Below, piece by piece: positions 1 to 64,000 of a stretch of DNA of 64,000 bases. The notes under the pieces are model-generated. The model did not search any database. It was not told the DNA's origin and was given only the letters and a program-made list of their open reading frames with translations. Numbering within the stretch: the stretch's first letter is position 1; the number at the start of each line of letters is the position of its first letter. The translations under genes and the position numbers were made by a program. This stretch comes from a bacterium (GTDB taxonomy: Bacteria; Armatimonadota; Fimbriimonadia; Fimbriimonadales; Fimbriimonadaceae): the NCBI GenBank assembly GCA_027485645.1, contig JAIXQR010000001.1:1-64000 (forward strand). The letters are read 5' to 3'.

Positions 1-96
1 CTCGTTGCCGTGATGCACAAACTGATCCGGGTCGCCTACGGAGTACTCAAAGGAGGAGTGCCATTCGATTGTCAGCAAGGCTTGACAGCCAGCTGA
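1..96 (+). mobile_element. C-terminal fragment of an IS110/IS116/IS902-family transposase, truncated by the window edge
   Basis: Frame 1 reads LVAVMHKLIRVAYGVLKGGVPFDCQQGLTAS* with the stop at 94-96; this resembles the typical IS110-family C-terminus (LVAVMRKLLHxxYGVLKxGxPF). Confidence 0.75.
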
Positions 97-133
97 CAAC
101 ACGGTATCTCTCCATCGGAATGGAGAAGGGGTT

Positions 134-166
134 CAAAACAAAAAATGCCCCGCCATTTGGCGAGGC
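134..166 (-). terminator. Intrinsic terminator downstream of ftsZ
   Basis: Minus strand GCCTCGCC-AAAT-GGCGGGGC followed by ATTTTTTGTTTT; 8-bp stem plus T-tract. Confidence 0.8.
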
Positions 167-224
167 AAGCGTTGGACCAGTTACGTGTTCCCGATCTAGC
201 GTCGGTTTTCGTGCAGGGCTAAAT

Positions 225-1343
225 TTAGGCCGAGCCGCCGCGTTGGCGGCGGAGGAAGGTAGGTATGTCGAGGTCGATCTCGTCAAGATCGATTCGGGGC
301 GACATGGCGGTCACCGGGGCGGTGGTTGGCTCGCTGCCGGCATCGTAGAAAATCTCTCGATCTCGCGAGGTTCGCACCGTACCGGCGGAGCTGGTGCCCA
401 TTCCGGCGGCGAGCAAGGTCACCTGGACCTCGCCTTCGGCGTTATCTCGCAGCACGTGGCCCATGATGATGTCGGCGTCTTCCGAGTCGGTGAACTGGAG
501 GATGTACTCCATCGCCTCGTGGGCTTCTCCGATGCTGAAATCGGGACCGGCGGAGATGTTGACCAAAAGTCGCTTTGCGCCTTCAATGCTGGTTTCCAGC
601 AGCGGGGACGTCGCGGCGGCTTGGGCGGCCATCTTGGCGCGCTGCTCGCCGATGCCTCGGCCAAGGCCCATGAGGGCGATGCCGGCGTTGCTCATAACGC
701 TGCGGACGTCGGCGAAGTCGACATTGATGATTCCTGGGAAGAGGATGATGTCGGAAATGCCCTGAACGCCTTGACGCAGCACGTCATCCGCTGCGGCGAA
801 AGCCTGCTGCATCGTTGTGCGCTTGTCGACCACGCGGAGAAGTCGGTCGTTTGGAACGGTGATGAGGGTGTCGACTTGGCTCTGGAGCTTTGCGGCTCCG
901 TCTTCGGCAAGTCGTCGTCGTCGTGGGCCTTCGAAGATGAACGGCTTAGTGACTACGCCAACGGTGAGGATGCCGAGTTTGCGGGCCATTTCGGCGACCA
1001 CAGGGGCCGCGCCGGTGCCGGTTCCGCCGCCCATACCGGCGGTGATAAAGACCATGTCGCTGCCATCAAGAATCGCTTCGATGTCGCGCTCGCTCTCAAG
1101 GGCGGCTCGCTCGCCGATCTGAGGATCGCCACCGGCACCGAGGCCACGGGTGAGCTCATCGCCCAGTTGAAGCTTAACGTCGGCGCGGCTCTGGCTCAGG
1201 GCCTGCGCGTCGGTGTTCATGGTGACGAACTGCACGCCTTCAACGCCTTCGGCAATCATGCGGTTGACGGCGTTCGAACCGGCGCCACCCACGCCGATTA
1301 CTTTAATCGTTGCTTGACTCTCAAATAGATTTTCTGGTCGCAT
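225..1343 (-). CDS. ftsZ: Cell division protein FtsZ
   Basis: [16 protein letters not shown], the [16 protein letters not shown] tubulin signature, and the C-terminal DIPTFLRRQ peptide. Confidence 0.98.
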
Positions 1344-1424
1344 CGCTACTCAAAAACCAATAAGGCTCCATCGCCCCCGGATATGCCAAGGACGCCGTGC
1401 GAGGCCAAAAAGCGTCAGGAATTG

Positions 1425-2294
1425 CTAGTGAAGTCGCTCAATGCTGAAGCGAGCGAGGGCGCGAAGGGGTTCAACATCGCCGGGAAAGTCTTGCAGGCAG
1501 CCTTCGGCCTGGGCGGCTAGCTCTCGGGCCCTTGCCTTCGCGTCTTCGAGGCCATAGAGCGCGGGATAAGTTGCCTTTTTCCGCTCGGCGTCCGATCCCA
1601 CCGATTTGCCGGTCTGGCTCGGGTCGCCTTCCACGTTGAGAATATCGTCGGCAATTTGGAAGGCAAGTCCGATGTCCTCGCCAAACTCGTTTGCCTTCGC
1701 GACCAGCTCGGCCGGGGCGTCAGAAAGCAAGGCGCCGATGGCACAACTCGCCGAGATCAGCGCGCCGGTTTTGTTAATATGGATAAAGCGCAGGGTCTCG
1801 GGGTCGATCTCCTTTCCTTCGCTCAGAACATCGAGCATTTCGCCCTGGACCAGGCGCTTCACGGCGGCGGCAAGGGTCTGGCAAGCCGCCACGTTGCCGG
1901 TGGAGAGCATGATTTCGCCCGAAAGGGCAAAGAGGGCGTCTCCGGCGAGGATGGCGATGGCCTCGGTGAACTGTTTGTGGCAAGTCGGCCTTCCGCGACG
2001 CAGGTCGTCGTTATCAATGGCGGGAAGGTCGTCGTGAATCAGCGAGAAGGCGTGGACCATCTCGATGGCGCACGCGGCATCGAGGGCGACTCGGTCGTCT
2101 TTTCCGCAGGCGGTCGCGAAGGCGAGGCAGAGGATCGGGCGCACCCGCTTTCCGGGCGAAAGCGCGGCGTAGCGCATGGCCGCATGCAGCGGTCCGGGCG
2201 TTTCGGTTTCGGATGGCAAAAGCTCCGCCAGGCGGGCGTCAATTCGGTCCGAGATTTTCCGCCATTTTTCCACCCCTGCGTCTACGGTCGTCAT
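1425..2294 (-). CDS. ispA: Polyprenyl synthetase, farnesyl/geranylgeranyl diphosphate synthase type
   Basis: HDDLPAIDNDDLRRGRPTCHKQF (first Asp-rich motif) and FQIADDILNVEGD (second). Start taken at the internal ATG after a GAGG-like SD. Confidence 0.93.
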   Translation of the reverse strand: MTTVDAGVEKWRKISDRIDARLAELLPSETETPGPLHAAMRYAALSPGKRVRPILCLAFATACGKDDRVALDAACAIEMVHAFSLIHDDLPAIDNDDLRRGRPTCHKQFTEAIAILAGDALFALSGEIMLSTGNVAACQTLAAAVKRLVQGEMLDVLSEGKEIDPETLRFIHINKTGALISASCAIGALLSDAPAELVAKANEFGEDIGLAFQIADDILNVEGDPSQTGKSVGSDAERKKATYPALYGLEDAKARARELAAQAEGCLQDFPGDVEPLRALARFSIERLH

Positions 2295-2372
2295 CCTCGT
2301 TTCCTCACCCAAGTCCGAAAAGTCTACCGGTGACTTAGTCGTTGCGCGGCAATACTCGGTAAAGTCAAAAGA

Positions 2373-3473
2373 ATGATCCAGATTCGGCCATGGCGTGCCT
2401 TACGGCGGCAGGCCGACCCGACCGTCTCCAACGGCTTTCTTGGCCCTCATTCGACCTTCTCAGTGCCCCAATTGCCGGGCAGTGTGAACATCGGTCGACT
2501 TTCTAGCCCCGAAGGGCAGCCCGATGACCGGAGCAAATTCATTCGTTACGCCCGTTCAGCGGCGCAACTGGCAGATTGGCGTCGCACCGCAATCCTCGGC
2601 ACCGGCCGCGAGCGCACTTTCATGCTGGATTACGGCACGTGCCGGTACCTGATTGCCCTCATTCGGCTGGATGACTTAACGCCATTAGTTTTGGCCGACG
2701 TGAACCGGCGAGAGGATCGCCTGCGCTTGCTAGAAGCAACGCGTACTCAGCTTGAGCCGATTGTTGCGGTGACCACGGATACCGCGTTTGATGGCTGGAT
2801 CAACGGCGTTTCTGGCGAGTTGATTGGTAGCTATGGTGAGGCGAATGTATATCGCTTGGAAGCCGAACTTCCGGAGATCACCGACGCCTTAGTGATTGCC
2901 GGGGCAGAAGAGCTAGAGGCCGCGCTCAGCTTCCGCCGACAACGATCAAACCTCGAGGACAACGCGGCAGAGCACTTTGCGATGGTCGTGCTGGGTTCGT
3001 TCGTAGGCCAAAAGCTCCACCCTTGGTCGGTCGGTTTGCCTACCATTGACTCGAAGGACTTTTTGGCGACGGCGCGAAAGATCGGGACATTGTCGCCGAG
3101 AACATCTGAACCGCTTGCTCTGGGTGACGTCGCTTTCCGGGTGGCCGATGGCCGGGCCTTTGTCCTTAATCCAACCCGCATGGAGGAACACCTAAGTGAA
3201 GATGACGGTCCGGAGATCGAAATGCTAAAGGAATTCGGAGTATGGATCGGGCATGAGATTTTCGTCTCCCGCGTTTGGGGGAACCCGTTGACCCGGCTTT
3301 ATGTGTCGCCCGCCAAGGTTCCGATGTCGACGATGGAGTTTGGTGAGTTGACTTTGGATGTCATCCGCACGCTTGTCCAACGCGGGGTTCGCTTGCCCAG
3401 CCGCTGCCTTGGCCTCACTCCGGCACCCGTTTCTGGGGTGGCGATGTTTGGATACGGAGACTTTGCGCGCTGA
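2373..3473 (+). CDS. Divergent DUF1015-like protein lacking the hallmark motifs
   Basis: MIQIRPWRALR start; YARSAAQLADWRR; EDRLRLLEATRTQLEPI matches the DUF1015 'ADRLxLLRATRxxLxPIF' block by eye. Stop/start TGATG overlap with the next gene. Confidence 0.6.
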   Translation: MIQIRPWRALRRQADPTVSNGFLGPHSTFSVPQLPGSVNIGRLSSPEGQPDDRSKFIRYARSAAQLADWRRTAILGTGRERTFMLDYGTCRYLIALIRLDDLTPLVLADVNRREDRLRLLEATRTQLEPIVAVTTDTAFDGWINGVSGELIGSYGEANVYRLEAELPEITDALVIAGAEELEAALSFRRQRSNLEDNAAEHFAMVVLGSFVGQKLHPWSVGLPTIDSKDFLATARKIGTLSPRTSEPLALGDVAFRVADGRAFVLNPTRMEEHLSEDDGPEIEMLKEFGVWIGHEIFVSRVWGNPLTRLYVSPAKVPMSTMEFGELTLDVIRTLVQRGVRLPSRCLGLTPAPVSGVAMFGYGDFAR

Positions 3474-4279
3474 TGGAAATCCGACTGCTTGGCACCGGCG
3501 CCGCAGATGGAATTCCAACCTTTTACGGTGACGACGAGATTTCGCGCTATGCCCGGCGCTATGGCGGCAAGGACGTTCGCACCCGATCGTCAGCCCTGCT
3601 CGATGGGCACATTAAAATCGATCTTCCGCCCGATTCGCTGCACCAGATGCAGCGAGACAAGCTCCGCGCTGCCGACTGGACCGCGCTGATTTTCACCCAC
3701 GGTCACGACGACCACTTCGCTCGACGCGAGATTCAGTACACGCTGTTTCCGTTTACGGACCAGTTGTTCATGCCCTACATCATTTATGGGAACGACCGAA
3801 TTTCGGCCGCCTTGCCCGAGGCGTTTCCGGATTGGCCCATCGAGGTTCGGCAGACGTTCAGCTTCCAGTCCTTCACCCACTTGGATTACACGATCACGCC
3901 GATTCAGGCTCGACATAAGGAAGACGAGGACTCGCAGAACCTGATTTTTCAGCGCGAAGGGAAGACGTTCTTGTACGCCACGGATACGGGCGTTTGGAAG
4001 CAAGAGACGTTCGGATTTCTGCAGGATTACAGCCTTGATCTTCTCGTTATCGAGTGCACCGATGGGCTCCGAAAGAGCACGTACGAAGGGCATTTGGACA
4101 TCGAGGCGTGCGCGGGCGTCGTTGAGGCGTTGCGCGAATCGAAGGTTCTGCACGATAAGAGCCGCGTGGTGACCACGCACCACAGCGCCAAAGGCTTGGC
4201 GCGGCACTCGGATCTTGAGCGCGAACTGGGCAAGAACCGCATTGAACCTGGCTTCGATGGCATGACGATTCGGATTTAG
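3473..4279 (+). CDS. MBL-fold metallo-hydrolase (PhnP-like)
   Basis: LLGTGAADGIPTFYG; THGHDDHF zinc motif; FLYATDTG; VTTHHS. Confidence 0.88.
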   Translation: MEIRLLGTGAADGIPTFYGDDEISRYARRYGGKDVRTRSSALLDGHIKIDLPPDSLHQMQRDKLRAADWTALIFTHGHDDHFARREIQYTLFPFTDQLFMPYIIYGNDRISAALPEAFPDWPIEVRQTFSFQSFTHLDYTITPIQARHKEDEDSQNLIFQREGKTFLYATDTGVWKQETFGFLQDYSLDLLVIECTDGLRKSTYEGHLDIEACAGVVEALRESKVLHDKSRVVTTHHSAKGLARHSDLERELGKNRIEPGFDGMTIRI

Positions 4280-4392
4280 CGCACCGTTTCGGGGGGCTGG
4301 TTCGTGTTTAGTATCAGCCAAAGGATGGGCGGGCGAAGGGCCAGGATGGCCAATTTCGCCTAGCGGCGGGACTCTTAACTTTCCGCAAACAC

Positions 4393-6933
4393 TTGTCAGC
4401 TACCTTCTCGGTTAATCCAATGCTGGCTTTGCTGCTTTCTCTCCCGCTACAGACTCCGAATTCAACGGGCCGTTTAATCGAGGCGACGGGCACGCCGGTT
4501 GCGGTCGGTGGCTTCCCGGTGAACGCGGAATTGTCGCCAAGCGGGCGGTGGATGGCAGTGACGAATGCTGGCATCGACCAGCGGCTTTCTATCATTGACA
4601 CAACTACCGGGCGGGTTGCGGGTTCGCTTAAGTTTAATGGTCTTCCTCCCGGGAAAAAATCGGGCAAGGACGGGCTCTACTTCGGATTGGCGTTTGTGAA
4701 GCAGCCGGATGGCAAGTTGATGCTTTGGGCATCGCACGGCGCGGCTGATCGGGTGGCGGCGTATCGCGTTTCGGAGACGGGGCAACTTGAGGGGCCGGTT
4801 GAGACTTACTCCGCCCCACGGCCACTCATTGGCGCGCTGATGCCGCAGTTCTTCGCGGGGGTGGCATTGTCTGCTGACCAGCAGGACATCTTCGTGATCG
4901 GGAACCAGACGTTTGCGCTGAGCGAGCAGAAGGGGGCAATCATCAAGTTCCGGCGCGGGAACCCTAAAGCGGTTGCCACGGTGCCGATTTCGGGCTTTCC
5001 GCTGGATGTTCGGTATGTGCCAGCGTCGGGGACTCGACCAGCGAAACTATTTGTCACCAGCGAGCGGGAGGGGCACGTGCTGGAGATTGACCCCGACACT
5101 TTGGCGGTTCGCAGAGCAATCCGCACCGGCGAGCAGCCCACCTATTTGAGCCTGAACCGGGATGGGTCGAGGCTGTTCGTGACCAATTCGAACAGTGATA
5201 CGATTTCTGAGATTGATACAACTTCGGATGAGGTTGTTGCTACATATCTCACCCGACCAATCGCGTTGCGCGGATTGCCGGGGACCAATCCGCTTGGTGC
5301 GTCGCTCTCACCCGATGAAAAGACTTTGTACGTCGCGCTGAGCGACTTGAACTGTGTGGCCGTGTTCGATCGGGCATCGCGGCAGTTAAAGGGGCTTGTG
5401 CCGACGGGCTGGTATCCGACCGACGTTGTGGCTTCGTCGTCTGGTCTGCACGTGTTGAGCGCGAAAGGGGATCGCTTTAAGAACCCGAACGTTCCGCCCG
5501 CGATGATGAAGAAGCTCGGGATGGAGAACGGCGATTCTGGACCCGGAATTCGCGCATCGCTCCGCGGCTTGGCTTACATGGTGAAGCCTTCGCGGATGCG
5601 GGATTTGACGGGACAGACGCGGCTTACGTTGCGGCTGAACCATGTCGCGACCCCGCCGAAGTTGCCGCCAGTTCCGGCGGGAATCAAGCACGTCATCTAC
5701 ATCGTGAAGGAGAACCGAACCTATGACCAGATGTTCGGCGACCTTCCGCAGGGGCTCGGCATGCCGGAACTGCACCTTTACGGAGACGACGTGATTCCAA
5801 ACCAGCGGGCCTTGGCCAAGCGATTTGTGCTGTTCGATAATTTCTATGCGAACGCGGAAATGAGCGCGGATGGCTGGTCTTGGTCCACCGCGGGGATCAC
5901 AAGCGAATACGTTCAGCGCAACGCCCAGTACGAGTACAGCGGTCGGAAGCGCGAGTACGACTATGAGGGCCAGAACAACGGAACGCCGGCCGATGCTTAC
6001 GGCTTGCGGAACGTGAACGACCCGCCGGGCGGCTACATTTGGGACAACGCGCTTCGTCAGGGGCGTGAGTTTAAGAATTACGGCATGTACATCGCCCTTG
6101 GTGTGCCGCTGCGAGACCGAGCCGGGCGGCCGATTTCGAACGATAATGAGCCGACGATGCGGGCGTTTGCCGGACGAGTTGATCCGAACTTCCGGATGTA
6201 CGACCTCGATTACGCCGACAGCGACGCTTGGGAGAAATACGGGCTAACTTATCCGAAGCATCGGCGCGAGTTCAAGGGGTTCAAGAGCCGGGTTGCCGCG
6301 TGGCGAACCGATTACGCGAAGCTCATCAAGGCGAAGAAGGTTCCGCCGCTCATGCTGCTGCGGCTTGGGAACAACCACACGAACGGCACCACGCCGGGGG
6401 CACCGACGCCATCGGCGATGATTGCGGACAACGATTACGCGCTTGGGCAAGTTGTGGAAACGGTGAGCAATGGGCAGCTGTGGAATCAGACGGCGATTGT
6501 TTGCGTGGAGGACGACGCACAAGGCGGCTACGATCACGTGGAGGGGCATCGAAGCATCGCCTTCGTGATTCACCCGAAGGTGAAGCGGGCGCACGTCGAC
6601 AGCCGGTTCTTCAACACGGACAGTGCGTTGCGTACGGTGGAGTGGTTACTGGGGATGAAGCCGGCGAACCAGATGATGTACACCGCGCAGCCACTGAACG
6701 TTTTCGCGGACAAAGTGGTGAACGCCGAGCCGTACCGGGCGATTCTTCCGGCGAAGGCGACCTTCCGAGCAAATACCCCGACCGCGTACCGCGCGGCAGA
6801 CTCAGCTCGGTTGTTCCACACCTATCGCGAGGAGTCCGCGCCGGACCGCGAGTTGGCGGATATTCTGTGGGGAGCGGAAAAAGGCGCAAAATCCCCTCGT
6901 CCAAGGCTAGTTAGCCAAAGAAATCGAAAGTGA
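4393..6933 (+). CDS. YncE-like beta-propeller / phosphoesterase (phospholipase C/acid phosphatase-type) fusion protein
   Basis: YVTN-like repeats (LFVTNSNSDTISEIDTTSDEVV) followed by VIYIVKENRTYDQMFGDL ... NDPPGGYIWD ... VEDDAQGGYDHVEGHRS. Confidence 0.88.
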   Translation: MSATFSVNPMLALLLSLPLQTPNSTGRLIEATGTPVAVGGFPVNAELSPSGRWMAVTNAGIDQRLSIIDTTTGRVAGSLKFNGLPPGKKSGKDGLYFGLAFVKQPDGKLMLWASHGAADRVAAYRVSETGQLEGPVETYSAPRPLIGALMPQFFAGVALSADQQDIFVIGNQTFALSEQKGAIIKFRRGNPKAVATVPISGFPLDVRYVPASGTRPAKLFVTSEREGHVLEIDPDTLAVRRAIRTGEQPTYLSLNRDGSRLFVTNSNSDTISEIDTTSDEVVATYLTRPIALRGLPGTNPLGASLSPDEKTLYVALSDLNCVAVFDRASRQLKGLVPTGWYPTDVVASSSGLHVLSAKGDRFKNPNVPPAMMKKLGMENGDSGPGIRASLRGLAYMVKPSRMRDLTGQTRLTLRLNHVATPPKLPPVPAGIKHVIYIVKENRTYDQMFGDLPQGLGMPELHLYGDDVIPNQRALAKRFVLFDNFYANAEMSADGWSWSTAGITSEYVQRNAQYEYSGRKREYDYEGQNNGTPADAYGLRNVNDPPGGYIWDNALRQGREFKNYGMYIALGVPLRDRAGRPISNDNEPTMRAFAGRVDPNFRMYDLDYADSDAWEKYGLTYPKHRREFKGFKSRVAAWRTDYAKLIKAKKVPPLMLLRLGNNHTNGTTPGAPTPSAMIADNDYALGQVVETVSNGQLWNQTAIVCVEDDAQGGYDHVEGHRSIAFVIHPKVKRAHVDSRFFNTDSALRTVEWLLGMKPANQMMYTAQPLNVFADKVVNAEPYRAILPAKATFRANTPTAYRAADSARLFHTYREESAPDRELADILWGAEKGAKSPRPRLVSQRNRK

Positions 6934-6973
6934 TTTACACGCTCTTAACAATATTTGCCTAAAGTAGAAGCGC

Positions 6974-7864
6974 ATGCGAAAAGCTTTCACCCTTATCGAA
7001 CTCTTGGTGGTCATCGCCATCATCGCCATTCTTGCCGCCATTCTGTTCCCGGTGTTCGCTCAGGCAAAGGACGCTGCGAAAAAATCGCAGGGTCTCAGCA
7101 ACGTGAAGCAGATCGGAACCGGCATGCACCTTTACATGGCGGACTATGACGACACCACGCCGACTGCCTACATCATCGGCGGCCAGGGCGTCGACATCTA
7201 TCAGCACTTCCAGCCCTATGTGAAGAACATGGACATCTTCTTCTCGCCCGTTTGGACGAAGGAAGTTCCGGCTGGTCAGCCACAGAGCTGCAACAACGCC
7301 AGCACCCCAGCTGGCTACTTCGTTCCAGCGGCAAAGGACCAGAGCCGCTGCCTTGGCTACGGTTATAACTGGGGCTTCGGCATCTGGGCCGGTGGTGCTT
7401 TGGTTGGCGCCGAAGTTAGCACCGGTGGCGGCAACAGCTTCCTCCCGGGCGTGAGCGCTACGGCCAGCGAAAGCCCAGCCGAACTCGCCGCATTCGGTGA
7501 CACCTACAACGGTCGCCGATACACGATCTCCGCGATCGGTTCGATCCTCACCCACTACGATGGTCCAGCGAAGAACAGCGGACTTCGACACGGTGGCCAG
7601 TTCAACTTTGCGTTCCTCGACGGACATGCAAAGTCGTTCAAGATGCAGGGCTTCACCTTCAACCCAGCCGCAGTTCCTAAGGGTGCTGGCTACGTTGGTA
7701 TGCCATCGCGCGCTGACATTTGGAGCAAGTTCTACTGCCTTACCGACACCACGACGGTTAAGCCAGCGAACCTCGGCATTCCAGCTCCAGACATGGGCTG
7801 CAAGCAGTTCCTGGACCTCACCATGGCGGGCACGTTCTCGCCCCTCACTCGCTGGCCAGAATAA
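6974..7864 (+). CDS. Type II secretion/pilin-like protein with prepilin N-terminal cleavage signal (DUF1559-like)
   Basis: [33 protein letters not shown]-terminal [12 protein letters not shown]. Confidence 0.92.
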
Positions 7865-7875
7865 GGTCACTCACG

Positions 7876-7913
7876 AAAAAGGGGCGTGGTCCTTGCTGAC
7901 CACGCCCCTTTTT
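7876..7913. terminator. Bidirectional intrinsic terminator between convergent genes
   Basis: AAAAAGGGGCGTGGTC-cttgct-GACCACGCCCCTTTTT, a perfect 16-bp inverted repeat with A/T flanks. Confidence 0.95.
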
Positions 7914-7925
7914 GTTGCTGTCAGC

Positions 7926-9512
7926 TTACGGATTGAGCCGGTACTTGAAGAGACCGGTGAGCGCTTTCGCGTTGAACACGAAGCTCGAGGCTCGAACGTT
8001 CGGGATCACGATTCTCACGACGATGCCAACATTGCGCGTTCCAGTTTGAACGTACTGGGCCGGAAGGGTTCCGCTACTGAGAACCAGGCTTCCTCGGCTG
8101 GCTGGTCCGCTAAGCACCAATTCGTGCTTGCCGGTTCGGTAGTTCCAGAGGAACAGCTGGGCGGTACCGGTGGCGACCGGCGTGAAAGTCGTGCTGAGGT
8201 TGACGTCCCTCAACTGCGAGAGCGGATTGACCGGCAACCGGTGGGTCGCGGTGAATCCCGCAGCTTGACCGTAGCCAGGTACGAGGATGGATCGAACGTT
8301 GATGAATGCTCCGGAGCCGGAAGTGGCGGTTCCTTGATGGACGCCTTTGCTGACAAGCGAAGATGCAATAGGTGTCGTGATCGTGAAGTAATCAACGGCG
8401 CGGTATGCGTTGATCCGTCCAGATTCGACGAACGGCTTTTTGTCGGCCGTCAGCTTGAGAACGTCCGTAAGCTCCTTTGGCGTCGCTGTTGGCGCGTAGC
8501 TCTTGACGAGCGCCGCAAGACCAGCAACCATTGGGCAGGCCATTGAGGTTCCGCTCGCAAATCCGTAGGTGCCAGGGAGCGTGGACATGATGCCTTCGCC
8601 CGGAGCCGCGATATCCACCTTGGTTGCACTGTAGTTCGAGAATCCTGATCGAACGTCCGAGCTGTTGGTTGAGGCAACGTTTAGAACGTTATCCAAGTTC
8701 GAAGGCACAAACGCAATGTCCGTGACGTCAAGGCCATTGTTACCTGCGGCGGCCACGCAAAGCGAGCCTTTGGCGGTAGCGTAATTGACAGCTTCCTGCA
8801 TGAGCGTGCTCTCGCCGAATCGGCCGAGCGAAAGCGAAATGACCTTTGCGCCTTGGTCCGCCGCATATTTGATGCCCGCGGCAACCGTGTCATCCGAGGA
8901 ATTCGGGAAAACCTTGACCGGGAGAATTCGGACGTTGTAGCCAATCGAGGCAACACCGATGTTGTTGTTGGTTGCGGCGGCGGCGATGCCGGCGCAGTGG
9001 GTGCCGTGGCCGTCCGCATCCATCGGGTCGTCGTCTCCATCGCTGATGTCCTTTCCGCCGGGAACGATCTTCGATTTCAGGTCTTCGTGGTTATAGTCAA
9101 CGCCGGAGTCAACGATGGCGACAACCACGTTTGGTGAGCCGGTAGTCAGGGCCCAAGCTTGGTTGGCCTTGATGATAGGAATCCAGTACAACTGATTCTT
9201 GCGTGGGTCGTTGACGTCCCGCAGCAGTTCATGATTGTAGTTTCGCTCTACCGCCACCACGCCGGGGTTGCTCTTGTAGTATCGCTCTGCGGTTGCCATA
9301 CTCACCGAACGTGAGACCCGTACTGCTCGCCATCCACCAAAGCCTAGGTCTCGCTTGAGCGTCGCTCCGATGGTCGCGTCCAGCAACGATCCGGTCACGC
9401 CAGGCTTGGTCTTCACAAGCAGCACATCGGCCTCTGCCGAACCTTGTGCAAAACTGAGGACCGGGAGCAACAACGCTCCGGCAAAGATGATGTTACGAAT
9501 TGACGTTTTCAT
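7926..9512 (-). CDS. Secreted S8-family subtilisin-like serine peptidase
   Basis: VAIVDSGVDYNHEDL (Asp), DGHGTHCAGIAAA (His), ASGTSMACPMVAGLAAL (Ser); signal peptide; GGAGGAG SD. Confidence 0.96.
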   Translation of the reverse strand: MKTSIRNIIFAGALLLPVLSFAQGSAEADVLLVKTKPGVTGSLLDATIGATLKRDLGFGGWRAVRVSRSVSMATAERYYKSNPGVVAVERNYNHELLRDVNDPRKNQLYWIPIIKANQAWALTTGSPNVVVAIVDSGVDYNHEDLKSKIVPGGKDISDGDDDPMDADGHGTHCAGIAAAATNNNIGVASIGYNVRILPVKVFPNSSDDTVAAGIKYAADQGAKVISLSLGRFGESTLMQEAVNYATAKGSLCVAAAGNNGLDVTDIAFVPSNLDNVLNVASTNSSDVRSGFSNYSATKVDIAAPGEGIMSTLPGTYGFASGTSMACPMVAGLAALVKSYAPTATPKELTDVLKLTADKKPFVESGRINAYRAVDYFTITTPIASSLVSKGVHQGTATSGSGAFINVRSILVPGYGQAAGFTATHRLPVNPLSQLRDVNLSTTFTPVATGTAQLFLWNYRTGKHELVLSGPASRGSLVLSSGTLPAQYVQTGTRNVGIVVRIVIPNVRASSFVFNAKALTGLFKYRLNP

Positions 9513-9575
9513 TCAGCTCTCCTCCGACAAACATACGTCGGCAATTTCACGAATTCAATATACAGCAAAATAGGC

Positions 9576-10316
9576 ATGACACAGCAAAGTTGGCGCGATT
9601 TCTTTGATGGCCATGCCGAGCATTACGAGCAAAATCCGTTTGCTGCTTTTGCCGACCAAGAGGTTCAATTTTTGCTCAACCTGTATCCCGTGCCGACTGG
9701 CTCGCGGATTCTGGATGTGGGTTGCGGAACGGGTAGGCACGCTCGCGAGTTTGCTCGGCGCGGATACCGGGTCACGGGTGTTGACCTAAGCCCCGGAATG
9801 CTTCGAGTGGCGCGAGAAAAGGCGGCAGCAGAGAACTTACATATTGAGTTTGTTGAGGCCGACGCGACCAACTTTCTGTTGGACGGCATGTTTGATTACG
9901 CCGTGTGTCTCTGCGAGGGTGGACTGGGCCTGATTCAGCGTGGGGAAGATGCCGCGGCGCATGATTCGGCGATCTTCCAGCGGATCGCTGCGCACCTCAA
10001 ACCGAATGCACCTTTCGTTCTGACGTGTCTCAATGGCTACAACTTGATCCGCCAGATGAAGGACGAGCACATTGCCGAAGGACGCTTCGATCCGGCGACG
10101 ATGGTCGCGTTTTACACCGATGAATGGGAATTGCCGGAAGGCACCCGGCAGGTCACCGTGTATGAGCGACTCTTCATCCCGCCCGAGGTGACGCGTATGG
10201 TTAGCGAAGCGGGCTTCACGGTTGACAACGTCTACGGTGGAACCGCCGGCGCTTGGGCGCAGCGGCCTTTAAGTCTCGACGAGGTCGAGATGATGGTTAT
10301 TGCCCGAAAACTATAG
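9576..10316 (+). CDS. Class I SAM-dependent methyltransferase
   Basis: ILDVGCGTGRHAREFARRGYRVTGVDLSPGML. Confidence 0.93.
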   Translation: MTQQSWRDFFDGHAEHYEQNPFAAFADQEVQFLLNLYPVPTGSRILDVGCGTGRHAREFARRGYRVTGVDLSPGMLRVAREKAAAENLHIEFVEADATNFLLDGMFDYAVCLCEGGLGLIQRGEDAAAHDSAIFQRIAAHLKPNAPFVLTCLNGYNLIRQMKDEHIAEGRFDPATMVAFYTDEWELPEGTRQVTVYERLFIPPEVTRMVSEAGFTVDNVYGGTAGAWAQRPLSLDEVEMMVIARKL

Positions 10317-11141
10317 TTTGAGGATTCCGGTGTAAACCTGGCGCGCGGTTCCCGCAATCGTGATCGGGTGGTGCCAGGTTTCCATAGAAACCTCCACCGT
10401 GCCGCCGGGGTTGTCTACGCGGACCGTTCCGCCGAGGCCCTTGCGTCGCAGGTAATCGGCGGCTGCCGCCGAAGATCCGGTTCCGCAACCCTGTGTCTCG
10501 CCTACGCCGCGCTCCCAGATGCGGATCTGGAGGTGCATCGGCGCAACTTCCTTCGACCAGATCACGGATGTGCGAGCGGGGAACTTTGGATCGACTTCGA
10601 TTTTGGGGCTGACAGAAAGAAAAGACTCGTCGTCCGGAATCGCAACGGTCGGGATCACGGTGTGCGTGGATCCGGTGGTGAGTACGCTGCCGTGAAACGA
10701 AAGGGGCATGCCGCCATCCATCCCGCTCCAAACGTGCACCTTGAAAGGCTCGCCGGTTGCGTTGACCGGGATCAGTTTCGGATCGTAAGAGGCCGAGCCG
10801 ATTTCAGTCTCAATTCGTGCGTCTTTGACGGTTGCGGGGACGGTTCGGTCTAAGTGCTGTAGCGTAAACTTATCCTTAACCCAACCTTCCAACACCGCAT
10901 GGTGGGCCGCGCAGCGAAGGCCATTTCCGCAGAAGTCTTCCGTTCCATCGGGATTGAACATCCGCATTTTGAGCTGGCCGTCTCCGATCTTTTGGAGGGT
11001 TAGCAATCCGTCGCCGCCGACTCCAAAATGTCGATCGCAGACCTTCTGGGCAAGCGCCGACAGGTCTCCTTTGAAGTCGTCAGCATGGATCAAAGGGAAA
11101 TCGTTGCCGATGCTTTCGAGCTTCCAAAATTTCAATTCCAT
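10311..11141 (-). CDS. dapF: Diaminopimelate epimerase
   Basis: KLESIGNDFPLIHADD; MFNPDGTEDFCGNGLRCAAH; GETQGCGTGSSAAA. Start assigned to MELKFWKLES. Confidence 0.93.
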   Translation of the reverse strand: MELKFWKLESIGNDFPLIHADDFKGDLSALAQKVCDRHFGVGGDGLLTLQKIGDGQLKMRMFNPDGTEDFCGNGLRCAAHHAVLEGWVKDKFTLQHLDRTVPATVKDARIETEIGSASYDPKLIPVNATGEPFKVHVWSGMDGGMPLSFHGSVLTTGSTHTVIPTVAIPDDESFLSVSPKIEVDPKFPARTSVIWSKEVAPMHLQIRIWERGVGETQGCGTGSSAAAADYLRRKGLGGTVRVDNPGGTVEVSMETWHHPITIAGTARQVYTGILKL

Positions 11142-11227
11142 GCCGCTGGTCAGTTTACGCGTCGGACGGCATCTGGGGCCGTGACCCATAAATTCGAACG
11201 TGAGGCAGGCCGGAACGTATAATCAAG

Positions 11228-12097
11228 GTGTTGGTTCAGCATCTCGGCTTTCGGTTTGGTTTGAGTCTTGCGGTCGGGACGCTTGCGTGCGTGAGCTTTG
11301 CTCAAGGCTACGGCACCGGCACCGACGTTGATCCAGATGTGGCTTTCCGCAGCCCGAAGATGAACGAGATTGGGGTGGACCAAAAGATGGGCGCTCAGAT
11401 TCCGCTGGACGCCAAGTTCACCGACGATGACGGGAAAGTGAAGACCGTCAAAGAGATCTTCGGCGGCCGTCCGGTGGTCTTGCTCCCCATTTTTTACCGG
11501 TGTGAGAGAACTTGCTACCTCGAACTCACCGGTGTTGTCGCGGCGCTTAACCTGACAAAGAAGCTAGAAGTCGGGCGGGACGTTGAGGTCGTCGCTATCG
11601 GGATCAACCCAACAGAAACCTGGGAGCTGGCGCGCGCGAAGAAAAAATCTATTCTCGGCAGCTACTCCAAGTTCGACAGGACGAAGAAGAGTTGGCACCT
11701 TTTGACGGGTGACATGGTGAACATCCGCAAAGTCACCGACTCCATGGGCTTCCGGTTTGCTTACGACGAGAAGAAGAACGAAGTGAGCCACCCAAGCGGC
11801 ATCATGATGCTCACGCCCGAGGGCAAAATCTCAAGCTATTCGCTGGGCGCGAACTACGAGGTTGAGCGGTTCGAAAAGGCCATCGCCTTGGCTAACGAAG
11901 GGACGATCACAGAAGCCACCAAAGAGATCTTCTTTGGCTGCATTCACATCGATCCGGTGACCGGAAAACGCAGCCTGATGATTGAGAACGTGATGCGCGT
12001 GCTTGCAGCCACGACGGTCATTGCCATCGTGATGCTGATTTTGGCACTTAACGGAAAAACGATTTTCCGGCGCGGAAAATCGGTTGCCGCCGAGTAA
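11228..12097 (+). CDS. SCO1/SenC family copper-metallochaperone-like protein
   Basis: PVVLLPIFYRCERTCYLELTGVVAAL (CxxxC); C-terminal TM helix; distal His region. Confidence 0.85.
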   Translation: MLVQHLGFRFGLSLAVGTLACVSFAQGYGTGTDVDPDVAFRSPKMNEIGVDQKMGAQIPLDAKFTDDDGKVKTVKEIFGGRPVVLLPIFYRCERTCYLELTGVVAALNLTKKLEVGRDVEVVAIGINPTETWELARAKKKSILGSYSKFDRTKKSWHLLTGDMVNIRKVTDSMGFRFAYDEKKNEVSHPSGIMMLTPEGKISSYSLGANYEVERFEKAIALANEGTITEATKEIFFGCIHIDPVTGKRSLMIENVMRVLAATTVIAIVMLILALNGKTIFRRGKSVAAE

Positions 12098-12523
12098 TCA
12101 CTCGTCGGCAAACGGATCGTATTCGTCTTCGGCCGGGCGGCTCGATGCGGCTCCGGCTGGGCGTCCCTGAGGAGCTCCACCAGCACCTGGCGCGTCGTCA
12201 CGTGGTCGGTCTAGGCCGTGAACGTTGTCGGCAACGACTTCCCAAATTTCGCGGTTGTTGCCGTCTTTGTCGGTGTACTTTCGCGACTCCATGCGACCGT
12301 CAACGCTCACGAGTCGGCCCTTAGTCAGGTAGTTCGAAACGTAGTCGGCGGTCTGGTTCCAGGCCTTTACGTTGAAGAAATCCGCATCGCGCTCATCGGC
12401 ACCGGTCGGCTTGATTCGCTTGTTCACGGCAATCGAGAAGTTCACGAAGTTCTTGCCGGTTGTCGTGGTTCGAAGTTCCGGGTCTCGGGTGAGACGACCG
12501 ACCAAAACGATGCGGTTAATCAT
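12098..12523 (-). CDS. ssb: Single-stranded DNA-binding protein
   Basis: MINRIVLVGRLTRDPELRTTTTGKNFVNFSIAVN; acidic C-terminal tail EDEYDPFADE. Confidence 0.96.
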   Translation of the reverse strand: MINRIVLVGRLTRDPELRTTTTGKNFVNFSIAVNKRIKPTGADERDADFFNVKAWNQTADYVSNYLTKGRLVSVDGRMESRKYTDKDGNNREIWEVVADNVHGLDRPRDDAPGAGGAPQGRPAGAASSRPAEDEYDPFADE

Positions 12524-12547
12524 GTTGCTACTTTATCCGGTTTCGGG

Positions 12548-12835
12548 TTAAACGAGGAAGACGCGGTGTCGAATGACGTCGTCGCTGATTCGCATCAATC
12601 GGTTCAGCTCCGCTGGCACCGCGGCGCCGGCTTCGAAGTTCATAAGGATGTAGTTCCCTTCCTTCAAGCCATCGATTTCGTAGGCGAGCTTTCGCTTGTC
12701 CCACTTTGCGGCGGATTCGACGACTCCACCCTGCTGCTCAACGACGTCCTTGAATCGGTCGGCGATCTTCTGCACTTCGGCGTCGGTGAGGTCTGGTCGA
12801 ACAATGTAAAAAGCTTCGTATTTGCGGTTTGCCAT
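12548..12835 (-). CDS. rpsF: 30S ribosomal protein S6 (bS6)
   Basis: YEAFYIVRPDLTDAEVQKIADRFKDVVEQQGGVVES; KWDKRKLAYEIDGLKEGNYILMNFEA. Confidence 0.95.
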   Translation of the reverse strand: MANRKYEAFYIVRPDLTDAEVQKIADRFKDVVEQQGGVVESAAKWDKRKLAYEIDGLKEGNYILMNFEAGAAVPAELNRLMRISDDVIRHRVFLV

Positions 12836-12941
12836 GCTGTATGTGTTGGTCCCTTTGGGGTTCGTGCGTTTGGCGGTCTACGCCTCAGCACAGAGAGCCT
12901 TGCGGCAATAGAGCAGGGTACCCCGAGCCAGCATCAGGGAG

Positions 12942-13535
12942 CTATCTTCGTTGCAAGTTAAACGCGATTTCGCGTCCATAACCGAACTTCATCGCCATGC
13001 TGATCCAAATCCATGCTTGGGCTTCTAGGTATCGGCTCATCGAAAGCGGACCCGCGTCCTCGGGCTGGAAGCCTAGTTCTTCGGCCAATATTTTCACGGT
13101 TGCCTTGGCCCCGGTGTCATCTCCAGCGATCAGCAAAGTCGCCTTCGTGTCCCCAAAAGTCGGGTTCGCCATGATGTTGACGCCAATGGTGTTGAACGCC
13201 TTTACGACCTTCGCCTGCGGCGCAGCCCTCACCACGAGCTCGGCCCCAGAGCCTTCTTCAACCGGGACAAGGGCCGAGAAGTCGGCCGCAATTGGGTTGG
13301 TGCAATCGATGACGAGCCGCTCACCGAGATTCAGTTCTTCGAGGAAGGCCACGTTCATCGCGCTCCACGGCAGGGAAAGCACAACAACATCGGCGGCCCG
13401 GACCGCTTCAGCATGGAAGAGCTCGTCCGGCGCACCAGGACTGCGACTTCCAAAGACGACCGAGTGTCCCGCTCCCGCCCACCGTGAGCCCAAAGTCTCC
13501 CCAACGATTCCGCGTCCTAAAATGGCAATGTTTAT
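12942..13535 (-). CDS. NADPH-dependent F420 reductase-like / NAD(P)-binding oxidoreductase; probable ATA start codon
   Basis: Extending upstream of the ORF-track start gives INIAILGRGIVGETLGSRWAGAGHSVVFGSRSP (Rossmann motif) after SD AGGAG-N5. KVVKAFNTIG also supports the family. Confidence 0.85.
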   Translation of the reverse strand: MNIAILGRGIVGETLGSRWAGAGHSVVFGSRSPGAPDELFHAEAVRAADVVVLSLPWSAMNVAFLEELNLGERLVIDCTNPIAADFSALVPVEEGSGAELVVRAAPQAKVVKAFNTIGVNIMANPTFGDTKATLLIAGDDTGAKATVKILAEELGFQPEDAGPLSMSRYLEAQAWIWISMAMKFGYGREIAFNLQRR

Positions 13536-13584
13536 GACTTCTCCTCTTTACGCCTGATGTAAAAAGCTTGCGCGTTCTGCAAGT

Positions 13585-14457
13585 CTAGTTTTTCACAATG
13601 CTCCACAAGTTTTGGGTTTCGCTTCGGTACGTGGCGCGGAACGGCATCGATTTGGCGTGACCATCAGCGAAAGTGAATGCCTGATGTTCGCCATAACGGG
13701 TCTGCCCACGGGGAGATCTTGGCAACGCATGAATGTTCTCGTTCCACTCACCGTCCAACTGGCCGTTCCAGTCGGCGCAGTTTGGATTTAGCGGGAAGTG
13801 GGAACACGGAGGTGCGGCGCGCTCCTTGCTCCAGTGAAACGGGCTCGCGAGGTCGCTGCGATTGGGCGACCAGGGGTCAAAACAAATATCAAAGAACTCA
13901 GAGGACCAGAAGGGGTCGTTGCCGTTCGAAATCGGCAAAGGGTTCGGAACGTTGACGGCAATCGCGCGCGCCCAATTGCCAATGCGGAGGCCACTGTAGA
14001 TTGTCCCGGCGGAGTCTTCAATTGAGCTTCCAGCCCGGGGCATCCCGGTCATAAAGCCGTTGTTTGCAAATGATCCCCACATGACGCCGAGCTCACGATC
14101 TGGATCTTCCGGGTCGAACCAAACGCTGGCCTTACCAAGGGAAAGCCCAGATGATTCGACTCCGCCACGTCCATTCTTGATGTAGGGATTTAGGGCGTTC
14201 TGATAGTTGGCGACCGCCCACCATGAGATGGTCTCGGGGAATCCGCTTGACGAGTCCATGGTCATTGGAAACATGTCGTCGTTGTCTCCGGCGTACATAA
14301 CCACCCCGAGTCCGATGCTTCTCATGTTGCTGAGGGCAACCATCTTTTTTGAAGCTAGCTTGGCCTGAGAGAAAACAGGAAAGAGAATGCCAGCGAGAAT
14401 CGCGATGATCGCGATAACGACCAGAAGTTCAATCAGGGTGAATGCGCGGCGGACCAT
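13585..14457 (-). CDS. Prepilin-type N-terminal cleavage/methylation protein (DUF1559-like)
   Basis: [46 protein letters not shown]. Confidence 0.9.
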   Translation of the reverse strand: MVRRAFTLIELLVVIAIIAILAGILFPVFSQAKLASKKMVALSNMRSIGLGVVMYAGDNDDMFPMTMDSSSGFPETISWWAVANYQNALNPYIKNGRGGVESSGLSLGKASVWFDPEDPDRELGVMWGSFANNGFMTGMPRAGSSIEDSAGTIYSGLRIGNWARAIAVNVPNPLPISNGNDPFWSSEFFDICFDPWSPNRSDLASPFHWSKERAAPPCSHFPLNPNCADWNGQLDGEWNENIHALPRSPRGQTRYGEHQAFTFADGHAKSMPFRATYRSETQNLWSIVKN

Positions 14458-14512
14458 TTGTATCAGCATAACACAAATGTAGCCTGGGTTACAAATATTA
14501 TCTTTTGGTTGA

Positions 14513-16048
14513 CTATCGCTCGTCTGGCAACACGATTCCCCGCATGATCACGTTCTGAGCCAGGAGGAACACGGCAAGCGTTGGCAGGGCGGCTAAGGTC
14601 AGAGCGGCCATCATCACCGACTTCGGCGCGAGGTTCTGCAACTGGTAAATCCAAACCATCAGCGTCCACATTTGCTGATCCTGGGCAATGAGGAACGCAT
14701 AAATGAACGCGCTGTAAGCGCTCATGAACGCGACAAGTGCCAGGTAACCCAGCACCGGCTTACTCAGCGGGAGCGCGATGCGGAGCATCATCATCGTTTC
14801 TTTCGCGCCGTCCAATTGTCCCGCTTCGAACAGTTCTTGCGGAAGCGAATCGAAGAAGCCCTTCAGAAGGAAGATCATGTAGCCGCTGGCGGCGGTTGGC
14901 AGCACCAGCGCGGCAAAGGTGTTCAGTAGTCCAAGATCCTTGAGCAACAGGAACGATGGGATCATCGCGACCTCGGCCGGAAACGCCATGGTCGCCAAAA
15001 GGAAGATCAGAATTTGCCCGGACTGCCGAACCGGGTAGCGCGATAGCGCATAGGCCGCAAGCGGATTGACGATGAGCTGAGTGGCGATTGCGAGCAAGCA
15101 GAAGAACGCGGTATTCCAAACCGTCCGGCCGTTCAGCAAGATGTAGTCGAGCACGTACTCAAAGTTCCGCGTGACAAACCCACGCCGAATGGCCATTTGA
15201 TTCGATTCGACAAAGATCCGATCTGCCGCGCCAATGGGCAGAACTCCGGGAAATTCTCGGCCCCAAAGTGATTCAGTCGCCCCCGCCTCGTACCGGGCCG
15301 GGAGAGCTTTTTGCCGAAACTCCGTCATCAGCGGATGCAACCGAATCACCGGCAGCTTTTCGAAAGCGTCCGCTCCCGCCGTTAGCTCGACGGGCACCGC
15401 GCTGAACTGATTGCGAAACTTGCCGCGCACAAACTCTTGCCACATCCGCTGTTCCCGAACTGGGATTCGGAACGAAGCGGGCAACGTTGCCTTGAATTCG
15501 CGCCACTCTTTGTACTTTCGGGTGTCCGGCGGGAACCAGGATTTCCGCTCAAGCATCTCCGCCGGCGGCGTCACGGTTTGAAAAGCAACATTCTCTTCGA
15601 TGTAGGCCAGGTTCAGCTTCTCGATGTTGTTGCCGTACTTTTCTCTGAGCCAGTTTTGGTACCGAACCTGGAGCTTGCTCGTCACCTGGTTGGGGGCCGT
15701 TTTGAACCCGGCCGTCCACATATCAAGCGGCAACTGACGCAGAAAACGGTCATACGCCGCTACCACCTCGGGGCCGGACTTCTCTCCGATGGCGTTCGAA
15801 GTCATGAGCGCCGCATCGCCCGAGTACCTGTCGTCCAGATACTTCTTTTGTAGCGCACCCGTGTCGACCAAATACGGTGGAATGATCTCGGTGCCGTTCT
15901 GGTCAAAGGAGCCCTTGATGGCGGTCGAGACCATCAACAAGAATGGATAAAGGGTAGTGATCGCGCCGAGAGTGAGGAGCGCATAAACAAGCGCCATCGC
16001 AAGACGCGACTTGAAGCGGTTTCGCCCGACTTTTCCAACCAGGCTCAT
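14513..16048 (-). CDS. Carbohydrate ABC transporter permease (MalG-type) with a large insertion after TM1
   Basis: C-terminal half contains EAGQLDGAKETMMMLRIALPLSKPVLG (EAA loop) and typical binding-protein-dependent transport helices. Confidence 0.9.
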   Translation of the reverse strand: MSLVGKVGRNRFKSRLAMALVYALLTLGAITTLYPFLLMVSTAIKGSFDQNGTEIIPPYLVDTGALQKKYLDDRYSGDAALMTSNAIGEKSGPEVVAAYDRFLRQLPLDMWTAGFKTAPNQVTSKLQVRYQNWLREKYGNNIEKLNLAYIEENVAFQTVTPPAEMLERKSWFPPDTRKYKEWREFKATLPASFRIPVREQRMWQEFVRGKFRNQFSAVPVELTAGADAFEKLPVIRLHPLMTEFRQKALPARYEAGATESLWGREFPGVLPIGAADRIFVESNQMAIRRGFVTRNFEYVLDYILLNGRTVWNTAFFCLLAIATQLIVNPLAAYALSRYPVRQSGQILIFLLATMAFPAEVAMIPSFLLLKDLGLLNTFAALVLPTAASGYMIFLLKGFFDSLPQELFEAGQLDGAKETMMMLRIALPLSKPVLGYLALVAFMSAYSAFIYAFLIAQDQQMWTLMVWIYQLQNLAPKSVMMAALTLAALPTLAVFLLAQNVIMRGIVLPDER

Positions 16049-16106
16049 CGTTTCCGCCCTCGGGTTCGCACCCACCGCATGGGCCGTACTCTACCAAAAA
16101 GGAGCT

Positions 16107-16967
16107 TCAATTGCCCAGCACGTCTTTCGATCGGCGCTTTTGGGCAATCGCCCGAAGTTTCTTAATGGCCTGCACTTCAATCTGCCGGACGCGCTCGCGG
16201 GACAGTTTCAGTTCCTTTGCGACTTCTTCCGGGTCAGGTGCTGCAGTGTCGGGCTCGCCAACTTGGAACCGCATGCGCATCACGCGCTGCTCCCGATCGT
16301 TGAGCTCCGAGAGGATCTGGTGAAGCTCGTCCAGAACTTCCTTGTCGAGCACAACCGTTTCGGGGTCAGACTCCGAATCGTCTCGAATGAGGCCAGCAAG
16401 GGTCATTCCGCCGGAATCTCCGATAGACATATCCAAAGACAAGAGATCCTGGGAAGACTGCATCAAGGTCTGAAGCTTCTTGGGCGTCAAACCCATGACG
16501 ACGGCAATCTGCTCCAAAGTCGGCTCCCGCCCAAGCTCGCGAGCGAGTTCTGATTTCACTCGTTCAATCTTTCGGATCGACTGGCTCACATGAGCCGGTA
16601 GGCGAATGGCCTTGGATTTGTTATCGATCGCGCGACCGATGGCCTGCCGAATCCAGTGCGTCGCATAGGTTGAGAATCGGAATCCCTTATCCGGATCAAA
16701 CCGCTCGGCGGCCTGCATCAGACCGATCGCGCCTTCCTGAATCAGGTCTTCCAGCGGAATCGCCCGATTGCGGTACCCCTTCGCAATATTGATCACCAAC
16801 CGCATGTTGGACTCGATCAGGCGAGATTTAGCCTGTGCGTCGCCCTGCTGAACCGCACGCGTGAGGGCAACCTCCTCTTCCTGGGTCAGGAGGGGAGCTT
16901 GGGTAAGACGGTTGAGATAACTCGGTATGCCGTCTTCTGGCTCGGGCCGGTTCGGATTCACGCTCAT
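16107..16967 (-). CDS. RNA polymerase sigma factor, sigma-70 family (SigA/RpoD-like, short N-terminus)
   Basis: SNMRLVINIAKGYRNRAIPLEDLIQEGAIGLMQAAERFDPDKGFRFSTYATHWIRQAIGRAI; region 4 ELKLSRERVRQIEVQAIKKLR. Confidence 0.96.
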   Translation of the reverse strand: MSVNPNRPEPEDGIPSYLNRLTQAPLLTQEEEVALTRAVQQGDAQAKSRLIESNMRLVINIAKGYRNRAIPLEDLIQEGAIGLMQAAERFDPDKGFRFSTYATHWIRQAIGRAIDNKSKAIRLPAHVSQSIRKIERVKSELARELGREPTLEQIAVVMGLTPKKLQTLMQSSQDLLSLDMSIGDSGGMTLAGLIRDDSESDPETVVLDKEVLDELHQILSELNDREQRVMRMRFQVGEPDTAAPDPEEVAKELKLSRERVRQIEVQAIKKLRAIAQKRRSKDVLGN

Positions 16968-17042
16968 GCGTTGGACAATAGATAGAACGGCAACAAACTG
17001 ATTTGGATACGAGGCGAACGTGCGAGGAGCGAGCGCTTCCGC

Positions 17043-17903
17043 TTAGTCCGTCGAGATCTTACTGGCCATGATTCTACCGAACCGGTCCCGACGGTACTTG
17101 ATTCGCACCACAAGGTCAAGATCCAGAACGTTTGGCCCGGCTTTTTTGCCATCCACCATGAACTGGGTGTTGGCGGTGTAGTTCACGTGGTAGCGCTTAC
17201 CATCGATGGCGATATCAAAAATCGGCGCTTTGGGATAAAAGAACACAATCGTGCCTTCGATTTCGCCAGAACTTGGCATCGGCGACCGGTCTTGGCTCAC
17301 CGTCGCGCTTTTCGAAGTGGATCGAGTTGTCTCCGGCTTGACGGTCGGAGGAGCGTCTGAAGCCAGCTTCAGCCAAGTGTCGTAGTTCGAAAGGAGCCGG
17401 GCGTGAAAGTAAAGCGTCTGTCCAGGCTGAACGCTTTCGAGGCTGGTCTCCTTGCCTTGCAAGATCACTTGCGACTTCTCTGTCGCTCGGTAAGTGAAGG
17501 TCGTATTGTCCGCGAACTTGACGGTAATCCCCTTAAGGTTCGTGCTCAGTACGGTGCCCAACTGCGGAGTCTTTCGAATATTGGTCAGCCAAGCCGCGGT
17601 TGCGGTATCCGCTATTTCTTTAACCGTAGCCGAATCATCGGCCACCTTAATTCGGGCAGAAAACGTGATTCCGACCGGAAACTTTTCCATCTCCACGCTT
17701 TGGCGGCCGAACCAAAACCGGGTCTTGGAATCGGTCAGCACATTCATTCGGCCTTTCGAAGTGCTCAGCTCGAATTGTTTGCCAGTAACGTTCTCAATCC
17801 GTCCATCCACGATTTCGACCTGGGCAAACGCCGGAACGCTAACGACGAGCGAAAGCGTCATCAGCGCGAGTTTCCCGATCCTATAATGAGAAAGCGAAAT
17901 CAT
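17043..17903 (-). CDS. Secreted hypothetical protein with DUF5666-like repeats
   Basis: Signal peptide LALMTLSLVVSVPAFAQ; beta-rich 'VDGRIENVTGKQFELST...' pattern. N-terminus uncertain. Confidence 0.65.
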   Translation of the reverse strand: MISLSHYRIGKLALMTLSLVVSVPAFAQVEIVDGRIENVTGKQFELSTSKGRMNVLTDSKTRFWFGRQSVEMEKFPVGITFSARIKVADDSATVKEIADTATAAWLTNIRKTPQLGTVLSTNLKGITVKFADNTTFTYRATEKSQVILQGKETSLESVQPGQTLYFHARLLSNYDTWLKLASDAPPTVKPETTRSTSKSATVSQDRSPMPSSGEIEGTIVFFYPKAPIFDIAIDGKRYHVNYTANTQFMVDGKKAGPNVLDLDLVVRIKYRRDRFGRIMASKISTD

Positions 17904-18915
17904 GAATGAGGAACTGTTTGCCACAAAGCGCGAATCGGACTGGGCCAGGCTAACCGCACTTTGTGACAAAGCGGAGTTTAACCCCACAACTCTTTCTTCG
18001 CAAGAGTTAAGAGAATTTATTCGGGTTTACAAGCGCGTTTCGCGAGACCTCTCAATTGCCCGAACGCAGTCTGACAACGCCGCCCTGATCGAATTCCTCA
18101 ACGATCTCGCCGGCCGAGCATACGGCACGCTCTACCGCGCCCCTCGAAGAAACCTGGCGACCGCCATCCTGGACGCCGTCAGCTTGTCGGCGCAGACCGT
18201 GCGGCGGTGCTGGCCCTTTATCGCCGCCTCGGCATCCATTTTCTTCGGCACCGCAATTCTCGTGTTTTTCGGCATTGCGGCGATTCCAGAGTTGCAAGAC
18301 CCCCTCGTGCCGGACGGGTGGAACCGAGTGTTCGAGGCGTGGAAGTCCGGCGTGTTTCAAGATCGGTCCGGGTCGGCGGGAATTCAGATGACCGGCTTCT
18401 ACGCGAGCAACAACCCGCGAGCCGCCTTAGCTACCGGCGGGATCGGTGCGGCGACGCTTGGCCTCGGTTCGATCTATCTTCTGTTCACAAACGGGGCGCT
18501 CATGGGCACACTCGCCAACGGAATGGCGGAGGTCGGCAAGTTGGACTTTCTGCTGGCCTCGGTGTTTCCGCACGGGGTGCCAGAAATCAGCGGTCTCATC
18601 ATCTCCGGAGCGGCGGGGTTGCGGCTTGGCTACGCGGTGCTGAACCCAGGTCGAAGAACTCGTGGAGAGGCCTTGCGCGCTGTCGGCAAAGACTCCTTCG
18701 TGCTGCTTTCCACTTCGATCGTGCTCATGTTCATCGCCGCGCCGATTGAAGGTTTCTTCAGCTTCAGCCCGAGAGTGCCGCAGTCCTGGAAGGTGATTGT
18801 CGGTTGCATTGAGGTCGTGATCTGGGCGCTCCTCTGGACCCGAGTGGGTCGGACAAAGCCGACCGACCTTCAGGAGAACAGCGTTACGGTAATGCACAGC
18901 AGCGTGAAGTTGTGA
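17902..18915 (+). CDS. Stage II sporulation protein M (SpoIIM/DUF95)-like membrane protein
   Basis: ELREFIRVYKRVSRDLSIARTQ N-terminus and five or more predicted TM helices, including a GIPE-like HGVPEISGLIISGAAGLRLG motif. Confidence 0.85.
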   Translation: MNEELFATKRESDWARLTALCDKAEFNPTTLSSQELREFIRVYKRVSRDLSIARTQSDNAALIEFLNDLAGRAYGTLYRAPRRNLATAILDAVSLSAQTVRRCWPFIAASASIFFGTAILVFFGIAAIPELQDPLVPDGWNRVFEAWKSGVFQDRSGSAGIQMTGFYASNNPRAALATGGIGAATLGLGSIYLLFTNGALMGTLANGMAEVGKLDFLLASVFPHGVPEISGLIISGAAGLRLGYAVLNPGRRTRGEALRAVGKDSFVLLSTSIVLMFIAAPIEGFFSFSPRVPQSWKVIVGCIEVVIWALLWTRVGRTKPTDLQENSVTVMHSSVKL

Positions 18916-20246
18916 CACGCGTGCATAACGATGCTTGGCACTAGGCTTCGGGTCTGGTTAAGCAGCATGCAACTCGCGCCGCCCACCGTCGCCAGCGCAA
19001 ACCAAATCGGAATGCCCTGCGGGTGGATCATTGCGAAGATGAGACTGCTGGCGAAACCGGAGAACACCAACCGCCGAGTGACCCCCTTTATCGCAGGGAA
19101 TAGCAGTCCGCGGAACATGATTTCTTCCCAGATCGGGGCCACGAAAGCGCCGAAGAACAGCAAAGTCATCACCACCGCCGGGGATTGGTCTTCCATCAGC
19201 GTGTTCGAAGCCGGGTGAGACGGCGCGGGCAAGAAGCTTAGAACTTGCGTGCCGATCACGGCAAATAAACCGGCTAGCGGCAACTCCATGGTGAACGCGC
19301 CAACACCCCAGAGAATGTTCTTGCCAAGGTCGGTGCGTTGAATACCGAGGTCTGCAAGGGTAAATCCGCTCAGTTTGATGGCGACGCCCGTCCACACCAA
19401 CATTGCCGCACCCGTCACTCCGGAAGCGAACACGGTCGAAACGCTGCGGAGCATGGGCGGAATCGCAGTAGACAGAACCATGAAGCCCATGAAGAGCCCG
19501 GCCGCGAGCAGGGCCACCCGATCAAGGGTTGGGCCATCGGGCGGATCGAGAGGCAGCCCTTTCGGAACAAACTCACCGGCCTTTCGCGCGATGAAGTAGG
19601 CCACCCAGCAAATGGCTCCGGTTAGCAAGATGAATCCGATCACCGCACCGACGAGAATCGCGACCATTCCTTTTTTGGTGGAAATCAATTCGGCTCGTGC
19701 GCCTTTGTCTCCGCCGCGCTCTCGAACTTGAGCCTTTGCGAGGGTCGCAATGAAGTCTTTCTCGGTGATCCGGTTGGCGAGCTCCTTGGCTTGAGCCAAC
19801 GACGGCTTTTCGATGGAAAGGACCGTTTCCCAGGCATCGCCATTGTTCGCCCGCGCAAGCGCCGCGAGGTCAGCCTTCGCGAGCTTCTGTCCCGCTTCCC
19901 GCTTGAGAACGGCGGTGATTTTTGCGGCTTCCGGATCCTTCTTCTGAATCTTCTCGGTGCGCTCGATGATCGTGGACCAAGTCGATTTGTTGCTCTCGCG
20001 CAGGATCGACGAGTCGCCGGACAATCGCTGCATCGAAACGATGAGCTCGACTTGCATCGTTTCCTGGCGGAGGTTTGCTTCCGGAGCTTCTGCCTTCCTC
20101 GGCATCAGGTAGGTGGCAAGCGAGTTGAGAATCGCCAGCGAAAACAGGATCACCAGCAAAACCCAGCCGAGGGGATTTCGACTTTGGACTTTGGTAATTG
20201 GCGGCTTTTCGGTTGGGTTGAGGGAGTCCGAGGGCTGTTCGATCAT
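18870..20246 (-). CDS. CPBP-family intramembrane metalloprotease
   Basis: APIWEEIMFRGLLFPAI (EExxxR), SGFASSLIFAMIHPQG, IVMHACHNF. Confidence 0.93.
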   Translation of the reverse strand: MIEQPSDSLNPTEKPPITKVQSRNPLGWVLLVILFSLAILNSLATYLMPRKAEAPEANLRQETMQVELIVSMQRLSGDSSILRESNKSTWSTIIERTEKIQKKDPEAAKITAVLKREAGQKLAKADLAALARANNGDAWETVLSIEKPSLAQAKELANRITEKDFIATLAKAQVRERGGDKGARAELISTKKGMVAILVGAVIGFILLTGAICWVAYFIARKAGEFVPKGLPLDPPDGPTLDRVALLAAGLFMGFMVLSTAIPPMLRSVSTVFASGVTGAAMLVWTGVAIKLSGFTLADLGIQRTDLGKNILWGVGAFTMELPLAGLFAVIGTQVLSFLPAPSHPASNTLMEDQSPAVVMTLLFFGAFVAPIWEEIMFRGLLFPAIKGVTRRLVFSGFASSLIFAMIHPQGIPIWFALATVGGASCMLLNQTRSLVPSIVMHACHNFTLLCITVTLFS

Positions 20247-22222
20247 TGTCCACCGAGGCTACGGTCATTGAACGAGATGGTGTACGTGCTCTGCTTCGTA
20301 ATCAACGCCATCGTCATCCAGATCGTTTCGGCAGCATATTCTCCAATGAGGATTCCGAATGCCACCTGCCTCAGTTTGTCGTACCCGTTTAGGCCGTAAT
20401 ACCGTTGGACAAAGTTCTTGATGAGCAAAGCCACCAACATTCCAAACCAGTAGTAGTCCACGCCGTAGTTCATCGAGAGGATGTATCCGGCGGGGTGCAG
20501 CGGGAAACCGGGGAACTTGAATCGGATCGCATCGAGGATCATAACGATCGCAAATCCTGCGATCGTCATTACGATGCCCGTGATGTCTGGTCCTTTTCGG
20601 TCCCGCAGAATGTTCTCCATGTACGGAAGCGCTTCCGTCCAACCAATAGCTCCGGTTCGATACACCTTGACCTGCAGGAAGAACTGGGCCAAGAAGTAAC
20701 CGACAACCGTGGCCGCCGCGATGGCGATGAACATCTTCTTTTGGTTCAGCCGCTCGCCCATACCTAGCTTCATCGACTCGAGCTGATACGGCATCGGGTG
20801 ATTTCGGTAGATGCGGTTCATCACCAGGAAGACCTGCGAAACGTAGGCCGCTTGGCCGTCCGAAATCCACTTGGTGCCCATAAACCGATGCATGATGCTA
20901 TTCGAGCCAAAGAAGGCGAACTCATGCGTCGGCGGTCCGAGCTGGGCCCGGATTCTCGTGAGAACCACCGAGAAGACCAGGAACAGCGCGATATAGAAAA
21001 TCATGTACGGGATCGGCAGGTTGCCCCACACGCCGTAGCCCACAAGCACCACGAAGCTCGCGATCAGGCCAATGAAGGCCCACCGGTGAGTGACGCCGCC
21101 ATCGGCGGATCGGCTTCCGGTTCGGATGTCCGACCACACTTCCCGCAAGTACTCGCGGCTGACCCAAAGCGCGCCGAGGAACATGGCAATGACCGCACCC
21201 CAGGTCTGTTCATCAAAGTAAGGCGGCCCGGGAAGCAAGCCGGTACCAGAGAACGTGCTTTGGGGAATGCCATTCGCGGCCAGGGCCACGTGGGTCGCTT
21301 TTCGCAGCAGGAAGAACGCGACGATGCTGATGAGTAGGTCGCTTGGAATGAACAGCCCGATGGCGGACATGAATGGATAAATCGAAATCCGGAAGTCGCC
21401 AATGTTGCTGAGCGGCGGCTCTTTAAAGGTCTGGTCGATAAAGAAGAGCGTTTTGACCGGAATGGCGGGCAAGCTGGGATACAGATAGTTCAGGCCGTTC
21501 AGCATGTCGATGCCGAACATCACGCCGAAGGCAATCCACATGTACTTGCTCTTCCACATGCCGCCGGCTCCACCTTTCTCGCACATCGCGATGGGAAGCT
21601 GAATCAACGGGAAAGTGAGTCGCTCTCGCTCGCACCAGGCGGTCCGCATGAGGCTGTTGAGGCACAACATGGCGAAGCACAACGTGCAAATGAGCCCGCC
21701 CCAAGTTGCCCAGCGCGGCAGGTAGGTCCCAAGCCGCGTGAAGACGTAGGCCATGTCCTTGCCGCCGCCTTGGATGTCCTTAACTTCCTCGAAGTCCTTG
21801 ATGACCAAGGCGTCGGGAACGTTCTTGGAGAGAATGTTCTTGTAGCCGTCGCTCCACTTACTGTTGTAGGGATAGTTGTAAGTGGCGGCGTGGCCAAACT
21901 CGGTCCACTCGCCAGCGATGGCACCCGCACAAGCGGTGATGCAGAAGATGATGATGAGGTCGCTTTGCGAGAGGGCGAACTTCGGGCTGACTTTTCGCAG
22001 CACGATGTTGGCGACCAAGCAGAACAACAGCGCCGAGATCGGCGCGGTCATCAGACTAAAGAAGCCGGAGACGCTCTGGTTGGTGCACGCGTAGGTGACC
22101 GGAATGCACAGTAGGAAGCCGAGGATGACGGCACGAATGCGGAAAGGGCTGAAGCCAGCCTCGTACCCAGAAATAGATGGGGACGACGTGATCTCCTTAT
22201 CTTCCGCCTGCTTCATCGCCAT
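20243..22222 (-). CDS. DUF6785-family (OPT-like) polytopic membrane protein
   Basis: Multiple TM helices; E-W-T-E-F motif (GEWTEFGHAA); HEFAFFGSNSIMHRF. ATGA overlap with the CPBP gene. Confidence 0.75.
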   Translation of the reverse strand: MAMKQAEDKEITSSPSISGYEAGFSPFRIRAVILGFLLCIPVTYACTNQSVSGFFSLMTAPISALLFCLVANIVLRKVSPKFALSQSDLIIIFCITACAGAIAGEWTEFGHAATYNYPYNSKWSDGYKNILSKNVPDALVIKDFEEVKDIQGGGKDMAYVFTRLGTYLPRWATWGGLICTLCFAMLCLNSLMRTAWCERERLTFPLIQLPIAMCEKGGAGGMWKSKYMWIAFGVMFGIDMLNGLNYLYPSLPAIPVKTLFFIDQTFKEPPLSNIGDFRISIYPFMSAIGLFIPSDLLISIVAFFLLRKATHVALAANGIPQSTFSGTGLLPGPPYFDEQTWGAVIAMFLGALWVSREYLREVWSDIRTGSRSADGGVTHRWAFIGLIASFVVLVGYGVWGNLPIPYMIFYIALFLVFSVVLTRIRAQLGPPTHEFAFFGSNSIMHRFMGTKWISDGQAAYVSQVFLVMNRIYRNHPMPYQLESMKLGMGERLNQKKMFIAIAAATVVGYFLAQFFLQVKVYRTGAIGWTEALPYMENILRDRKGPDITGIVMTIAGFAIVMILDAIRFKFPGFPLHPAGYILSMNYGVDYYWFGMLVALLIKNFVQRYYGLNGYDKLRQVAFGILIGEYAAETIWMTMALITKQSTYTISFNDRSLGGQ

Positions 22223-22337
22223 GCGCGAGAACTAGTGTAGCCCGGTAGAAGAGAATTCGGGGGAATCAAATTTTAAGACGTGAGACGAACGAAGAGAGGT
22301 AAAGACACCTAGCACTTTTTCTTGATTTCAGCGGGTT

Positions 22338-22469
22338 TTGACGCAAAACGGGCTACTGCTAAGAAATTTCCCTTGGGGAATCGCAAAGCCTGTGTTATAC
22401 AAATAGCACCTGAGAAGTCAGGCCACTTCCTTACTTTTATTGGGCTCGGGGATTCCCGAGCCTTTTCTT
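22338..22469 (+). ncRNA. Candidate small RNA transcription unit (TTGACG promoter-like element to intrinsic terminator)
   Basis: TTGACG at 22338-22343, N16, then TGC-TAAGAA; terminator GGCTCGGG-GATT-CCCGAGCC-TTTTCTT at 22443-22469; no ORF between. Confidence 0.4.
22443..22469 (+). terminator. Intrinsic terminator in a divergent intergenic region
   Basis: Perfect 8-bp stem ggctcggg/cccgagcc, loop gatt, followed by TTTTCTT on the + strand only. Confidence 0.8.
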
Positions 22470-22535
22470 AAGCTTAACGTTGTACGGAATTCAGGCTTCA
22501 ACGAGTTCCGAGTGAATGGGCGACAATAACGGTAG

Positions 22536-24593
22536 ATGCCGAAGTCGCCGGAAGAACTGATCGCGCTGGCATTTGAGCGGTTGCGGCAACAGCCCGGGTT
22601 CATGGAACGGGCCGGCCAAGTGCAGCTATCGTCTCTGCTGAGCGACCTCATTGCGGGCGGACAATCGGGTGCATTTGAAGCTCCGACCGGCCTCGGCAAG
22701 AGTCTTGCCTGTCTCATTCCCGCGTTTGCGCACGCCATCGCCGGCGACAAGCGGACCGTCATCGCGACCTATACGAACGTTCTTGCCGATCAGTACTGGC
22801 AAAAGGACGTTCCGTTTGCGGCCTCTCTGTTCGACGAGGAAGTTCCAACTGCGCTGCTGTTAGGGCGTCAGCGATATGCGTGCTTGGTGGATATGGATCA
22901 GCACCTGCCGCAGCAGATGGACGCCATTCGCGCTCGGCTCACCGAAGGAACGGAGACCGAGTTTCGCCGCAACGCGCCGATTTCTAAGGCAGAAATTTCG
23001 AAAGCGTGGAGCCGCATTGCGGTTCCGCCCGTGTGCCCGGCGCGGGCCTGTCCGGTCTATCACGATTGCTACTTCTACTCGGCCCGGCGCCGCGCGGAAA
23101 AGGCGAAGGTGATCATCACCAATCACAACGTGGTCATCCAAAACGCGCTGATGGCAAGCGGGACCGAAGGCGGAGAGGGCGAAGGAATCCTCGGAAAGTT
23201 AGATTTCGTGGTGCTGGACGAAGCTCATGATTTCGCTTCCGCGGCACAAAACGGCCTGGAATTTGAACTCAGCGCGCCCCGGATTCGGGCATTACTCGGC
23301 TTGTTGGGCCGACTTGAAGGCTTGCTTCGACCCGCAATGGAGCGCGGTTCGTTCCTGGTGTCCGGAAACTGGGATCGATTCCTTGTTGAAGTCCGAAAGG
23401 ATCTGGATGGCTACATCCGGCAGTTTGAGCAGCCAGGCGCGGGACTAGGGACGCCGGGGATTCTTCAAACCGCACCGAGCGAGCTCGAAGACAATCCGGC
23501 GGTGAAGCAGTTCCGGGCGGCGGCAGACCTGGACCAAGCGCGTGCCCTCGTGATGGAAGTCGCCAGCATTGCCCAGCGAATCGTTGATCAGGCTGAGGGC
23601 GTGCTCGATGAATCGGATCGTGGATTGAAGGAAACGGCTCGGAATTACATCAGCTACTTCTCCGACTTTGCGCGTGGGTGCGAAGCGATTTTCACGCCTC
23701 ATGGCGTTTCGGTCAGCTATCTCGGCCAGCCGAGTTTTGGCTTTGGGCCGCAAGACGCGATTTTGCGGCAAGACATTGTCGACTTGGGTCCGCCGCTGAC
23801 GGACATCCTTTGGAGCAAGGTGCCGCATGCATGCATCTCCGCCACGCTTGTTTTAGATGGCGAGTTCACGTTCTTCGAGCGGTCGATTGGCTTGAAGCCG
23901 GACTTTCGCGAGATTCTGGAATCGCCGTTTGACCACTCCTCCCAGGCGGCGGTTTATATCCCGAAAGTGGGATCGATTCCCGACCCAAGCGCGGCGCGGA
24001 GAGACGGCAACGAAGCGAGCTATTACCGAGCGTTAGCGAGCGAACTGCAAGACATCATCGAAGCTTGTCAGGGGCGGACGCTGGCGCTTTTCCACAGTCG
24101 GAAAGAGATGGAAGGGGTGTTCCAGCTTATGAATCGGGAAGAGTTTCCGATTCTGATGCAGCCCAAAACTGGAGCCGCCGCGGTGGGTGATCGATTTAAG
24201 GAATCCCCCGAGATCAGTCTCTTTGCCCTCCGATCGTTTTGGACCGGGTTCGACGCTCCGGGCGACACACTCTCGTGCGTCGTGCTAGTGCGGGTGCCAT
24301 TTGAAGTGCCAACGGAGCCGATTCAGATTGCGCGCATGGCGTATCTGGTGTCGCAGGGAATCGATCCATTCCGAGAACACACGCTGGCGCAGACGAAAAT
24401 GATGGTTCGACAGGGTGCCGGACGTCTCATTCGGCGGGCATCGGACAAAGGTGTGATCGCGCTCCTTGATCCTCGACTAAAGACCAAGCGTTACGGAGAG
24501 GAGATATTGGCAAACCTGCCGGCCGATATGCGCGTTTTTGATGACATCGCGGATGCGGTGGGTTGGATTGGCCTGGATGAAGCGAATGGCTAA
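22536..24593 (+). CDS. DinG/XPD-like ATP-dependent DNA helicase
   Basis: FEAPTGLGKSLACLIP (Walker A), four-Cys cluster region CLVDM...VCPARACPVYHDCYFYSARR, VVLDEAHDF (DEAH), QGAGRLIRRASDKGVIALLDPR. Confidence 0.95.
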   Translation: MPKSPEELIALAFERLRQQPGFMERAGQVQLSSLLSDLIAGGQSGAFEAPTGLGKSLACLIPAFAHAIAGDKRTVIATYTNVLADQYWQKDVPFAASLFDEEVPTALLLGRQRYACLVDMDQHLPQQMDAIRARLTEGTETEFRRNAPISKAEISKAWSRIAVPPVCPARACPVYHDCYFYSARRRAEKAKVIITNHNVVIQNALMASGTEGGEGEGILGKLDFVVLDEAHDFASAAQNGLEFELSAPRIRALLGLLGRLEGLLRPAMERGSFLVSGNWDRFLVEVRKDLDGYIRQFEQPGAGLGTPGILQTAPSELEDNPAVKQFRAAADLDQARALVMEVASIAQRIVDQAEGVLDESDRGLKETARNYISYFSDFARGCEAIFTPHGVSVSYLGQPSFGFGPQDAILRQDIVDLGPPLTDILWSKVPHACISATLVLDGEFTFFERSIGLKPDFREILESPFDHSSQAAVYIPKVGSIPDPSAARRDGNEASYYRALASELQDIIEACQGRTLALFHSRKEMEGVFQLMNREEFPILMQPKTGAAAVGDRFKESPEISLFALRSFWTGFDAPGDTLSCVVLVRVPFEVPTEPIQIARMAYLVSQGIDPFREHTLAQTKMMVRQGAGRLIRRASDKGVIALLDPRLKTKRYGEEILANLPADMRVFDDIADAVGWIGLDEANG

Positions 24594-26211
24594 GGGCAAA
24601 TCGGTCGGCGGGTACCTTAACCGGGTGCGACTCCTCACTATCCTGATCGGCTTATTGCTCGTCGGGATTGCGCGAGCTGATCAGATCTTGCTGGTTCCGC
24701 TCGATAGTCGACCGGCGTCGGGTCAGTTTGCCCAGTGGATCGGTCGGATTGGTGGTGCGGAAGTCCGCATGCCGCCGTACCAAACCCTCGGTCGCTTCAC
24801 TTCGCCCGGACAGCCTGATGCCATTTTGGACTGGCTGGAGGCGCAGCCGATCGAAAAGCTAGACGCGCTGGTGGTGTCTACCGACATGATCGCCTACGGC
24901 GGACTGATTGAAAGCCGAGTCAATTCGGTTCCGCTTGGCGTGGCGAAGGCGAGACTCAACCGTTTGGTCAAGTTGCGGGAGCGCGCTCCAAATCTGCAGA
25001 TCTTCGCGTTTTCGGCGGTGATGCGATTGGCCCCAACGGCAACTCGGGAAGCCGCGAGTTGGCGAATGCAACTGGCACGATTGGTCGAACTTGAGGATCA
25101 GTCGCGGCAAACGGGAGATCCGGCGCTACGGGAGAAGATTCGAAACGCGACGCAAATGGTGCCAGAAGCCGAGGTTCGGCGGTACCGAGCGACCCGAAAA
25201 CGGAATCACGAGCTGCAAGGTCATTTGCTTTACCTGGCAAAGAAAGGAGATCTGGACTACCTGATCCTCGGGCAAGACGACGCCCGTGAATATGGTCCGC
25301 ATGTCAGCGAAACGAGCGCGCTGCGTGAAGCAGTCTCGAAGAACAATTTGAACGCTAGGGTGTTCTTCTGCGAAGGGATTGACCAGCACAGCAACATCTT
25401 GATTTCTCGCGCCATGCTTCGGGCCGCGAATTGGGCGCCCCGGGTTCGGATCGTTTTCTCCGACCCGTCGACGATGAACCAGATCGCGCTGTATGAGTCG
25501 AAGCCGATTCGAAAGTCGCTGGAGGATCAGATTTTTGCCGCCGGAGCTCGACCGGCGACCGGCGACGGGTTGTATGACTACTCGCTGTTCATCAACAGCC
25601 CGAACCCGCGCGCGTCTTCTTTCGAAATTTTCTCAACGATCTTAAGTCAGGAGATTGATCTTGGTCAGCCGGTGGCCGTTGCGGACATCAATTTGGGCGC
25701 AAGTGGGGTTGCGGATCCGCGACTGTTCCAGATTCTGACCGAGCGCAATCGGGCTGAAAAGCTCTTGAGCTACGCCGGGTGGAACACGGCCGGCAACACG
25801 TTAGGCACCGCGATTCCGGCGGCGAACATTGCCGCAATGTCGCACAAGTTTGGAAAGCCAAGCGTGGAAAACGAAGTGGCGCGATGCGAGTTTTTGCTTC
25901 ATCGCATGGTCAACGACTTTGCTTACCACCGTTACACCCGACCTGCAGCCTATCAACTGATTGCTGAGCTTCCGGGAGCCTCGAAAGAAGAGACCACGGG
26001 CAGCTCGCTTTCGGCCGTTAACAACTTTGTCCAGCGCGACCTCGCGCGGTTTCTCGGCGAATACTTCCGCGACATGTTCTTTGGCACCAAGATCGATGCC
26101 AGCGACGGCGCGTACACGATCTCTACCCTTGACGACGTTAAGGTCTGGTTGCCTTGGCCCCGAGCCTATGAAGTCCGGCTGGACTTCAAGCTACGAGCTA
26201 CCAAGAACTAG
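24577..26211 (+). CDS. DUF4127 family protein
   Basis: ILLVPLDSRPASGQFAQWIGRIGGAEVRMPP; VSTDMIAYGGLIESRVN; LILGQDDAREYGPHVSET. Confidence 0.88.
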   Translation: MKRMAKGKSVGGYLNRVRLLTILIGLLLVGIARADQILLVPLDSRPASGQFAQWIGRIGGAEVRMPPYQTLGRFTSPGQPDAILDWLEAQPIEKLDALVVSTDMIAYGGLIESRVNSVPLGVAKARLNRLVKLRERAPNLQIFAFSAVMRLAPTATREAASWRMQLARLVELEDQSRQTGDPALREKIRNATQMVPEAEVRRYRATRKRNHELQGHLLYLAKKGDLDYLILGQDDAREYGPHVSETSALREAVSKNNLNARVFFCEGIDQHSNILISRAMLRAANWAPRVRIVFSDPSTMNQIALYESKPIRKSLEDQIFAAGARPATGDGLYDYSLFINSPNPRASSFEIFSTILSQEIDLGQPVAVADINLGASGVADPRLFQILTERNRAEKLLSYAGWNTAGNTLGTAIPAANIAAMSHKFGKPSVENEVARCEFLLHRMVNDFAYHRYTRPAAYQLIAELPGASKEETTGSSLSAVNNFVQRDLARFLGEYFRDMFFGTKIDASDGAYTISTLDDVKVWLPWPRAYEVRLDFKLRATKN

Positions 26212-27251
26212 CGAACCGCGTCCGCAAGAATTTCAAGGACCTGTTCGGTTTGCTCCATTCCAAGGCAGGCATCCGTGATGCTTTGACCGTAAGTGAGGTT
26301 TTTCCCCGGGCCAGAGTCTTGCCGGCCTTCGACCAAGAAGCTCTCGACCATTGCGCCGAAGATGGGACTGTCGCCGCGCCGTAGCTGCCCGGCGATGTCT
26401 TTCGCGACGTCGATCTGACGCGCGTGATTCTTGCTTGAGTTTGCGTGGCTCAAGTCAACCATCAGCCGACTCGGGAGTTGTTCGCGCTCTAGGACTTGAC
26501 TGGCGTTTTGCACGTGCTCAAGCGTGTAGTTCGGCCCGGTACGACTTCCGCCGCGCAGGACGACGTGACAACTTGGATTTCCGGCGGTCTGGATGATCGC
26601 GCTCATGCCGTCTTTGGTTGCGCCCGGGAACCAATGCGGCTGCTTAGCGGCCTTGATGGCGTCGATGGCAATCTGCACGTTGCCGTCCGTCGCGTTTTTG
26701 AACCCGACCGGCATCGAGAGGCCGCTGGCCAATTCGCGGTGAGTTTGACTTTCACAGGTCCGGGCGCCGATCGCTCCCCACGCAATGAGGTCGGCAATGT
26801 GTTGCGGAATTGTGGTGTCTAAAAATTCCGTGGCCGGCGCAAGTCCCATCGCGGTGACGTCGGCGAGAAGTTTTCGCGCAACGCGCAGCCCAACGTTGAT
26901 TTGGAATGAACCGTCAATGTTCGGATCGTTGATCAGCCCTTTCCAACCGACGGTAGTTCGCGGCTTTTCGAAGTAGCACCGCATGACGACGATCAATTCT
27001 TTGGCGTACCGTTCTGCCAGGACCTTCAATTTCTCGGCGTAGTCAAGCACGGCCACCGGATCGTGAACCGAGCAGGGGCCGATGACAACGACCAAGCGCT
27101 TGTCTTCGCCGCGGAGCGATGCCTCAATTTGGCGTCGCGCGTCGTGGATGAGATTGGCAGCCTGATCTGTGAGCGGGACCTCCTCAATAAGAATTGCGGG
27201 CGGCAAAAGTGGCCGCACGGCCGTTACTCGTAGGTCACCGGTGGGTTGCAT
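26208..27251 (-). CDS. 3-deoxy-7-phosphoheptulonate synthase (DAHP synthase, AroG/F/H type I)
   Basis: VVIGPCSVHDPVAVLDYAEKLK; MRCYFEKPRTTVGWKGLINDPNIDGSF; WGAIGARTCESQTHRELASGLSMPVGFKN. Confidence 0.97.
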   Translation of the reverse strand: MQPTGDLRVTAVRPLLPPAILIEEVPLTDQAANLIHDARRQIEASLRGEDKRLVVVIGPCSVHDPVAVLDYAEKLKVLAERYAKELIVVMRCYFEKPRTTVGWKGLINDPNIDGSFQINVGLRVARKLLADVTAMGLAPATEFLDTTIPQHIADLIAWGAIGARTCESQTHRELASGLSMPVGFKNATDGNVQIAIDAIKAAKQPHWFPGATKDGMSAIIQTAGNPSCHVVLRGGSRTGPNYTLEHVQNASQVLEREQLPSRLMVDLSHANSSKNHARQIDVAKDIAGQLRRGDSPIFGAMVESFLVEGRQDSGPGKNLTYGQSITDACLGMEQTEQVLEILADAVR

Positions 27252-27302
27252 TGGGGAAAACGAGTATACGCGCCGCAGAGATCGGGTACATTACATTTTC
27301 GT

Positions 27303-27388
27303 GCGCGGGTGGCGGAATTGGTAGACGCACTACCTTGAGGTGGTAGCGCTCACAAGGCGTGAAAGTTCGAGTCTTTTCCCGCGCACCA
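27303..27388 (+). tRNA. tRNA-Leu (anticodon GAG), CCA encoded
   Basis: Acceptor GCGCGGG/CCCGCGC, anticodon arm CTACC-TTGAGGT-GGTAG, long variable arm, T-arm GTTCGAGTC, 3' ACCA. Confidence 0.97.
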
Positions 27389-27530
27389 GTTGGCCTTGCG
27401 AGGTCAACTCCCCCCGATTTGTTGCCCCGGGGTTATTGCATCTTTTTTAGACGGATCGGCGTTTGCCGTTCATCGGCATCGAGTCCCGGCTGTTCACGTC
27501 TCTTCGGCTCAATCCGCGTAGAATATCGGT

Positions 27531-28424
27531 ATGACCCAACGATTGCCGGAGTGGTTGACCATCCGGTTGCCTCGCCCCGACACGATCAAAGAAGTCGAGG
27601 GCATGATGCGGTCGAAAAACCTGCATACCGTCTGCGAAAGCGCGCGCTGTCCAAACCTGCCTGAGTGCTGGTCGAAGAAGACGGCGACGTTTATGATCCT
27701 CGGGGAAACCTGCACCCGCGCCTGCGGATTCTGTGCCATCAAAGTCGGACGAGGAACGACCGTCGACGAAAGTGAGCCCACCAATGTCGCCGAAGTCGCG
27801 AGCAGTCTCGGACTCAAGCACGTCGTCGTGACCTCCGTCGCCCGAGATGACCTCCCCGATGAAGGCTCAATGCAGTTTGCGGAAACCATTCGCGCCCTTC
27901 ACGCCGAAAACCCGAACGTTATTGTAGAAGTCCTCACGCCGGACTTTAAGGGCAAGCGCTGGTGCATTAAGAACGTCACTGACGCGGAGCCGGAGATTTA
28001 TAACCACAACATCGAAACCATCGAGCGGTTGCACACCATCGTTCGCCCGCAGGCAAAGTACGACCGGACCTTGCGCGTCCTACAAACGGTGAAGGAACTC
28101 AACCCGAAGATCTACACCAAGTCCGGCATCATGCTCGGCCTGGGAGAAACCCGGGACGAAGTCGTACAAACCCTGAAGGACCTTCGCGCGATCGGCGTCG
28201 ATGCCGTTACGATCGGCCAGTACCTGCGCCCAACGATGAAGCACCTTCCGGTGAGCGAATTCGTACACCCCGATGAGTTTAAGGAGTACGAAGGTATTGG
28301 CGAAGAGCTCGGCTTTGCTTTTGTCGCCTCCGGTCCGTTCATTCGCAGCTCGTACAACGCCATCGAGTTCTCGAAGAAGGTCATGGCCGAGCGGTTGGAG
28401 CGAGCAGAAGCGGTCGCAAGTTAG
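27531..28424 (+). CDS. lipA: Lipoyl synthase
   Basis: CESARCPNLPECW, CTRACGFCAIKVG radical-SAM cluster, R-S-S-Y C-terminal motif (IRSSYNA). Confidence 0.98.
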   Translation: MTQRLPEWLTIRLPRPDTIKEVEGMMRSKNLHTVCESARCPNLPECWSKKTATFMILGETCTRACGFCAIKVGRGTTVDESEPTNVAEVASSLGLKHVVVTSVARDDLPDEGSMQFAETIRALHAENPNVIVEVLTPDFKGKRWCIKNVTDAEPEIYNHNIETIERLHTIVRPQAKYDRTLRVLQTVKELNPKIYTKSGIMLGLGETRDEVVQTLKDLRAIGVDAVTIGQYLRPTMKHLPVSEFVHPDEFKEYEGIGEELGFAFVASGPFIRSSYNAIEFSKKVMAERLERAEAVAS

Positions 28425-31400
28425 TTGATCAGGAGGAAGGGTATTCGAGTCTCGCTATCCGTCCTCCGATTCCTGATCACGTTCCTGCCCCCAGTGGTCA
28501 TCTGCTGGATGGCCTTCTTGTATCTCAAAGACGTAGCCACGTTCGTACTCGACCCTGGCGCCCCCGTCGAGATCCCGATCAACGCCGCTGGGCAAGCGCT
28601 CACACTTCGCGCTCAGCGTTTCCGTGTTGACGAACCGTCGAGAACCGTTCAACTTTGGGGCGTTTCCTTATCTGATTCCGAAGGAAAGCTCCTGCTCAGC
28701 GTTGACGCCGCATCCGCTAGAACGGCGAATGTGATGAACCTCCAAGCCAGCCCGCTTCGTGCCGAAGTCAGGAACGTCACCATCAACTTGCGGCGGCTCA
28801 AAGACGGCAAATTTGAGTTCGAAAAGTACCTTTCAAAAGAGAAGGGCGAGCCCGGAAAGTTGCCGTTTACCGTCTTCGTGGATGGCCTGCGGCTCAACTA
28901 CTACGACGAACGAACCCGCAGCAAGCTCAGTGCCATCACCCGAAAAGTTGCCGTCGAAGGCTTCGGCGATGATTGGCGCGCGCGGGGCCAGATCAGTATT
29001 CCGACCGTCGGAGAAACCGAATTCCGGGCCCAGCAGGTCGCTCAGAAAGGCACCGTAGTTAAGTCCGGCCAGTTCGCCGTCACGCTCAGTCAAGCGCTCA
29101 ATCAGGCACTGAAGCCAGAACTTCCGAAAGAGCTCAGCATCGAATCAGGGCAAGCCAATGGCCGCCTCGTAGCCTTTGTACCAACCTCCGGACCCGCGAA
29201 ATTTAAGTTCATCGGCAGCAGCTCCGCCTCAAACGTTGTTTGGGATAACTACCGGATTCAGCAAGCAAACTTTAACGGAACCGCTACCGATCAAGCGCTA
29301 GCTGGAAGATTCAGCGCCGCCGATCCAAATCTGCACAGCAACTTTAACGGCAACGTGAACCTTGGAAAAGCGGTCACCTACGCAGGCGAACTCGACGTTA
29401 CCATTGCTGACGCCTCCCGCCTCCCCAAGGAGCTCGGCGTTGCCTTGCCCAAGGGCAGCCGCGCAACGAACATTCGCGCGAACGGCTGGATTGCAGGGAC
29501 GAACGAGAAAGCCCAGTTCCAAGCTAATGCAACCGCCGGTTCGGCCACCTTCGATCGCTTCTCCGGGACGGACATCAAGTTGGACCTCACCGGAAACACC
29601 GACCAAGTTTCGGTAGTCGCGAAGGATGCGAATACCAACCTTGGGCGTGTCTCCGCCGCCATGATGATCCGGCCAACCGAGCAAAAGCTCGAAGGCTGGG
29701 TTTCCGCGCAAAAAGTCGACGCCTCTAAATTCCGGTTGAAGGAAGTTCCAAAGGGCTTAGCGTCGAACCTCAATCTCAGCGCCGTGCTCGGTGGCACGTT
29801 CAACAAGCCGACCGCTGCCGTCCGAGTGACTGGTGCCGCGAGCTATCTCGCCAAGAAGGACCTTCCCCTTGCCGTTCGCAAAGTGATGGTGGCGGGGAAC
29901 TGGGACGGTAAATCGTTTGAAATCGCCCGTGCCCTCGCAAACCAAGGCGAATCCCTCCTTACCGTCACCGGAAACGCCGCTCCAAACGGCCCGCTAAACC
30001 TCAGCTTTTCTGCCCTCTCCCTCGATCTCGGTCAGTTCTCGCGCGACGTGAAGGGTTCCCTCAGTGCCGTAGGCACGGTGAAAGGCACCACCAACCAGCC
30101 TCTAGTGCGCGGTCTAGCTGAAGCCTACGGCACCGAGTACGCGAATCTGAACGTGCCGTTTGTCAAATCGGCGTTCTCGGGCACGCGTGACCAGTGGTTC
30201 ATCACGGACCTGCAAGCGGTCCGGGGGCCAACCGAAGCCAGCGGCATGTTGCGATACTCCGTTCGAACCGGTGGAATCAGCGGCTCTGCCGCCATCGCCC
30301 GCTTACAACTCGCAGACGTCTTGGGCGAAGATGCCATCGGTCGAATCGATGCACCCATGATCACCATCGGCGGCACGGTAGAAAAGCCGACCGTCACCGC
30401 CGAAGTCATGGGCGAAAACGTCGTTGTGGCCGATGTCCGCGCGAACGACATCCGCGGACTCGTCTCACTTGCCAACTCCAAGCTCTCCGTCTTCGGCCTC
30501 AACGCTTCCGTGTTCGGTGGCAAAGTGCAGATCGACGCCGACTACGATCTGAAATCTCGCCTTGGCACGGCAACCGCATCCGCTTCCAACATCTCCCTCA
30601 AAGAAATTTCGACCGAAACGGTCGACATCCTCGATGCCAGCGGAACGTTCGCTGGCTCGGCCAAGGCAAACATCGCCGACGGCCAACTCGCCTCGGCAAA
30701 CCTCAAAGGCGCCGTGCAAGAACTCGTCTTCAACGGAACGCCCATCGGCGGGGGAGACGTTAACGCAAGCGTGCTCGACGGCGTCATCAAAGCAGACGTC
30801 GCTCTTGGCCAGCTCGATCGCTTCATCGAAGGCACCGTGGATGCTTACGACCTCGAGAGCAAGCAATTCGCCGCCAGCTTAAACGTAAACGGCTTCTTGC
30901 TCGAAGACTTCGTCCAGGCTTCAGGTCGGTACCTCAAAGACGTTCCGTACGAAACGCTCCGACAGCTGAAGGACGTCAAGGGTGCCGCGAGCTTTGCCGT
31001 GAGAGGCTACGGGACCGTCGAAAAGCCATCCATCTTCCTCGATTCGTTTGAAGCAAACCAAGTCGCCCTGGGGGCGACCGCCATCGGCGAGATCAAACTT
31101 TCGGGTGGCTGGGAAGATCGCGTTGCGACCGTAAAGACGCTCACCGTGAAAGGGCCGACCGGTCAAGTTAGCGCCCAGGGCGCTGTCGTCGAGAACGGCG
31201 CAATTTCGGTCGATGGTGAACTCACCGAAATCCAGATCAAGGAGCTGAGCCCCTATTTCCCCGCGCTTGAAGGTCGCTCTGGGAGCTTCACCATTCCGTT
31301 CGCAGTCTCCGGCACGGTGAAGGACCCAAGTGTTCAGGCGTCGCTTGAAACTCAGGGCCTTTTGGCGGACCCGGATCGGCCCGATGCCAGCCTCATCTTG

Positions 31401-32939
31401 TCGCTCGACCAAGTGAACGTCACAAACGGCAACGGCAAAGAAGGCGGAATCCAAGCCGCCGGAGTCTTCAAATATCGCGGATTCCAAGGCTCGATCGCCG
31501 CAAACGTTCCGTTCAAGTTCCCAGCCGAAGTTCCGACGGATCAGCAAATCACTGCGACGGTGAACCTGAGCCGACGTCCTCTTTCCGAAATCAGCGAGTT
31601 CAGCGCTCAAATCGACCCGACCAAGACGATTGGCTTTGTCTCGGGTGAAATCAGCGCGGCCGGAACCTTGAACGATCTGCAGTACGCCGGTGGCGTCAAT
31701 GTCCAAGCCGACAGCATCACGCTCAAAAACGTGGATAACGGCTTGAAGAATGCCAATTTTGCCGTTCGACTAGATGGCCGGGAAATCTCCACGAAGGCCG
31801 ACTTTATGGTCGCTCAAGGCGGAGACGTGAAGCTCGAACTCGTTTCGCCCATCGGCAGCCTAGAGCGAGTGGCCGACTCCTTCTCGGAGGGCGGCCTTGA
31901 GCGCATCCTGCAAAGCGCGGTCAGTGGCAAACTGGAAGCGCGAAACGTTCGGCACAAGCAAACGCTCAACGGCGGCGCGGTGGATGCCACCGTTACTGGC
32001 ACCATCAATGTCAGCGGCAATCTGGCCTCGCCTTTGCTCGCCGGAAACCTAACCGTTCGCAACGGCGACATCATCGTCCCAGCTATCGAGGCCCAGGCGG
32101 CAAACTCCTCCCAGCCATTAGTCAATCCAAGATTCTCGATTGACATCTCACTCGCCGAGTTCTCCCGGCTTCGCGCCGCAACCGCAGATTTGTATCTGTA
32201 CGGCGATGCAAACCTCAACGGATCGCTTGTTAGCCCAAGATTTACGAGCGAGATCTTTGTCGAACGCGGCTCGTTCCAACTGCCCGGAGCAAAGATCCGG
32301 CTCGACCAAGGCGGGACGGTAGCGATCGAGTACGACGGCAATGCACGAAACCCCGTCACGACGATGCAAGTCGAGCTCGAAGGCCGGACCGCGGTCACGA
32401 CCGCCGTAGTAACCCAGAACCCAGAACGGTACGACGTCACCATCGCGGTGACCGGAGACTTGCTGAAAGAAGGCGGGCTGAACTTTGCTGCCTCCTCCGA
32501 TCCGGCCGGTCTGAGCCAGAACCAAATCATCGCCTTGCTCGGCCGAACCGACGTCATTGAGAGCCTTGGCAACACCGGCGAGCGCGACCTGGCGGAAGAG
32601 CGATTGCGCTCCGCGCTTGTGGGAATTGCCGTCCCGTTGGTCTTCGAGCAAATCACCAGTCCACTCGCCCGAAGCCTCGGTCTGGACTACCTCAGCCTGG
32701 ATTACAACAACTTCGAAAAGGGGACCATTCTGTTCGCGAAGAATCTTGGGAGAGACTTCATTTTTCAGGGCCGAAGGCAAATTGGAGAGCCCTTGCCCGG
32801 CTTCCCCGTTAGGTACGAATTTAGGCTGGATTACCGCCCAAGAAAGCTGAAAGGCTGGCTCTCACGAATCTCCTTCTTCGTTGGACAAGATGAAATTCGA
32901 CCGTTCAAAGTTGGTCTGAACTATTCGGTCAGATTCTGA
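28425..32939 (+). CDS. tamB: Translocation/assembly module TamB-like protein
   Basis: 1504 aa, N-terminal TM anchor, long beta-repetitive AsmA-like region, C-terminal DUF490-type segment (LFAKNLGRDFIFQGRRQIGEPLPGFPVRYEFRLDYRP), directly upstream of bamA. Confidence 0.9.
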   Translation: MIRRKGIRVSLSVLRFLITFLPPVVICWMAFLYLKDVATFVLDPGAPVEIPINAAGQALTLRAQRFRVDEPSRTVQLWGVSLSDSEGKLLLSVDAASARTANVMNLQASPLRAEVRNVTINLRRLKDGKFEFEKYLSKEKGEPGKLPFTVFVDGLRLNYYDERTRSKLSAITRKVAVEGFGDDWRARGQISIPTVGETEFRAQQVAQKGTVVKSGQFAVTLSQALNQALKPELPKELSIESGQANGRLVAFVPTSGPAKFKFIGSSSASNVVWDNYRIQQANFNGTATDQALAGRFSAADPNLHSNFNGNVNLGKAVTYAGELDVTIADASRLPKELGVALPKGSRATNIRANGWIAGTNEKAQFQANATAGSATFDRFSGTDIKLDLTGNTDQVSVVAKDANTNLGRVSAAMMIRPTEQKLEGWVSAQKVDASKFRLKEVPKGLASNLNLSAVLGGTFNKPTAAVRVTGAASYLAKKDLPLAVRKVMVAGNWDGKSFEIARALANQGESLLTVTGNAAPNGPLNLSFSALSLDLGQFSRDVKGSLSAVGTVKGTTNQPLVRGLAEAYGTEYANLNVPFVKSAFSGTRDQWFITDLQAVRGPTEASGMLRYSVRTGGISGSAAIARLQLADVLGEDAIGRIDAPMITIGGTVEKPTVTAEVMGENVVVADVRANDIRGLVSLANSKLSVFGLNASVFGGKVQIDADYDLKSRLGTATASASNISLKEISTETVDILDASGTFAGSAKANIADGQLASANLKGAVQELVFNGTPIGGGDVNASVLDGVIKADVALGQLDRFIEGTVDAYDLESKQFAASLNVNGFLLEDFVQASGRYLKDVPYETLRQLKDVKGAASFAVRGYGTVEKPSIFLDSFEANQVALGATAIGEIKLSGGWEDRVATVKTLTVKGPTGQVSAQGAVVENGAISVDGELTEIQIKELSPYFPALEGRSGSFTIPFAVSGTVKDPSVQASLETQGLLADPDRPDASLILSLDQVNVTNGNGKEGGIQAAGVFKYRGFQGSIAANVPFKFPAEVPTDQQITATVNLSRRPLSEISEFSAQIDPTKTIGFVSGEISAAGTLNDLQYAGGVNVQADSITLKNVDNGLKNANFAVRLDGREISTKADFMVAQGGDVKLELVSPIGSLERVADSFSEGGLERILQSAVSGKLEARNVRHKQTLNGGAVDATVTGTINVSGNLASPLLAGNLTVRNGDIIVPAIEAQAANSSQPLVNPRFSIDISLAEFSRLRAATADLYLYGDANLNGSLVSPRFTSEIFVERGSFQLPGAKIRLDQGGTVAIEYDGNARNPVTTMQVELEGRTAVTTAVVTQNPERYDVTIAVTGDLLKEGGLNFAASSDPAGLSQNQIIALLGRTDVIESLGNTGERDLAEERLRSALVGIAVPLVFEQITSPLARSLGLDYLSLDYNNFEKGTILFAKNLGRDFIFQGRRQIGEPLPGFPVRYEFRLDYRPRKLKGWLSRISFFVGQDEIRPFKVGLNYSVRF

Positions 32940-33067
32940 GGCCCCTAGGCCCTACCGTAACGAAGGGTAACTGAGCACGTTTGCTTCAATCGGTCGGGTC
33001 AAGCAAAGCATCACGGGTAAAGTCTGCATTCACCTTTGCATTGTTTGAAGGACCAGTTGGAGGAGCA

Positions 33068-34855
33068 TTGACCAAAAATCTAGCGGCATTTGCCTTGTTA
33101 TTTCTCACTTCCGCCGCGGCGATTGCCCAGGAAGCGACGAACATCAAGGAAGTTATCATTCGCGGCAACAAGCGCGTAACCGTTGAAACGATCAGCGGAA
33201 TTATTCGGACAAAGGTAGGCCAGCCGTACATCCAAGAGAACTTGGATCGCGATAAGAAAGCCCTTGAAGACCTTGGCTTTTTCTCTGCGGTTAGCGTGCG
33301 AGCCACCCCGCTCGAGAGCGGCCAGTACTCCGTCACCGTTGATCTCGTCGAATTCCCAGAGATCAAGGAAATCCGCGTTACCGGTAACACCGTTGTCACA
33401 ACCGAACAGATTCTTGCCGTTGTCAGCCTCAAGCCCGGTGACGTTTTCAATGCAAACGCCCTGGCACCGAGCATCCGCGCCATCGAAAAGCTCTACGCGG
33501 ACAAATCCTATTTCGCTCAGGTCCTCGATTTCACTCCTCTCGAAGGCAGCACCGGCACGATCAACCTCGCCATCAGCGAAATTAAAGTCGGCACTGTCTC
33601 GGTTCAAGGAAATGTCCGAACCAAAGACTGGGTCTTCAAGCGACTGATCAAGACCCGTTCTGGAAACGCCTTTAACGGCGAACGATGGGGCAAAGACCTC
33701 CGTCGAATCGCTGGATCCGGTTGGTTTGAACCCGGCACGATACGAAGCATCGAAGACCCCGATCGAGAAGTTGGAAAAGTCGACTTGACGGTTGAAGTCA
33801 AGGAAGGTCGAACCGGCCGATTCGACGTTGGTCTTCAGCTCGACCCGCAGAACTCCCTCGCTGGCGTTGTCCGACTTTCGGAAAACAACCTTGGCGGAAC
33901 GGGCCAGGGCGTCACGTTGGATTACCTCCAGACCACCCAAGGTGGCGGTGCCAGCGTTGGACTCGAGTACATCAACCCGTTTTATGACGACAAAGACACC
34001 ACCGTTTCGGTCTCGGTGTACAGCCGCGTCATTTACCGATTCAACAACTTCTTTAACAGCAACACGCCAACGACCGACAACTCGGTGTTCGAGCGCCGCG
34101 CTGGTGGCACCCTTGCTTTGGCCAGACCGATTAAGGAAGACCTCACCTTCGGTATCAGCGCACGGTACGAGTCGACCAAAACCTTCAACGGCTCCACGGC
34201 TACCGGAACTGACTTCATTCAGCAAGACGGAACCGTCGGCACCATCGCGTTTGCGTTGACCTCCGATAAGCGAGACTTGGTCGTCGACCCATCCCGAGGC
34301 GACTTCCTCCGGTTGGAGTTCGAGCCTGGTCTCACCAAGATCGACCGCATCGGCGGCGCGATTACGGATACCAGCCTGCTCGGCAACAGCTCCTTCACGA
34401 AGTCTGCCATCGAGTACCGACGCTACTTCACAAATCAGCCGGCGCGTGGCCGAAACGATCCAGATGCGCCACGTCGAGTCCTTGCCTTCCGGGCCCGGTA
34501 CGGCACCATTTCGGGAACCGTGCCGTTCTTCGAACAGTACTTTGCCGGTGGAGCAAACTCGATTCGAGGCTACGACGAAGACCGATTCTGGGGCCGACAG
34601 CAGTTGGTTACCAACCTTGAGTACCGGTATCCCGTTCAGCGATCGTTCAACGTCATCGGATTTGCCGACTACGGCGGAGCATGGGGTGGCTATGGTGCCA
34701 TCAACAACTTCAGCCAGTCGAACAAGTTCAAAATGCATCTCGGTTACGGTTTGGGCCTCGCGTTCCGAACTCCACTTGGACCTATTCGAATCGACTTTGG
34801 CTTCAACGAGGATGGTCAAAGCCGTACTCACTTCTTGATCGGAACGTCCTTCTAA
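33068..34855 (+). CDS. bamA: Outer membrane protein assembly factor BamA
   Basis: POTRA repeats (IKEVIIRGNKRVTVETI...), FFEQYFAGGANSIRGYDEDRFWG (VRGF/Y-type motif), C-terminal barrel. TTG start preceded by GGAGGAG. Confidence 0.95.
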   Translation: MTKNLAAFALLFLTSAAAIAQEATNIKEVIIRGNKRVTVETISGIIRTKVGQPYIQENLDRDKKALEDLGFFSAVSVRATPLESGQYSVTVDLVEFPEIKEIRVTGNTVVTTEQILAVVSLKPGDVFNANALAPSIRAIEKLYADKSYFAQVLDFTPLEGSTGTINLAISEIKVGTVSVQGNVRTKDWVFKRLIKTRSGNAFNGERWGKDLRRIAGSGWFEPGTIRSIEDPDREVGKVDLTVEVKEGRTGRFDVGLQLDPQNSLAGVVRLSENNLGGTGQGVTLDYLQTTQGGGASVGLEYINPFYDDKDTTVSVSVYSRVIYRFNNFFNSNTPTTDNSVFERRAGGTLALARPIKEDLTFGISARYESTKTFNGSTATGTDFIQQDGTVGTIAFALTSDKRDLVVDPSRGDFLRLEFEPGLTKIDRIGGAITDTSLLGNSSFTKSAIEYRRYFTNQPARGRNDPDAPRRVLAFRARYGTISGTVPFFEQYFAGGANSIRGYDEDRFWGRQQLVTNLEYRYPVQRSFNVIGFADYGGAWGGYGAINNFSQSNKFKMHLGYGLGLAFRTPLGPIRIDFGFNEDGQSRTHFLIGTSF

Positions 34856-34879
34856 CCAAGGGCCTCATTTAGGAAAAAC

Positions 34880-35518
34880 ATGAACAAAGAAAATTTAGGC
34901 TGGGCGGTTTCGGGCGCTCTCGCAATGTCCCTCATCTTCGTCGTGAGCACGGGCTTTCAAGAGAAGGCCCTTAAGCTCGGCACCGTCAATGTCGCCAAAG
35001 TTTTTGATGACAGCGATATTCGGCAGAAGCTTGATGTCGAAATTCGAGAGTTCGGAACGGCTCGCGAAAACACCTTTAACTTCCTCGCAACCTATCCAAT
35101 GTTGGCCACCGCGGATCTCAAGAAGTTCCGAGAGCTCAGCCTAAAGGTGCCGCAGACCGACGCCGATAAGGCCGAGTTGGAGCGACTGCGAAAGGCCGGC
35201 GTCACTGCCGATCAGAAGTACCGAGAACTTCAGACCAAGCCCAATGCGACCGACGCGGAAAAGACGCAGCTTGCGACTTATCAGCGAAATGTTCAGGAAA
35301 ACGAGCGATACCTTGGCCTAACCCAGCAGGAGTTCAGCCGAGAGATCACCGATCGGCAGAGCAAGATGCGCGCCGATACGCTTCTCAAGGTTAAGGCCGC
35401 GATTAGCGAAATCTCTCAGAAGCAGGGTTACAGCATCGTCTTCTCCGACGAAACGGCCCCGTATGCGGCAAATGACTTGACGCCAGAAGCGCTCAAGGCC
35501 ATCAACGCCAAGAAGTAA
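34880..35518 (+). CDS. OmpH/Skp-family periplasmic chaperone, copy 1
   Basis: LGTVNVAKVFDDSDIRQKLDVEIREFG; coiled-coil; C-terminal KQGYSIVFSDETAPYAANDLTPEAL. Confidence 0.88.
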   Translation: MNKENLGWAVSGALAMSLIFVVSTGFQEKALKLGTVNVAKVFDDSDIRQKLDVEIREFGTARENTFNFLATYPMLATADLKKFRELSLKVPQTDADKAELERLRKAGVTADQKYRELQTKPNATDAEKTQLATYQRNVQENERYLGLTQQEFSREITDRQSKMRADTLLKVKAAISEISQKQGYSIVFSDETAPYAANDLTPEALKAINAKK

Positions 35519-35527
35519 TCAACCGTA

Positions 35528-36205
35528 ATGGATCAACTACGCCGAACTCCCCGTCGCCGCCGAGCCCTTAAGGGCGCTCTCGCCCAAATGGGCTGGGTCG
35601 TCGCGGCGGCGTTTGCCGCGGTCACCTTCGCGAGCGGGTTCCAGACCCCCGCCATGAAGTTCGGCGTAGTTGACATTGCCAAGGTTGTTGAAAACAGCAG
35701 CTACGGTAAAGAAACCCAAACGATGTTCCGCCAGATGCAGGCCTCGCGAGAAGGGCTGCTCGAGTTCATCGACACCAACCGAGTTCTCACCACCGAGCAG
35801 GCCCAACGACTCCGCGATCTTACGATCAAGCCAAACCCAACCAACGAAGAGAAGGCCGAGCTGGAGCGCATCAAAGCGGAAGTCATTACTGCGAACAAGA
35901 AGTGGGCCGAGCTTTCGACGAAGGCTGCCGGGCTCACCGCAGAAGAGCGGACTCTCCTCGAAGATTACGCGCGCCGCAGCCAGGCCATGAGCGAGTTTGC
36001 CGACCGACTACTGAAGCAGTTTACGAACGAGATTCAGGGTTGGGCCTCGGACCAGAAAGTGAAGGGTCTGGAGCGCGCGCGAAGTTCGGTTCAAGAAGTG
36101 GCAAAGGCGGAAGGTTATAACGTTGTTTTTGAAATTGGGATCGCACCTTTCGGAGCAAATGACCTCACCGATGCCGCGCTTAAAGCAATGGACGCTAAGA
36201 AGTAG
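35528..36205 (+). CDS. OmpH/Skp-family periplasmic chaperone, copy 2
   Basis: FGVVDIAKVVENSSYGKETQTMFRQMQ; C-terminal AEGYNVVFEIGIAPFGANDLTDAAL, parallel to copy 1. Confidence 0.88.
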   Translation: MDQLRRTPRRRRALKGALAQMGWVVAAAFAAVTFASGFQTPAMKFGVVDIAKVVENSSYGKETQTMFRQMQASREGLLEFIDTNRVLTTEQAQRLRDLTIKPNPTNEEKAELERIKAEVITANKKWAELSTKAAGLTAEERTLLEDYARRSQAMSEFADRLLKQFTNEIQGWASDQKVKGLERARSSVQEVAKAEGYNVVFEIGIAPFGANDLTDAALKAMDAKK

Positions 36206-37193
36206 CGCCTTCCTTGCGCTGTTGGTGTTCGTAGGCTGCGGTCCGTCTCGCCCAAAGCCAGCGGTGAGCATCAATGTCAACCTGGTGGTGCAGGAGTCGT
36301 TGCCTCCCGCCGAGAACGAACCTGCCCTCCCGCGACCGCCAAAGCCGATGCCCGGCGTTACCGCCGTGCTGCCTGCCCTTCCGGCGCGCGAGATCATGAC
36401 CCGGCCGCAGAACGCGGAACAGCTACGAGAATCAGTGCGTGAGCTTCAGGAGTCCATCCGAGTTCGGCTCGAGAAGCAGCTGCGAAAGCTGTACGCTCGC
36501 GACGCGAAGCGGTACGAAGTGGAGCTTCAGCGGCAGTTTGGCGACCTAGAAGAATCCTCGCTAACCGAACTCAGCGAGACCATTCGCGCCGAACTGGAGA
36601 AAGTCGGCGAAGCTCGATTGCCCAAAGTGGCGCGCCTGGCTTTCCTTGAGGGTTGGCCCGATCCCAATCCGGAGAACATTCCCTCGCCAACCCCGCTCCG
36701 CCCGGTACCGCAATTGCGCGAAGATGAAGCCCTGCGGTTGCGCCGAGAGCTTGCCCGGATTGATTCGGAGTTCAAGGCGCGAATCGAGAACCTTTCGATT
36801 CTCAGGTTGGATGCCTTGGCGCAGCGCCGGACTCAAGTTCTGCTCGCAATCGAGGCGAGAAAGAACGAACTCGATGCTCAGGCAACGGCGGAAGCGAATA
36901 AGCAAATGGCCGACGCTACGAAGGATCTCCGGCTGGACCTTGCGCGGGGTCAGGTCATCAAGTTGCGACCCGTCGCGGCGCAAACCGTAACGATTCCGGG
37001 CGGAAAACCGCTTGCCGGGGTGCCCAAGGTACCTTCATCCCCGGAGCTTTCCGAGCCGCAACTGACGCGGTCGCTCGTGGAGAGTGATCTTCGCATTTGG
37101 CTCGGACTCAATGGATTTGAATTGAAGGATAGTGCCGTAGATAAGACGGCAGAATTTATAGCATGGCGAAATTCCCAGAAGCTTGGACAGTAG
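36171..37193 (+). CDS. Uncharacterised charged, helical lipoprotein
   Basis: Lipobox-like ALLVFVGC near the N-terminus; overlaps the skp2 3' end and the lpxD 5' end; charged helix-rich body. Confidence 0.75.
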   Translation: MPRLKQWTLRSSAFLALLVFVGCGPSRPKPAVSINVNLVVQESLPPAENEPALPRPPKPMPGVTAVLPALPAREIMTRPQNAEQLRESVRELQESIRVRLEKQLRKLYARDAKRYEVELQRQFGDLEESSLTELSETIRAELEKVGEARLPKVARLAFLEGWPDPNPENIPSPTPLRPVPQLREDEALRLRRELARIDSEFKARIENLSILRLDALAQRRTQVLLAIEARKNELDAQATAEANKQMADATKDLRLDLARGQVIKLRPVAAQTVTIPGGKPLAGVPKVPSSPELSEPQLTRSLVESDLRIWLGLNGFELKDSAVDKTAEFIAWRNSQKLGQ

Positions 37194-38194
37194 CGGATCT
37201 TGCCGCGTTTGTCGGTGGTTCCGTAATCGGAGACTCGACTCGAAAGGTCAGCCGACCGGGCACGCTCCAGGACGCCTCGCCAGATACCGTCGTTTTTGCC
37301 GATAACGCGGAGTACCTGGACAAGGTTGTCGCGAACGGAATTGGCGTGGCGCTTGTTCCGAGTGGCGTCGTTGCAGATGGAATCTCGCTGGTGGTTGTGG
37401 AATCACCCCGAGCTGCATTTGGGAAGCTTCTGCACTTCTGCGTGGAGCCGCATCCCGTGGCCGCGGGGATTCATCCGAGCGCTCAAGTCTCGCCAACGGC
37501 GACCATTTCGCCCGAGGCCGCGATTGGCGCTTTCGTCGTGATTGGCGATGCCACGGTCATCGAAGCAGGTGCGGTGGTTTATCCGTTCAGCTACGTCGGG
37601 CCGAATTGTCATCTTGAGCGGGACGTCGTCGTGTATCCACACGTCGTCCTCATGCAGAGCATCACGTTGCGAACGGGGGCGATTATCCATCCCCACGCCG
37701 TCCTTGGCGCGGATGGATTTGGCTACTCCTGGGATGGAACCAAGCATGCGAAGGTGCCGCAAGTCGGCGCGGTGGAGGTTGGCGAGCTCGCCGAGATTGG
37801 GGCCTGCACGACGGTGGACCGGGCAACCGCTGGCACGACTCGCATTGGTGCCGGGACGAAGCTGGACAACTTGGTGCAAGTTGGACACAACGTTCAGATC
37901 GGAAAGCATGTTCTGATTGCGGCGCAAACTGGCATCAGCGGCAGCGCGCAGATCGGTGATGGCGTGGTCATGGCGGGTCAGTGTGGCGTGGCTCACCACG
38001 TCTCGATCACGAGTCGAGTGACTCTCGGCGGTCGTGCCGCCGTCATCTCCGACATCACCGAACCCGGCATGTACCTCGGCTATCCAACCCGCCCGATGGA
38101 CACCGAAAAGCGCTCGATGGCACTTTATGGTCGACTCCCTGAAATTTGGAAACGGTTGCGCCAGATCGAAAAATCACAGGACTCAGAAAAATGA
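37163..38194 (+). CDS. lpxD: UDP-3-O-acylglucosamine N-acyltransferase
   Basis: Left-handed beta-helix hexapeptide repeats; VLGADGFGYSWDGTKHAKVPQVGAVEVGELAEIGACTTVDRATAGTTRIG. Confidence 0.97.
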   Translation: MAKFPEAWTVADLAAFVGGSVIGDSTRKVSRPGTLQDASPDTVVFADNAEYLDKVVANGIGVALVPSGVVADGISLVVVESPRAAFGKLLHFCVEPHPVAAGIHPSAQVSPTATISPEAAIGAFVVIGDATVIEAGAVVYPFSYVGPNCHLERDVVVYPHVVLMQSITLRTGAIIHPHAVLGADGFGYSWDGTKHAKVPQVGAVEVGELAEIGACTTVDRATAGTTRIGAGTKLDNLVQVGHNVQIGKHVLIAAQTGISGSAQIGDGVVMAGQCGVAHHVSITSRVTLGGRAAVISDITEPGMYLGYPTRPMDTEKRSMALYGRLPEIWKRLRQIEKSQDSEK

Positions 38195-38997
38195 CGTACC
38201 AACGCAAAACCCTCGCAAGCTCCGTGTCGTTCGAGGGGATTGGCCTTCATTCCGGCGCCCCGGTGAAAATGACCGTTCACACGGGCGAAGCGGGAATTGC
38301 CTTCCGGTACGGTAGCGATCGATTTCTGGCACGACCAGAGAATGTCACTGAGACCACGCGGTCCACAAAGCTCGGAACGGTAAGCACCATTGAGCATGTC
38401 ATGAGCGCGCTTGCGGGGCTAGAAATCACTGATGCCGAAATTGAGCTGGATGCGCCGGAAGTGCCTGGTATGGACGGAAGCGCCATGCCATTTTTCGATG
38501 CCATCGAGCAGGCTGGGAGCACGGACCTCGGCACGGCAGAACTCCCACCGCTCTTCCGACGCTTGTTTGTTCACGAAGAGCCGGTGAAGATCGCGATTTC
38601 AGACGGCAATGGGCACTGGCGGTACGACTACGATACCGGTGAGCGATGGCCGAATTTGCAGTCTTTCGAGTTTCGGGCAGGGTCAGACAGCTACCGCGAG
38701 CAATTAGCCTCGGCGCGCACGTTTGCTTTCTTGGAAGAAGTGCCGAAGATCATCGCCGCCGGGTTGGGCCTAGGTTTAGATGAAAGCTCGGTGCTGATTC
38801 TCGGGCCAGAAGGTTATAAAAATGAAGCCCGGTTTGCGGATGAACCTGCTCGACACAAGTTGCTGGATCTCATCGGCGATCTTTACTTAAGCGGTGTGCC
38901 GATTCGATTCTTGAATGTGGTGGCCGAAAAAAGCGGCCACCGGACAAATATTAGTGCTGCATCAATGATTCGACGGGCCTTAGAGAACAAGGACTAG
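38191..38997 (+). CDS. lpxC: UDP-3-O-acyl-N-acetylglucosamine deacetylase
   Basis: QRKTLASSVSFEGIGLHSG; TIEHVMSALAGLEI; EVPGMDGSAMPF; RHKLLDLIGDLYLSG; SGHRTN. Confidence 0.95.
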   Translation: MTYQRKTLASSVSFEGIGLHSGAPVKMTVHTGEAGIAFRYGSDRFLARPENVTETTRSTKLGTVSTIEHVMSALAGLEITDAEIELDAPEVPGMDGSAMPFFDAIEQAGSTDLGTAELPPLFRRLFVHEEPVKIAISDGNGHWRYDYDTGERWPNLQSFEFRAGSDSYREQLASARTFAFLEEVPKIIAAGLGLGLDESSVLILGPEGYKNEARFADEPARHKLLDLIGDLYLSGVPIRFLNVVAEKSGHRTNISAASMIRRALENKD

Positions 38998-39258
38998 AGC
39001 GATGGGGCCGTCTTCTCCCGGAAGAACTTCGGGATTGGACTGCGCAAGAGAGTCGAGGAGCCATTTGGGTCCGCACCCGTTGGGTGTGCTGACCGCGGTG
39101 GTCTCAGAACGGTCACGATGAAGCCCGGCCACGCCATTGAGGAGTAGCAAGTATTTCATCGACTCACCGGGCGTCGCGGAGAATGACTCTGCCTGCGGCG
39201 ACCAGCGAAGGGCGATTGAACCTTTCGTCATTGAAAGCTTCTTCATTTGTTGTTCCAA
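38980..39258 (-). CDS. Small hypothetical protein
   Basis: 92-aa ORF occupying an otherwise empty gap and overlapping the lpxC 3' end by 18 nt; no recognised motif. Confidence 0.35.
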   Translation of the reverse strand: MEQQMKKLSMTKGSIALRWSPQAESFSATPGESMKYLLLLNGVAGLHRDRSETTAVSTPNGCGPKWLLDSLAQSNPEVLPGEDGPIALVLVL

Positions 39259-39381
39259 CGGAATAATGCAGATTACGTTCGCCAGCGAGGGCTAGTGGCG
39301 GTAACAAACATCAGACTTGCTGAATTTTACTACAAAAACCGCAATTAACTCGAAGTTCTTCTGAGAAGATAGAATCGTGCG

Positions 39382-40212
39382 GTGAGTTTGCAATACCGTT
39401 TGAACCGTCTCTTTGCACCCGATGGTAAGTGTTTTGACGTTGCAATCGACCACGGGTTCTTCAATGAATCTACTTTTTTGAGTGGTATTGAGGATCCGGC
39501 CCGTGCCATCGCCGCCGTGGTGGCCGCTTCGCCCGATGCCATCCAACTTCCGCCGGGCTCGGCACGCATACTTCAGTCGATCGCGGGACCACGAAAGCCT
39601 GCTCTCGTTCTGCGTACTGACACCGCCAACGTGTACGGGGCAGTCCTTCCCGCAACGTTGCATTCGGAGCTGATTCAGAATGCTGTCGAGCAAGCTCTCC
39701 GGCTCGATGCCGCGTGCATTGTCGTCAACTTGTTGTCTCTACCGGGGGAATCAGAGCTCCTCAATCAGTGCGTTCGAAACGTGTGCGCCTTGAAGTCTGA
39801 TTGCGAACGGTTTGGTATGCCGCTCATGGTTGAGCCTCTGGTCATGCAGCCCAACGAGCAATCCGGCGGCTACCAAGTGGATGGCGAAATCAACAAGATT
39901 CTGCCCTTGGTGCGAATGGCGGTCGAGCTGGGAGCCGACATCATTAAGTGCGATCCGTGCTCCGACGTTGCGGAGTTTCATCGCGTGGTGGAAATCGCGG
40001 GTGGATTCCCGGTACTCGTCCGCGGTGGCGGACGCGCGAGCGACGAGGAGATTCTGTTCCGAACCGCCGCCCTCATGGTGCAAGGCGCGAGCGGCATCGT
40101 CTACGGCCGCAACGTGATCCAGCATCCGAACCCGACCCTGATGACCCAAGCGCTCATGTCCGTGGTCCACGATGGGAAATCGGGAGCAGAGGCTCTCGAA
40201 CTTTTAGTATAG
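39382..40212 (+). CDS. Class I aldolase (fructose-bisphosphate aldolase / DeoC-LacD-like superfamily)
   Basis: CFDVAIDHGFFNES; LMVEPLVMQPNEQ; ADIIKCDPCSDVAEFHRVVEIAGGFPVLVRGGGRASDEEIL. Confidence 0.85.
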   Translation: MSLQYRLNRLFAPDGKCFDVAIDHGFFNESTFLSGIEDPARAIAAVVAASPDAIQLPPGSARILQSIAGPRKPALVLRTDTANVYGAVLPATLHSELIQNAVEQALRLDAACIVVNLLSLPGESELLNQCVRNVCALKSDCERFGMPLMVEPLVMQPNEQSGGYQVDGEINKILPLVRMAVELGADIIKCDPCSDVAEFHRVVEIAGGFPVLVRGGGRASDEEILFRTAALMVQGASGIVYGRNVIQHPNPTLMTQALMSVVHDGKSGAEALELLV

Positions 40213-40230
40213 TTTCGTCTACAGATTTCG

Positions 40231-41760
40231 ATGGATACTAACTCGATCATCTTCATCTTGGTTGGCTTGATCTTGGGTGCCGTCATCGGGGCCGTTGGCG
40301 CGACCTTACAGGCAACCCGCAAGAGCCAAGCCGAGCTGCAAGCTCTACGCGAGCGCCTCACAACGAGCGAAACTCGGTTAGAGCAGTTGCCGAAGATCGA
40401 GAAGGAACTCGCGGAAAAGGCGGCCAGCTTGCAGATCCTTGATGGCAACCTGAAGACCCTCGAAAAGGCAAAAGTTGAAGCCGAAACGAATCTGACAAAC
40501 CTGCGCGTCCAGATGGAGAACTCGCTCAATGCGAAGGATGAGCAGGTTGCCGCCCAGCTCCAATCTGAGCGTGCCGCGATGCGTGAGCAGATCGAGCTGC
40601 TCAACAAAGCGAACGAAGATCGGCTCACCGCCATGCAGTCGCACGTCGAGGAGCAAAAGGAACTGCTCGCAAGCGCCCAGCTGCAGCTCAAAGACGCCTT
40701 CAAAACCCTCTCGACCGAGGCACTGGATGAGGCGCAGAAGAAGCTGATCGAAGCTGCGGAACGAAGTCAGCGAAACACCAAGTCGGTGGCCGACGCCGAC
40801 TTTGAAGAGCGCAAAAAGTCGATCGAGCAGATGGTGAAGCCGCTCGCCGAGAACCTTGCGAAATTGGATGCGAAGGTCCAGAACTCGGATGAGAAGCTCG
40901 CAAACCAAACGGGACAACTCACCCAGCAACTGCAATCGTTGTTTGGCGTCACGACGTCCCTGAGCAACGCGCTCAAGCGCCCGCAAACGCGAGGTAGCTG
41001 GGGCGAAACCATGCTGAAGACGGTGCTGTCCAACTCCGGCTTGCAAGAAGGCGTGAACTACACCTTGCAAGACTCGACTGATCGCGAGGATGGGAAACTG
41101 CGCGCCGATGCGGTGATCCACCTACCGAACAATCGCTCCATCGTCATCGACAGCAAGACCCCGTTCGATCCGTTCCAGGAACTCACGAACGCCGAAACGG
41201 AGGAACAGCGAGCGCTCGCGATGAACCGGTTCCTCAATTCCGTTCGCGGTCATGCGAAGCAGCTTTCGCAGAAGGAGTACTGGCGGCAATATGAAGGGGC
41301 CGACTTCGTCGTCATGTTCCTCCCCCACGAGGCTATGTATCTCACCGCCGTCGAACACGATCCGTCGCTCTACCAAAGTGCCGTCTCAGAGAAGGTCTTC
41401 ATGGCGAATCCCATGACGCTGATTTCGCTTCTAAAGTCGGTTTCGTACGTTTTAGACCAGGAAAAGCTAAACAAATCTGCCCAAGAGATCAGCGAGATTG
41501 GAAAGCAAATGTACGCGGGGATCAAGTCATACGCCGAGCACGTGAGCAAAGTCGGGGGTGGGCTAAAGTCGGCGGTCAATGCTTACAACGAATCCGTTGG
41601 ATCGCTAGAGCGAACCGTCTTGAGCCGAGCGAGAAAGCTAGAGACCCTCGGCGCAAAGCAAGGCGACGCTCCGAAGGACGTCCTAGAGATCGAGCCGCCG
41701 GTCGCGCGGTTCAAGTCGCCGGAGCTCTTGGCGTTGCCGTTTGATGAAGGGGTGGAATGA
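40231..41760 (+). CDS. rmuC: DNA recombination protein RmuC
   Basis: N-terminal TM plus coiled coil; KRPQTRGSWGETMLKTVLSNSGLQEGVNY; RADAVIHLPNNRSIVIDSKTPFDPF. Confidence 0.96.
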   Translation: MDTNSIIFILVGLILGAVIGAVGATLQATRKSQAELQALRERLTTSETRLEQLPKIEKELAEKAASLQILDGNLKTLEKAKVEAETNLTNLRVQMENSLNAKDEQVAAQLQSERAAMREQIELLNKANEDRLTAMQSHVEEQKELLASAQLQLKDAFKTLSTEALDEAQKKLIEAAERSQRNTKSVADADFEERKKSIEQMVKPLAENLAKLDAKVQNSDEKLANQTGQLTQQLQSLFGVTTSLSNALKRPQTRGSWGETMLKTVLSNSGLQEGVNYTLQDSTDREDGKLRADAVIHLPNNRSIVIDSKTPFDPFQELTNAETEEQRALAMNRFLNSVRGHAKQLSQKEYWRQYEGADFVVMFLPHEAMYLTAVEHDPSLYQSAVSEKVFMANPMTLISLLKSVSYVLDQEKLNKSAQEISEIGKQMYAGIKSYAEHVSKVGGGLKSAVNAYNESVGSLERTVLSRARKLETLGAKQGDAPKDVLEIEPPVARFKSPELLALPFDEGVE

Positions 41761-42128
41761 AGCCGAGCGAGCTAGCTGGGGTTTTCCTCGGAGCCGGGCT
41801 CGGTGGGGTGTGCCGCTTCCTCGCGTCTTCGTTGCTTCCAACTGCGGGCGGCTTTCCTTGGACGACCTTAGGCGTGAACGTGCTGGGGTCCTTGCTCGCC
41901 GGCGTCGCGGCCGCTACTTTCCAGCCGGATGACCCTTGGCGACTTGTGGCCGTGGTTGGCTTCCTCGGCGGATTCACGACCTTCTCCGCGTTTTCGGTCG
42001 AAACGATCCAGCTGCTCCGCAACGGTCAAACCAGTTCCGCCGCTGGTTACGTGCTGGCGAGCTTAGCTCTCGGAATCGCGGCCGCCTGGGGTGGATTCTC
42101 GATTGCGAGCAGTGCCAAAGTCGGCTAA
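41757..42128 (+). CDS. crcB: Fluoride efflux transporter CrcB/Fluc
   Basis: GAGLGGVCRFLASSLL; PWTTLGVNVLGSLLAG; GFLGGFTTFSAFSVETIQLL. Confidence 0.96.
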   Translation: MKPSELAGVFLGAGLGGVCRFLASSLLPTAGGFPWTTLGVNVLGSLLAGVAAATFQPDDPWRLVAVVGFLGGFTTFSAFSVETIQLLRNGQTSSAAGYVLASLALGIAAAWGGFSIASSAKVG

Positions 42129-42307
42129 CCGCCCGGAGCGCTGGGTTCAATTGCTGGGTTTACTTTTGCGGTCTTGCGACGCTCTAAGATAGCGGTGGCA
42201 ACAGGCGCAAACCGAGAATTTACATTTCCGCCCTAAGGGAGAAAGGATTAATAATAAATTTTTGGCGACCCAACGCGTGTTTGACCCGGATGGGCCCACG
42301 CGGAAAA

Positions 42308-42383
42308 TGGCGCCCCCGAGAGGAATCGAACCTCCGACCTACCGCTTAGAAGGCGGCCGCTCTATCCGCTGAGCTACGAGGGC
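42308..42383 (-). tRNA. tRNA-Arg (anticodon TCT), CCA encoded
   Basis: Minus strand GCCCTCGTAGCTCAGCGGATAGAGCGGCCGCCTTCTAAGCGGTAGGTCGGAGGTTCGATTCCTCTCGGGGGCGCCA folds as a cloverleaf. Confidence 0.97.
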
Positions 42384-42531
42384 GTACTGTATTGGCAAGA
42401 TACCCGCAACAAATGCGATACCCATCATATTATGGCTAGACACCTTCATGCAAGGTGTCCTACACTGCTCCATGCAACGGCGCAAAAATAGTTCGACAGT
42501 CCGGCCATGTTTGTCGGGACAGGAGCGTGTT

Positions 42532-44721
42532 GTGGACAGTGATAACGTTCCATTTCCGTACTTGTCCGCAGAAGAGGAAGAGCGTCGAATTGCGGTTCTT
42601 GATGCCTTCGATATCATCTCGGCTGACCTAGACGCGCAGCTCGAAGATGTCGTTCAACTCGTGTCCGAACTGTGCGATTCGCCTGTGGCCATGGTCAGTT
42701 TGGTCCATCGCAACAAGCAATACTTCAAGTCGCGAATTGGCATGGAGCAAGCCTCCACGGCACGCAGCATGTCATTCTGTCAGCACACCATCCCGACCAA
42801 AAGACCGTTTGTCATCCCGGATGCCGTTGCGGATGGCCGGTTCGCTGACAACCAGCTTGTCATCGACGGCGTGGTGCGTTCCTACATTGGTGTTCCCCTC
42901 TTGACCGAAACGGGTGACGTTCTCGGTGCGCTGTGTGCGATTGACCGTCGCGCCCGTTACCACTCGCCCGAAGTGCTTGCGGCGCTGGAGAAGCTGGGCC
43001 GTTTGGTCATGCATCAGCTAGAGAGTCGGTTGCTGGCCAAAAAGCTAGAGCAAGAGTTACTACAACGTAGCGTCCGGGAGCGGCAAGGCGAGCTCCAGTC
43101 ACGAGCCCTCCGCTTGCTTGCCGAAGGGGCAGATCTGCCGGTTGTGCTTCAGGCCGTCAATGAATTGCTTGAGTTCCTGATTAACGGCTCAATGTGCACG
43201 GTCATGTTGGTGCAAGAAGGAAAGCTACGGACGGGGGCCGCGGGCCAATTGCCGCCCGAGTACGGACGCTTGGTAGACGGCATCGCGATTGCGGCGGACA
43301 CAGGATCCTGTGGTACCGCGGCGTTCTCGCGCCAGATGGTGATTTCACCAGATCTGCGGACAGATCCAAAGTGGCGAAATTTCACTCATCTTATTGAACT
43401 ATTCAACCTGGGAGCATGCTGGTCCATGCCGGTTTTAGGGCCGTCAGGCGAAGTAATTGCGACTTTCGCGGTCTACTTCAGCAAATCACGTACGCCATCC
43501 GAAGCCGAACTGCAGTACCTGCGGGAAACGGCCAACTACGTCCGACTATGCATTCAGAGTCGCAGACAACAAGAGGAGGTCGAACAAGCGCGGGAAACGG
43601 CCGTTCGAGCCTCGCAACTGAAATCCGAGTTTTTGGCGAACATGAGCCACGAAATTCGGACCCCGTTGAACGGAGTGCTCGGGACCGGCGAGCTTCTCGG
43701 ACAAACGGAGCTGACGAGCACCCAGATTCGGTACCTCAATACGATCCTATCTAGCGGCGAGTTTCTGCTCCGGATCCTCGACGATGTGCTCGATGTGTCG
43801 AAGATTGAGGCAGGAAAGTTGGAACTTTCTATCGAGCCGTTTGATTTAGCCGACTGCGTCCGTTCGACCTGTGGAATCCACTACGCCGAAGCGGCTCTGC
43901 ATCGGATCGAGCTGGACGTCGAAATTGATCCAACCGTAAAACGAGCTTATCTCGGGGACGCAGTCAGGGTGCGGCAAATCGTGGCGAACCTCACGTCGAA
44001 CGCCATCAAGTTCACGGCAAATGGTGGCGTCTACGTAAAGCTGGTGGACGGTATTCGGCCGGGCCATATAACTCTCATCATTCGCGATACAGGAATCGGT
44101 ATTAGCGCGGACCGGATTGAAGCGATCTTTCAGAGCTTTACTCAGGCAGATGGCTCGACGGCGCGACAATATGGCGGAACCGGACTTGGACTCACCATTG
44201 TCAAGAGCCTGGTCAATCTGATGAATGGTGAGGTTGAGCTGGAAAGCGATATCAATGTCGGCACTACTTTCCGCATCCACCTTCCACTCCCAGAAACCGA
44301 TGAGCCTGTGCGATCCCGCACGGATGAACTCTCGGGAATCATCGCAGCTCTCGGGTTGCGAATTCTGTTGGTTGAGGACAATTTCGTCAATCAGATGGTG
44401 GCCCGCGAGGCGCTCGTGCATATGGGATGCGAGGTCGTCGTTTGCGACAGTGGCGAAGCCGCGCTCGAGAAATTCACTCCTGGAAGCTTTAGGGTAGTGC
44501 TAATGGACATCCAAATGCCTGGAATGGACGGGTTCGAAACCGCCCGCCGATTACGCGAGCTGGAAGTTGGGACCGGCCATCGAAGTGCGATCATCGCTCT
44601 TTCTGCGCACGCAATGGAGTCGGCCAAGATCCAGGCGCTCGAAGCAGGCATGGACGACCATCTCGCCAAGCCGATGCGGCAGCGCGACTTGCGCGAAGTG
44701 ATTTTGCGAAACCTGCACTAG
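42532..44721 (+). CDS. GAF-domain hybrid sensor histidine kinase with C-terminal receiver domain
   Basis: Two GAF-like regions; SEFLANMSHEIRTPLNGVLG (HisKA); GGTGLGLTIVKSLVNLMNG (HATPase); LMDIQMPGMDGFE (REC). GTG start chosen after SD AGGAG-N6. Confidence 0.94.
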   Translation: MDSDNVPFPYLSAEEEERRIAVLDAFDIISADLDAQLEDVVQLVSELCDSPVAMVSLVHRNKQYFKSRIGMEQASTARSMSFCQHTIPTKRPFVIPDAVADGRFADNQLVIDGVVRSYIGVPLLTETGDVLGALCAIDRRARYHSPEVLAALEKLGRLVMHQLESRLLAKKLEQELLQRSVRERQGELQSRALRLLAEGADLPVVLQAVNELLEFLINGSMCTVMLVQEGKLRTGAAGQLPPEYGRLVDGIAIAADTGSCGTAAFSRQMVISPDLRTDPKWRNFTHLIELFNLGACWSMPVLGPSGEVIATFAVYFSKSRTPSEAELQYLRETANYVRLCIQSRRQQEEVEQARETAVRASQLKSEFLANMSHEIRTPLNGVLGTGELLGQTELTSTQIRYLNTILSSGEFLLRILDDVLDVSKIEAGKLELSIEPFDLADCVRSTCGIHYAEAALHRIELDVEIDPTVKRAYLGDAVRVRQIVANLTSNAIKFTANGGVYVKLVDGIRPGHITLIIRDTGIGISADRIEAIFQSFTQADGSTARQYGGTGLGLTIVKSLVNLMNGEVELESDINVGTTFRIHLPLPETDEPVRSRTDELSGIIAALGLRILLVEDNFVNQMVAREALVHMGCEVVVCDSGEAALEKFTPGSFRVVLMDIQMPGMDGFETARRLRELEVGTGHRSAIIALSAHAMESAKIQALEAGMDDHLAKPMRQRDLREVILRNLH

Positions 44722-45536
44722 GCAGATTTCAGGGTGAGAATTGCCACTTCCGGAGGGCAGTTGAATCTCGAAGGAAGGAAGGTTGTCCCGACCCCGCTGG
44801 TGACAAAGATCGGTGTTCTGGCTTTCGGATAAAACCCGCGAACGTATTTTCGGCCCATCGTGCTGTGCTTCGGGGCCCATCCACCGGGAAGCACAAACTG
44901 ACCGCCGTGGGAATGACCGCTGAGCATGAGGGCAGCACCATCCGGCAGGAAGTCCACTGCGTCTGGCTCATGCCAGAGTGCGATTTTTGGGAGTTCAGCA
45001 CCGATAGCCTGAGCGGATTCCATGGCGAGGTGAGGCTTGGCGACCTTCGCTTGGTAGCTGTCGATCCCGACCCAGCAGATGCCGTCCAAAATCTGGCTTG
45101 AATTACGGAGAAGAGAAATTTCGAGTTCTTCGCAGATCACAACCAACGCATCTGGCGGCGCGGTGAAGTAGTCGTGATTGCCCGGAACGGCAAGGACCTT
45201 GCCTTTCAGCAAACGCAACGGCGCAAGAACATCCCCCAAGAGCGGCGGCAAGCTCGGGAACCAGTCGTCCACGAAATCTCCGGCAAGCACCACCACATCT
45301 GGCTGCTCGCCCATTGCGAGGTGAATAGCATGTGACGCGAGTTCGGCGGTGTCGAGATTCTGAACGTGGAAGTCGGCAAGAAGCGCAATTCTATATCCGT
45401 CCAAGTGTTTCGGCCAACCGGGCAAGGGAATGTCAAACTTCCGAACCTGAAGGTTCTTTCGTTCGCAAATCGCCCCGTATACAAACATTCCCGCGCCCAC
45501 GGCTCCAAGGCTGAAGACGACATCCCGAAATCGCAC
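44718..45536 (-). CDS. Metallophosphoesterase (YkuE/YaeI-like)
   Basis: IALLADFHVQNL; VVLAGDFVDDW; VLAVPGNHDYF; LMLSGHSHGGQF. Confidence 0.93.
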   Translation of the reverse strand: MRFRDVVFSLGAVGAGMFVYGAICERKNLQVRKFDIPLPGWPKHLDGYRIALLADFHVQNLDTAELASHAIHLAMGEQPDVVVLAGDFVDDWFPSLPPLLGDVLAPLRLLKGKVLAVPGNHDYFTAPPDALVVICEELEISLLRNSSQILDGICWVGIDSYQAKVAKPHLAMESAQAIGAELPKIALWHEPDAVDFLPDGAALMLSGHSHGGQFVLPGGWAPKHSTMGRKYVRGFYPKARTPIFVTSGVGTTFLPSRFNCPPEVAILTLKSA

Positions 45537-45572
45537 GTCGGTAGTAAACCTGCCCAGGGACTGGCCTAGTTC

Positions 45573-45589
45573 TTAACAATCCTTTAACG
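45573..45589 (+). promoter_or_regulatory. Candidate Pho box (direct TTAAC repeats, 11-bp period) upstream of pstS
   Basis: TTAACA-N5-TTAACG; TACCCT -10-like element at 45599-45604 follows. Confidence 0.5.
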
Positions 45590-45614
45590 CGCAAGCTGTA
45601 CCCTGCACCCGAGC

Positions 45615-46673
45615 ATGGTTGACCAACGACTCCGAAAAATTTCTTTTGCCAGCCTGGTTGCAGCTACGGTGGCTATCTTCGTTGCCGGATGCAACAGCGG
45701 CGAATCGACCGCAACGGATAAGCCGGAAGGCGGCACCAACGCCACAACAACCGAGAAGCTGAGCGGATCGATTTCGATCGATGGCTCGAGCACGGTCTTC
45801 CCAATCTCCGAAGCCTTCTCGGAAGAGTTCGGCAAAGAACAGGGCGACATCAAGTTTGCGGTTGCCTCCTCGGGAACGGGCGGCGGATTCAAGAAGTTTG
45901 CCGCCGGCGAACTCGACATTACCGGCGCATCGCGACCGATCGAAGCTTCCGAAATCGAAGCCGCGAAGAAGAACAACATTGAGTTCGTTGAAGTGCCGAT
46001 CGCCTTTGACGGCCTTTCGGTGATCGTAAACCCGAAGAACAGCTTTGCCGAAACGTTGACCGTTGCCGAGCTCAAGAAGATTTGGGAGCCGAACAGCAAG
46101 GTTAAGACCTGGAAGGATGTTCGCAGCGACTTCCCAGCAGAACCGATCAAGCTCTACGGCGCCGGCACCGATTCCGGCACGTTCGACTACTTCACCAAGG
46201 CTATTGTCGGCAAGGAGAAGTCGAGCCGAACCGATTACCAGGCCAGCGAAGACGACAACGTTCTGGTGCAGGGAGTTAGCGGAGACGAGTTCGCACTTGG
46301 CTACTTTGGCTATGCGTACTACGAGCAGAACCAGGACAAGCTGAAGCTGGTCAAGGTTGACGCGGGCAAGGGCGGCATTTCGCCAAGCCCAGAAACGATT
46401 GCTGACGGCACGTACGCTCCGCTCAGCCGACCGCTGTTCCTCTACGTCAACAAGAAGTCGCTTGACGACAAGCCAGAAGTTAAGGCTTTCGTCGCCTTCT
46501 TGCTGTCGAAGGCAAAGGAAATCGTTCCGACGACCGGTTACGTTCAGCTTCCTGACGAGGCCTACACCATCGCGCAAGAACGAGTTGATAAGAAAGTGGT
46601 CGGCACGTCGTTCCAGGGTGCAGAGACCGGAATCACGATTACTGACTTGCTGAAGCGAGAAACGGTTAAGTAA
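45615..46673 (+). CDS. pstS: Phosphate ABC transporter substrate-binding lipoprotein PstS
   Basis: Lipobox IFVAGC; ISIDGSSTVFPISEAFSEEF; SGTGGGFKKFAAGELDITGASRPI; GAGTDSGTFDYFTKAIVG. Confidence 0.96.
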   Translation: MVDQRLRKISFASLVAATVAIFVAGCNSGESTATDKPEGGTNATTTEKLSGSISIDGSSTVFPISEAFSEEFGKEQGDIKFAVASSGTGGGFKKFAAGELDITGASRPIEASEIEAAKKNNIEFVEVPIAFDGLSVIVNPKNSFAETLTVAELKKIWEPNSKVKTWKDVRSDFPAEPIKLYGAGTDSGTFDYFTKAIVGKEKSSRTDYQASEDDNVLVQGVSGDEFALGYFGYAYYEQNQDKLKLVKVDAGKGGISPSPETIADGTYAPLSRPLFLYVNKKSLDDKPEVKAFVAFLLSKAKEIVPTTGYVQLPDEAYTIAQERVDKKVVGTSFQGAETGITITDLLKRETVK

Positions 46674-46683
46674 TCAGATAATC

Positions 46684-46709
46684 TGTCAGCGGCCGATTGG
46701 CCGCTGACA
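46684..46709 (+). other. Perfect 11-bp hairpin in the pstS-pstC intergenic region, no T-tract
   Basis: TGTCAGCGGCC-GATT-GGCCGCTGACA. Confidence 0.85.
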
Positions 46710-46716
46710 TCTGGAT

Positions 46717-47652
46717 ATGGCAATTTCATCTAAGCCGGGCAGCAGTCGGCCGATTGACGGAGTCCCGACGCGCTTGCGGAGTGAGAAATTCATTCGATTT
46801 CTCTGCTTTGCGTGTGCGGCAATTTCGATTCTGACGACGATCGGCATTGTTCTCGTCCTTTCCACCGAGGCGATGGCCTTTTTCGTAAAGTCAAAAGTCA
46901 CGCCAAAAGAGTTCTTCCTCGGCACGGATTGGAGTCCGACTTTCAACGATCCAAAGTTCGGGATCGTCCCGCTGGTCTGCGGCACGGCCATGATCACGAT
47001 TGGCGCTTGCGTCGTTGCAGTGCCCATTGGCCTCTTGACCGCGATCTTTCTCAGCGAGTACGCCCATCCGACCGTGCGTAAGATTGCCAAGCCGGTGCTG
47101 GAGCTTCTTGCGGGAATCCCGACGGTCGTCTACGGCTACATTGCTCTGGTCTATCTCACGCCGGGACTTCGGACGTTCATTAAGGATCTGCAAGTCTTTA
47201 ACGCGCTATCGGGCTCGATCGTGGTTGGAATCATGATCCTTCCCCTTGTCTCTTCTCTTTGTGAAGACGCGATCAGTGCCGTTCCGAAGGGCCTTCGCGA
47301 GGGTGGCTACGGTCTCGGGTCAACCAAGTTGGAGGTCACGGGCAAGATCGTATTGCCGAGCGCACTATCTGGAATCATGGCGGCGGTGATCTTGGCTATG
47401 AGCCGTGCCGTTGGAGAAACCATGGCCGTCACTTTGGCCGCGGGTCAAACGCCGAACGTCACCGCTGATTACCGTCAGAGCATCCAGACGATGACGTCCT
47501 ACATCGTTCAGATTTCTAAAGGCGACACGCCAACCGGCTCGATTCCGTTCTTGACGATCTTTGCCGTCGGCGCGACTTTGTTCTTGATCACGATGGGGCT
47601 AAACATCGTGGCCATTAGGATCGTGCGCAAGTACCGGAAGGTGTACGCGTGA
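46717..47652 (+). CDS. pstC: Phosphate ABC transporter permease PstC
   Basis: ELLAGIPTVVYGYIALVYLTPGL; EDAISAVPKGLREGGYGLGSTK; SRAVGETMAVTLAAG. Confidence 0.96.
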   Translation: MAISSKPGSSRPIDGVPTRLRSEKFIRFLCFACAAISILTTIGIVLVLSTEAMAFFVKSKVTPKEFFLGTDWSPTFNDPKFGIVPLVCGTAMITIGACVVAVPIGLLTAIFLSEYAHPTVRKIAKPVLELLAGIPTVVYGYIALVYLTPGLRTFIKDLQVFNALSGSIVVGIMILPLVSSLCEDAISAVPKGLREGGYGLGSTKLEVTGKIVLPSALSGIMAAVILAMSRAVGETMAVTLAAGQTPNVTADYRQSIQTMTSYIVQISKGDTPTGSIPFLTIFAVGATLFLITMGLNIVAIRIVRKYRKVYA

Positions 47653-48524
47653 ACTTTCTTTTCCTTCGTCGGCTCCGCACCAGGTCCAACAAGCGCTGGG
47701 TCAAAGATAAGCTTTTCGAGTTCATTTGCCAGCTTTCGGTTTTGCTGGCCGTCGCGATTCTGATCGCGTTGCTTTGGTCGGTGTTCTCGACCGGCATTGG
47801 TCGGGTGAGCAGCCAGTTTCTCACGAGCTTTCCGTCACGAATTCCGCAAAATGCGGGCGTCAAGGCCGCGATTCTCGGTTCGCTTTGGGTGGTTGGGATC
47901 ACGGGGATCGTTGCGATTCCAATCGGCGTTGCGGCGGCGGTGTACCTCGAAGAGTACAAGATTCGGGATAGTAAGTTGACTGATTTCATTCAGATCAACA
48001 TCTCCAACCTCGCGGGTGTCCCGTCTATCGTTTACGGTTTGCTTGGGCTTGAACTGTTCGTTCGACTCGCCGGGCTGGGCCGCTCCATTCTCGCTGGCTC
48101 GCTCACGATGACCCTCCTCATCCTGCCGATGGTCATCATCGTTTCTCAAGAAGCGCTTAAGGCGGTGCCGCGGACGATTCGAGAGGCGAGCTACGGACTC
48201 GGAGCAACGCGCTGGCAAACGATTCGGTATCAGGTCTTGCCGTCCGCGTTGCCCGGCATCATGACGGGCATTATCCTTTCTCTCTCGCGAGCGATTGGTG
48301 AATCGGCCCCGCTCATTACGATTGGTGCGGTCACCTACATTTCTTCCATTCCGGAAGGCGTGAACGATCGCTTTACGGTACTGCCGATCCAGATTTTTGA
48401 TTGGTCCTCTCGCCCACAGAAAGGGTTTCAGGACGCTGCGGCCGGTGCCATCGTGGTCCTGCTGGCGATCCTGTTGATCATGAACTCCTTGGCGATTATC
48501 CTCCGCGCCCGCGCGCGCCGGTAA
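47649..48524 (+). CDS. pstA: Phosphate ABC transporter permease PstA
   Basis: NISNLAGVPSIVYGLLGLELFVR; SQEALKAVPRTIREASYGLGATRWQTI; SRAIGESAPLITIGA. Confidence 0.96.
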   Translation: MNFLFLRRLRTRSNKRWVKDKLFEFICQLSVLLAVAILIALLWSVFSTGIGRVSSQFLTSFPSRIPQNAGVKAAILGSLWVVGITGIVAIPIGVAAAVYLEEYKIRDSKLTDFIQINISNLAGVPSIVYGLLGLELFVRLAGLGRSILAGSLTMTLLILPMVIIVSQEALKAVPRTIREASYGLGATRWQTIRYQVLPSALPGIMTGIILSLSRAIGESAPLITIGAVTYISSIPEGVNDRFTVLPIQIFDWSSRPQKGFQDAAAGAIVVLLAILLIMNSLAIILRARARR

Positions 48525-48554
48525 TTGTTAAGATAGGGTGAAATATCCGGACCT

Positions 48555-49628
48555 ATGCGGCCCGAGTCTAAGAGCTTCTTTGAGCTGATTGTAAACACGC
48601 CATCTCCATCTGGCTTCGAAGAGCGCGCGGCTCAAGTTGTTCGCGACTACGCTTCCGGATTTGCGGACGATGTTCGAACGGATGTGCACGGAAACGTCGC
48701 CGTAATCGCCAATCCGGACGCCAAGACAAAGATCATGCTGGCGGGCCACATGGATGAAATCGGCTTCATCGTTCACTTCATCAGCGAAGACGGCATGCTG
48801 TTCTTCAAAACGGTCGGTGGCCATGACGCTTCAATCATCGTCGGGCAGAGGGTTTGGGTTCACGGAAAGGAGAAGGTCGCGGGTGTCATTGGCCGAAAAG
48901 CTATTCACCTGTTGACCGATGAGGAGCGAAAGAAGCGTCCGGAGCTTTACGATCTTTGGATCGACATCGGGGCCAAGAACGCCGAAGAAGCACAAACGGT
49001 TGTTTCGCTGGGCGACTGCGTGACCTACCAATGGGAGTTCCAGTACTTAATGGGCGATCGCGCGACGGCGCGTGGCTTTGACAACAAAATGGGCACCTAC
49101 ATCGTGATGGAAGCGCTTCGACTCTTGAAGGAGGAAGGCTCACTGCATCCCGAGGTCGGGGTGTACGCCGTGGCAACGGTTCAGGAAGAAATTGGGCTCC
49201 GCGGTGCGAAGACGGCAAGCTACTGGATCGCGCCGCAGGTCGGCCTTGCAGTCGATGTGAACCATGCGAACGATATTCCCGGCGTGGATGAAAGTCGCTA
49301 CGGCCGACTAGACGTCGGCAAGGGCCCCAGCGTCATGCGCGGCGCGAATGCCAACCCAATTGTCTTCGACATGATCAAGAAAGCTGCGGCGGAGGATGGC
49401 ATTCCGTACCAAGTTGATGTTGAAGCGGGTGGAACCGGGACCGACGGCAATGCGATGCAGCTGAACCAGGGCGGAATGGCGGTCGGAATCCTCGGCGTGC
49501 CACTCCGCTACATGCACACCCCTTGCGAGCTCCTTTCCGTTACGGATGTTCAGGATTGCGCACGGCTGATGGCCGCTTTCTGTAAGCGAGTCACTCCGGA
49601 AACGGACTTCACGCCGCGAGTCCTGTAA
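48555..49628 (+). CDS. M42-family aminopeptidase/endoglucanase-type metallopeptidase
   Basis: LAGHMDEIGFIVHFI; RATARGFDNKMGTYIVMEAL; VQEEIGLRGAKTA. Confidence 0.93.
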   Translation: MRPESKSFFELIVNTPSPSGFEERAAQVVRDYASGFADDVRTDVHGNVAVIANPDAKTKIMLAGHMDEIGFIVHFISEDGMLFFKTVGGHDASIIVGQRVWVHGKEKVAGVIGRKAIHLLTDEERKKRPELYDLWIDIGAKNAEEAQTVVSLGDCVTYQWEFQYLMGDRATARGFDNKMGTYIVMEALRLLKEEGSLHPEVGVYAVATVQEEIGLRGAKTASYWIAPQVGLAVDVNHANDIPGVDESRYGRLDVGKGPSVMRGANANPIVFDMIKKAAAEDGIPYQVDVEAGGTGTDGNAMQLNQGGMAVGILGVPLRYMHTPCELLSVTDVQDCARLMAAFCKRVTPETDFTPRVL

Positions 49629-49688
49629 GGGACGGTCGTCGTGATTGTCCCGGGAGCATAAAACGCGCGTGACACAATTGAAGGTGAC

Positions 49689-50441
49689 GTGAATCCATCT
49701 GAGATCCGGCACCTTCAGGACTATCTGACCGAAGTGCGAATCCGGGATTCCTGGAAGCGCTTCTTCGGTGGATCTCTGGCACAGTTCATCCTGCCGGCGC
49801 TGATTGCTGTGGCCGTCTACTTTCTCATTTTTCGCCGGATGGGCGGCTGGATCTTCCTCTTCCTCTTCTTTGGTGCGGGGCATGGCATGTTCCAAGGCTT
49901 CACCAAGTGGATGCAGCAGCGGGCAGATTCGATGGCTTGGAACCGCGCGGTGCAAAATGCCCGCCAACGCGCTTGGTGTGAGCAAATGCGAGAGCTGGCA
50001 TCAAAGCGGATCTTGGCCGCCCGGATTCATCCGGAGGTCGGCCGGGCATTGAACGACACGGCAAAGGCGGCAATGGAAGTCCGTGCGCTACTTGGCTCTG
50101 CGCAGTGGGATGATTTGGCTCGATCCGCGCACTGGCGTGATATTCGAAAGTCCTCTTTGGGGGCGGTGGACGAAGGAATGCACGATGCAATGACCGAAGC
50201 GCAGCCCTACGTGCGGATCTCGGGAATGAAGAAGGCCGACTTTGAAACGATGGTTGCGCGCGACCCAAATGCGAAAGGCACCGTAGCAAGCATTGAGGAA
50301 CTGACAAGCAAGCTTCGAGCCCTCCATGAAGGATTGAGAGGAGCCCATGGCTTGAGCGCTCAGACGAAGCTGGATCAGGCACTTGAGGACCTGCACTCGG
50401 TTCGTAGAGCCGAGACCGAGCTCGACGAACTGAGACATTAG
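49689..50441 (+). CDS. Uncharacterised membrane-associated protein with coiled-coil C-terminus
   Basis: 250-aa ORF with two hydrophobic helices (FILPALIAVAVYFLIF..GGWIFLFLFFGAG); no family recognised. Confidence 0.65.
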   Translation: MNPSEIRHLQDYLTEVRIRDSWKRFFGGSLAQFILPALIAVAVYFLIFRRMGGWIFLFLFFGAGHGMFQGFTKWMQQRADSMAWNRAVQNARQRAWCEQMRELASKRILAARIHPEVGRALNDTAKAAMEVRALLGSAQWDDLARSAHWRDIRKSSLGAVDEGMHDAMTEAQPYVRISGMKKADFETMVARDPNAKGTVASIEELTSKLRALHEGLRGAHGLSAQTKLDQALEDLHSVRRAETELDELRH

Positions 50442-50509
50442 TCCTGAGTTTTCAAAAATTACTGAAATTTCAGCCATTTTTAGCGGATCGAGGGGTATAA
50501 ATAATTGAC

Positions 50510-51232
50510 ATGGGGAGACCGACCGCCGAGAGTCCGATTTGGGACCGATCCGGAGCAGAGAAGCGCTCTGCGGTCAATGCCATGTTCTCCGACATCGCGG
50601 GCAACTACGATGCTCTGAACCGCATGATGTCCCTGAATCAGGACACTCGCTGGCGAGCGATTGCGGTCGCAAAGGTCGCACCGAAACCAGGCGAAGTCGC
50701 CCTTGATCTCTGTGCAGGAACCGGTGACTTCATGCCCCATCTGCTCAAAGCAGTGGGAGCAACGGGAGCCGTCATTGGCATGGATTTCTGCGTGCCCATG
50801 CTGGAGCAGGCGAGTCTAAAGAGTCTGCCCAATCTTGCTCAGGGTGATGCGGTCCAGCTGCCGCTGCAGTCGGAGTCGGTAGATGTGGTGACGGTCGGGT
50901 GGGGCATTCGAAACGTGCCCGACATTGATGCCGCCCATCAGGAGATTTTCCGTGTTTTGCGACCTGGTGGTCGCTTCGTCTCGCTTGACATGGCGATCCC
51001 AAGAAACCCGGTGGTTCGAGCCGGATCTCGGTTTGTCAGTAAGCAAATTTTGCCTCGGCTAGGTGCACGTTTTGGGGCGCAAACGGCATACACCTACCTT
51101 CCAGAAAGTACCGAGAGATTTTGGTCACGCGATGCCCTTGCCGATTCCATGAGAAAGGCAGGACTTGTCGATGTTGATTTCGCTGACCTCATGTTCGGAA
51201 ACATTTGCCTCCACTTTGGTAGAAAAAAATGA
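50510..51232 (+). CDS. menG: UbiE/MenG demethylmenaquinone methyltransferase
   Basis: MFSDIAGNYDALNRMMSLNQDTRWR; VALDLCAGTGDFM; WGIRNVPDIDAAHQEIFRVLRPGGRFVSLD. Confidence 0.93.
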   Translation: MGRPTAESPIWDRSGAEKRSAVNAMFSDIAGNYDALNRMMSLNQDTRWRAIAVAKVAPKPGEVALDLCAGTGDFMPHLLKAVGATGAVIGMDFCVPMLEQASLKSLPNLAQGDAVQLPLQSESVDVVTVGWGIRNVPDIDAAHQEIFRVLRPGGRFVSLDMAIPRNPVVRAGSRFVSKQILPRLGARFGAQTAYTYLPESTERFWSRDALADSMRKAGLVDVDFADLMFGNICLHFGRKK

Positions 51233-52242
51233 TTGCATCGGCTCAAGAATTTGTAGCTCAAAGAAGCTTGGACATGGATCTTCTGGCGGAAGTCGCTGAA
51301 GACGTGAATCGAGTTGAAGAGGAACTCCGGCGTCAGATACTGAGCCGAGTTGATCTGGTCGAGCGCGTCAGTCGCCTGACCCTCGAAGCCGGCGGGAAGC
51401 GTCTTCGCCCGGCTTTCATCGCCCTCGCGGCTAAGGCCATTGGTAACCCATTCGAAGAAGAGCGCGTGGTCAAGCTTGGCGCTTCGCTGGAGATGATCCA
51501 CATGGCCACGTTGATCCATGACGACGTGATCGATGATGCGAAAACCCGTCGCGGCAAGCCAACCGCGGCTGCCGAGTTGGGCAACACGGCAGCCATTCTC
51601 AGCGGCGACGTTCTTCTTGCGAAGGCGATGTCGGTGTTAGCGTCGGACGCAGATCTCACGGTGATTCGGGTTGTCAGCACCGCCGTCGAAACGATGGCGG
51701 AAGGCGAAGTCCGAGAGCTGGAAGCTCGTGGCGATTTTGACCTTTCGGAAGCCGCGTACGAAGAAATCGTCGAACTCAAAACCGGACGGTTTATTGAAGC
51801 ATGCTGCCAAGTTGGTGCGCTGATTGCAGCTGCGACGCCGAGCGAAGTCGATGCGCTGAGCACCTACGGCAAGCACGTTGGCCTCGCCTTCCAAATCGTC
51901 GATGATCTGCTCGACTATCGCGGCGACAAGGCGAAGACGGGCAAGTCCACCGGAACCGACTTCCGCGAAGGACAGATGACCCTGCCGATGATCTATCTCC
52001 GAGAAACTCTTTCGGATGCGGAGGAGAAGATTGCGCGGCATCGCTTCGGAAATGGTGCGAGCGACGATGAGATTCGCATGATCGCGGATTGGATGGACAC
52101 GCGTGGAGCGTTTGAGCGAGCCGAAAACGAAGCCCGCCGACGCGTCGGAATTGCTAAGGATGCCCTGAAGGCATTGCGAGATTCGCATAGCCGACAAGTG
52201 CTGGAAGCCGTCGCGGACTACGTTCTTTTCCGGAAGGTTTGA
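51229..52242 (+). CDS. Long-chain polyprenyl diphosphate synthase
   Basis: LIHDDVIDDAKTRRGKPT and FQIVDDLLDYRGD Asp-rich motifs; ATGA overlap with menG. Confidence 0.95.
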   Translation: MIASAQEFVAQRSLDMDLLAEVAEDVNRVEEELRRQILSRVDLVERVSRLTLEAGGKRLRPAFIALAAKAIGNPFEEERVVKLGASLEMIHMATLIHDDVIDDAKTRRGKPTAAAELGNTAAILSGDVLLAKAMSVLASDADLTVIRVVSTAVETMAEGEVRELEARGDFDLSEAAYEEIVELKTGRFIEACCQVGALIAAATPSEVDALSTYGKHVGLAFQIVDDLLDYRGDKAKTGKSTGTDFREGQMTLPMIYLRETLSDAEEKIARHRFGNGASDDEIRMIADWMDTRGAFERAENEARRRVGIAKDALKALRDSHSRQVLEAVADYVLFRKV

Positions 52243-52244
52243 GG

Positions 52245-53003
52245 ATGTCGTTCCAAGCCGTTCTCTTTGACCTCGATGGCACGCTCTACCGTGGCGACGA
52301 GGTCATTGAGGGCTCTGCCCCGGCGGTCCAGCGGTTGGTTGACGCTGGTATCAAAGTTGCCTACGTCACGAACAACTCCACTCAAACACGGCAGTTTTTC
52401 AGCGACAAGCTAGAACGCATGGGCTTCGTGTGCTCTCCTGAGTTGGTGTACGGGACGGCTTATGGTGCGGTGCGGGAAGCGGCGAAGCGCGGCCTTTCGC
52501 GCATTGCGGTGGTGGGTGAACCAGGCCTAAAGGAATCGCTCGCTGAAGCCGGGAGCGTGATCGTTGATTTTGACGAGCAGCCGGAGGCGGTGATCGTTGG
52601 GCTTTGCCGAACGTTCACTTACGACCTCATGAAGTCTGCGATGGCGGCGATCCGCGGTGGGGCATTCTTTATCGCGACCAATGAGGACGCGACGTTTCCG
52701 GTCGAAGGGGGCGGCTTTATTCCCGGCGCCGGTAGCGTGGTAGCGGCGGTTAAGACCTGCAGCCAAACGGAACCGTTTGTGATTGGCAAGCCAAATCCGA
52801 ATCTGATTCAGCTTGCGATGGCCGATCTTGGCGTGTCACCCGAGGAAACGCTGGTGGTCGGCGACCGGCTGGATACGGACATCGAGGCCGGCATCCGCGC
52901 GGGATGTACGGTGCATTTGGTGCTTACGGGAGTTGAATCGGAAGCCCCGGAAGGGTTGCCATTCACCTACAACGTCGCCGCCCTAGTTGAGCAGATTCTT
53001 TAG
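52245..53003 (+). CDS. HAD-IIA family hydrolase (NagD/PGP-like)
   Basis: AVLFDLDGTLYRGDEVIEGS; VTNNSTQTRQFFSDKLERMG; IGKPNPNLI; VVGDRLDTDIEAG. Confidence 0.94.
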   Translation: MSFQAVLFDLDGTLYRGDEVIEGSAPAVQRLVDAGIKVAYVTNNSTQTRQFFSDKLERMGFVCSPELVYGTAYGAVREAAKRGLSRIAVVGEPGLKESLAEAGSVIVDFDEQPEAVIVGLCRTFTYDLMKSAMAAIRGGAFFIATNEDATFPVEGGGFIPGAGSVVAAVKTCSQTEPFVIGKPNPNLIQLAMADLGVSPEETLVVGDRLDTDIEAGIRAGCTVHLVLTGVESEAPEGLPFTYNVAALVEQIL

Positions 53004-56000
53004 ACAGAAGCCGTTTCTTTGGATTCTCGCACCGCGAGATGCGCTACTTCGGACACGTATCGATCTCGCTGTTCCTTCTCTAGGGTTCTCCAGGTCAGGA
53101 ACTGCCTTCGCAGGTTTGCCAGGAATCGACGGTTCACGGTGGGCCAGTTCTCCGGGTCTCCGGCAAGTCGGTTGAGCTTGAGATCCAGCACGTAAACGCC
53201 CTTGACTTGGCTCGGCGCGAGCGTAAGGGTCAAGCGCTGGGAAATGCCCAGGTCGTAAGGGGCAAGCCACATTGCGCAGCTCACTTCGTACGCCGGGGGA
53301 ACAACACCAGGCAGTCGGCACGAATCAGTGTCTCGACTCACGAAGTCGCCGATGGTGAATCCTTCGAACGCCTTCAACCATTCGGTCAAAAAGACAGTCA
53401 GCGGACCGGCTTCAGCGGCAGAGATGCTAAACGGCAGGGGCAACAGCCATTCGTCGCCTTCTGGCTCGGTGTTGAAGACCTCGTCGTTCATGGCAGGAGC
53501 CGCGATCTGAGCCGCCTTTCTCGCGGGGAAGATTGTGCTGAGAAGCACAACTCCCATCACGATGACGGCGGACATAACGGCGCTGGTAGAACTGAAGTTG
53601 AGGGTCAGTCCTGGAAGCGCACCGGTAGCGACAATGACCTTCGCTGAGCCCTGGGCGACGTAATAGCCGATGACGGCCCCGAGCACCCCGTACACGAGGG
53701 ATTCGGCGAAGAACAGCATCGCAATATGGTTCGGCGCGAGTCCAATCGCGCTGAAAATGCCGATTTCTTTGGTCCGCTCGTAAACGCTCGCGATCATCGT
53801 GTTAAGCACGAACACGCTGGCGATGAGAAGCTGAACGATGATCAGTCCTAGGCCGGTGCTCTTGGACGCGGCGAAGATTGAGAACTGCTTGACTTCAAGT
53901 TCGCTTGCGCCCTCCGCCTTCGGCACCGAGGCGTATACGTTAAGTCGAAGTCGGGGCATCAGGTCCACCAGTGCGGCCCGAGTGGCGGCCGGGTCATTGA
54001 ACTGCACGGCGACGGTTCGAAGTTCGGCACCCTGAGAGAATGCCGTGTCGGTTGGCACAATGAAGATGCTGCCGGGGTCAAGCCGCAGGTAGCTGCGGAA
54101 TGCTTGGGTGCTGCTTGCGGTTTGCTCTTGGTACCGCTTGGAAAGGCTGAAATCGGGCGGCATGAAGCCATCGCCATCGAGATCGGTGATGCTGCGCAGG
54201 ATACCGGCGTCGGCAATACCGATTACGGTGTATTGCGTTCCGGCGTAGTTCACCTTCGCACGACCGACTTCATTGTTGGCGATCTTGAGTTGCTCAGCCA
54301 AAGGCTGCGGAAGGATGACGACATTTCGGTCGCCGCGGCGGAACCATCGACCGCCGGGAAGCAGTGCCTTTTGAGGTTGAAGGACCTTCTCTTCCTCCGG
54401 GTCCAGCCCCATCATGGCTCGAACTTCGGCGACGCGGTCGGCGCGTTGCAACGTGAGGACGCCGGTATCGCCGATGTCCGCGCCGTAGTAGAAGGCCCTT
54501 CGGACCACGGTTCCACGCGTACCGAACTCGTTGGCAATCGTTCGGTAAGTCCCCAACTGAAGCGGTTCAAGACCGGGTGTTCGGACAAGTAGGCCGGGGT
54601 AATTCGCTTTGTTTGGGCTCGGGGCTTCGTTCAGCGAGAGATCCGCCACGATGCTTGTGAAGCTCAGAACAATGAAGGTCATCACGACCAGGGTCAGTGT
54701 GGTGAGGATCGTCCTCGCCTTACGTCGGCGCATGTTGCTGACGCCGAGGTTAAAGGCTGCCATTGCAACGCTAGACCGCTTGATATCGACATCGTGAACG
54801 CCGCTTTGGGTCGCGCGAATCGCCTTCATGGAGTTTTCGAACTTGCCGAGGATGAAGGAGATGACGATGAGACTTAAAACGCCCATCACGAACGCCACAA
54901 AGATCATCGACGGGTTCTGTACGATTTCGAAGGCGGGGTGAATCAATCGCAGCAGAATGAACGAGCCAATGAAGATTCCGATCGAAGCGAGCAATTGCTT
55001 GATCAGAAGTTGGTTTCCTATCATCAAGCGTTCAACAAAGTAGCTGAACGGGATGAGCAGGAAGAGATAGAACACCACGCCGTTCACGACGTCGTTGGCG
55101 GTGCTCATGATGACCGGGTGCGCCCGAAGGGCAAAGCCCCAAGCCGCGCGGCTGTGGCGCTGGGCTTCGGCCCAGTTCTTCTGCAACAGCGATTCCTCCG
55201 CGGCTTTGGCCTCTTTCACCGCGCTTTCGTGGAGGTCTCGAATCCCCGGGCTAATGATTCGGTACTTGAAGAACCGATCCAGTCGCGTCTGGTTAATCGC
55301 GATAATGTCGTTCGCCGTGGTCAGTGCGGTGTTGGGGAAGAGGTACTGATCGTCGGCGGGTGAAGTCGGCGGGCTCGTGTCCTTGCCGCCTGGAGCGCGA
55401 AAACCAAGACCTTCCTCGTTGCCGACCTTAGAGTTGGTCAGGATGAGCCGGTTCTCGTCGTTACCACCGAGCAATATGTATCGCTGGCCGGGAGTGAGAA
55501 ACACCACTTGCGAGTCCTCGATTTCGGCCGTCAGTCGCTGGTCGAACGGCGGGAGGAACACGCCAAAGTCTTGTGGCATTGAGCCGCTTCTGGCATCGGT
55601 GGGCATGATGCGACGAAGGGCACGGAGTTCCTGCGGATCAGTCAGACCAAAGACGTCGATGGCGACGCAAGGGAAGACAACGATCGGAGATTGGCGATCG
55701 GGGGACTTGAGCTGGAAGAAGATTCGGAACTGGAAGTCGCCGTAGAAGCCGAGCGAGGCCGCATGGTCGATCCGGCCGGTCGCATCGTCGATTCGAAAAG
55801 CCGCGATTCGGTTTCGCGGGGGATCAATCGGGCCGTAGGAGTTAATGGTCGGGATGCCGATGAATCGGTAATCCGCTTTGTTACCGACCGTGCTTTGAAT
55901 CATGTCTCCGCGCACGCCCATGAGGGTGGTTTGGCGCGCGAGATAGGTCGCAAGCGTTCCCGGAACCGGCTCGTCGGGCACGAAACTTCGAGTTGGATCG

Positions 56001-57520
56001 AAGGAGACGACTTGCCCGTGGAGTTTTCCGAATCCGCCAATGAGCCGCATGCCCGATGGACGGGCCGGGGCCAACGGAACCTTGTGGTCAGATGACTCCG
56101 TCTGGTCGGTCGTGTCGTTCAGCACGTGGTGCAGCATGCAGGCGAGCGTCTGCACTTGCCGAGTTACGTTGCCAAAGTCGATCTGCGATACCGTATCAAA
56201 GGGGGTATCGACGTTCGGACGGCTGTCTTCTACCGTGATGAAGGAGAGGGCGTTTAGGCCGCCAAGCACCATCGGCTCAGCATCGACGGCAAACTTGCCG
56301 CTGATGTTATTTTTCCAAGTTCGGCTGTCCCCGTTGTTGGTCCCATCAATCAGTACAAGGCGCGCCGGAGTAACGCCCATTTCGAGCGCGACGCGGTCCG
56401 CGTGGGCGCGGAAGATGCGGGACATGCTCCGCATTTGGTCAACAAGTTCGTCCCGAAACTCATAGAACCAGCCTCTGGCGTAGCTTCCGATCGTCGGAGC
56501 GCCAGAACTGATGTCTAAGCTAAGGGTGAGAAAAGGTGGCTGCTCGTTCGACTCGAGGTAGTGCTGGACGTACTCTCGAGCGCCGATCAGGGCGAGTCCG
56601 TGACCTCCGCTAATGACAACTCGAAGGGGTCGAGCGTGGGGAGTCTTGGTATAAATCCGCGCGACTTCGAGCGCTCCGGCAATTCCACCGATGGCTTCGG
56701 CACCAGGAGCCGCTCCAGGAACCACCGACATTGCGTCGGCATTGGCGTAGACCGCGATGACTTCGTTTGCTCGCTTGGCGTCGGTACCGGGAAAGTCGGC
56801 GGTGATGACTTGGCTTTTGGCGTTGACCCAACGCTGGTCGCATTTAAGGGTCGCGACTTCATTTTTCTGGGCCGCTCGTAGGACCTCCCCGGCGTTCTTC
56901 AGTGGAAGATAGAAGCGGGGGACGGAAAGCGGGACCCCGCTAAACTTCTGTTCGGCTTCGGTTCGACTTGGGACGTCGGGCTGAAGAAAGATGATCGCCT
57001 TTGCGCCGAGGGTTGCGGCGTTTCGCCAGCGAATCCCAGAGTTGAACTCGACAACGACGATTGAGCCCTTGACGTCTTTCCCGTTCAGGTCTTCGAGCGA
57101 CCCGGATTTGGCGAAGAGGATTGGTCCGGAGACATCACAGGTCGAGGTGCGAACCAGGTTTGGCCACATCGGCAAAACCGTGATCGGCTTCTGGTTGATC
57201 GTCAGCGTTCCCTTTGCGGTTGGATCGGGAATCGTGACGTTGAATTCGCGCTTCTTGACTTGTGTCGCGCCCAACTCGGAAAGCCGATTTGCGGCGAAGT
57301 CGAAGGTTTGCCGTTCCCCCTCGGATCCGGTCAGTCGAGAGCCGAATCCGCTCACCGTCTGATAGGTCTGTTTGATGCCAGGCGCGCTGACCTGATCGAT
57401 CAGGCCGCGATAGGTCGTACGAATTTCGGCTTCGGTGGGCGCTGGGCTAGCGAGGGACGCAAGGAGGCCAAGAGCGCCTACGCAGGCGAGGCGCCATCCA
57501 CGATGAGGGAGCCGAAGCAC
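53000..57520 (-). CDS. Fusion of a secreted M28-peptidase-like (apparently catalytically degenerate) domain with an FtsX/MacB-type ABC permease
   Basis: Signal-peptide-like N-terminus; M28/PA-like region (FGSRLTGSEGERQTFDFAANRL...); C-terminal FtsX region (NLGVSNMRRRKARTILTTLTLVVMTF ... MIASVYERTKEIGIFSAIGLAPNHIAMLFFAESLVYGVLGAVIGY). Confidence 0.85.
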   Translation of the reverse strand: MLRLPHRGWRLACVGALGLLASLASPAPTEAEIRTTYRGLIDQVSAPGIKQTYQTVSGFGSRLTGSEGERQTFDFAANRLSELGATQVKKREFNVTIPDPTAKGTLTINQKPITVLPMWPNLVRTSTCDVSGPILFAKSGSLEDLNGKDVKGSIVVVEFNSGIRWRNAATLGAKAIIFLQPDVPSRTEAEQKFSGVPLSVPRFYLPLKNAGEVLRAAQKNEVATLKCDQRWVNAKSQVITADFPGTDAKRANEVIAVYANADAMSVVPGAAPGAEAIGGIAGALEVARIYTKTPHARPLRVVISGGHGLALIGAREYVQHYLESNEQPPFLTLSLDISSGAPTIGSYARGWFYEFRDELVDQMRSMSRIFRAHADRVALEMGVTPARLVLIDGTNNGDSRTWKNNISGKFAVDAEPMVLGGLNALSFITVEDSRPNVDTPFDTVSQIDFGNVTRQVQTLACMLHHVLNDTTDQTESSDHKVPLAPARPSGMRLIGGFGKLHGQVVSFDPTRSFVPDEPVPGTLATYLARQTTLMGVRGDMIQSTVGNKADYRFIGIPTINSYGPIDPPRNRIAAFRIDDATGRIDHAASLGFYGDFQFRIFFQLKSPDRQSPIVVFPCVAIDVFGLTDPQELRALRRIMPTDARSGSMPQDFGVFLPPFDQRLTAEIEDSQVVFLTPGQRYILLGGNDENRLILTNSKVGNEEGLGFRAPGGKDTSPPTSPADDQYLFPNTALTTANDIIAINQTRLDRFFKYRIISPGIRDLHESAVKEAKAAEESLLQKNWAEAQRHSRAAWGFALRAHPVIMSTANDVVNGVVFYLFLLIPFSYFVERLMIGNQLLIKQLLASIGIFIGSFILLRLIHPAFEIVQNPSMIFVAFVMGVLSLIVISFILGKFENSMKAIRATQSGVHDVDIKRSSVAMAAFNLGVSNMRRRKARTILTTLTLVVMTFIVLSFTSIVADLSLNEAPSPNKANYPGLLVRTPGLEPLQLGTYRTIANEFGTRGTVVRRAFYYGADIGDTGVLTLQRADRVAEVRAMMGLDPEEEKVLQPQKALLPGGRWFRRGDRNVVILPQPLAEQLKIANNEVGRAKVNYAGTQYTVIGIADAGILRSITDLDGDGFMPPDFSLSKRYQEQTASSTQAFRSYLRLDPGSIFIVPTDTAFSQGAELRTVAVQFNDPAATRAALVDLMPRLRLNVYASVPKAEGASELEVKQFSIFAASKSTGLGLIIVQLLIASVFVLNTMIASVYERTKEIGIFSAIGLAPNHIAMLFFAESLVYGVLGAVIGYYVAQGSAKVIVATGALPGLTLNFSSTSAVMSAVIVMGVVLLSTIFPARKAAQIAAPAMNDEVFNTEPEGDEWLLPLPFSISAAEAGPLTVFLTEWLKAFEGFTIGDFVSRDTDSCRLPGVVPPAYEVSCAMWLAPYDLGISQRLTLTLAPSQVKGVYVLDLKLNRLAGDPENWPTVNRRFLANLRRQFLTWRTLEKEQRDRYVSEVAHLAVRESKETASV

Positions 57521-57560
57521 ATCAGCATTTTAGCCGTAGGTTTTGATTTTCGGTACGAAA

Positions 57561-58436
57561 TCAGTTCAAATCCCACTTGTACACGGCGGAATTCTGGATG
57601 AAGCCCTGCCAATTCGCTTGGAAGTTGCAGCCGCGGGTGAGGTCGCTTGGCGAGAAAGATCGGACCGAGCCGTCAAGCATGGCAACCGTCATTCGACCGG
57701 TGTGCCAAGTCCAAGCGCCGCCGTACCGGAATTCAACATTTTCGGAGCCGCCTTCCCAGCCACGAGATGGCGTGTAGACCTCGGTATTGCCTGCAGAGGA
57801 GCCAGTAAACGTATCCACGGCGCGACCGATTGGGTCCGCCGAATATCGGCACGGAGGCACGACGAGCCAGCTTCCTCCGATCACTTGTCCGGTGATGGCG
57901 TCTTGAACGGCCGAATCGACGAAAAGGATCGTATTGGCGCTGGACTGAATATCGAACTGGCTGCGGGTGCGAGCCGCCCATCCGGTCCTTTCGCGCACAA
58001 CCGGGCTCAAATACTGAAAGTTGTAACCGAGGTTGACCTTCTGTGAGGCCGTGTAGTACCGGGAGCTCGTGTCACCGGCCACCAGGTCGGCGTCGAAGGT
58101 TGATGCGACGACCGATTTACCGGTTCGGTTTTCTGGGCAGAAGAACTGGTCAAACCCGGGGCGGTACGGCAAAAGGAGCTGTACCCAGGTCCGGTCATTC
58201 TGTGAGCTCGGGGTGCCGCCCACTTGATGATTGATTGGCAAGTACCGCTGATCGTAGTCGTCGGTGTAAATCAGCGTCGCTTGCGATACTTGCTTAAACT
58301 GGCTGGCGCACTGAGTTGAATGGGCACGAGCTTTTGCCGAGGCGAAGACAGGGAACAACACTCCCGCGACAACTAGCAAGATGGCGAGAACTACAAGCAA
58401 CTCAACAAGCGTAAAAGCTCGACGTACCATGGGCAC
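57561..58436 (-). CDS. Prepilin-type N-terminal cleavage/methylation protein (DUF1559-like)
   Basis: MPMVRRAFTLVELLVVLAILLVVAGVLFPVFASAK; VAMLDGSVRSFSPSDL. Confidence 0.9.
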   Translation of the reverse strand: MPMVRRAFTLVELLVVLAILLVVAGVLFPVFASAKARAHSTQCASQFKQVSQATLIYTDDYDQRYLPINHQVGGTPSSQNDRTWVQLLLPYRPGFDQFFCPENRTGKSVVASTFDADLVAGDTSSRYYTASQKVNLGYNFQYLSPVVRERTGWAARTRSQFDIQSSANTILFVDSAVQDAITGQVIGGSWLVVPPCRYSADPIGRAVDTFTGSSAGNTEVYTPSRGWEGGSENVEFRYGGAWTWHTGRMTVAMLDGSVRSFSPSDLTRGCNFQANWQGFIQNSAVYKWDLN

Positions 58437-58447
58437 TGGTTTCTATA

Positions 58448-59185
58448 TTACAGCAACTCTGGCCGAATCTTGGGGTCAATTGTATAAACCGTTAGGCTGC
58501 TAACTTCGGAGAATCCGAGGCTCTTGTACCAAGCACCAAGGTTATAGTCGCACTGTAATATTACGGGGTTTTCGCTTGCGGCAACTCGAATACGACGGAC
58601 TAAATCGCGCCCAAAACCTTTGTTTCTTTTCGAAGCCCCAACGCATAAATTGTAGACACCTACGGTTTCTGCGTTGTAATGCATTAACGCGGTAGATACG
58701 ACCGCGCCATCGGTTAGTTGGCCGACTGCCGGGATTCCACTATTACAAATAGCGTTACGAATAGCCCCTTGCTCGGCAAGCCCGTACCTTTGGAAGAAGG
58801 TTTCGATCATCAAGTTTGCGGCGGCAAGCACATCTATCGGACTGATCGGCTCCGTTTCAAAATCCGGCACTGGCCCGATGGCGGGGGCAGCCATTTGTAA
58901 CATTCGGTAGGAGGGCTGAAATCCGGCCCGCCGGAGCATTTCATTCACCGGAGCCGTTGGGATGGCGTAGAGGTGAAAAACCGAGCGCTGCGCCGCATGT
59001 CGCGCGAACATGCCGGCATCGTTGCTGTTCAGGTTGCGGATGACCGCGAAATTGGCGACGGGATGGTTCACCGCGCCCTCGCAGAACAAGTAGTCGTCGG
59101 TCTCGGTGAGGCTGCCTTCGGCAGCGGCTCCGAGAGCGCGAAAAGTCGCCAACAGGTTGTCAAACCCGATTGGGAACTCTGGCAT
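58448..59185 (-). CDS. GNAT-family N-acetyltransferase
   Basis: VYNLCVGASKRNKGFGRDLVRRIRVAASENPVILQCDYNLGAWYKSLGFSEVSSLTVYTI; TAATG overlap with the upstream gene. Confidence 0.82.
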   Translation of the reverse strand: MPEFPIGFDNLLATFRALGAAAEGSLTETDDYLFCEGAVNHPVANFAVIRNLNSNDAGMFARHAAQRSVFHLYAIPTAPVNEMLRRAGFQPSYRMLQMAAPAIGPVPDFETEPISPIDVLAAANLMIETFFQRYGLAEQGAIRNAICNSGIPAVGQLTDGAVVSTALMHYNAETVGVYNLCVGASKRNKGFGRDLVRRIRVAASENPVILQCDYNLGAWYKSLGFSEVSSLTVYTIDPKIRPELL

Positions 59186-60402
59186 TAGAGAACGGTGCTC
59201 CACAACAGACCGACTCCGATGCGCTTTTCGCTCGCATTGAAGCCGACGCTGAAGCCACTACCGATCTGCCGATGGAGCCAGATTCGTGGCCCTCGGGGAG
59301 AAATGAAGAGCGTGGCCAGATTGCGTCGGGCGTTGTCGAATGCCCAAAGATCAAGGCCCGCCCCGATCTCAAATCCGCTGGAGAGTTCGGCGCCCAGGCC
59401 AATTCGGATCGTCGGGGCATAGATGCGCGATGGCGGCGAGTACGTTCGTCCCGAGAATTTGGCGTCAAAGAAGGCGGCGGTCTCGCGCAGGAGTCGCCGC
59501 TGAACGAAGATGCCCCCGTAGTGACCGGTGTCAATGCTCAGCGTCTGGATGCCCGGCATTTTCTCGATCAGGGCGTCAGAACTCGACTTCGGGATGACGG
59601 TGTCGAACTTTCCGACAACGACAAACGAGTTTCCGGGCTCGGTCCGCGGCAGGAAGTTCGCTGGTTCAACGCTCGAAAGCTCCTGTCGCAGTTTCTCCTC
59701 GGTGAACCCCTTTGCCCGTAGTTCATCGCGTTGCACGACGACGCGGGACGAGGACCACAGGATGTTGGCTAGCTCGATGCCGCCGAGAATGAAGGCAACG
59801 TTCTTCACGCGAGGCTCGACCGCGTACGTGAGGGCGCTGACAATGGCGCCGAGGCTCGTGCCCGCAATTCCGATTTTGTTCGCATCGAACTCTGACCGCG
59901 TCGTGAGAAAGTCGATTGTGCGGCGGAGGTCTTGGACAGCCTGGTAAGTCGTTGCGCGGAGCGCGACCGGGTCGGGCTGAATGGCAAGCGCTCCAGATCT
60001 CACGCCAGCTGGTGTTCGCTGCAAGTGGTAAGGAAGGGTCACCACGGCGCTCGCTATGTTTCGGCTGGCCAGTTCCTGCGCCAAAGAAACTTCGGCGCGT
60101 AGATCAACCGCGCCCCAGTAGTGAGAAATGACGACGATGGGTACTGGACCTCGGCGGTCCGGCGGAACAAAGATTCGAACCGGGATGGTGTCGTTTTCTC
60201 GCACGCCGGATGGTGCGGCGGTTGGTAGGCCAACGTTGTACTCGGTGGCCCATTCGTACTCCCCGACCATTCGCCAGTTCTGGAAGTCAATTTTTGCCGG
60301 AGGAATCGTGATATCCGGCGTGCTAGCCGCAGGAGACGGCTGGGCAGCACCGAGTGCAGTCAGCACAAGGGCGGTGAGACAGAGCCAACCTCTCCAAAGC
60401 AT
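59185..60402 (-). CDS. Secreted alpha/beta-hydrolase family protein
   Basis: Signal peptide; VPIVVISHYWGAVDLRAEVSLAQELASRNIASAVVTLPYH; GIAGTSLGAIVSAL nucleophile elbow; DTGHYGG. Confidence 0.86.
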   Translation of the reverse strand: MLWRGWLCLTALVLTALGAAQPSPAASTPDITIPPAKIDFQNWRMVGEYEWATEYNVGLPTAAPSGVRENDTIPVRIFVPPDRRGPVPIVVISHYWGAVDLRAEVSLAQELASRNIASAVVTLPYHLQRTPAGVRSGALAIQPDPVALRATTYQAVQDLRRTIDFLTTRSEFDANKIGIAGTSLGAIVSALTYAVEPRVKNVAFILGGIELANILWSSSRVVVQRDELRAKGFTEEKLRQELSSVEPANFLPRTEPGNSFVVVGKFDTVIPKSSSDALIEKMPGIQTLSIDTGHYGGIFVQRRLLRETAAFFDAKFSGRTYSPPSRIYAPTIRIGLGAELSSGFEIGAGLDLWAFDNARRNLATLFISPRGPRIWLHRQIGSGFSVGFNASEKRIGVGLLWSTVL

Positions 60403-60469
60403 AGATGGGAATGTACTCTAATACATCCCCGTGGCCCTGCGAGGCGTCAATTCGTAACCGCTTCTAGGC

Positions 60470-61858
60470 TCACTTCTCCGCGTAGGAATAGATCGAGCCG
60501 AGGTTCGCAATCTTGCCATCAGGTGCAAATGTCAGCTCCATAATCGCGACCGCGCCTGGGAACTTGAACCGGAACCGCTTGTTTCGGAAGCCGTCGACGG
60601 TTTCTCCGTCGAGGTACTTGTACGAAATCGCGTCCTTGCCAATCGATGCCAACCCAAATCTCATCGCCAGGCCACGGGTGGTGCCGAGGTTGCTCTTAAA
60701 GTCTTCGGTGAAGTGCGAGGTGTCGTATTTGCCTTTGCCCCACTTGCGCAGCGTGAGCATCATCAACGCGCTCTCACGCTCGTCGGGATCAACTTCTGCT
60801 CTCACATTTGGGTCATAGCTCGGAATGAGCGCCGAAAGCCCGGCGCGCGCCCACTGGGCTCCAGAAACGCCGCCGGTGTTGGTCAGCACGATAATGCTTA
60901 CGTTTTCTTGAGGCAACCTAAACAAATCGGAGCTGAACCCAACGGTGTTTCCGCCGTGCTCGATTAAGGGTCGATTCTTATCCTGCCGAATCCACCAACC
61001 AATCGAGTACTCGCTAGACCGGCCGTTGGTCAGTCGCACTGGCGTGAAGAATTGCTTGATCGATTCCGGCTTGAGAAGCTTGTTGGTTTGCAGCGACGCT
61101 TCCCAACTCGCGAGGTCATCGACCGTGCTGACCAGGTTTCCCGCACCGGAGGCCAGAGAAGGGTTAATGACCGGGGCATTTTGAAGACCTCGGGGTCCAA
61201 CGGAATAGCCTCGGGCCCGGTTTGGAATCACGCGGTCTGGGTCACTCACGCTAGTGCTCTTCATGCCCAGTGGCTTGAAAATGCGGGCCTGCATGAACTC
61301 GGAGTAGGTCTGTCGCGAGAGTTTCTCGATGATCTCGGTGGCGATCAGGTACCCCGTGTTGCTGTAGGACCAAGAGGCTTGGGGAGCAAAATCAAGCTTC
61401 ATGGCCCCCATCTTCTTGAAGACATCGGAAGCCTTAACCGGATCGGTTTTAAGCGGCGAGTACGTCGCCAGATAGTCTTTAAGACCAGCGGTGTGGCTGA
61501 GGCATTGCCGAATCGTGAGGTTTCGCCAGTCTTCCGGCAAGTTGTCGAGGTGCTTCGAAATCGGATCCTCGAGGGTGAGCTTGCCTTCTTCGGCAAGCAA
61601 GAGGATTCCGGCTGCGGTGAACTGCTTGGTCATCGAGCCGATTTCATAGACCGTTTTGCGGGTGGCCTTGGCTTCGGTTTCGAGGTTTGCTTTTCCAAAC
61701 GAGTTGGATTTGACGACCTTTCCGTTTTTCACGATGGCGTACGTCAGGCTGGGGACGCCGCTCTGACGGAAGATGCCTTCCATCGTTTTGTCTGCAGCAT
61801 CGATGTTGAAGGCAGAAGGTGCGGCTAGCGTCGCGCCGAGAATTAAAGCAAATCCCAC
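60470..61858 (-). CDS. Serine hydrolase, class C beta-lactamase/penicillin-binding family
   Basis: YEIGSMTKQFTAAGILLLAEEGKL (SxxK); SYSNTGYLIATEIIEKLS (YxN); HGGNTVGFSSDLF (HxG). Confidence 0.93.
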   Translation of the reverse strand: MGFALILGATLAAPSAFNIDAADKTMEGIFRQSGVPSLTYAIVKNGKVVKSNSFGKANLETEAKATRKTVYEIGSMTKQFTAAGILLLAEEGKLTLEDPISKHLDNLPEDWRNLTIRQCLSHTAGLKDYLATYSPLKTDPVKASDVFKKMGAMKLDFAPQASWSYSNTGYLIATEIIEKLSRQTYSEFMQARIFKPLGMKSTSVSDPDRVIPNRARGYSVGPRGLQNAPVINPSLASGAGNLVSTVDDLASWEASLQTNKLLKPESIKQFFTPVRLTNGRSSEYSIGWWIRQDKNRPLIEHGGNTVGFSSDLFRLPQENVSIIVLTNTGGVSGAQWARAGLSALIPSYDPNVRAEVDPDERESALMMLTLRKWGKGKYDTSHFTEDFKSNLGTTRGLAMRFGLASIGKDAISYKYLDGETVDGFRNKRFRFKFPGAVAIMELTFAPDGKIANLGSIYSYAEK

Positions 61859-61921
61859 GCTTGAGTTATGTCACTTTTTGCCTGCGCGTCCTAGGACGGT
61901 CCCGCGATTTTGTCGGCGAAT

Positions 61922-64000
61922 TTAGCGCAAGAAGTTGAAGGTCAGTTCGATGTCTAGCCCACGGGATCGATAGTTACCGCTGGTAAGGGTGGCGTCGGTA
62001 TTTGAAACGTCCCGAAATCGGTACAGCGCTTGGAGGCCGATGTTGCGGAAGATTCGGTACTCGTAACCGACGGTTGCAATCTGCTCGAGCTGACCGTAGT
62101 AGCCCGAGGATCGGGCGTTTGTGAGGGCAAAAATGAGTCGATTTCGGTCGTTCATGCGGTAGCCCATGCTCAACTCGTAGCTCAATGAGTCCTGACCAAA
62201 TTGGCTCGTACCTCCGCTACTTAGCGCCCCGGCGAGGATGGCGGCAAAGTTCAGCCGTCCGGGAGGTGATCCGGAGAGACCGACAGTGTATGACGTGCCC
62301 TTAACCGCATTGGTCAACCCGGTGCCGTAAGACGTGTCGGTCTGGTCGAGCGAGAGGCTGAAAAGGGTTTGCCGTCCAAGGTCCCATTCGACGCCGGCAC
62401 CGTAGGCCCGAGTCTCACTGTTTGAACTCAGATCACCAAACGAGCCGGTTTGGTAAGCGCGGAGGCTGAGGTTGAATCGATCCGACGCGCGATGCGAAAT
62501 CTGAGTTTGGAAACTTCGCAGCGTGGTGTTTCCAAGGTTGATGGAGTCTCCAAGCCCACCGCTGCTGAAGCCGTTCCCGCCATAACCGATTCCAGCGCCG
62601 GAGTTCAGGTTGCCAAGGGTGGAAATCGAGCCGGAGTTGCTGTTGATGTAGGACGTCGAGACACTCCAGCGGTCGGTTGGCTGCCACTCGGCACCAATGC
62701 TGACGTCCGTTCCGTCACTGTTTTCCCCATCGCGGTCGATTTTGGAGAGGCTCGCCCTGGAAGAGACGCGGAAGTTCTTCGACGCATCCCATTGAAGGCC
62801 CGTTCGGAAGGACTGCAGCGCGACGCTTACGATTTCTGGGGTGCTCGAAGCGGAGGACGTGGGTCCGGTGGCGGACTGATTTTCCACCGCGAAGTTTGCG
62901 GATACGCGTCCGAACTGCTTAGATGCGGTGATGCTGGTGGTGTCGAGGGCGGAATCAGACTGGAGCCGATTTCGGATTCGGGAGTGTTCCAGGCCCCACT
63001 GCATGCCGTCGACTTCTCGATATCGGGCCGAGCCGGTGGTGGTCGTGAATCGGTTAAGACGAGTTTCGGTCGCGCCGTTCACGGTCTGGCGCGTGGTGAC
63101 GAGAGAGTTTTGGGTTCGGACGCCATAGCCCCAGGCTCCCAGGTTGTATTCCAGCCCGAGTTCGGTTGCCTTTTCGTTTCGGTTGAATCCTCGGGACTCG
63201 ATGCTCACGAACTCCGCCGGGATGTCTCGTACGCCGCCGGTGAAATTGAACGGTCCCTTGCGATACTGCCAGTCGGCGCCTTGAGCAACTCCGCCGATGC
63301 CGTCGCTGGTCGCATCGCCCCGCGCTTGGCTGAGCTTGAAATAGCCAAGATCGGTCTTACGTCCGGACTTGGCGTCAGTTTTAACAAACGGGAGGAGCCA
63401 ATCGACCCCAGTTACGCGCCGGTCACCGGTTACGGTCTGAATCACCTTGGGGCGATAGGTTGCGGCGACCGTTTGGGACGGATCGATGTACCGCGTCATG
63501 TAAAAGCGCCGAGGGTAGGCGGCATCAAAATTGAAGTCAACGCCCTGGATTTGTATAATTGCGCCAACGCGAATTTGTACGGTTCCAGGAATCGGTTCGT
63601 AGTCGAGGTCGTAGCCGACGGTCGGGACGCCTTGTCCTTGGAACAGCTCAATCTTGCTACTGGCCGAGCTGGCGCCGCTTCCAACTTGCTCCATCAGGCT
63701 CGCGCCGATCGTGCCAAATTTGCCGAAGTTGTAGGCTATGCCGGCTCCCTGGATCGTGCCGGTTTGTTCGTTGAACGCGGCCGACTCGTAGGTCGCCACG
63801 ATGACCGACGTTGGCGAGATGATCCGATTGATGAAGGTGATCGCGCCGAGGTCCGAATCCAGCTCGTAATCAGTGCCTAGCCTTACGGTCTCTCCGTTAA
63901 CCTGTACTTCGATGGTGTCGGGTCGGATACGGCCGCTTTGCAGGTAGTACGGCCCGGAGGAGTTGTTGCCGGAGATGCTTACCGTGCGGGCCGCGCCGCG
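61922..64000 (-). CDS. Large outer-membrane beta-barrel protein with SprA-like repeat motifs, 5' end beyond the window
   Basis: The frame stays open from 63799 to the window edge (RGAARTVSISGNNSSGPYYLQSGRIRPDTIEVQVNGETVRLGTDYELDSDLGAITFINRIISPTSVIVATYES...); alternating beta-strand pattern; C-terminal DIELTFNFLR. Confidence 0.82.
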   Translation of the reverse strand, partial: RGAARTVSISGNNSSGPYYLQSGRIRPDTIEVQVNGETVRLGTDYELDSDLGAITFINRIISPTSVIVATYESAAFNEQTGTIQGAGIAYNFGKFGTIGASLMEQVGSGASSASSKIELFQGQGVPTVGYDLDYEPIPGTVQIRVGAIIQIQGVDFNFDAAYPRRFYMTRYIDPSQTVAATYRPKVIQTVTGDRRVTGVDWLLPFVKTDAKSGRKTDLGYFKLSQARGDATSDGIGGVAQGADWQYRKGPFNFTGGVRDIPAEFVSIESRGFNRNEKATELGLEYNLGAWGYGVRTQNSLVTTRQTVNGATETRLNRFTTTTGSARYREVDGMQWGLEHSRIRNRLQSDSALDTTSITASKQFGRVSANFAVENQSATGPTSSASSTPEIVSVALQSFRTGLQWDASKNFRVSSRASLSKIDRDGENSDGTDVSIGAEWQPTDRWSVSTSYINSNSGSISTLGNLNSGAGIGYGGNGFSSGGLGDSINLGNTTLRSFQTQISHRASDRFNLSLRAYQTGSFGDLSSNSETRAYGAGVEWDLGRQTLFSLSLDQTDTSYGTGLTNAVKGTSYTVGLSGSPPGRLNFAAILAGALSSGGTSQFGQDSLSYELSMGYRMNDRNRLIFALTNARSSGYYGQLEQIATVGYEYRIFRNIGLQALYRFRDVSNTDATLTSGNYRSRGLDIELTFNFLR

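Follow-up and report, generated by a model that had tools for sequence, protein, structure and literature searches.

A giant FtsX/MacB-type permease bearing a non-canonical M28-like domain, and its conserved operon partners

The giant permease gene and its domain anatomy

The window analyzed here, the whole stretch of 64,000 nucleotides, carries on its minus strand a long gene whose product joins a PA and M28-like peptidase domain to an FtsX/MacB-type permease; we refer to this protein as the giant. The gene and the parts of its product are arranged as follows.

53000..57520, minus strand: giant pseudo-M28/FtsX permease gene, an intact open reading frame of 1506 aa with a GTG start
57428..57520, minus strand: signal-peptide-like N terminus, aa 1-31 (sequence reading)
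56126..57388, minus strand: PA and M28-like domain, aa 45-465 (PDB profile, 1.6e-25; Foldseek 2ek8, 5e-25, and 6hc6, 1.1e-23)
55331..56125, minus strand: beta-rich periplasmic region, aa 466-730 (DSSP of the AF2 model)
54803..55174, minus strand: three extra transmembrane helices preceding the FtsX core, aa 783-906 (AF2 model and hydropathy)
53492..54721, minus strand: FtsX/MacB-type core, aa 934-1343, with TM1, a MacB-like periplasmic core domain, and TM2-4 (PF02687; Foldseek MacB)
53042..53452, minus strand: C-terminal alpha/beta domain, aa 1357-1493, predicted to be cytoplasmic (AF2 model)

Comparison with the closest orthologue, which is 96% identical, gave dN 0.026 and dS 1.36 across the gene and dN 0.029 and dS 1.69 in the M28-like domain; the dN/dS of ~0.02 in both cases marks the open reading frame as a gene under constraint, not a product of chance. 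As a single-protein query against genome contigs the giant retrieved only two close relatives. Neither it nor the OPT-like protein described below matched any of 72,556 plasmids searched, and a profile scan of IMG/VR contigs confirmed no relative. Upstream of the gene, the minus-strand interval 57561-60402 holds a pilin-like (N_methyl/DUF1559) gene, which ends ~40 bp from the giant, a GNAT-like gene, and an alpha/beta hydrolase with weak similarity to the RcgR lactone-hydrolase; homologues of these genes lie on the same strand upstream of the giant in 6 to 9 related loci. A 625-aa open reading frame at 61922-63799, also on the minus strand, gave no significant Pfam or NCBIfam match.

A Pfam scan of the giant alone placed FtsX above its cut-off (PF02687, 4e-14) and PA (0.001) and M28 (0.003) below theirs, and it detected no nucleotide-binding domain (NBD). 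Searched against the PDB with phmmer, the giant matched the M28 aminopeptidases YwaD/BSAP (5.5e-12) and 2ek8, and a profile built from 35 orthologues matched 2ek8 with the value listed above, together with nicalin and the transferrin receptor. The AF2 model of aa 26-850 (pLDDT 91.3, pTM 0.87) retrieved 2ek8 and BSAP (6hc6) in Foldseek, and Peptidase_M28 was matched at E<=0.01 in all 24 long homologues scanned one by one. By profile and by AF2/Foldseek an M28 fold is present, which bears out the PA/M28-like domain proposed in an earlier sequence-only reading of this DNA. The FtsX/MacB-type membrane domains that this reading had seen fused behind it are likewise recovered: Foldseek with the C-terminal half returned MacB (5gko, 7.6e-12) and the periplasmic domain of MacB (3ftj, TMt 0.58), and a MacB_PCD match occurs in 17 of the 24 homologues. 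The model of this half (aa 540-1506, pLDDT 83.7) also contains an alpha hairpin between the beta-rich region and the three extra transmembrane helices, while the C-terminal alpha/beta domain has no Pfam match and belongs to no known family. Hydropathy gives seven transmembrane helices, and the predicted topology has the N terminus outside and the C terminus inside. NCBIfam FtsX models score the giant at 22-27 bits, compared with cut-offs of 225-255, and by this measure the giant is not an FtsX orthologue. In the giants of two relatives (L066 and L069), the M28-like domain contains a hydrophobic, TM-like insertion at about query aa 325-340.

The zinc and catalytic positions of the M28-like domain

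The positions that bind zinc or catalyze hydrolysis in M28 enzymes were mapped by profile alignment to 2ek8/YwaD, with the first three motifs also compared with an intact M28 peptidase of a relative (L063), and were tabulated for 76 full or near-full orthologues, all from the phylum. The four motifs that the sequence-only reading had quoted are each found in the translation of the gene. The principal positions are the following.

56696..56743, minus strand: position of the canonical HxDS...GANDNASG, aa 260-275; here NADA...PGAE, in the family YxDS...PGA[E/D] (76-sequence table)
56600..56602, minus strand: His307 at the catalytic-Glu position (His in 76/76; profile alignment and 76-sequence table)
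56513..56515, minus strand: Asp336, the kept zinc-ligand Asp (76/76; profile alignment and 76-sequence table)
56207..56209, minus strand: Asp438 at the zinc-ligand His of YHTxxDT (Asp in 75/76, Glu in 1/76; profile alignment and 76-sequence table)

The five-ligand set of M28 enzymes, H, D, E, D, H, is not found in the giant family. The zinc His of the HxD motif, at residue 260 and Asn in the giant studied here, is Tyr in 65 of the 76 orthologues, Phe in 5, Asn in 3, and Pro, His, or Ser in one each, and the HxD Asp next to it is kept in all 76. The bridging Asp is Glu in 64 and Asp in 12, with Glu in the giant studied here, and the second zinc Glu is Phe in 55 and otherwise varied (Gly or others). 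Trp402, Glu415, Arg434, Asp442, and Asp392 are invariant as well. For giants of a second phylum whose sequences span this region, the corresponding positions read YYD(S/A), PGA[D/E/Q], H, D, and DTPxD, with Asn replacing Asp392.

The invariance of the His and Asp replacements across the family points to replacement and not to random decay; as far as the alignments tell, the canonical zinc site is not decayed but exchanged for another conserved set of residues. No intact zinc ligands at shifted positions were seen in the profile alignment to M28. The survey of orthologues for ligand loss thus shows the canonical zinc and catalytic residues replaced across the family, and the claim that the ligands and the catalytic Glu are gone stands for the canonical set, but not for the zinc Asp, D336, which is kept. 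Similarly, the GAnDnaSG motif that had been read as lost has its bridging Asp replaced by Glu in the giant and occupied by either Glu or Asp across the family. The description of the domain as a dead peptidase is not borne out in that form: with an invariant His for the catalytic Glu and an almost invariant Asp for the last His ligand, it is not simply dead. The module would not be a canonical zinc aminopeptidase, and it may have lost peptidase activity.

A six-gene operon, its distribution, and the partners of the giant

In deeper relatives the giant is the first of six genes on one strand, followed by genes for an OPT-like membrane protein of ~665 aa, a ~300-aa protein that we label WQG, a PqqD-fold protein, a mini-FtsX of ~200-240 aa without a periplasmic domain, and a LolD/MacB-type ATPase with a PF00005 match. 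By our count all six genes occur in that order at 27 loci of the phylum, and they recur in the same order and strand at a locus outside it (L273); a variant order, mini-ATPase-giant-OPT, is found at L240, L243-L245, and L247. The OPT assignment is weak, as PF03169 is matched by only 2 of 27 members, at best with 2.2e-6. The PqqD-fold partner in the giant's own genome matches PF05402 at 6e-13, with 49.4 bits against a cut-off of 23.4. Peptide binding by this fold in PQQ/RiPP systems is described in one study (PMC7470986), and the fold by itself is no proof of peptide binding in this system. The recurrent operon genes include neither a MacA-type adaptor nor a wall hydrolase. At one locus (L063), the gene immediately downstream of the operon's ATPase gene encodes an M28 peptidase whose AHYD, ADDD, and GEE motifs are canonical (870-2306, minus strand; Peptidase_M28, 1.3e-37).

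In the lineage of the giant, at the level of its order, the system is divided among three loci, and the giant's own genome contains all six components on three contigs. WQG, PqqD, mini-FtsX, and ATPase genes are closely packed at ~666-669 kb of one contig (C1), and the OPT-like gene stands alone at 415 kb of another (C6). The ATPase encoded on C1 shares 69% identity with its operon counterpart in a relative (L068) and carries GPSGSGKS (Walker A) and LSGGQQQR motifs. No ABC ATPase neighbors the giant gene, either in the window or at most of the copies from its taxonomic order. Hence the earlier remark that no ATPase is adjacent is true locally but misleading, the ATPase being encoded in trans in the same genome; a survey for LolD/FtsE-type partners, suggested with that remark, found the LolD/MacB-type ATPase in the operon of relatives. 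The impression of an orphan permease does not hold either, given the operon in relatives and the presence of the ATPase, mini-FtsX, PqqD, WQG, and OPT-like genes elsewhere in the genome.

Within the phylum, the giant is present in 192 and the OPT-like protein in 196 of 291 genomes. Both occur in 186, the giant alone in 6, the OPT-like protein alone in 10, and neither in 89; these are raw genome counts that include shared ancestry. The mismatched genomes are mostly, though not all, incomplete assemblies: the OPT-like protein occurs without the giant in G067 (96% complete), G138 (95%), and G196 (99%), and the giant without the OPT-like protein in G139 (97%). In the bacterial family from which the window comes, the two are present in an identical set of 15 genomes. 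Among 101 relatives, 45 have the giant, 51 the OPT-like protein, and, by our reading, 46 strong mini-FtsX matches. Outside the phylum, 3 of ~106 genomes have the OPT-like protein; a search for the giant in 80 of the ~106 found it in exactly these three. Of the three, G327 has all six genes, G364 has no recognized WQG, and the remaining one belongs to the second phylum.

In the second phylum the giant is present in 82 of 85 genomes. These giants measure ~2340-2560 aa; a LysM domain precedes their PA region, and their M28-like domain is enlarged by long inserts. Of the 24 long giants, 7 gave a LysM match, as did three other giants from the second phylum; LysM was seen only in the long giants of this phylum and is absent from the 1506-aa giant. 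In the second phylum LysM would link the M28-like module to the cell wall. The gene order there is giant-OPT-WQG-PqqD-ATPase, without mini-FtsX, indicating that mini-FtsX is not universally required or is replaced in that phylum. In one second-phylum operon (L282), an open reading frame with an RRXRR domain (IscB/IsrB-like; 15010-16035; PF14239, 1.5e-31) lies between the PqqD and ATPase genes, preceded by a subthreshold HEARO RNA match (E 0.001), and is probably a mobile element.

Proposed complex, alternatives, and related systems

The domain anatomy, the conserved substitutions, the operon, and the co-occurrence were computed here. Collectively they favor, with a probability that we put at about 0.62, the reading in which six components form a type VII (FtsX/MacB/LolC-like) ABC complex with a non-canonical ligand-binding module, the giant being its large permease subunit. 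The association of ATPase and permease is drawn from synteny and co-occurrence, and the dispersal of the genes in the giant's own lineage counts against a complex. From these data we infer a physical complex and its coupling to ATP. A mechanotransmission complex with a peptidase-derived sensing or binding module, which the sequence-only reading had offered as a possibility, is still the best description once the module is taken as non-canonical.

In type VII ABC proteins, the binding and hydrolysis of ATP drive motion in the periplasm; YbbAP-TesA is an example that works with a periplasmic hydrolase (PMC12646458). By analogy, the LolD/MacB-type ATPase would drive the pair formed by the giant and the mini-FtsX, which lacks the periplasmic core domain (PCD). 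The MacB-like periplasmic domain would relay the motion to the M28-fold and beta-rich module in the periplasm, so that movement of the pair would open or close the M28-like module. LysM in distant homologues, the OPT-like transporter, and the PqqD fold together suggest a peptide or wall-derived ligand, and the re-tooled, conserved pocket most likely would bind a ligand of this type. The OPT-like transporter, the PqqD-fold protein, and WQG might handle it at or inside the membrane. More tentatively, and with some doubt, the system may be an undescribed type VII ABC machine of six components in which the M28-fold module, LysM-anchored in one lineage, captures peptides or wall fragments and ATP-driven motion hands them to the OPT-like transporter and the PqqD-fold carrier.

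A competing possibility, which we regard as rather doubtful, is an FtsEX-like wall regulator, in which the giant would attach to peptidoglycan and pass force generated with ATP on to wall enzymes, OPT and PqqD playing only regulatory roles. The type VII fold would suit this, as would the LysM domains and long M28-like domain inserts of the second-phylum giants; however, the recurrent operon genes lack a wall hydrolase, the 1506-aa giant lacks LysM, and the OPT-like transporter in the operon suggests a ligand that is transported. It is unlikely that the M28-like domain works as an enzyme through a rewired site, for example with one metal on Glu275, His307, Asp336, and Asp438, and cleaves some uncommon substrate, for instance a wall peptide, under gating by the ABC part. 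The replaced positions are as invariant as catalytic ones (His307 and Asp336 76/76, Asp438 75/76, with Glu415 and Arg434 also 76/76), and a His/Asp/Glu set could bind metal, but the Tyr and Phe replacements take one ligand away from each canonical zinc site, and the profile also matched binding-only M28-fold pseudo-enzymes (transferrin receptor, nicalin). An orphan FtsX permease without an ATPase, with the co-occurring genes coincidental, would fit the lack of a neighboring ABC ATPase; it is very improbable in view of the collinear operon across the phylum and beyond, the tight co-occurrence of the giant with OPT, and the trans-encoded partners, among them the ATPase 69% identical to an operon ATPase. 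A decaying fusion with a peptidase half under relaxed constraint, to which the missing canonical zinc and catalytic residues might have pointed, is refuted by the dN/dS within the M28-like domain (dN 0.029, dS 1.7) and by the invariant replacing residues.

These results show that the ABC family known from cell division, the export of lipoproteins, and the efflux of drugs includes a conserved branch to which a repurposed peptidase has been fused. That two thirds of the genomes of one little-studied phylum, and nearly all those sampled of another, carry this branch suggests an important envelope function there. An apparent orphan permease thereby becomes a testable complex of six genes, for which operon, co-occurrence, and site conservation give direct predictions. 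No publication on the six-gene system was found among open-access papers searched with the component names combined. The individual parts are of known kinds; what is new is their combination and the re-tooled site.

Among the closest known systems is YbbAP-TesA of E. coli, a type VII ABC system whose periplasmic hydrolase is separate and active (PMC12646458). Both combine an FtsX-type permease and a MacB/LolD-type ATPase with a periplasmic hydrolase-fold protein, but in the giant this fold is M28, covalently fused, and has a non-canonical site, and its system adds OPT-like, PqqD-fold, and mini-FtsX partners. With MacB and LolC the giant shares the transmembrane core, the MacB-like periplasmic core domain, and a MacB/LolD-type ATPase. 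It differs from them in its ~900 extra N-terminal residues, in that just one of its system's two permeases contains a periplasmic core domain, and in that its recurrent operon genes include no MacA-like adaptor, LolA, or fused NBD; the absence of a fused NBD and of a recurrent adaptor also sets it apart from MacAB-TolC. FtsEX resembles the system in its type VII transmembrane fold and, possibly, in a wall link through the LysM of distant homologues, although the giant, as noted, falls far below the FtsX cut-offs.

The PA and M28 folds are those of the M28 aminopeptidases (YwaD/BSAP, 2ek8), from which the giant differs in its replaced zinc and catalytic residues. Nicalin, nicastrin, and the transferrin receptor are non-catalytic M28-fold proteins. 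They resemble the giant's module in serving as binding or scaffold modules, and two of them, nicalin and the transferrin receptor, were matched by the giant profile; all three differ in being eukaryotic and in having unrelated membrane partners.
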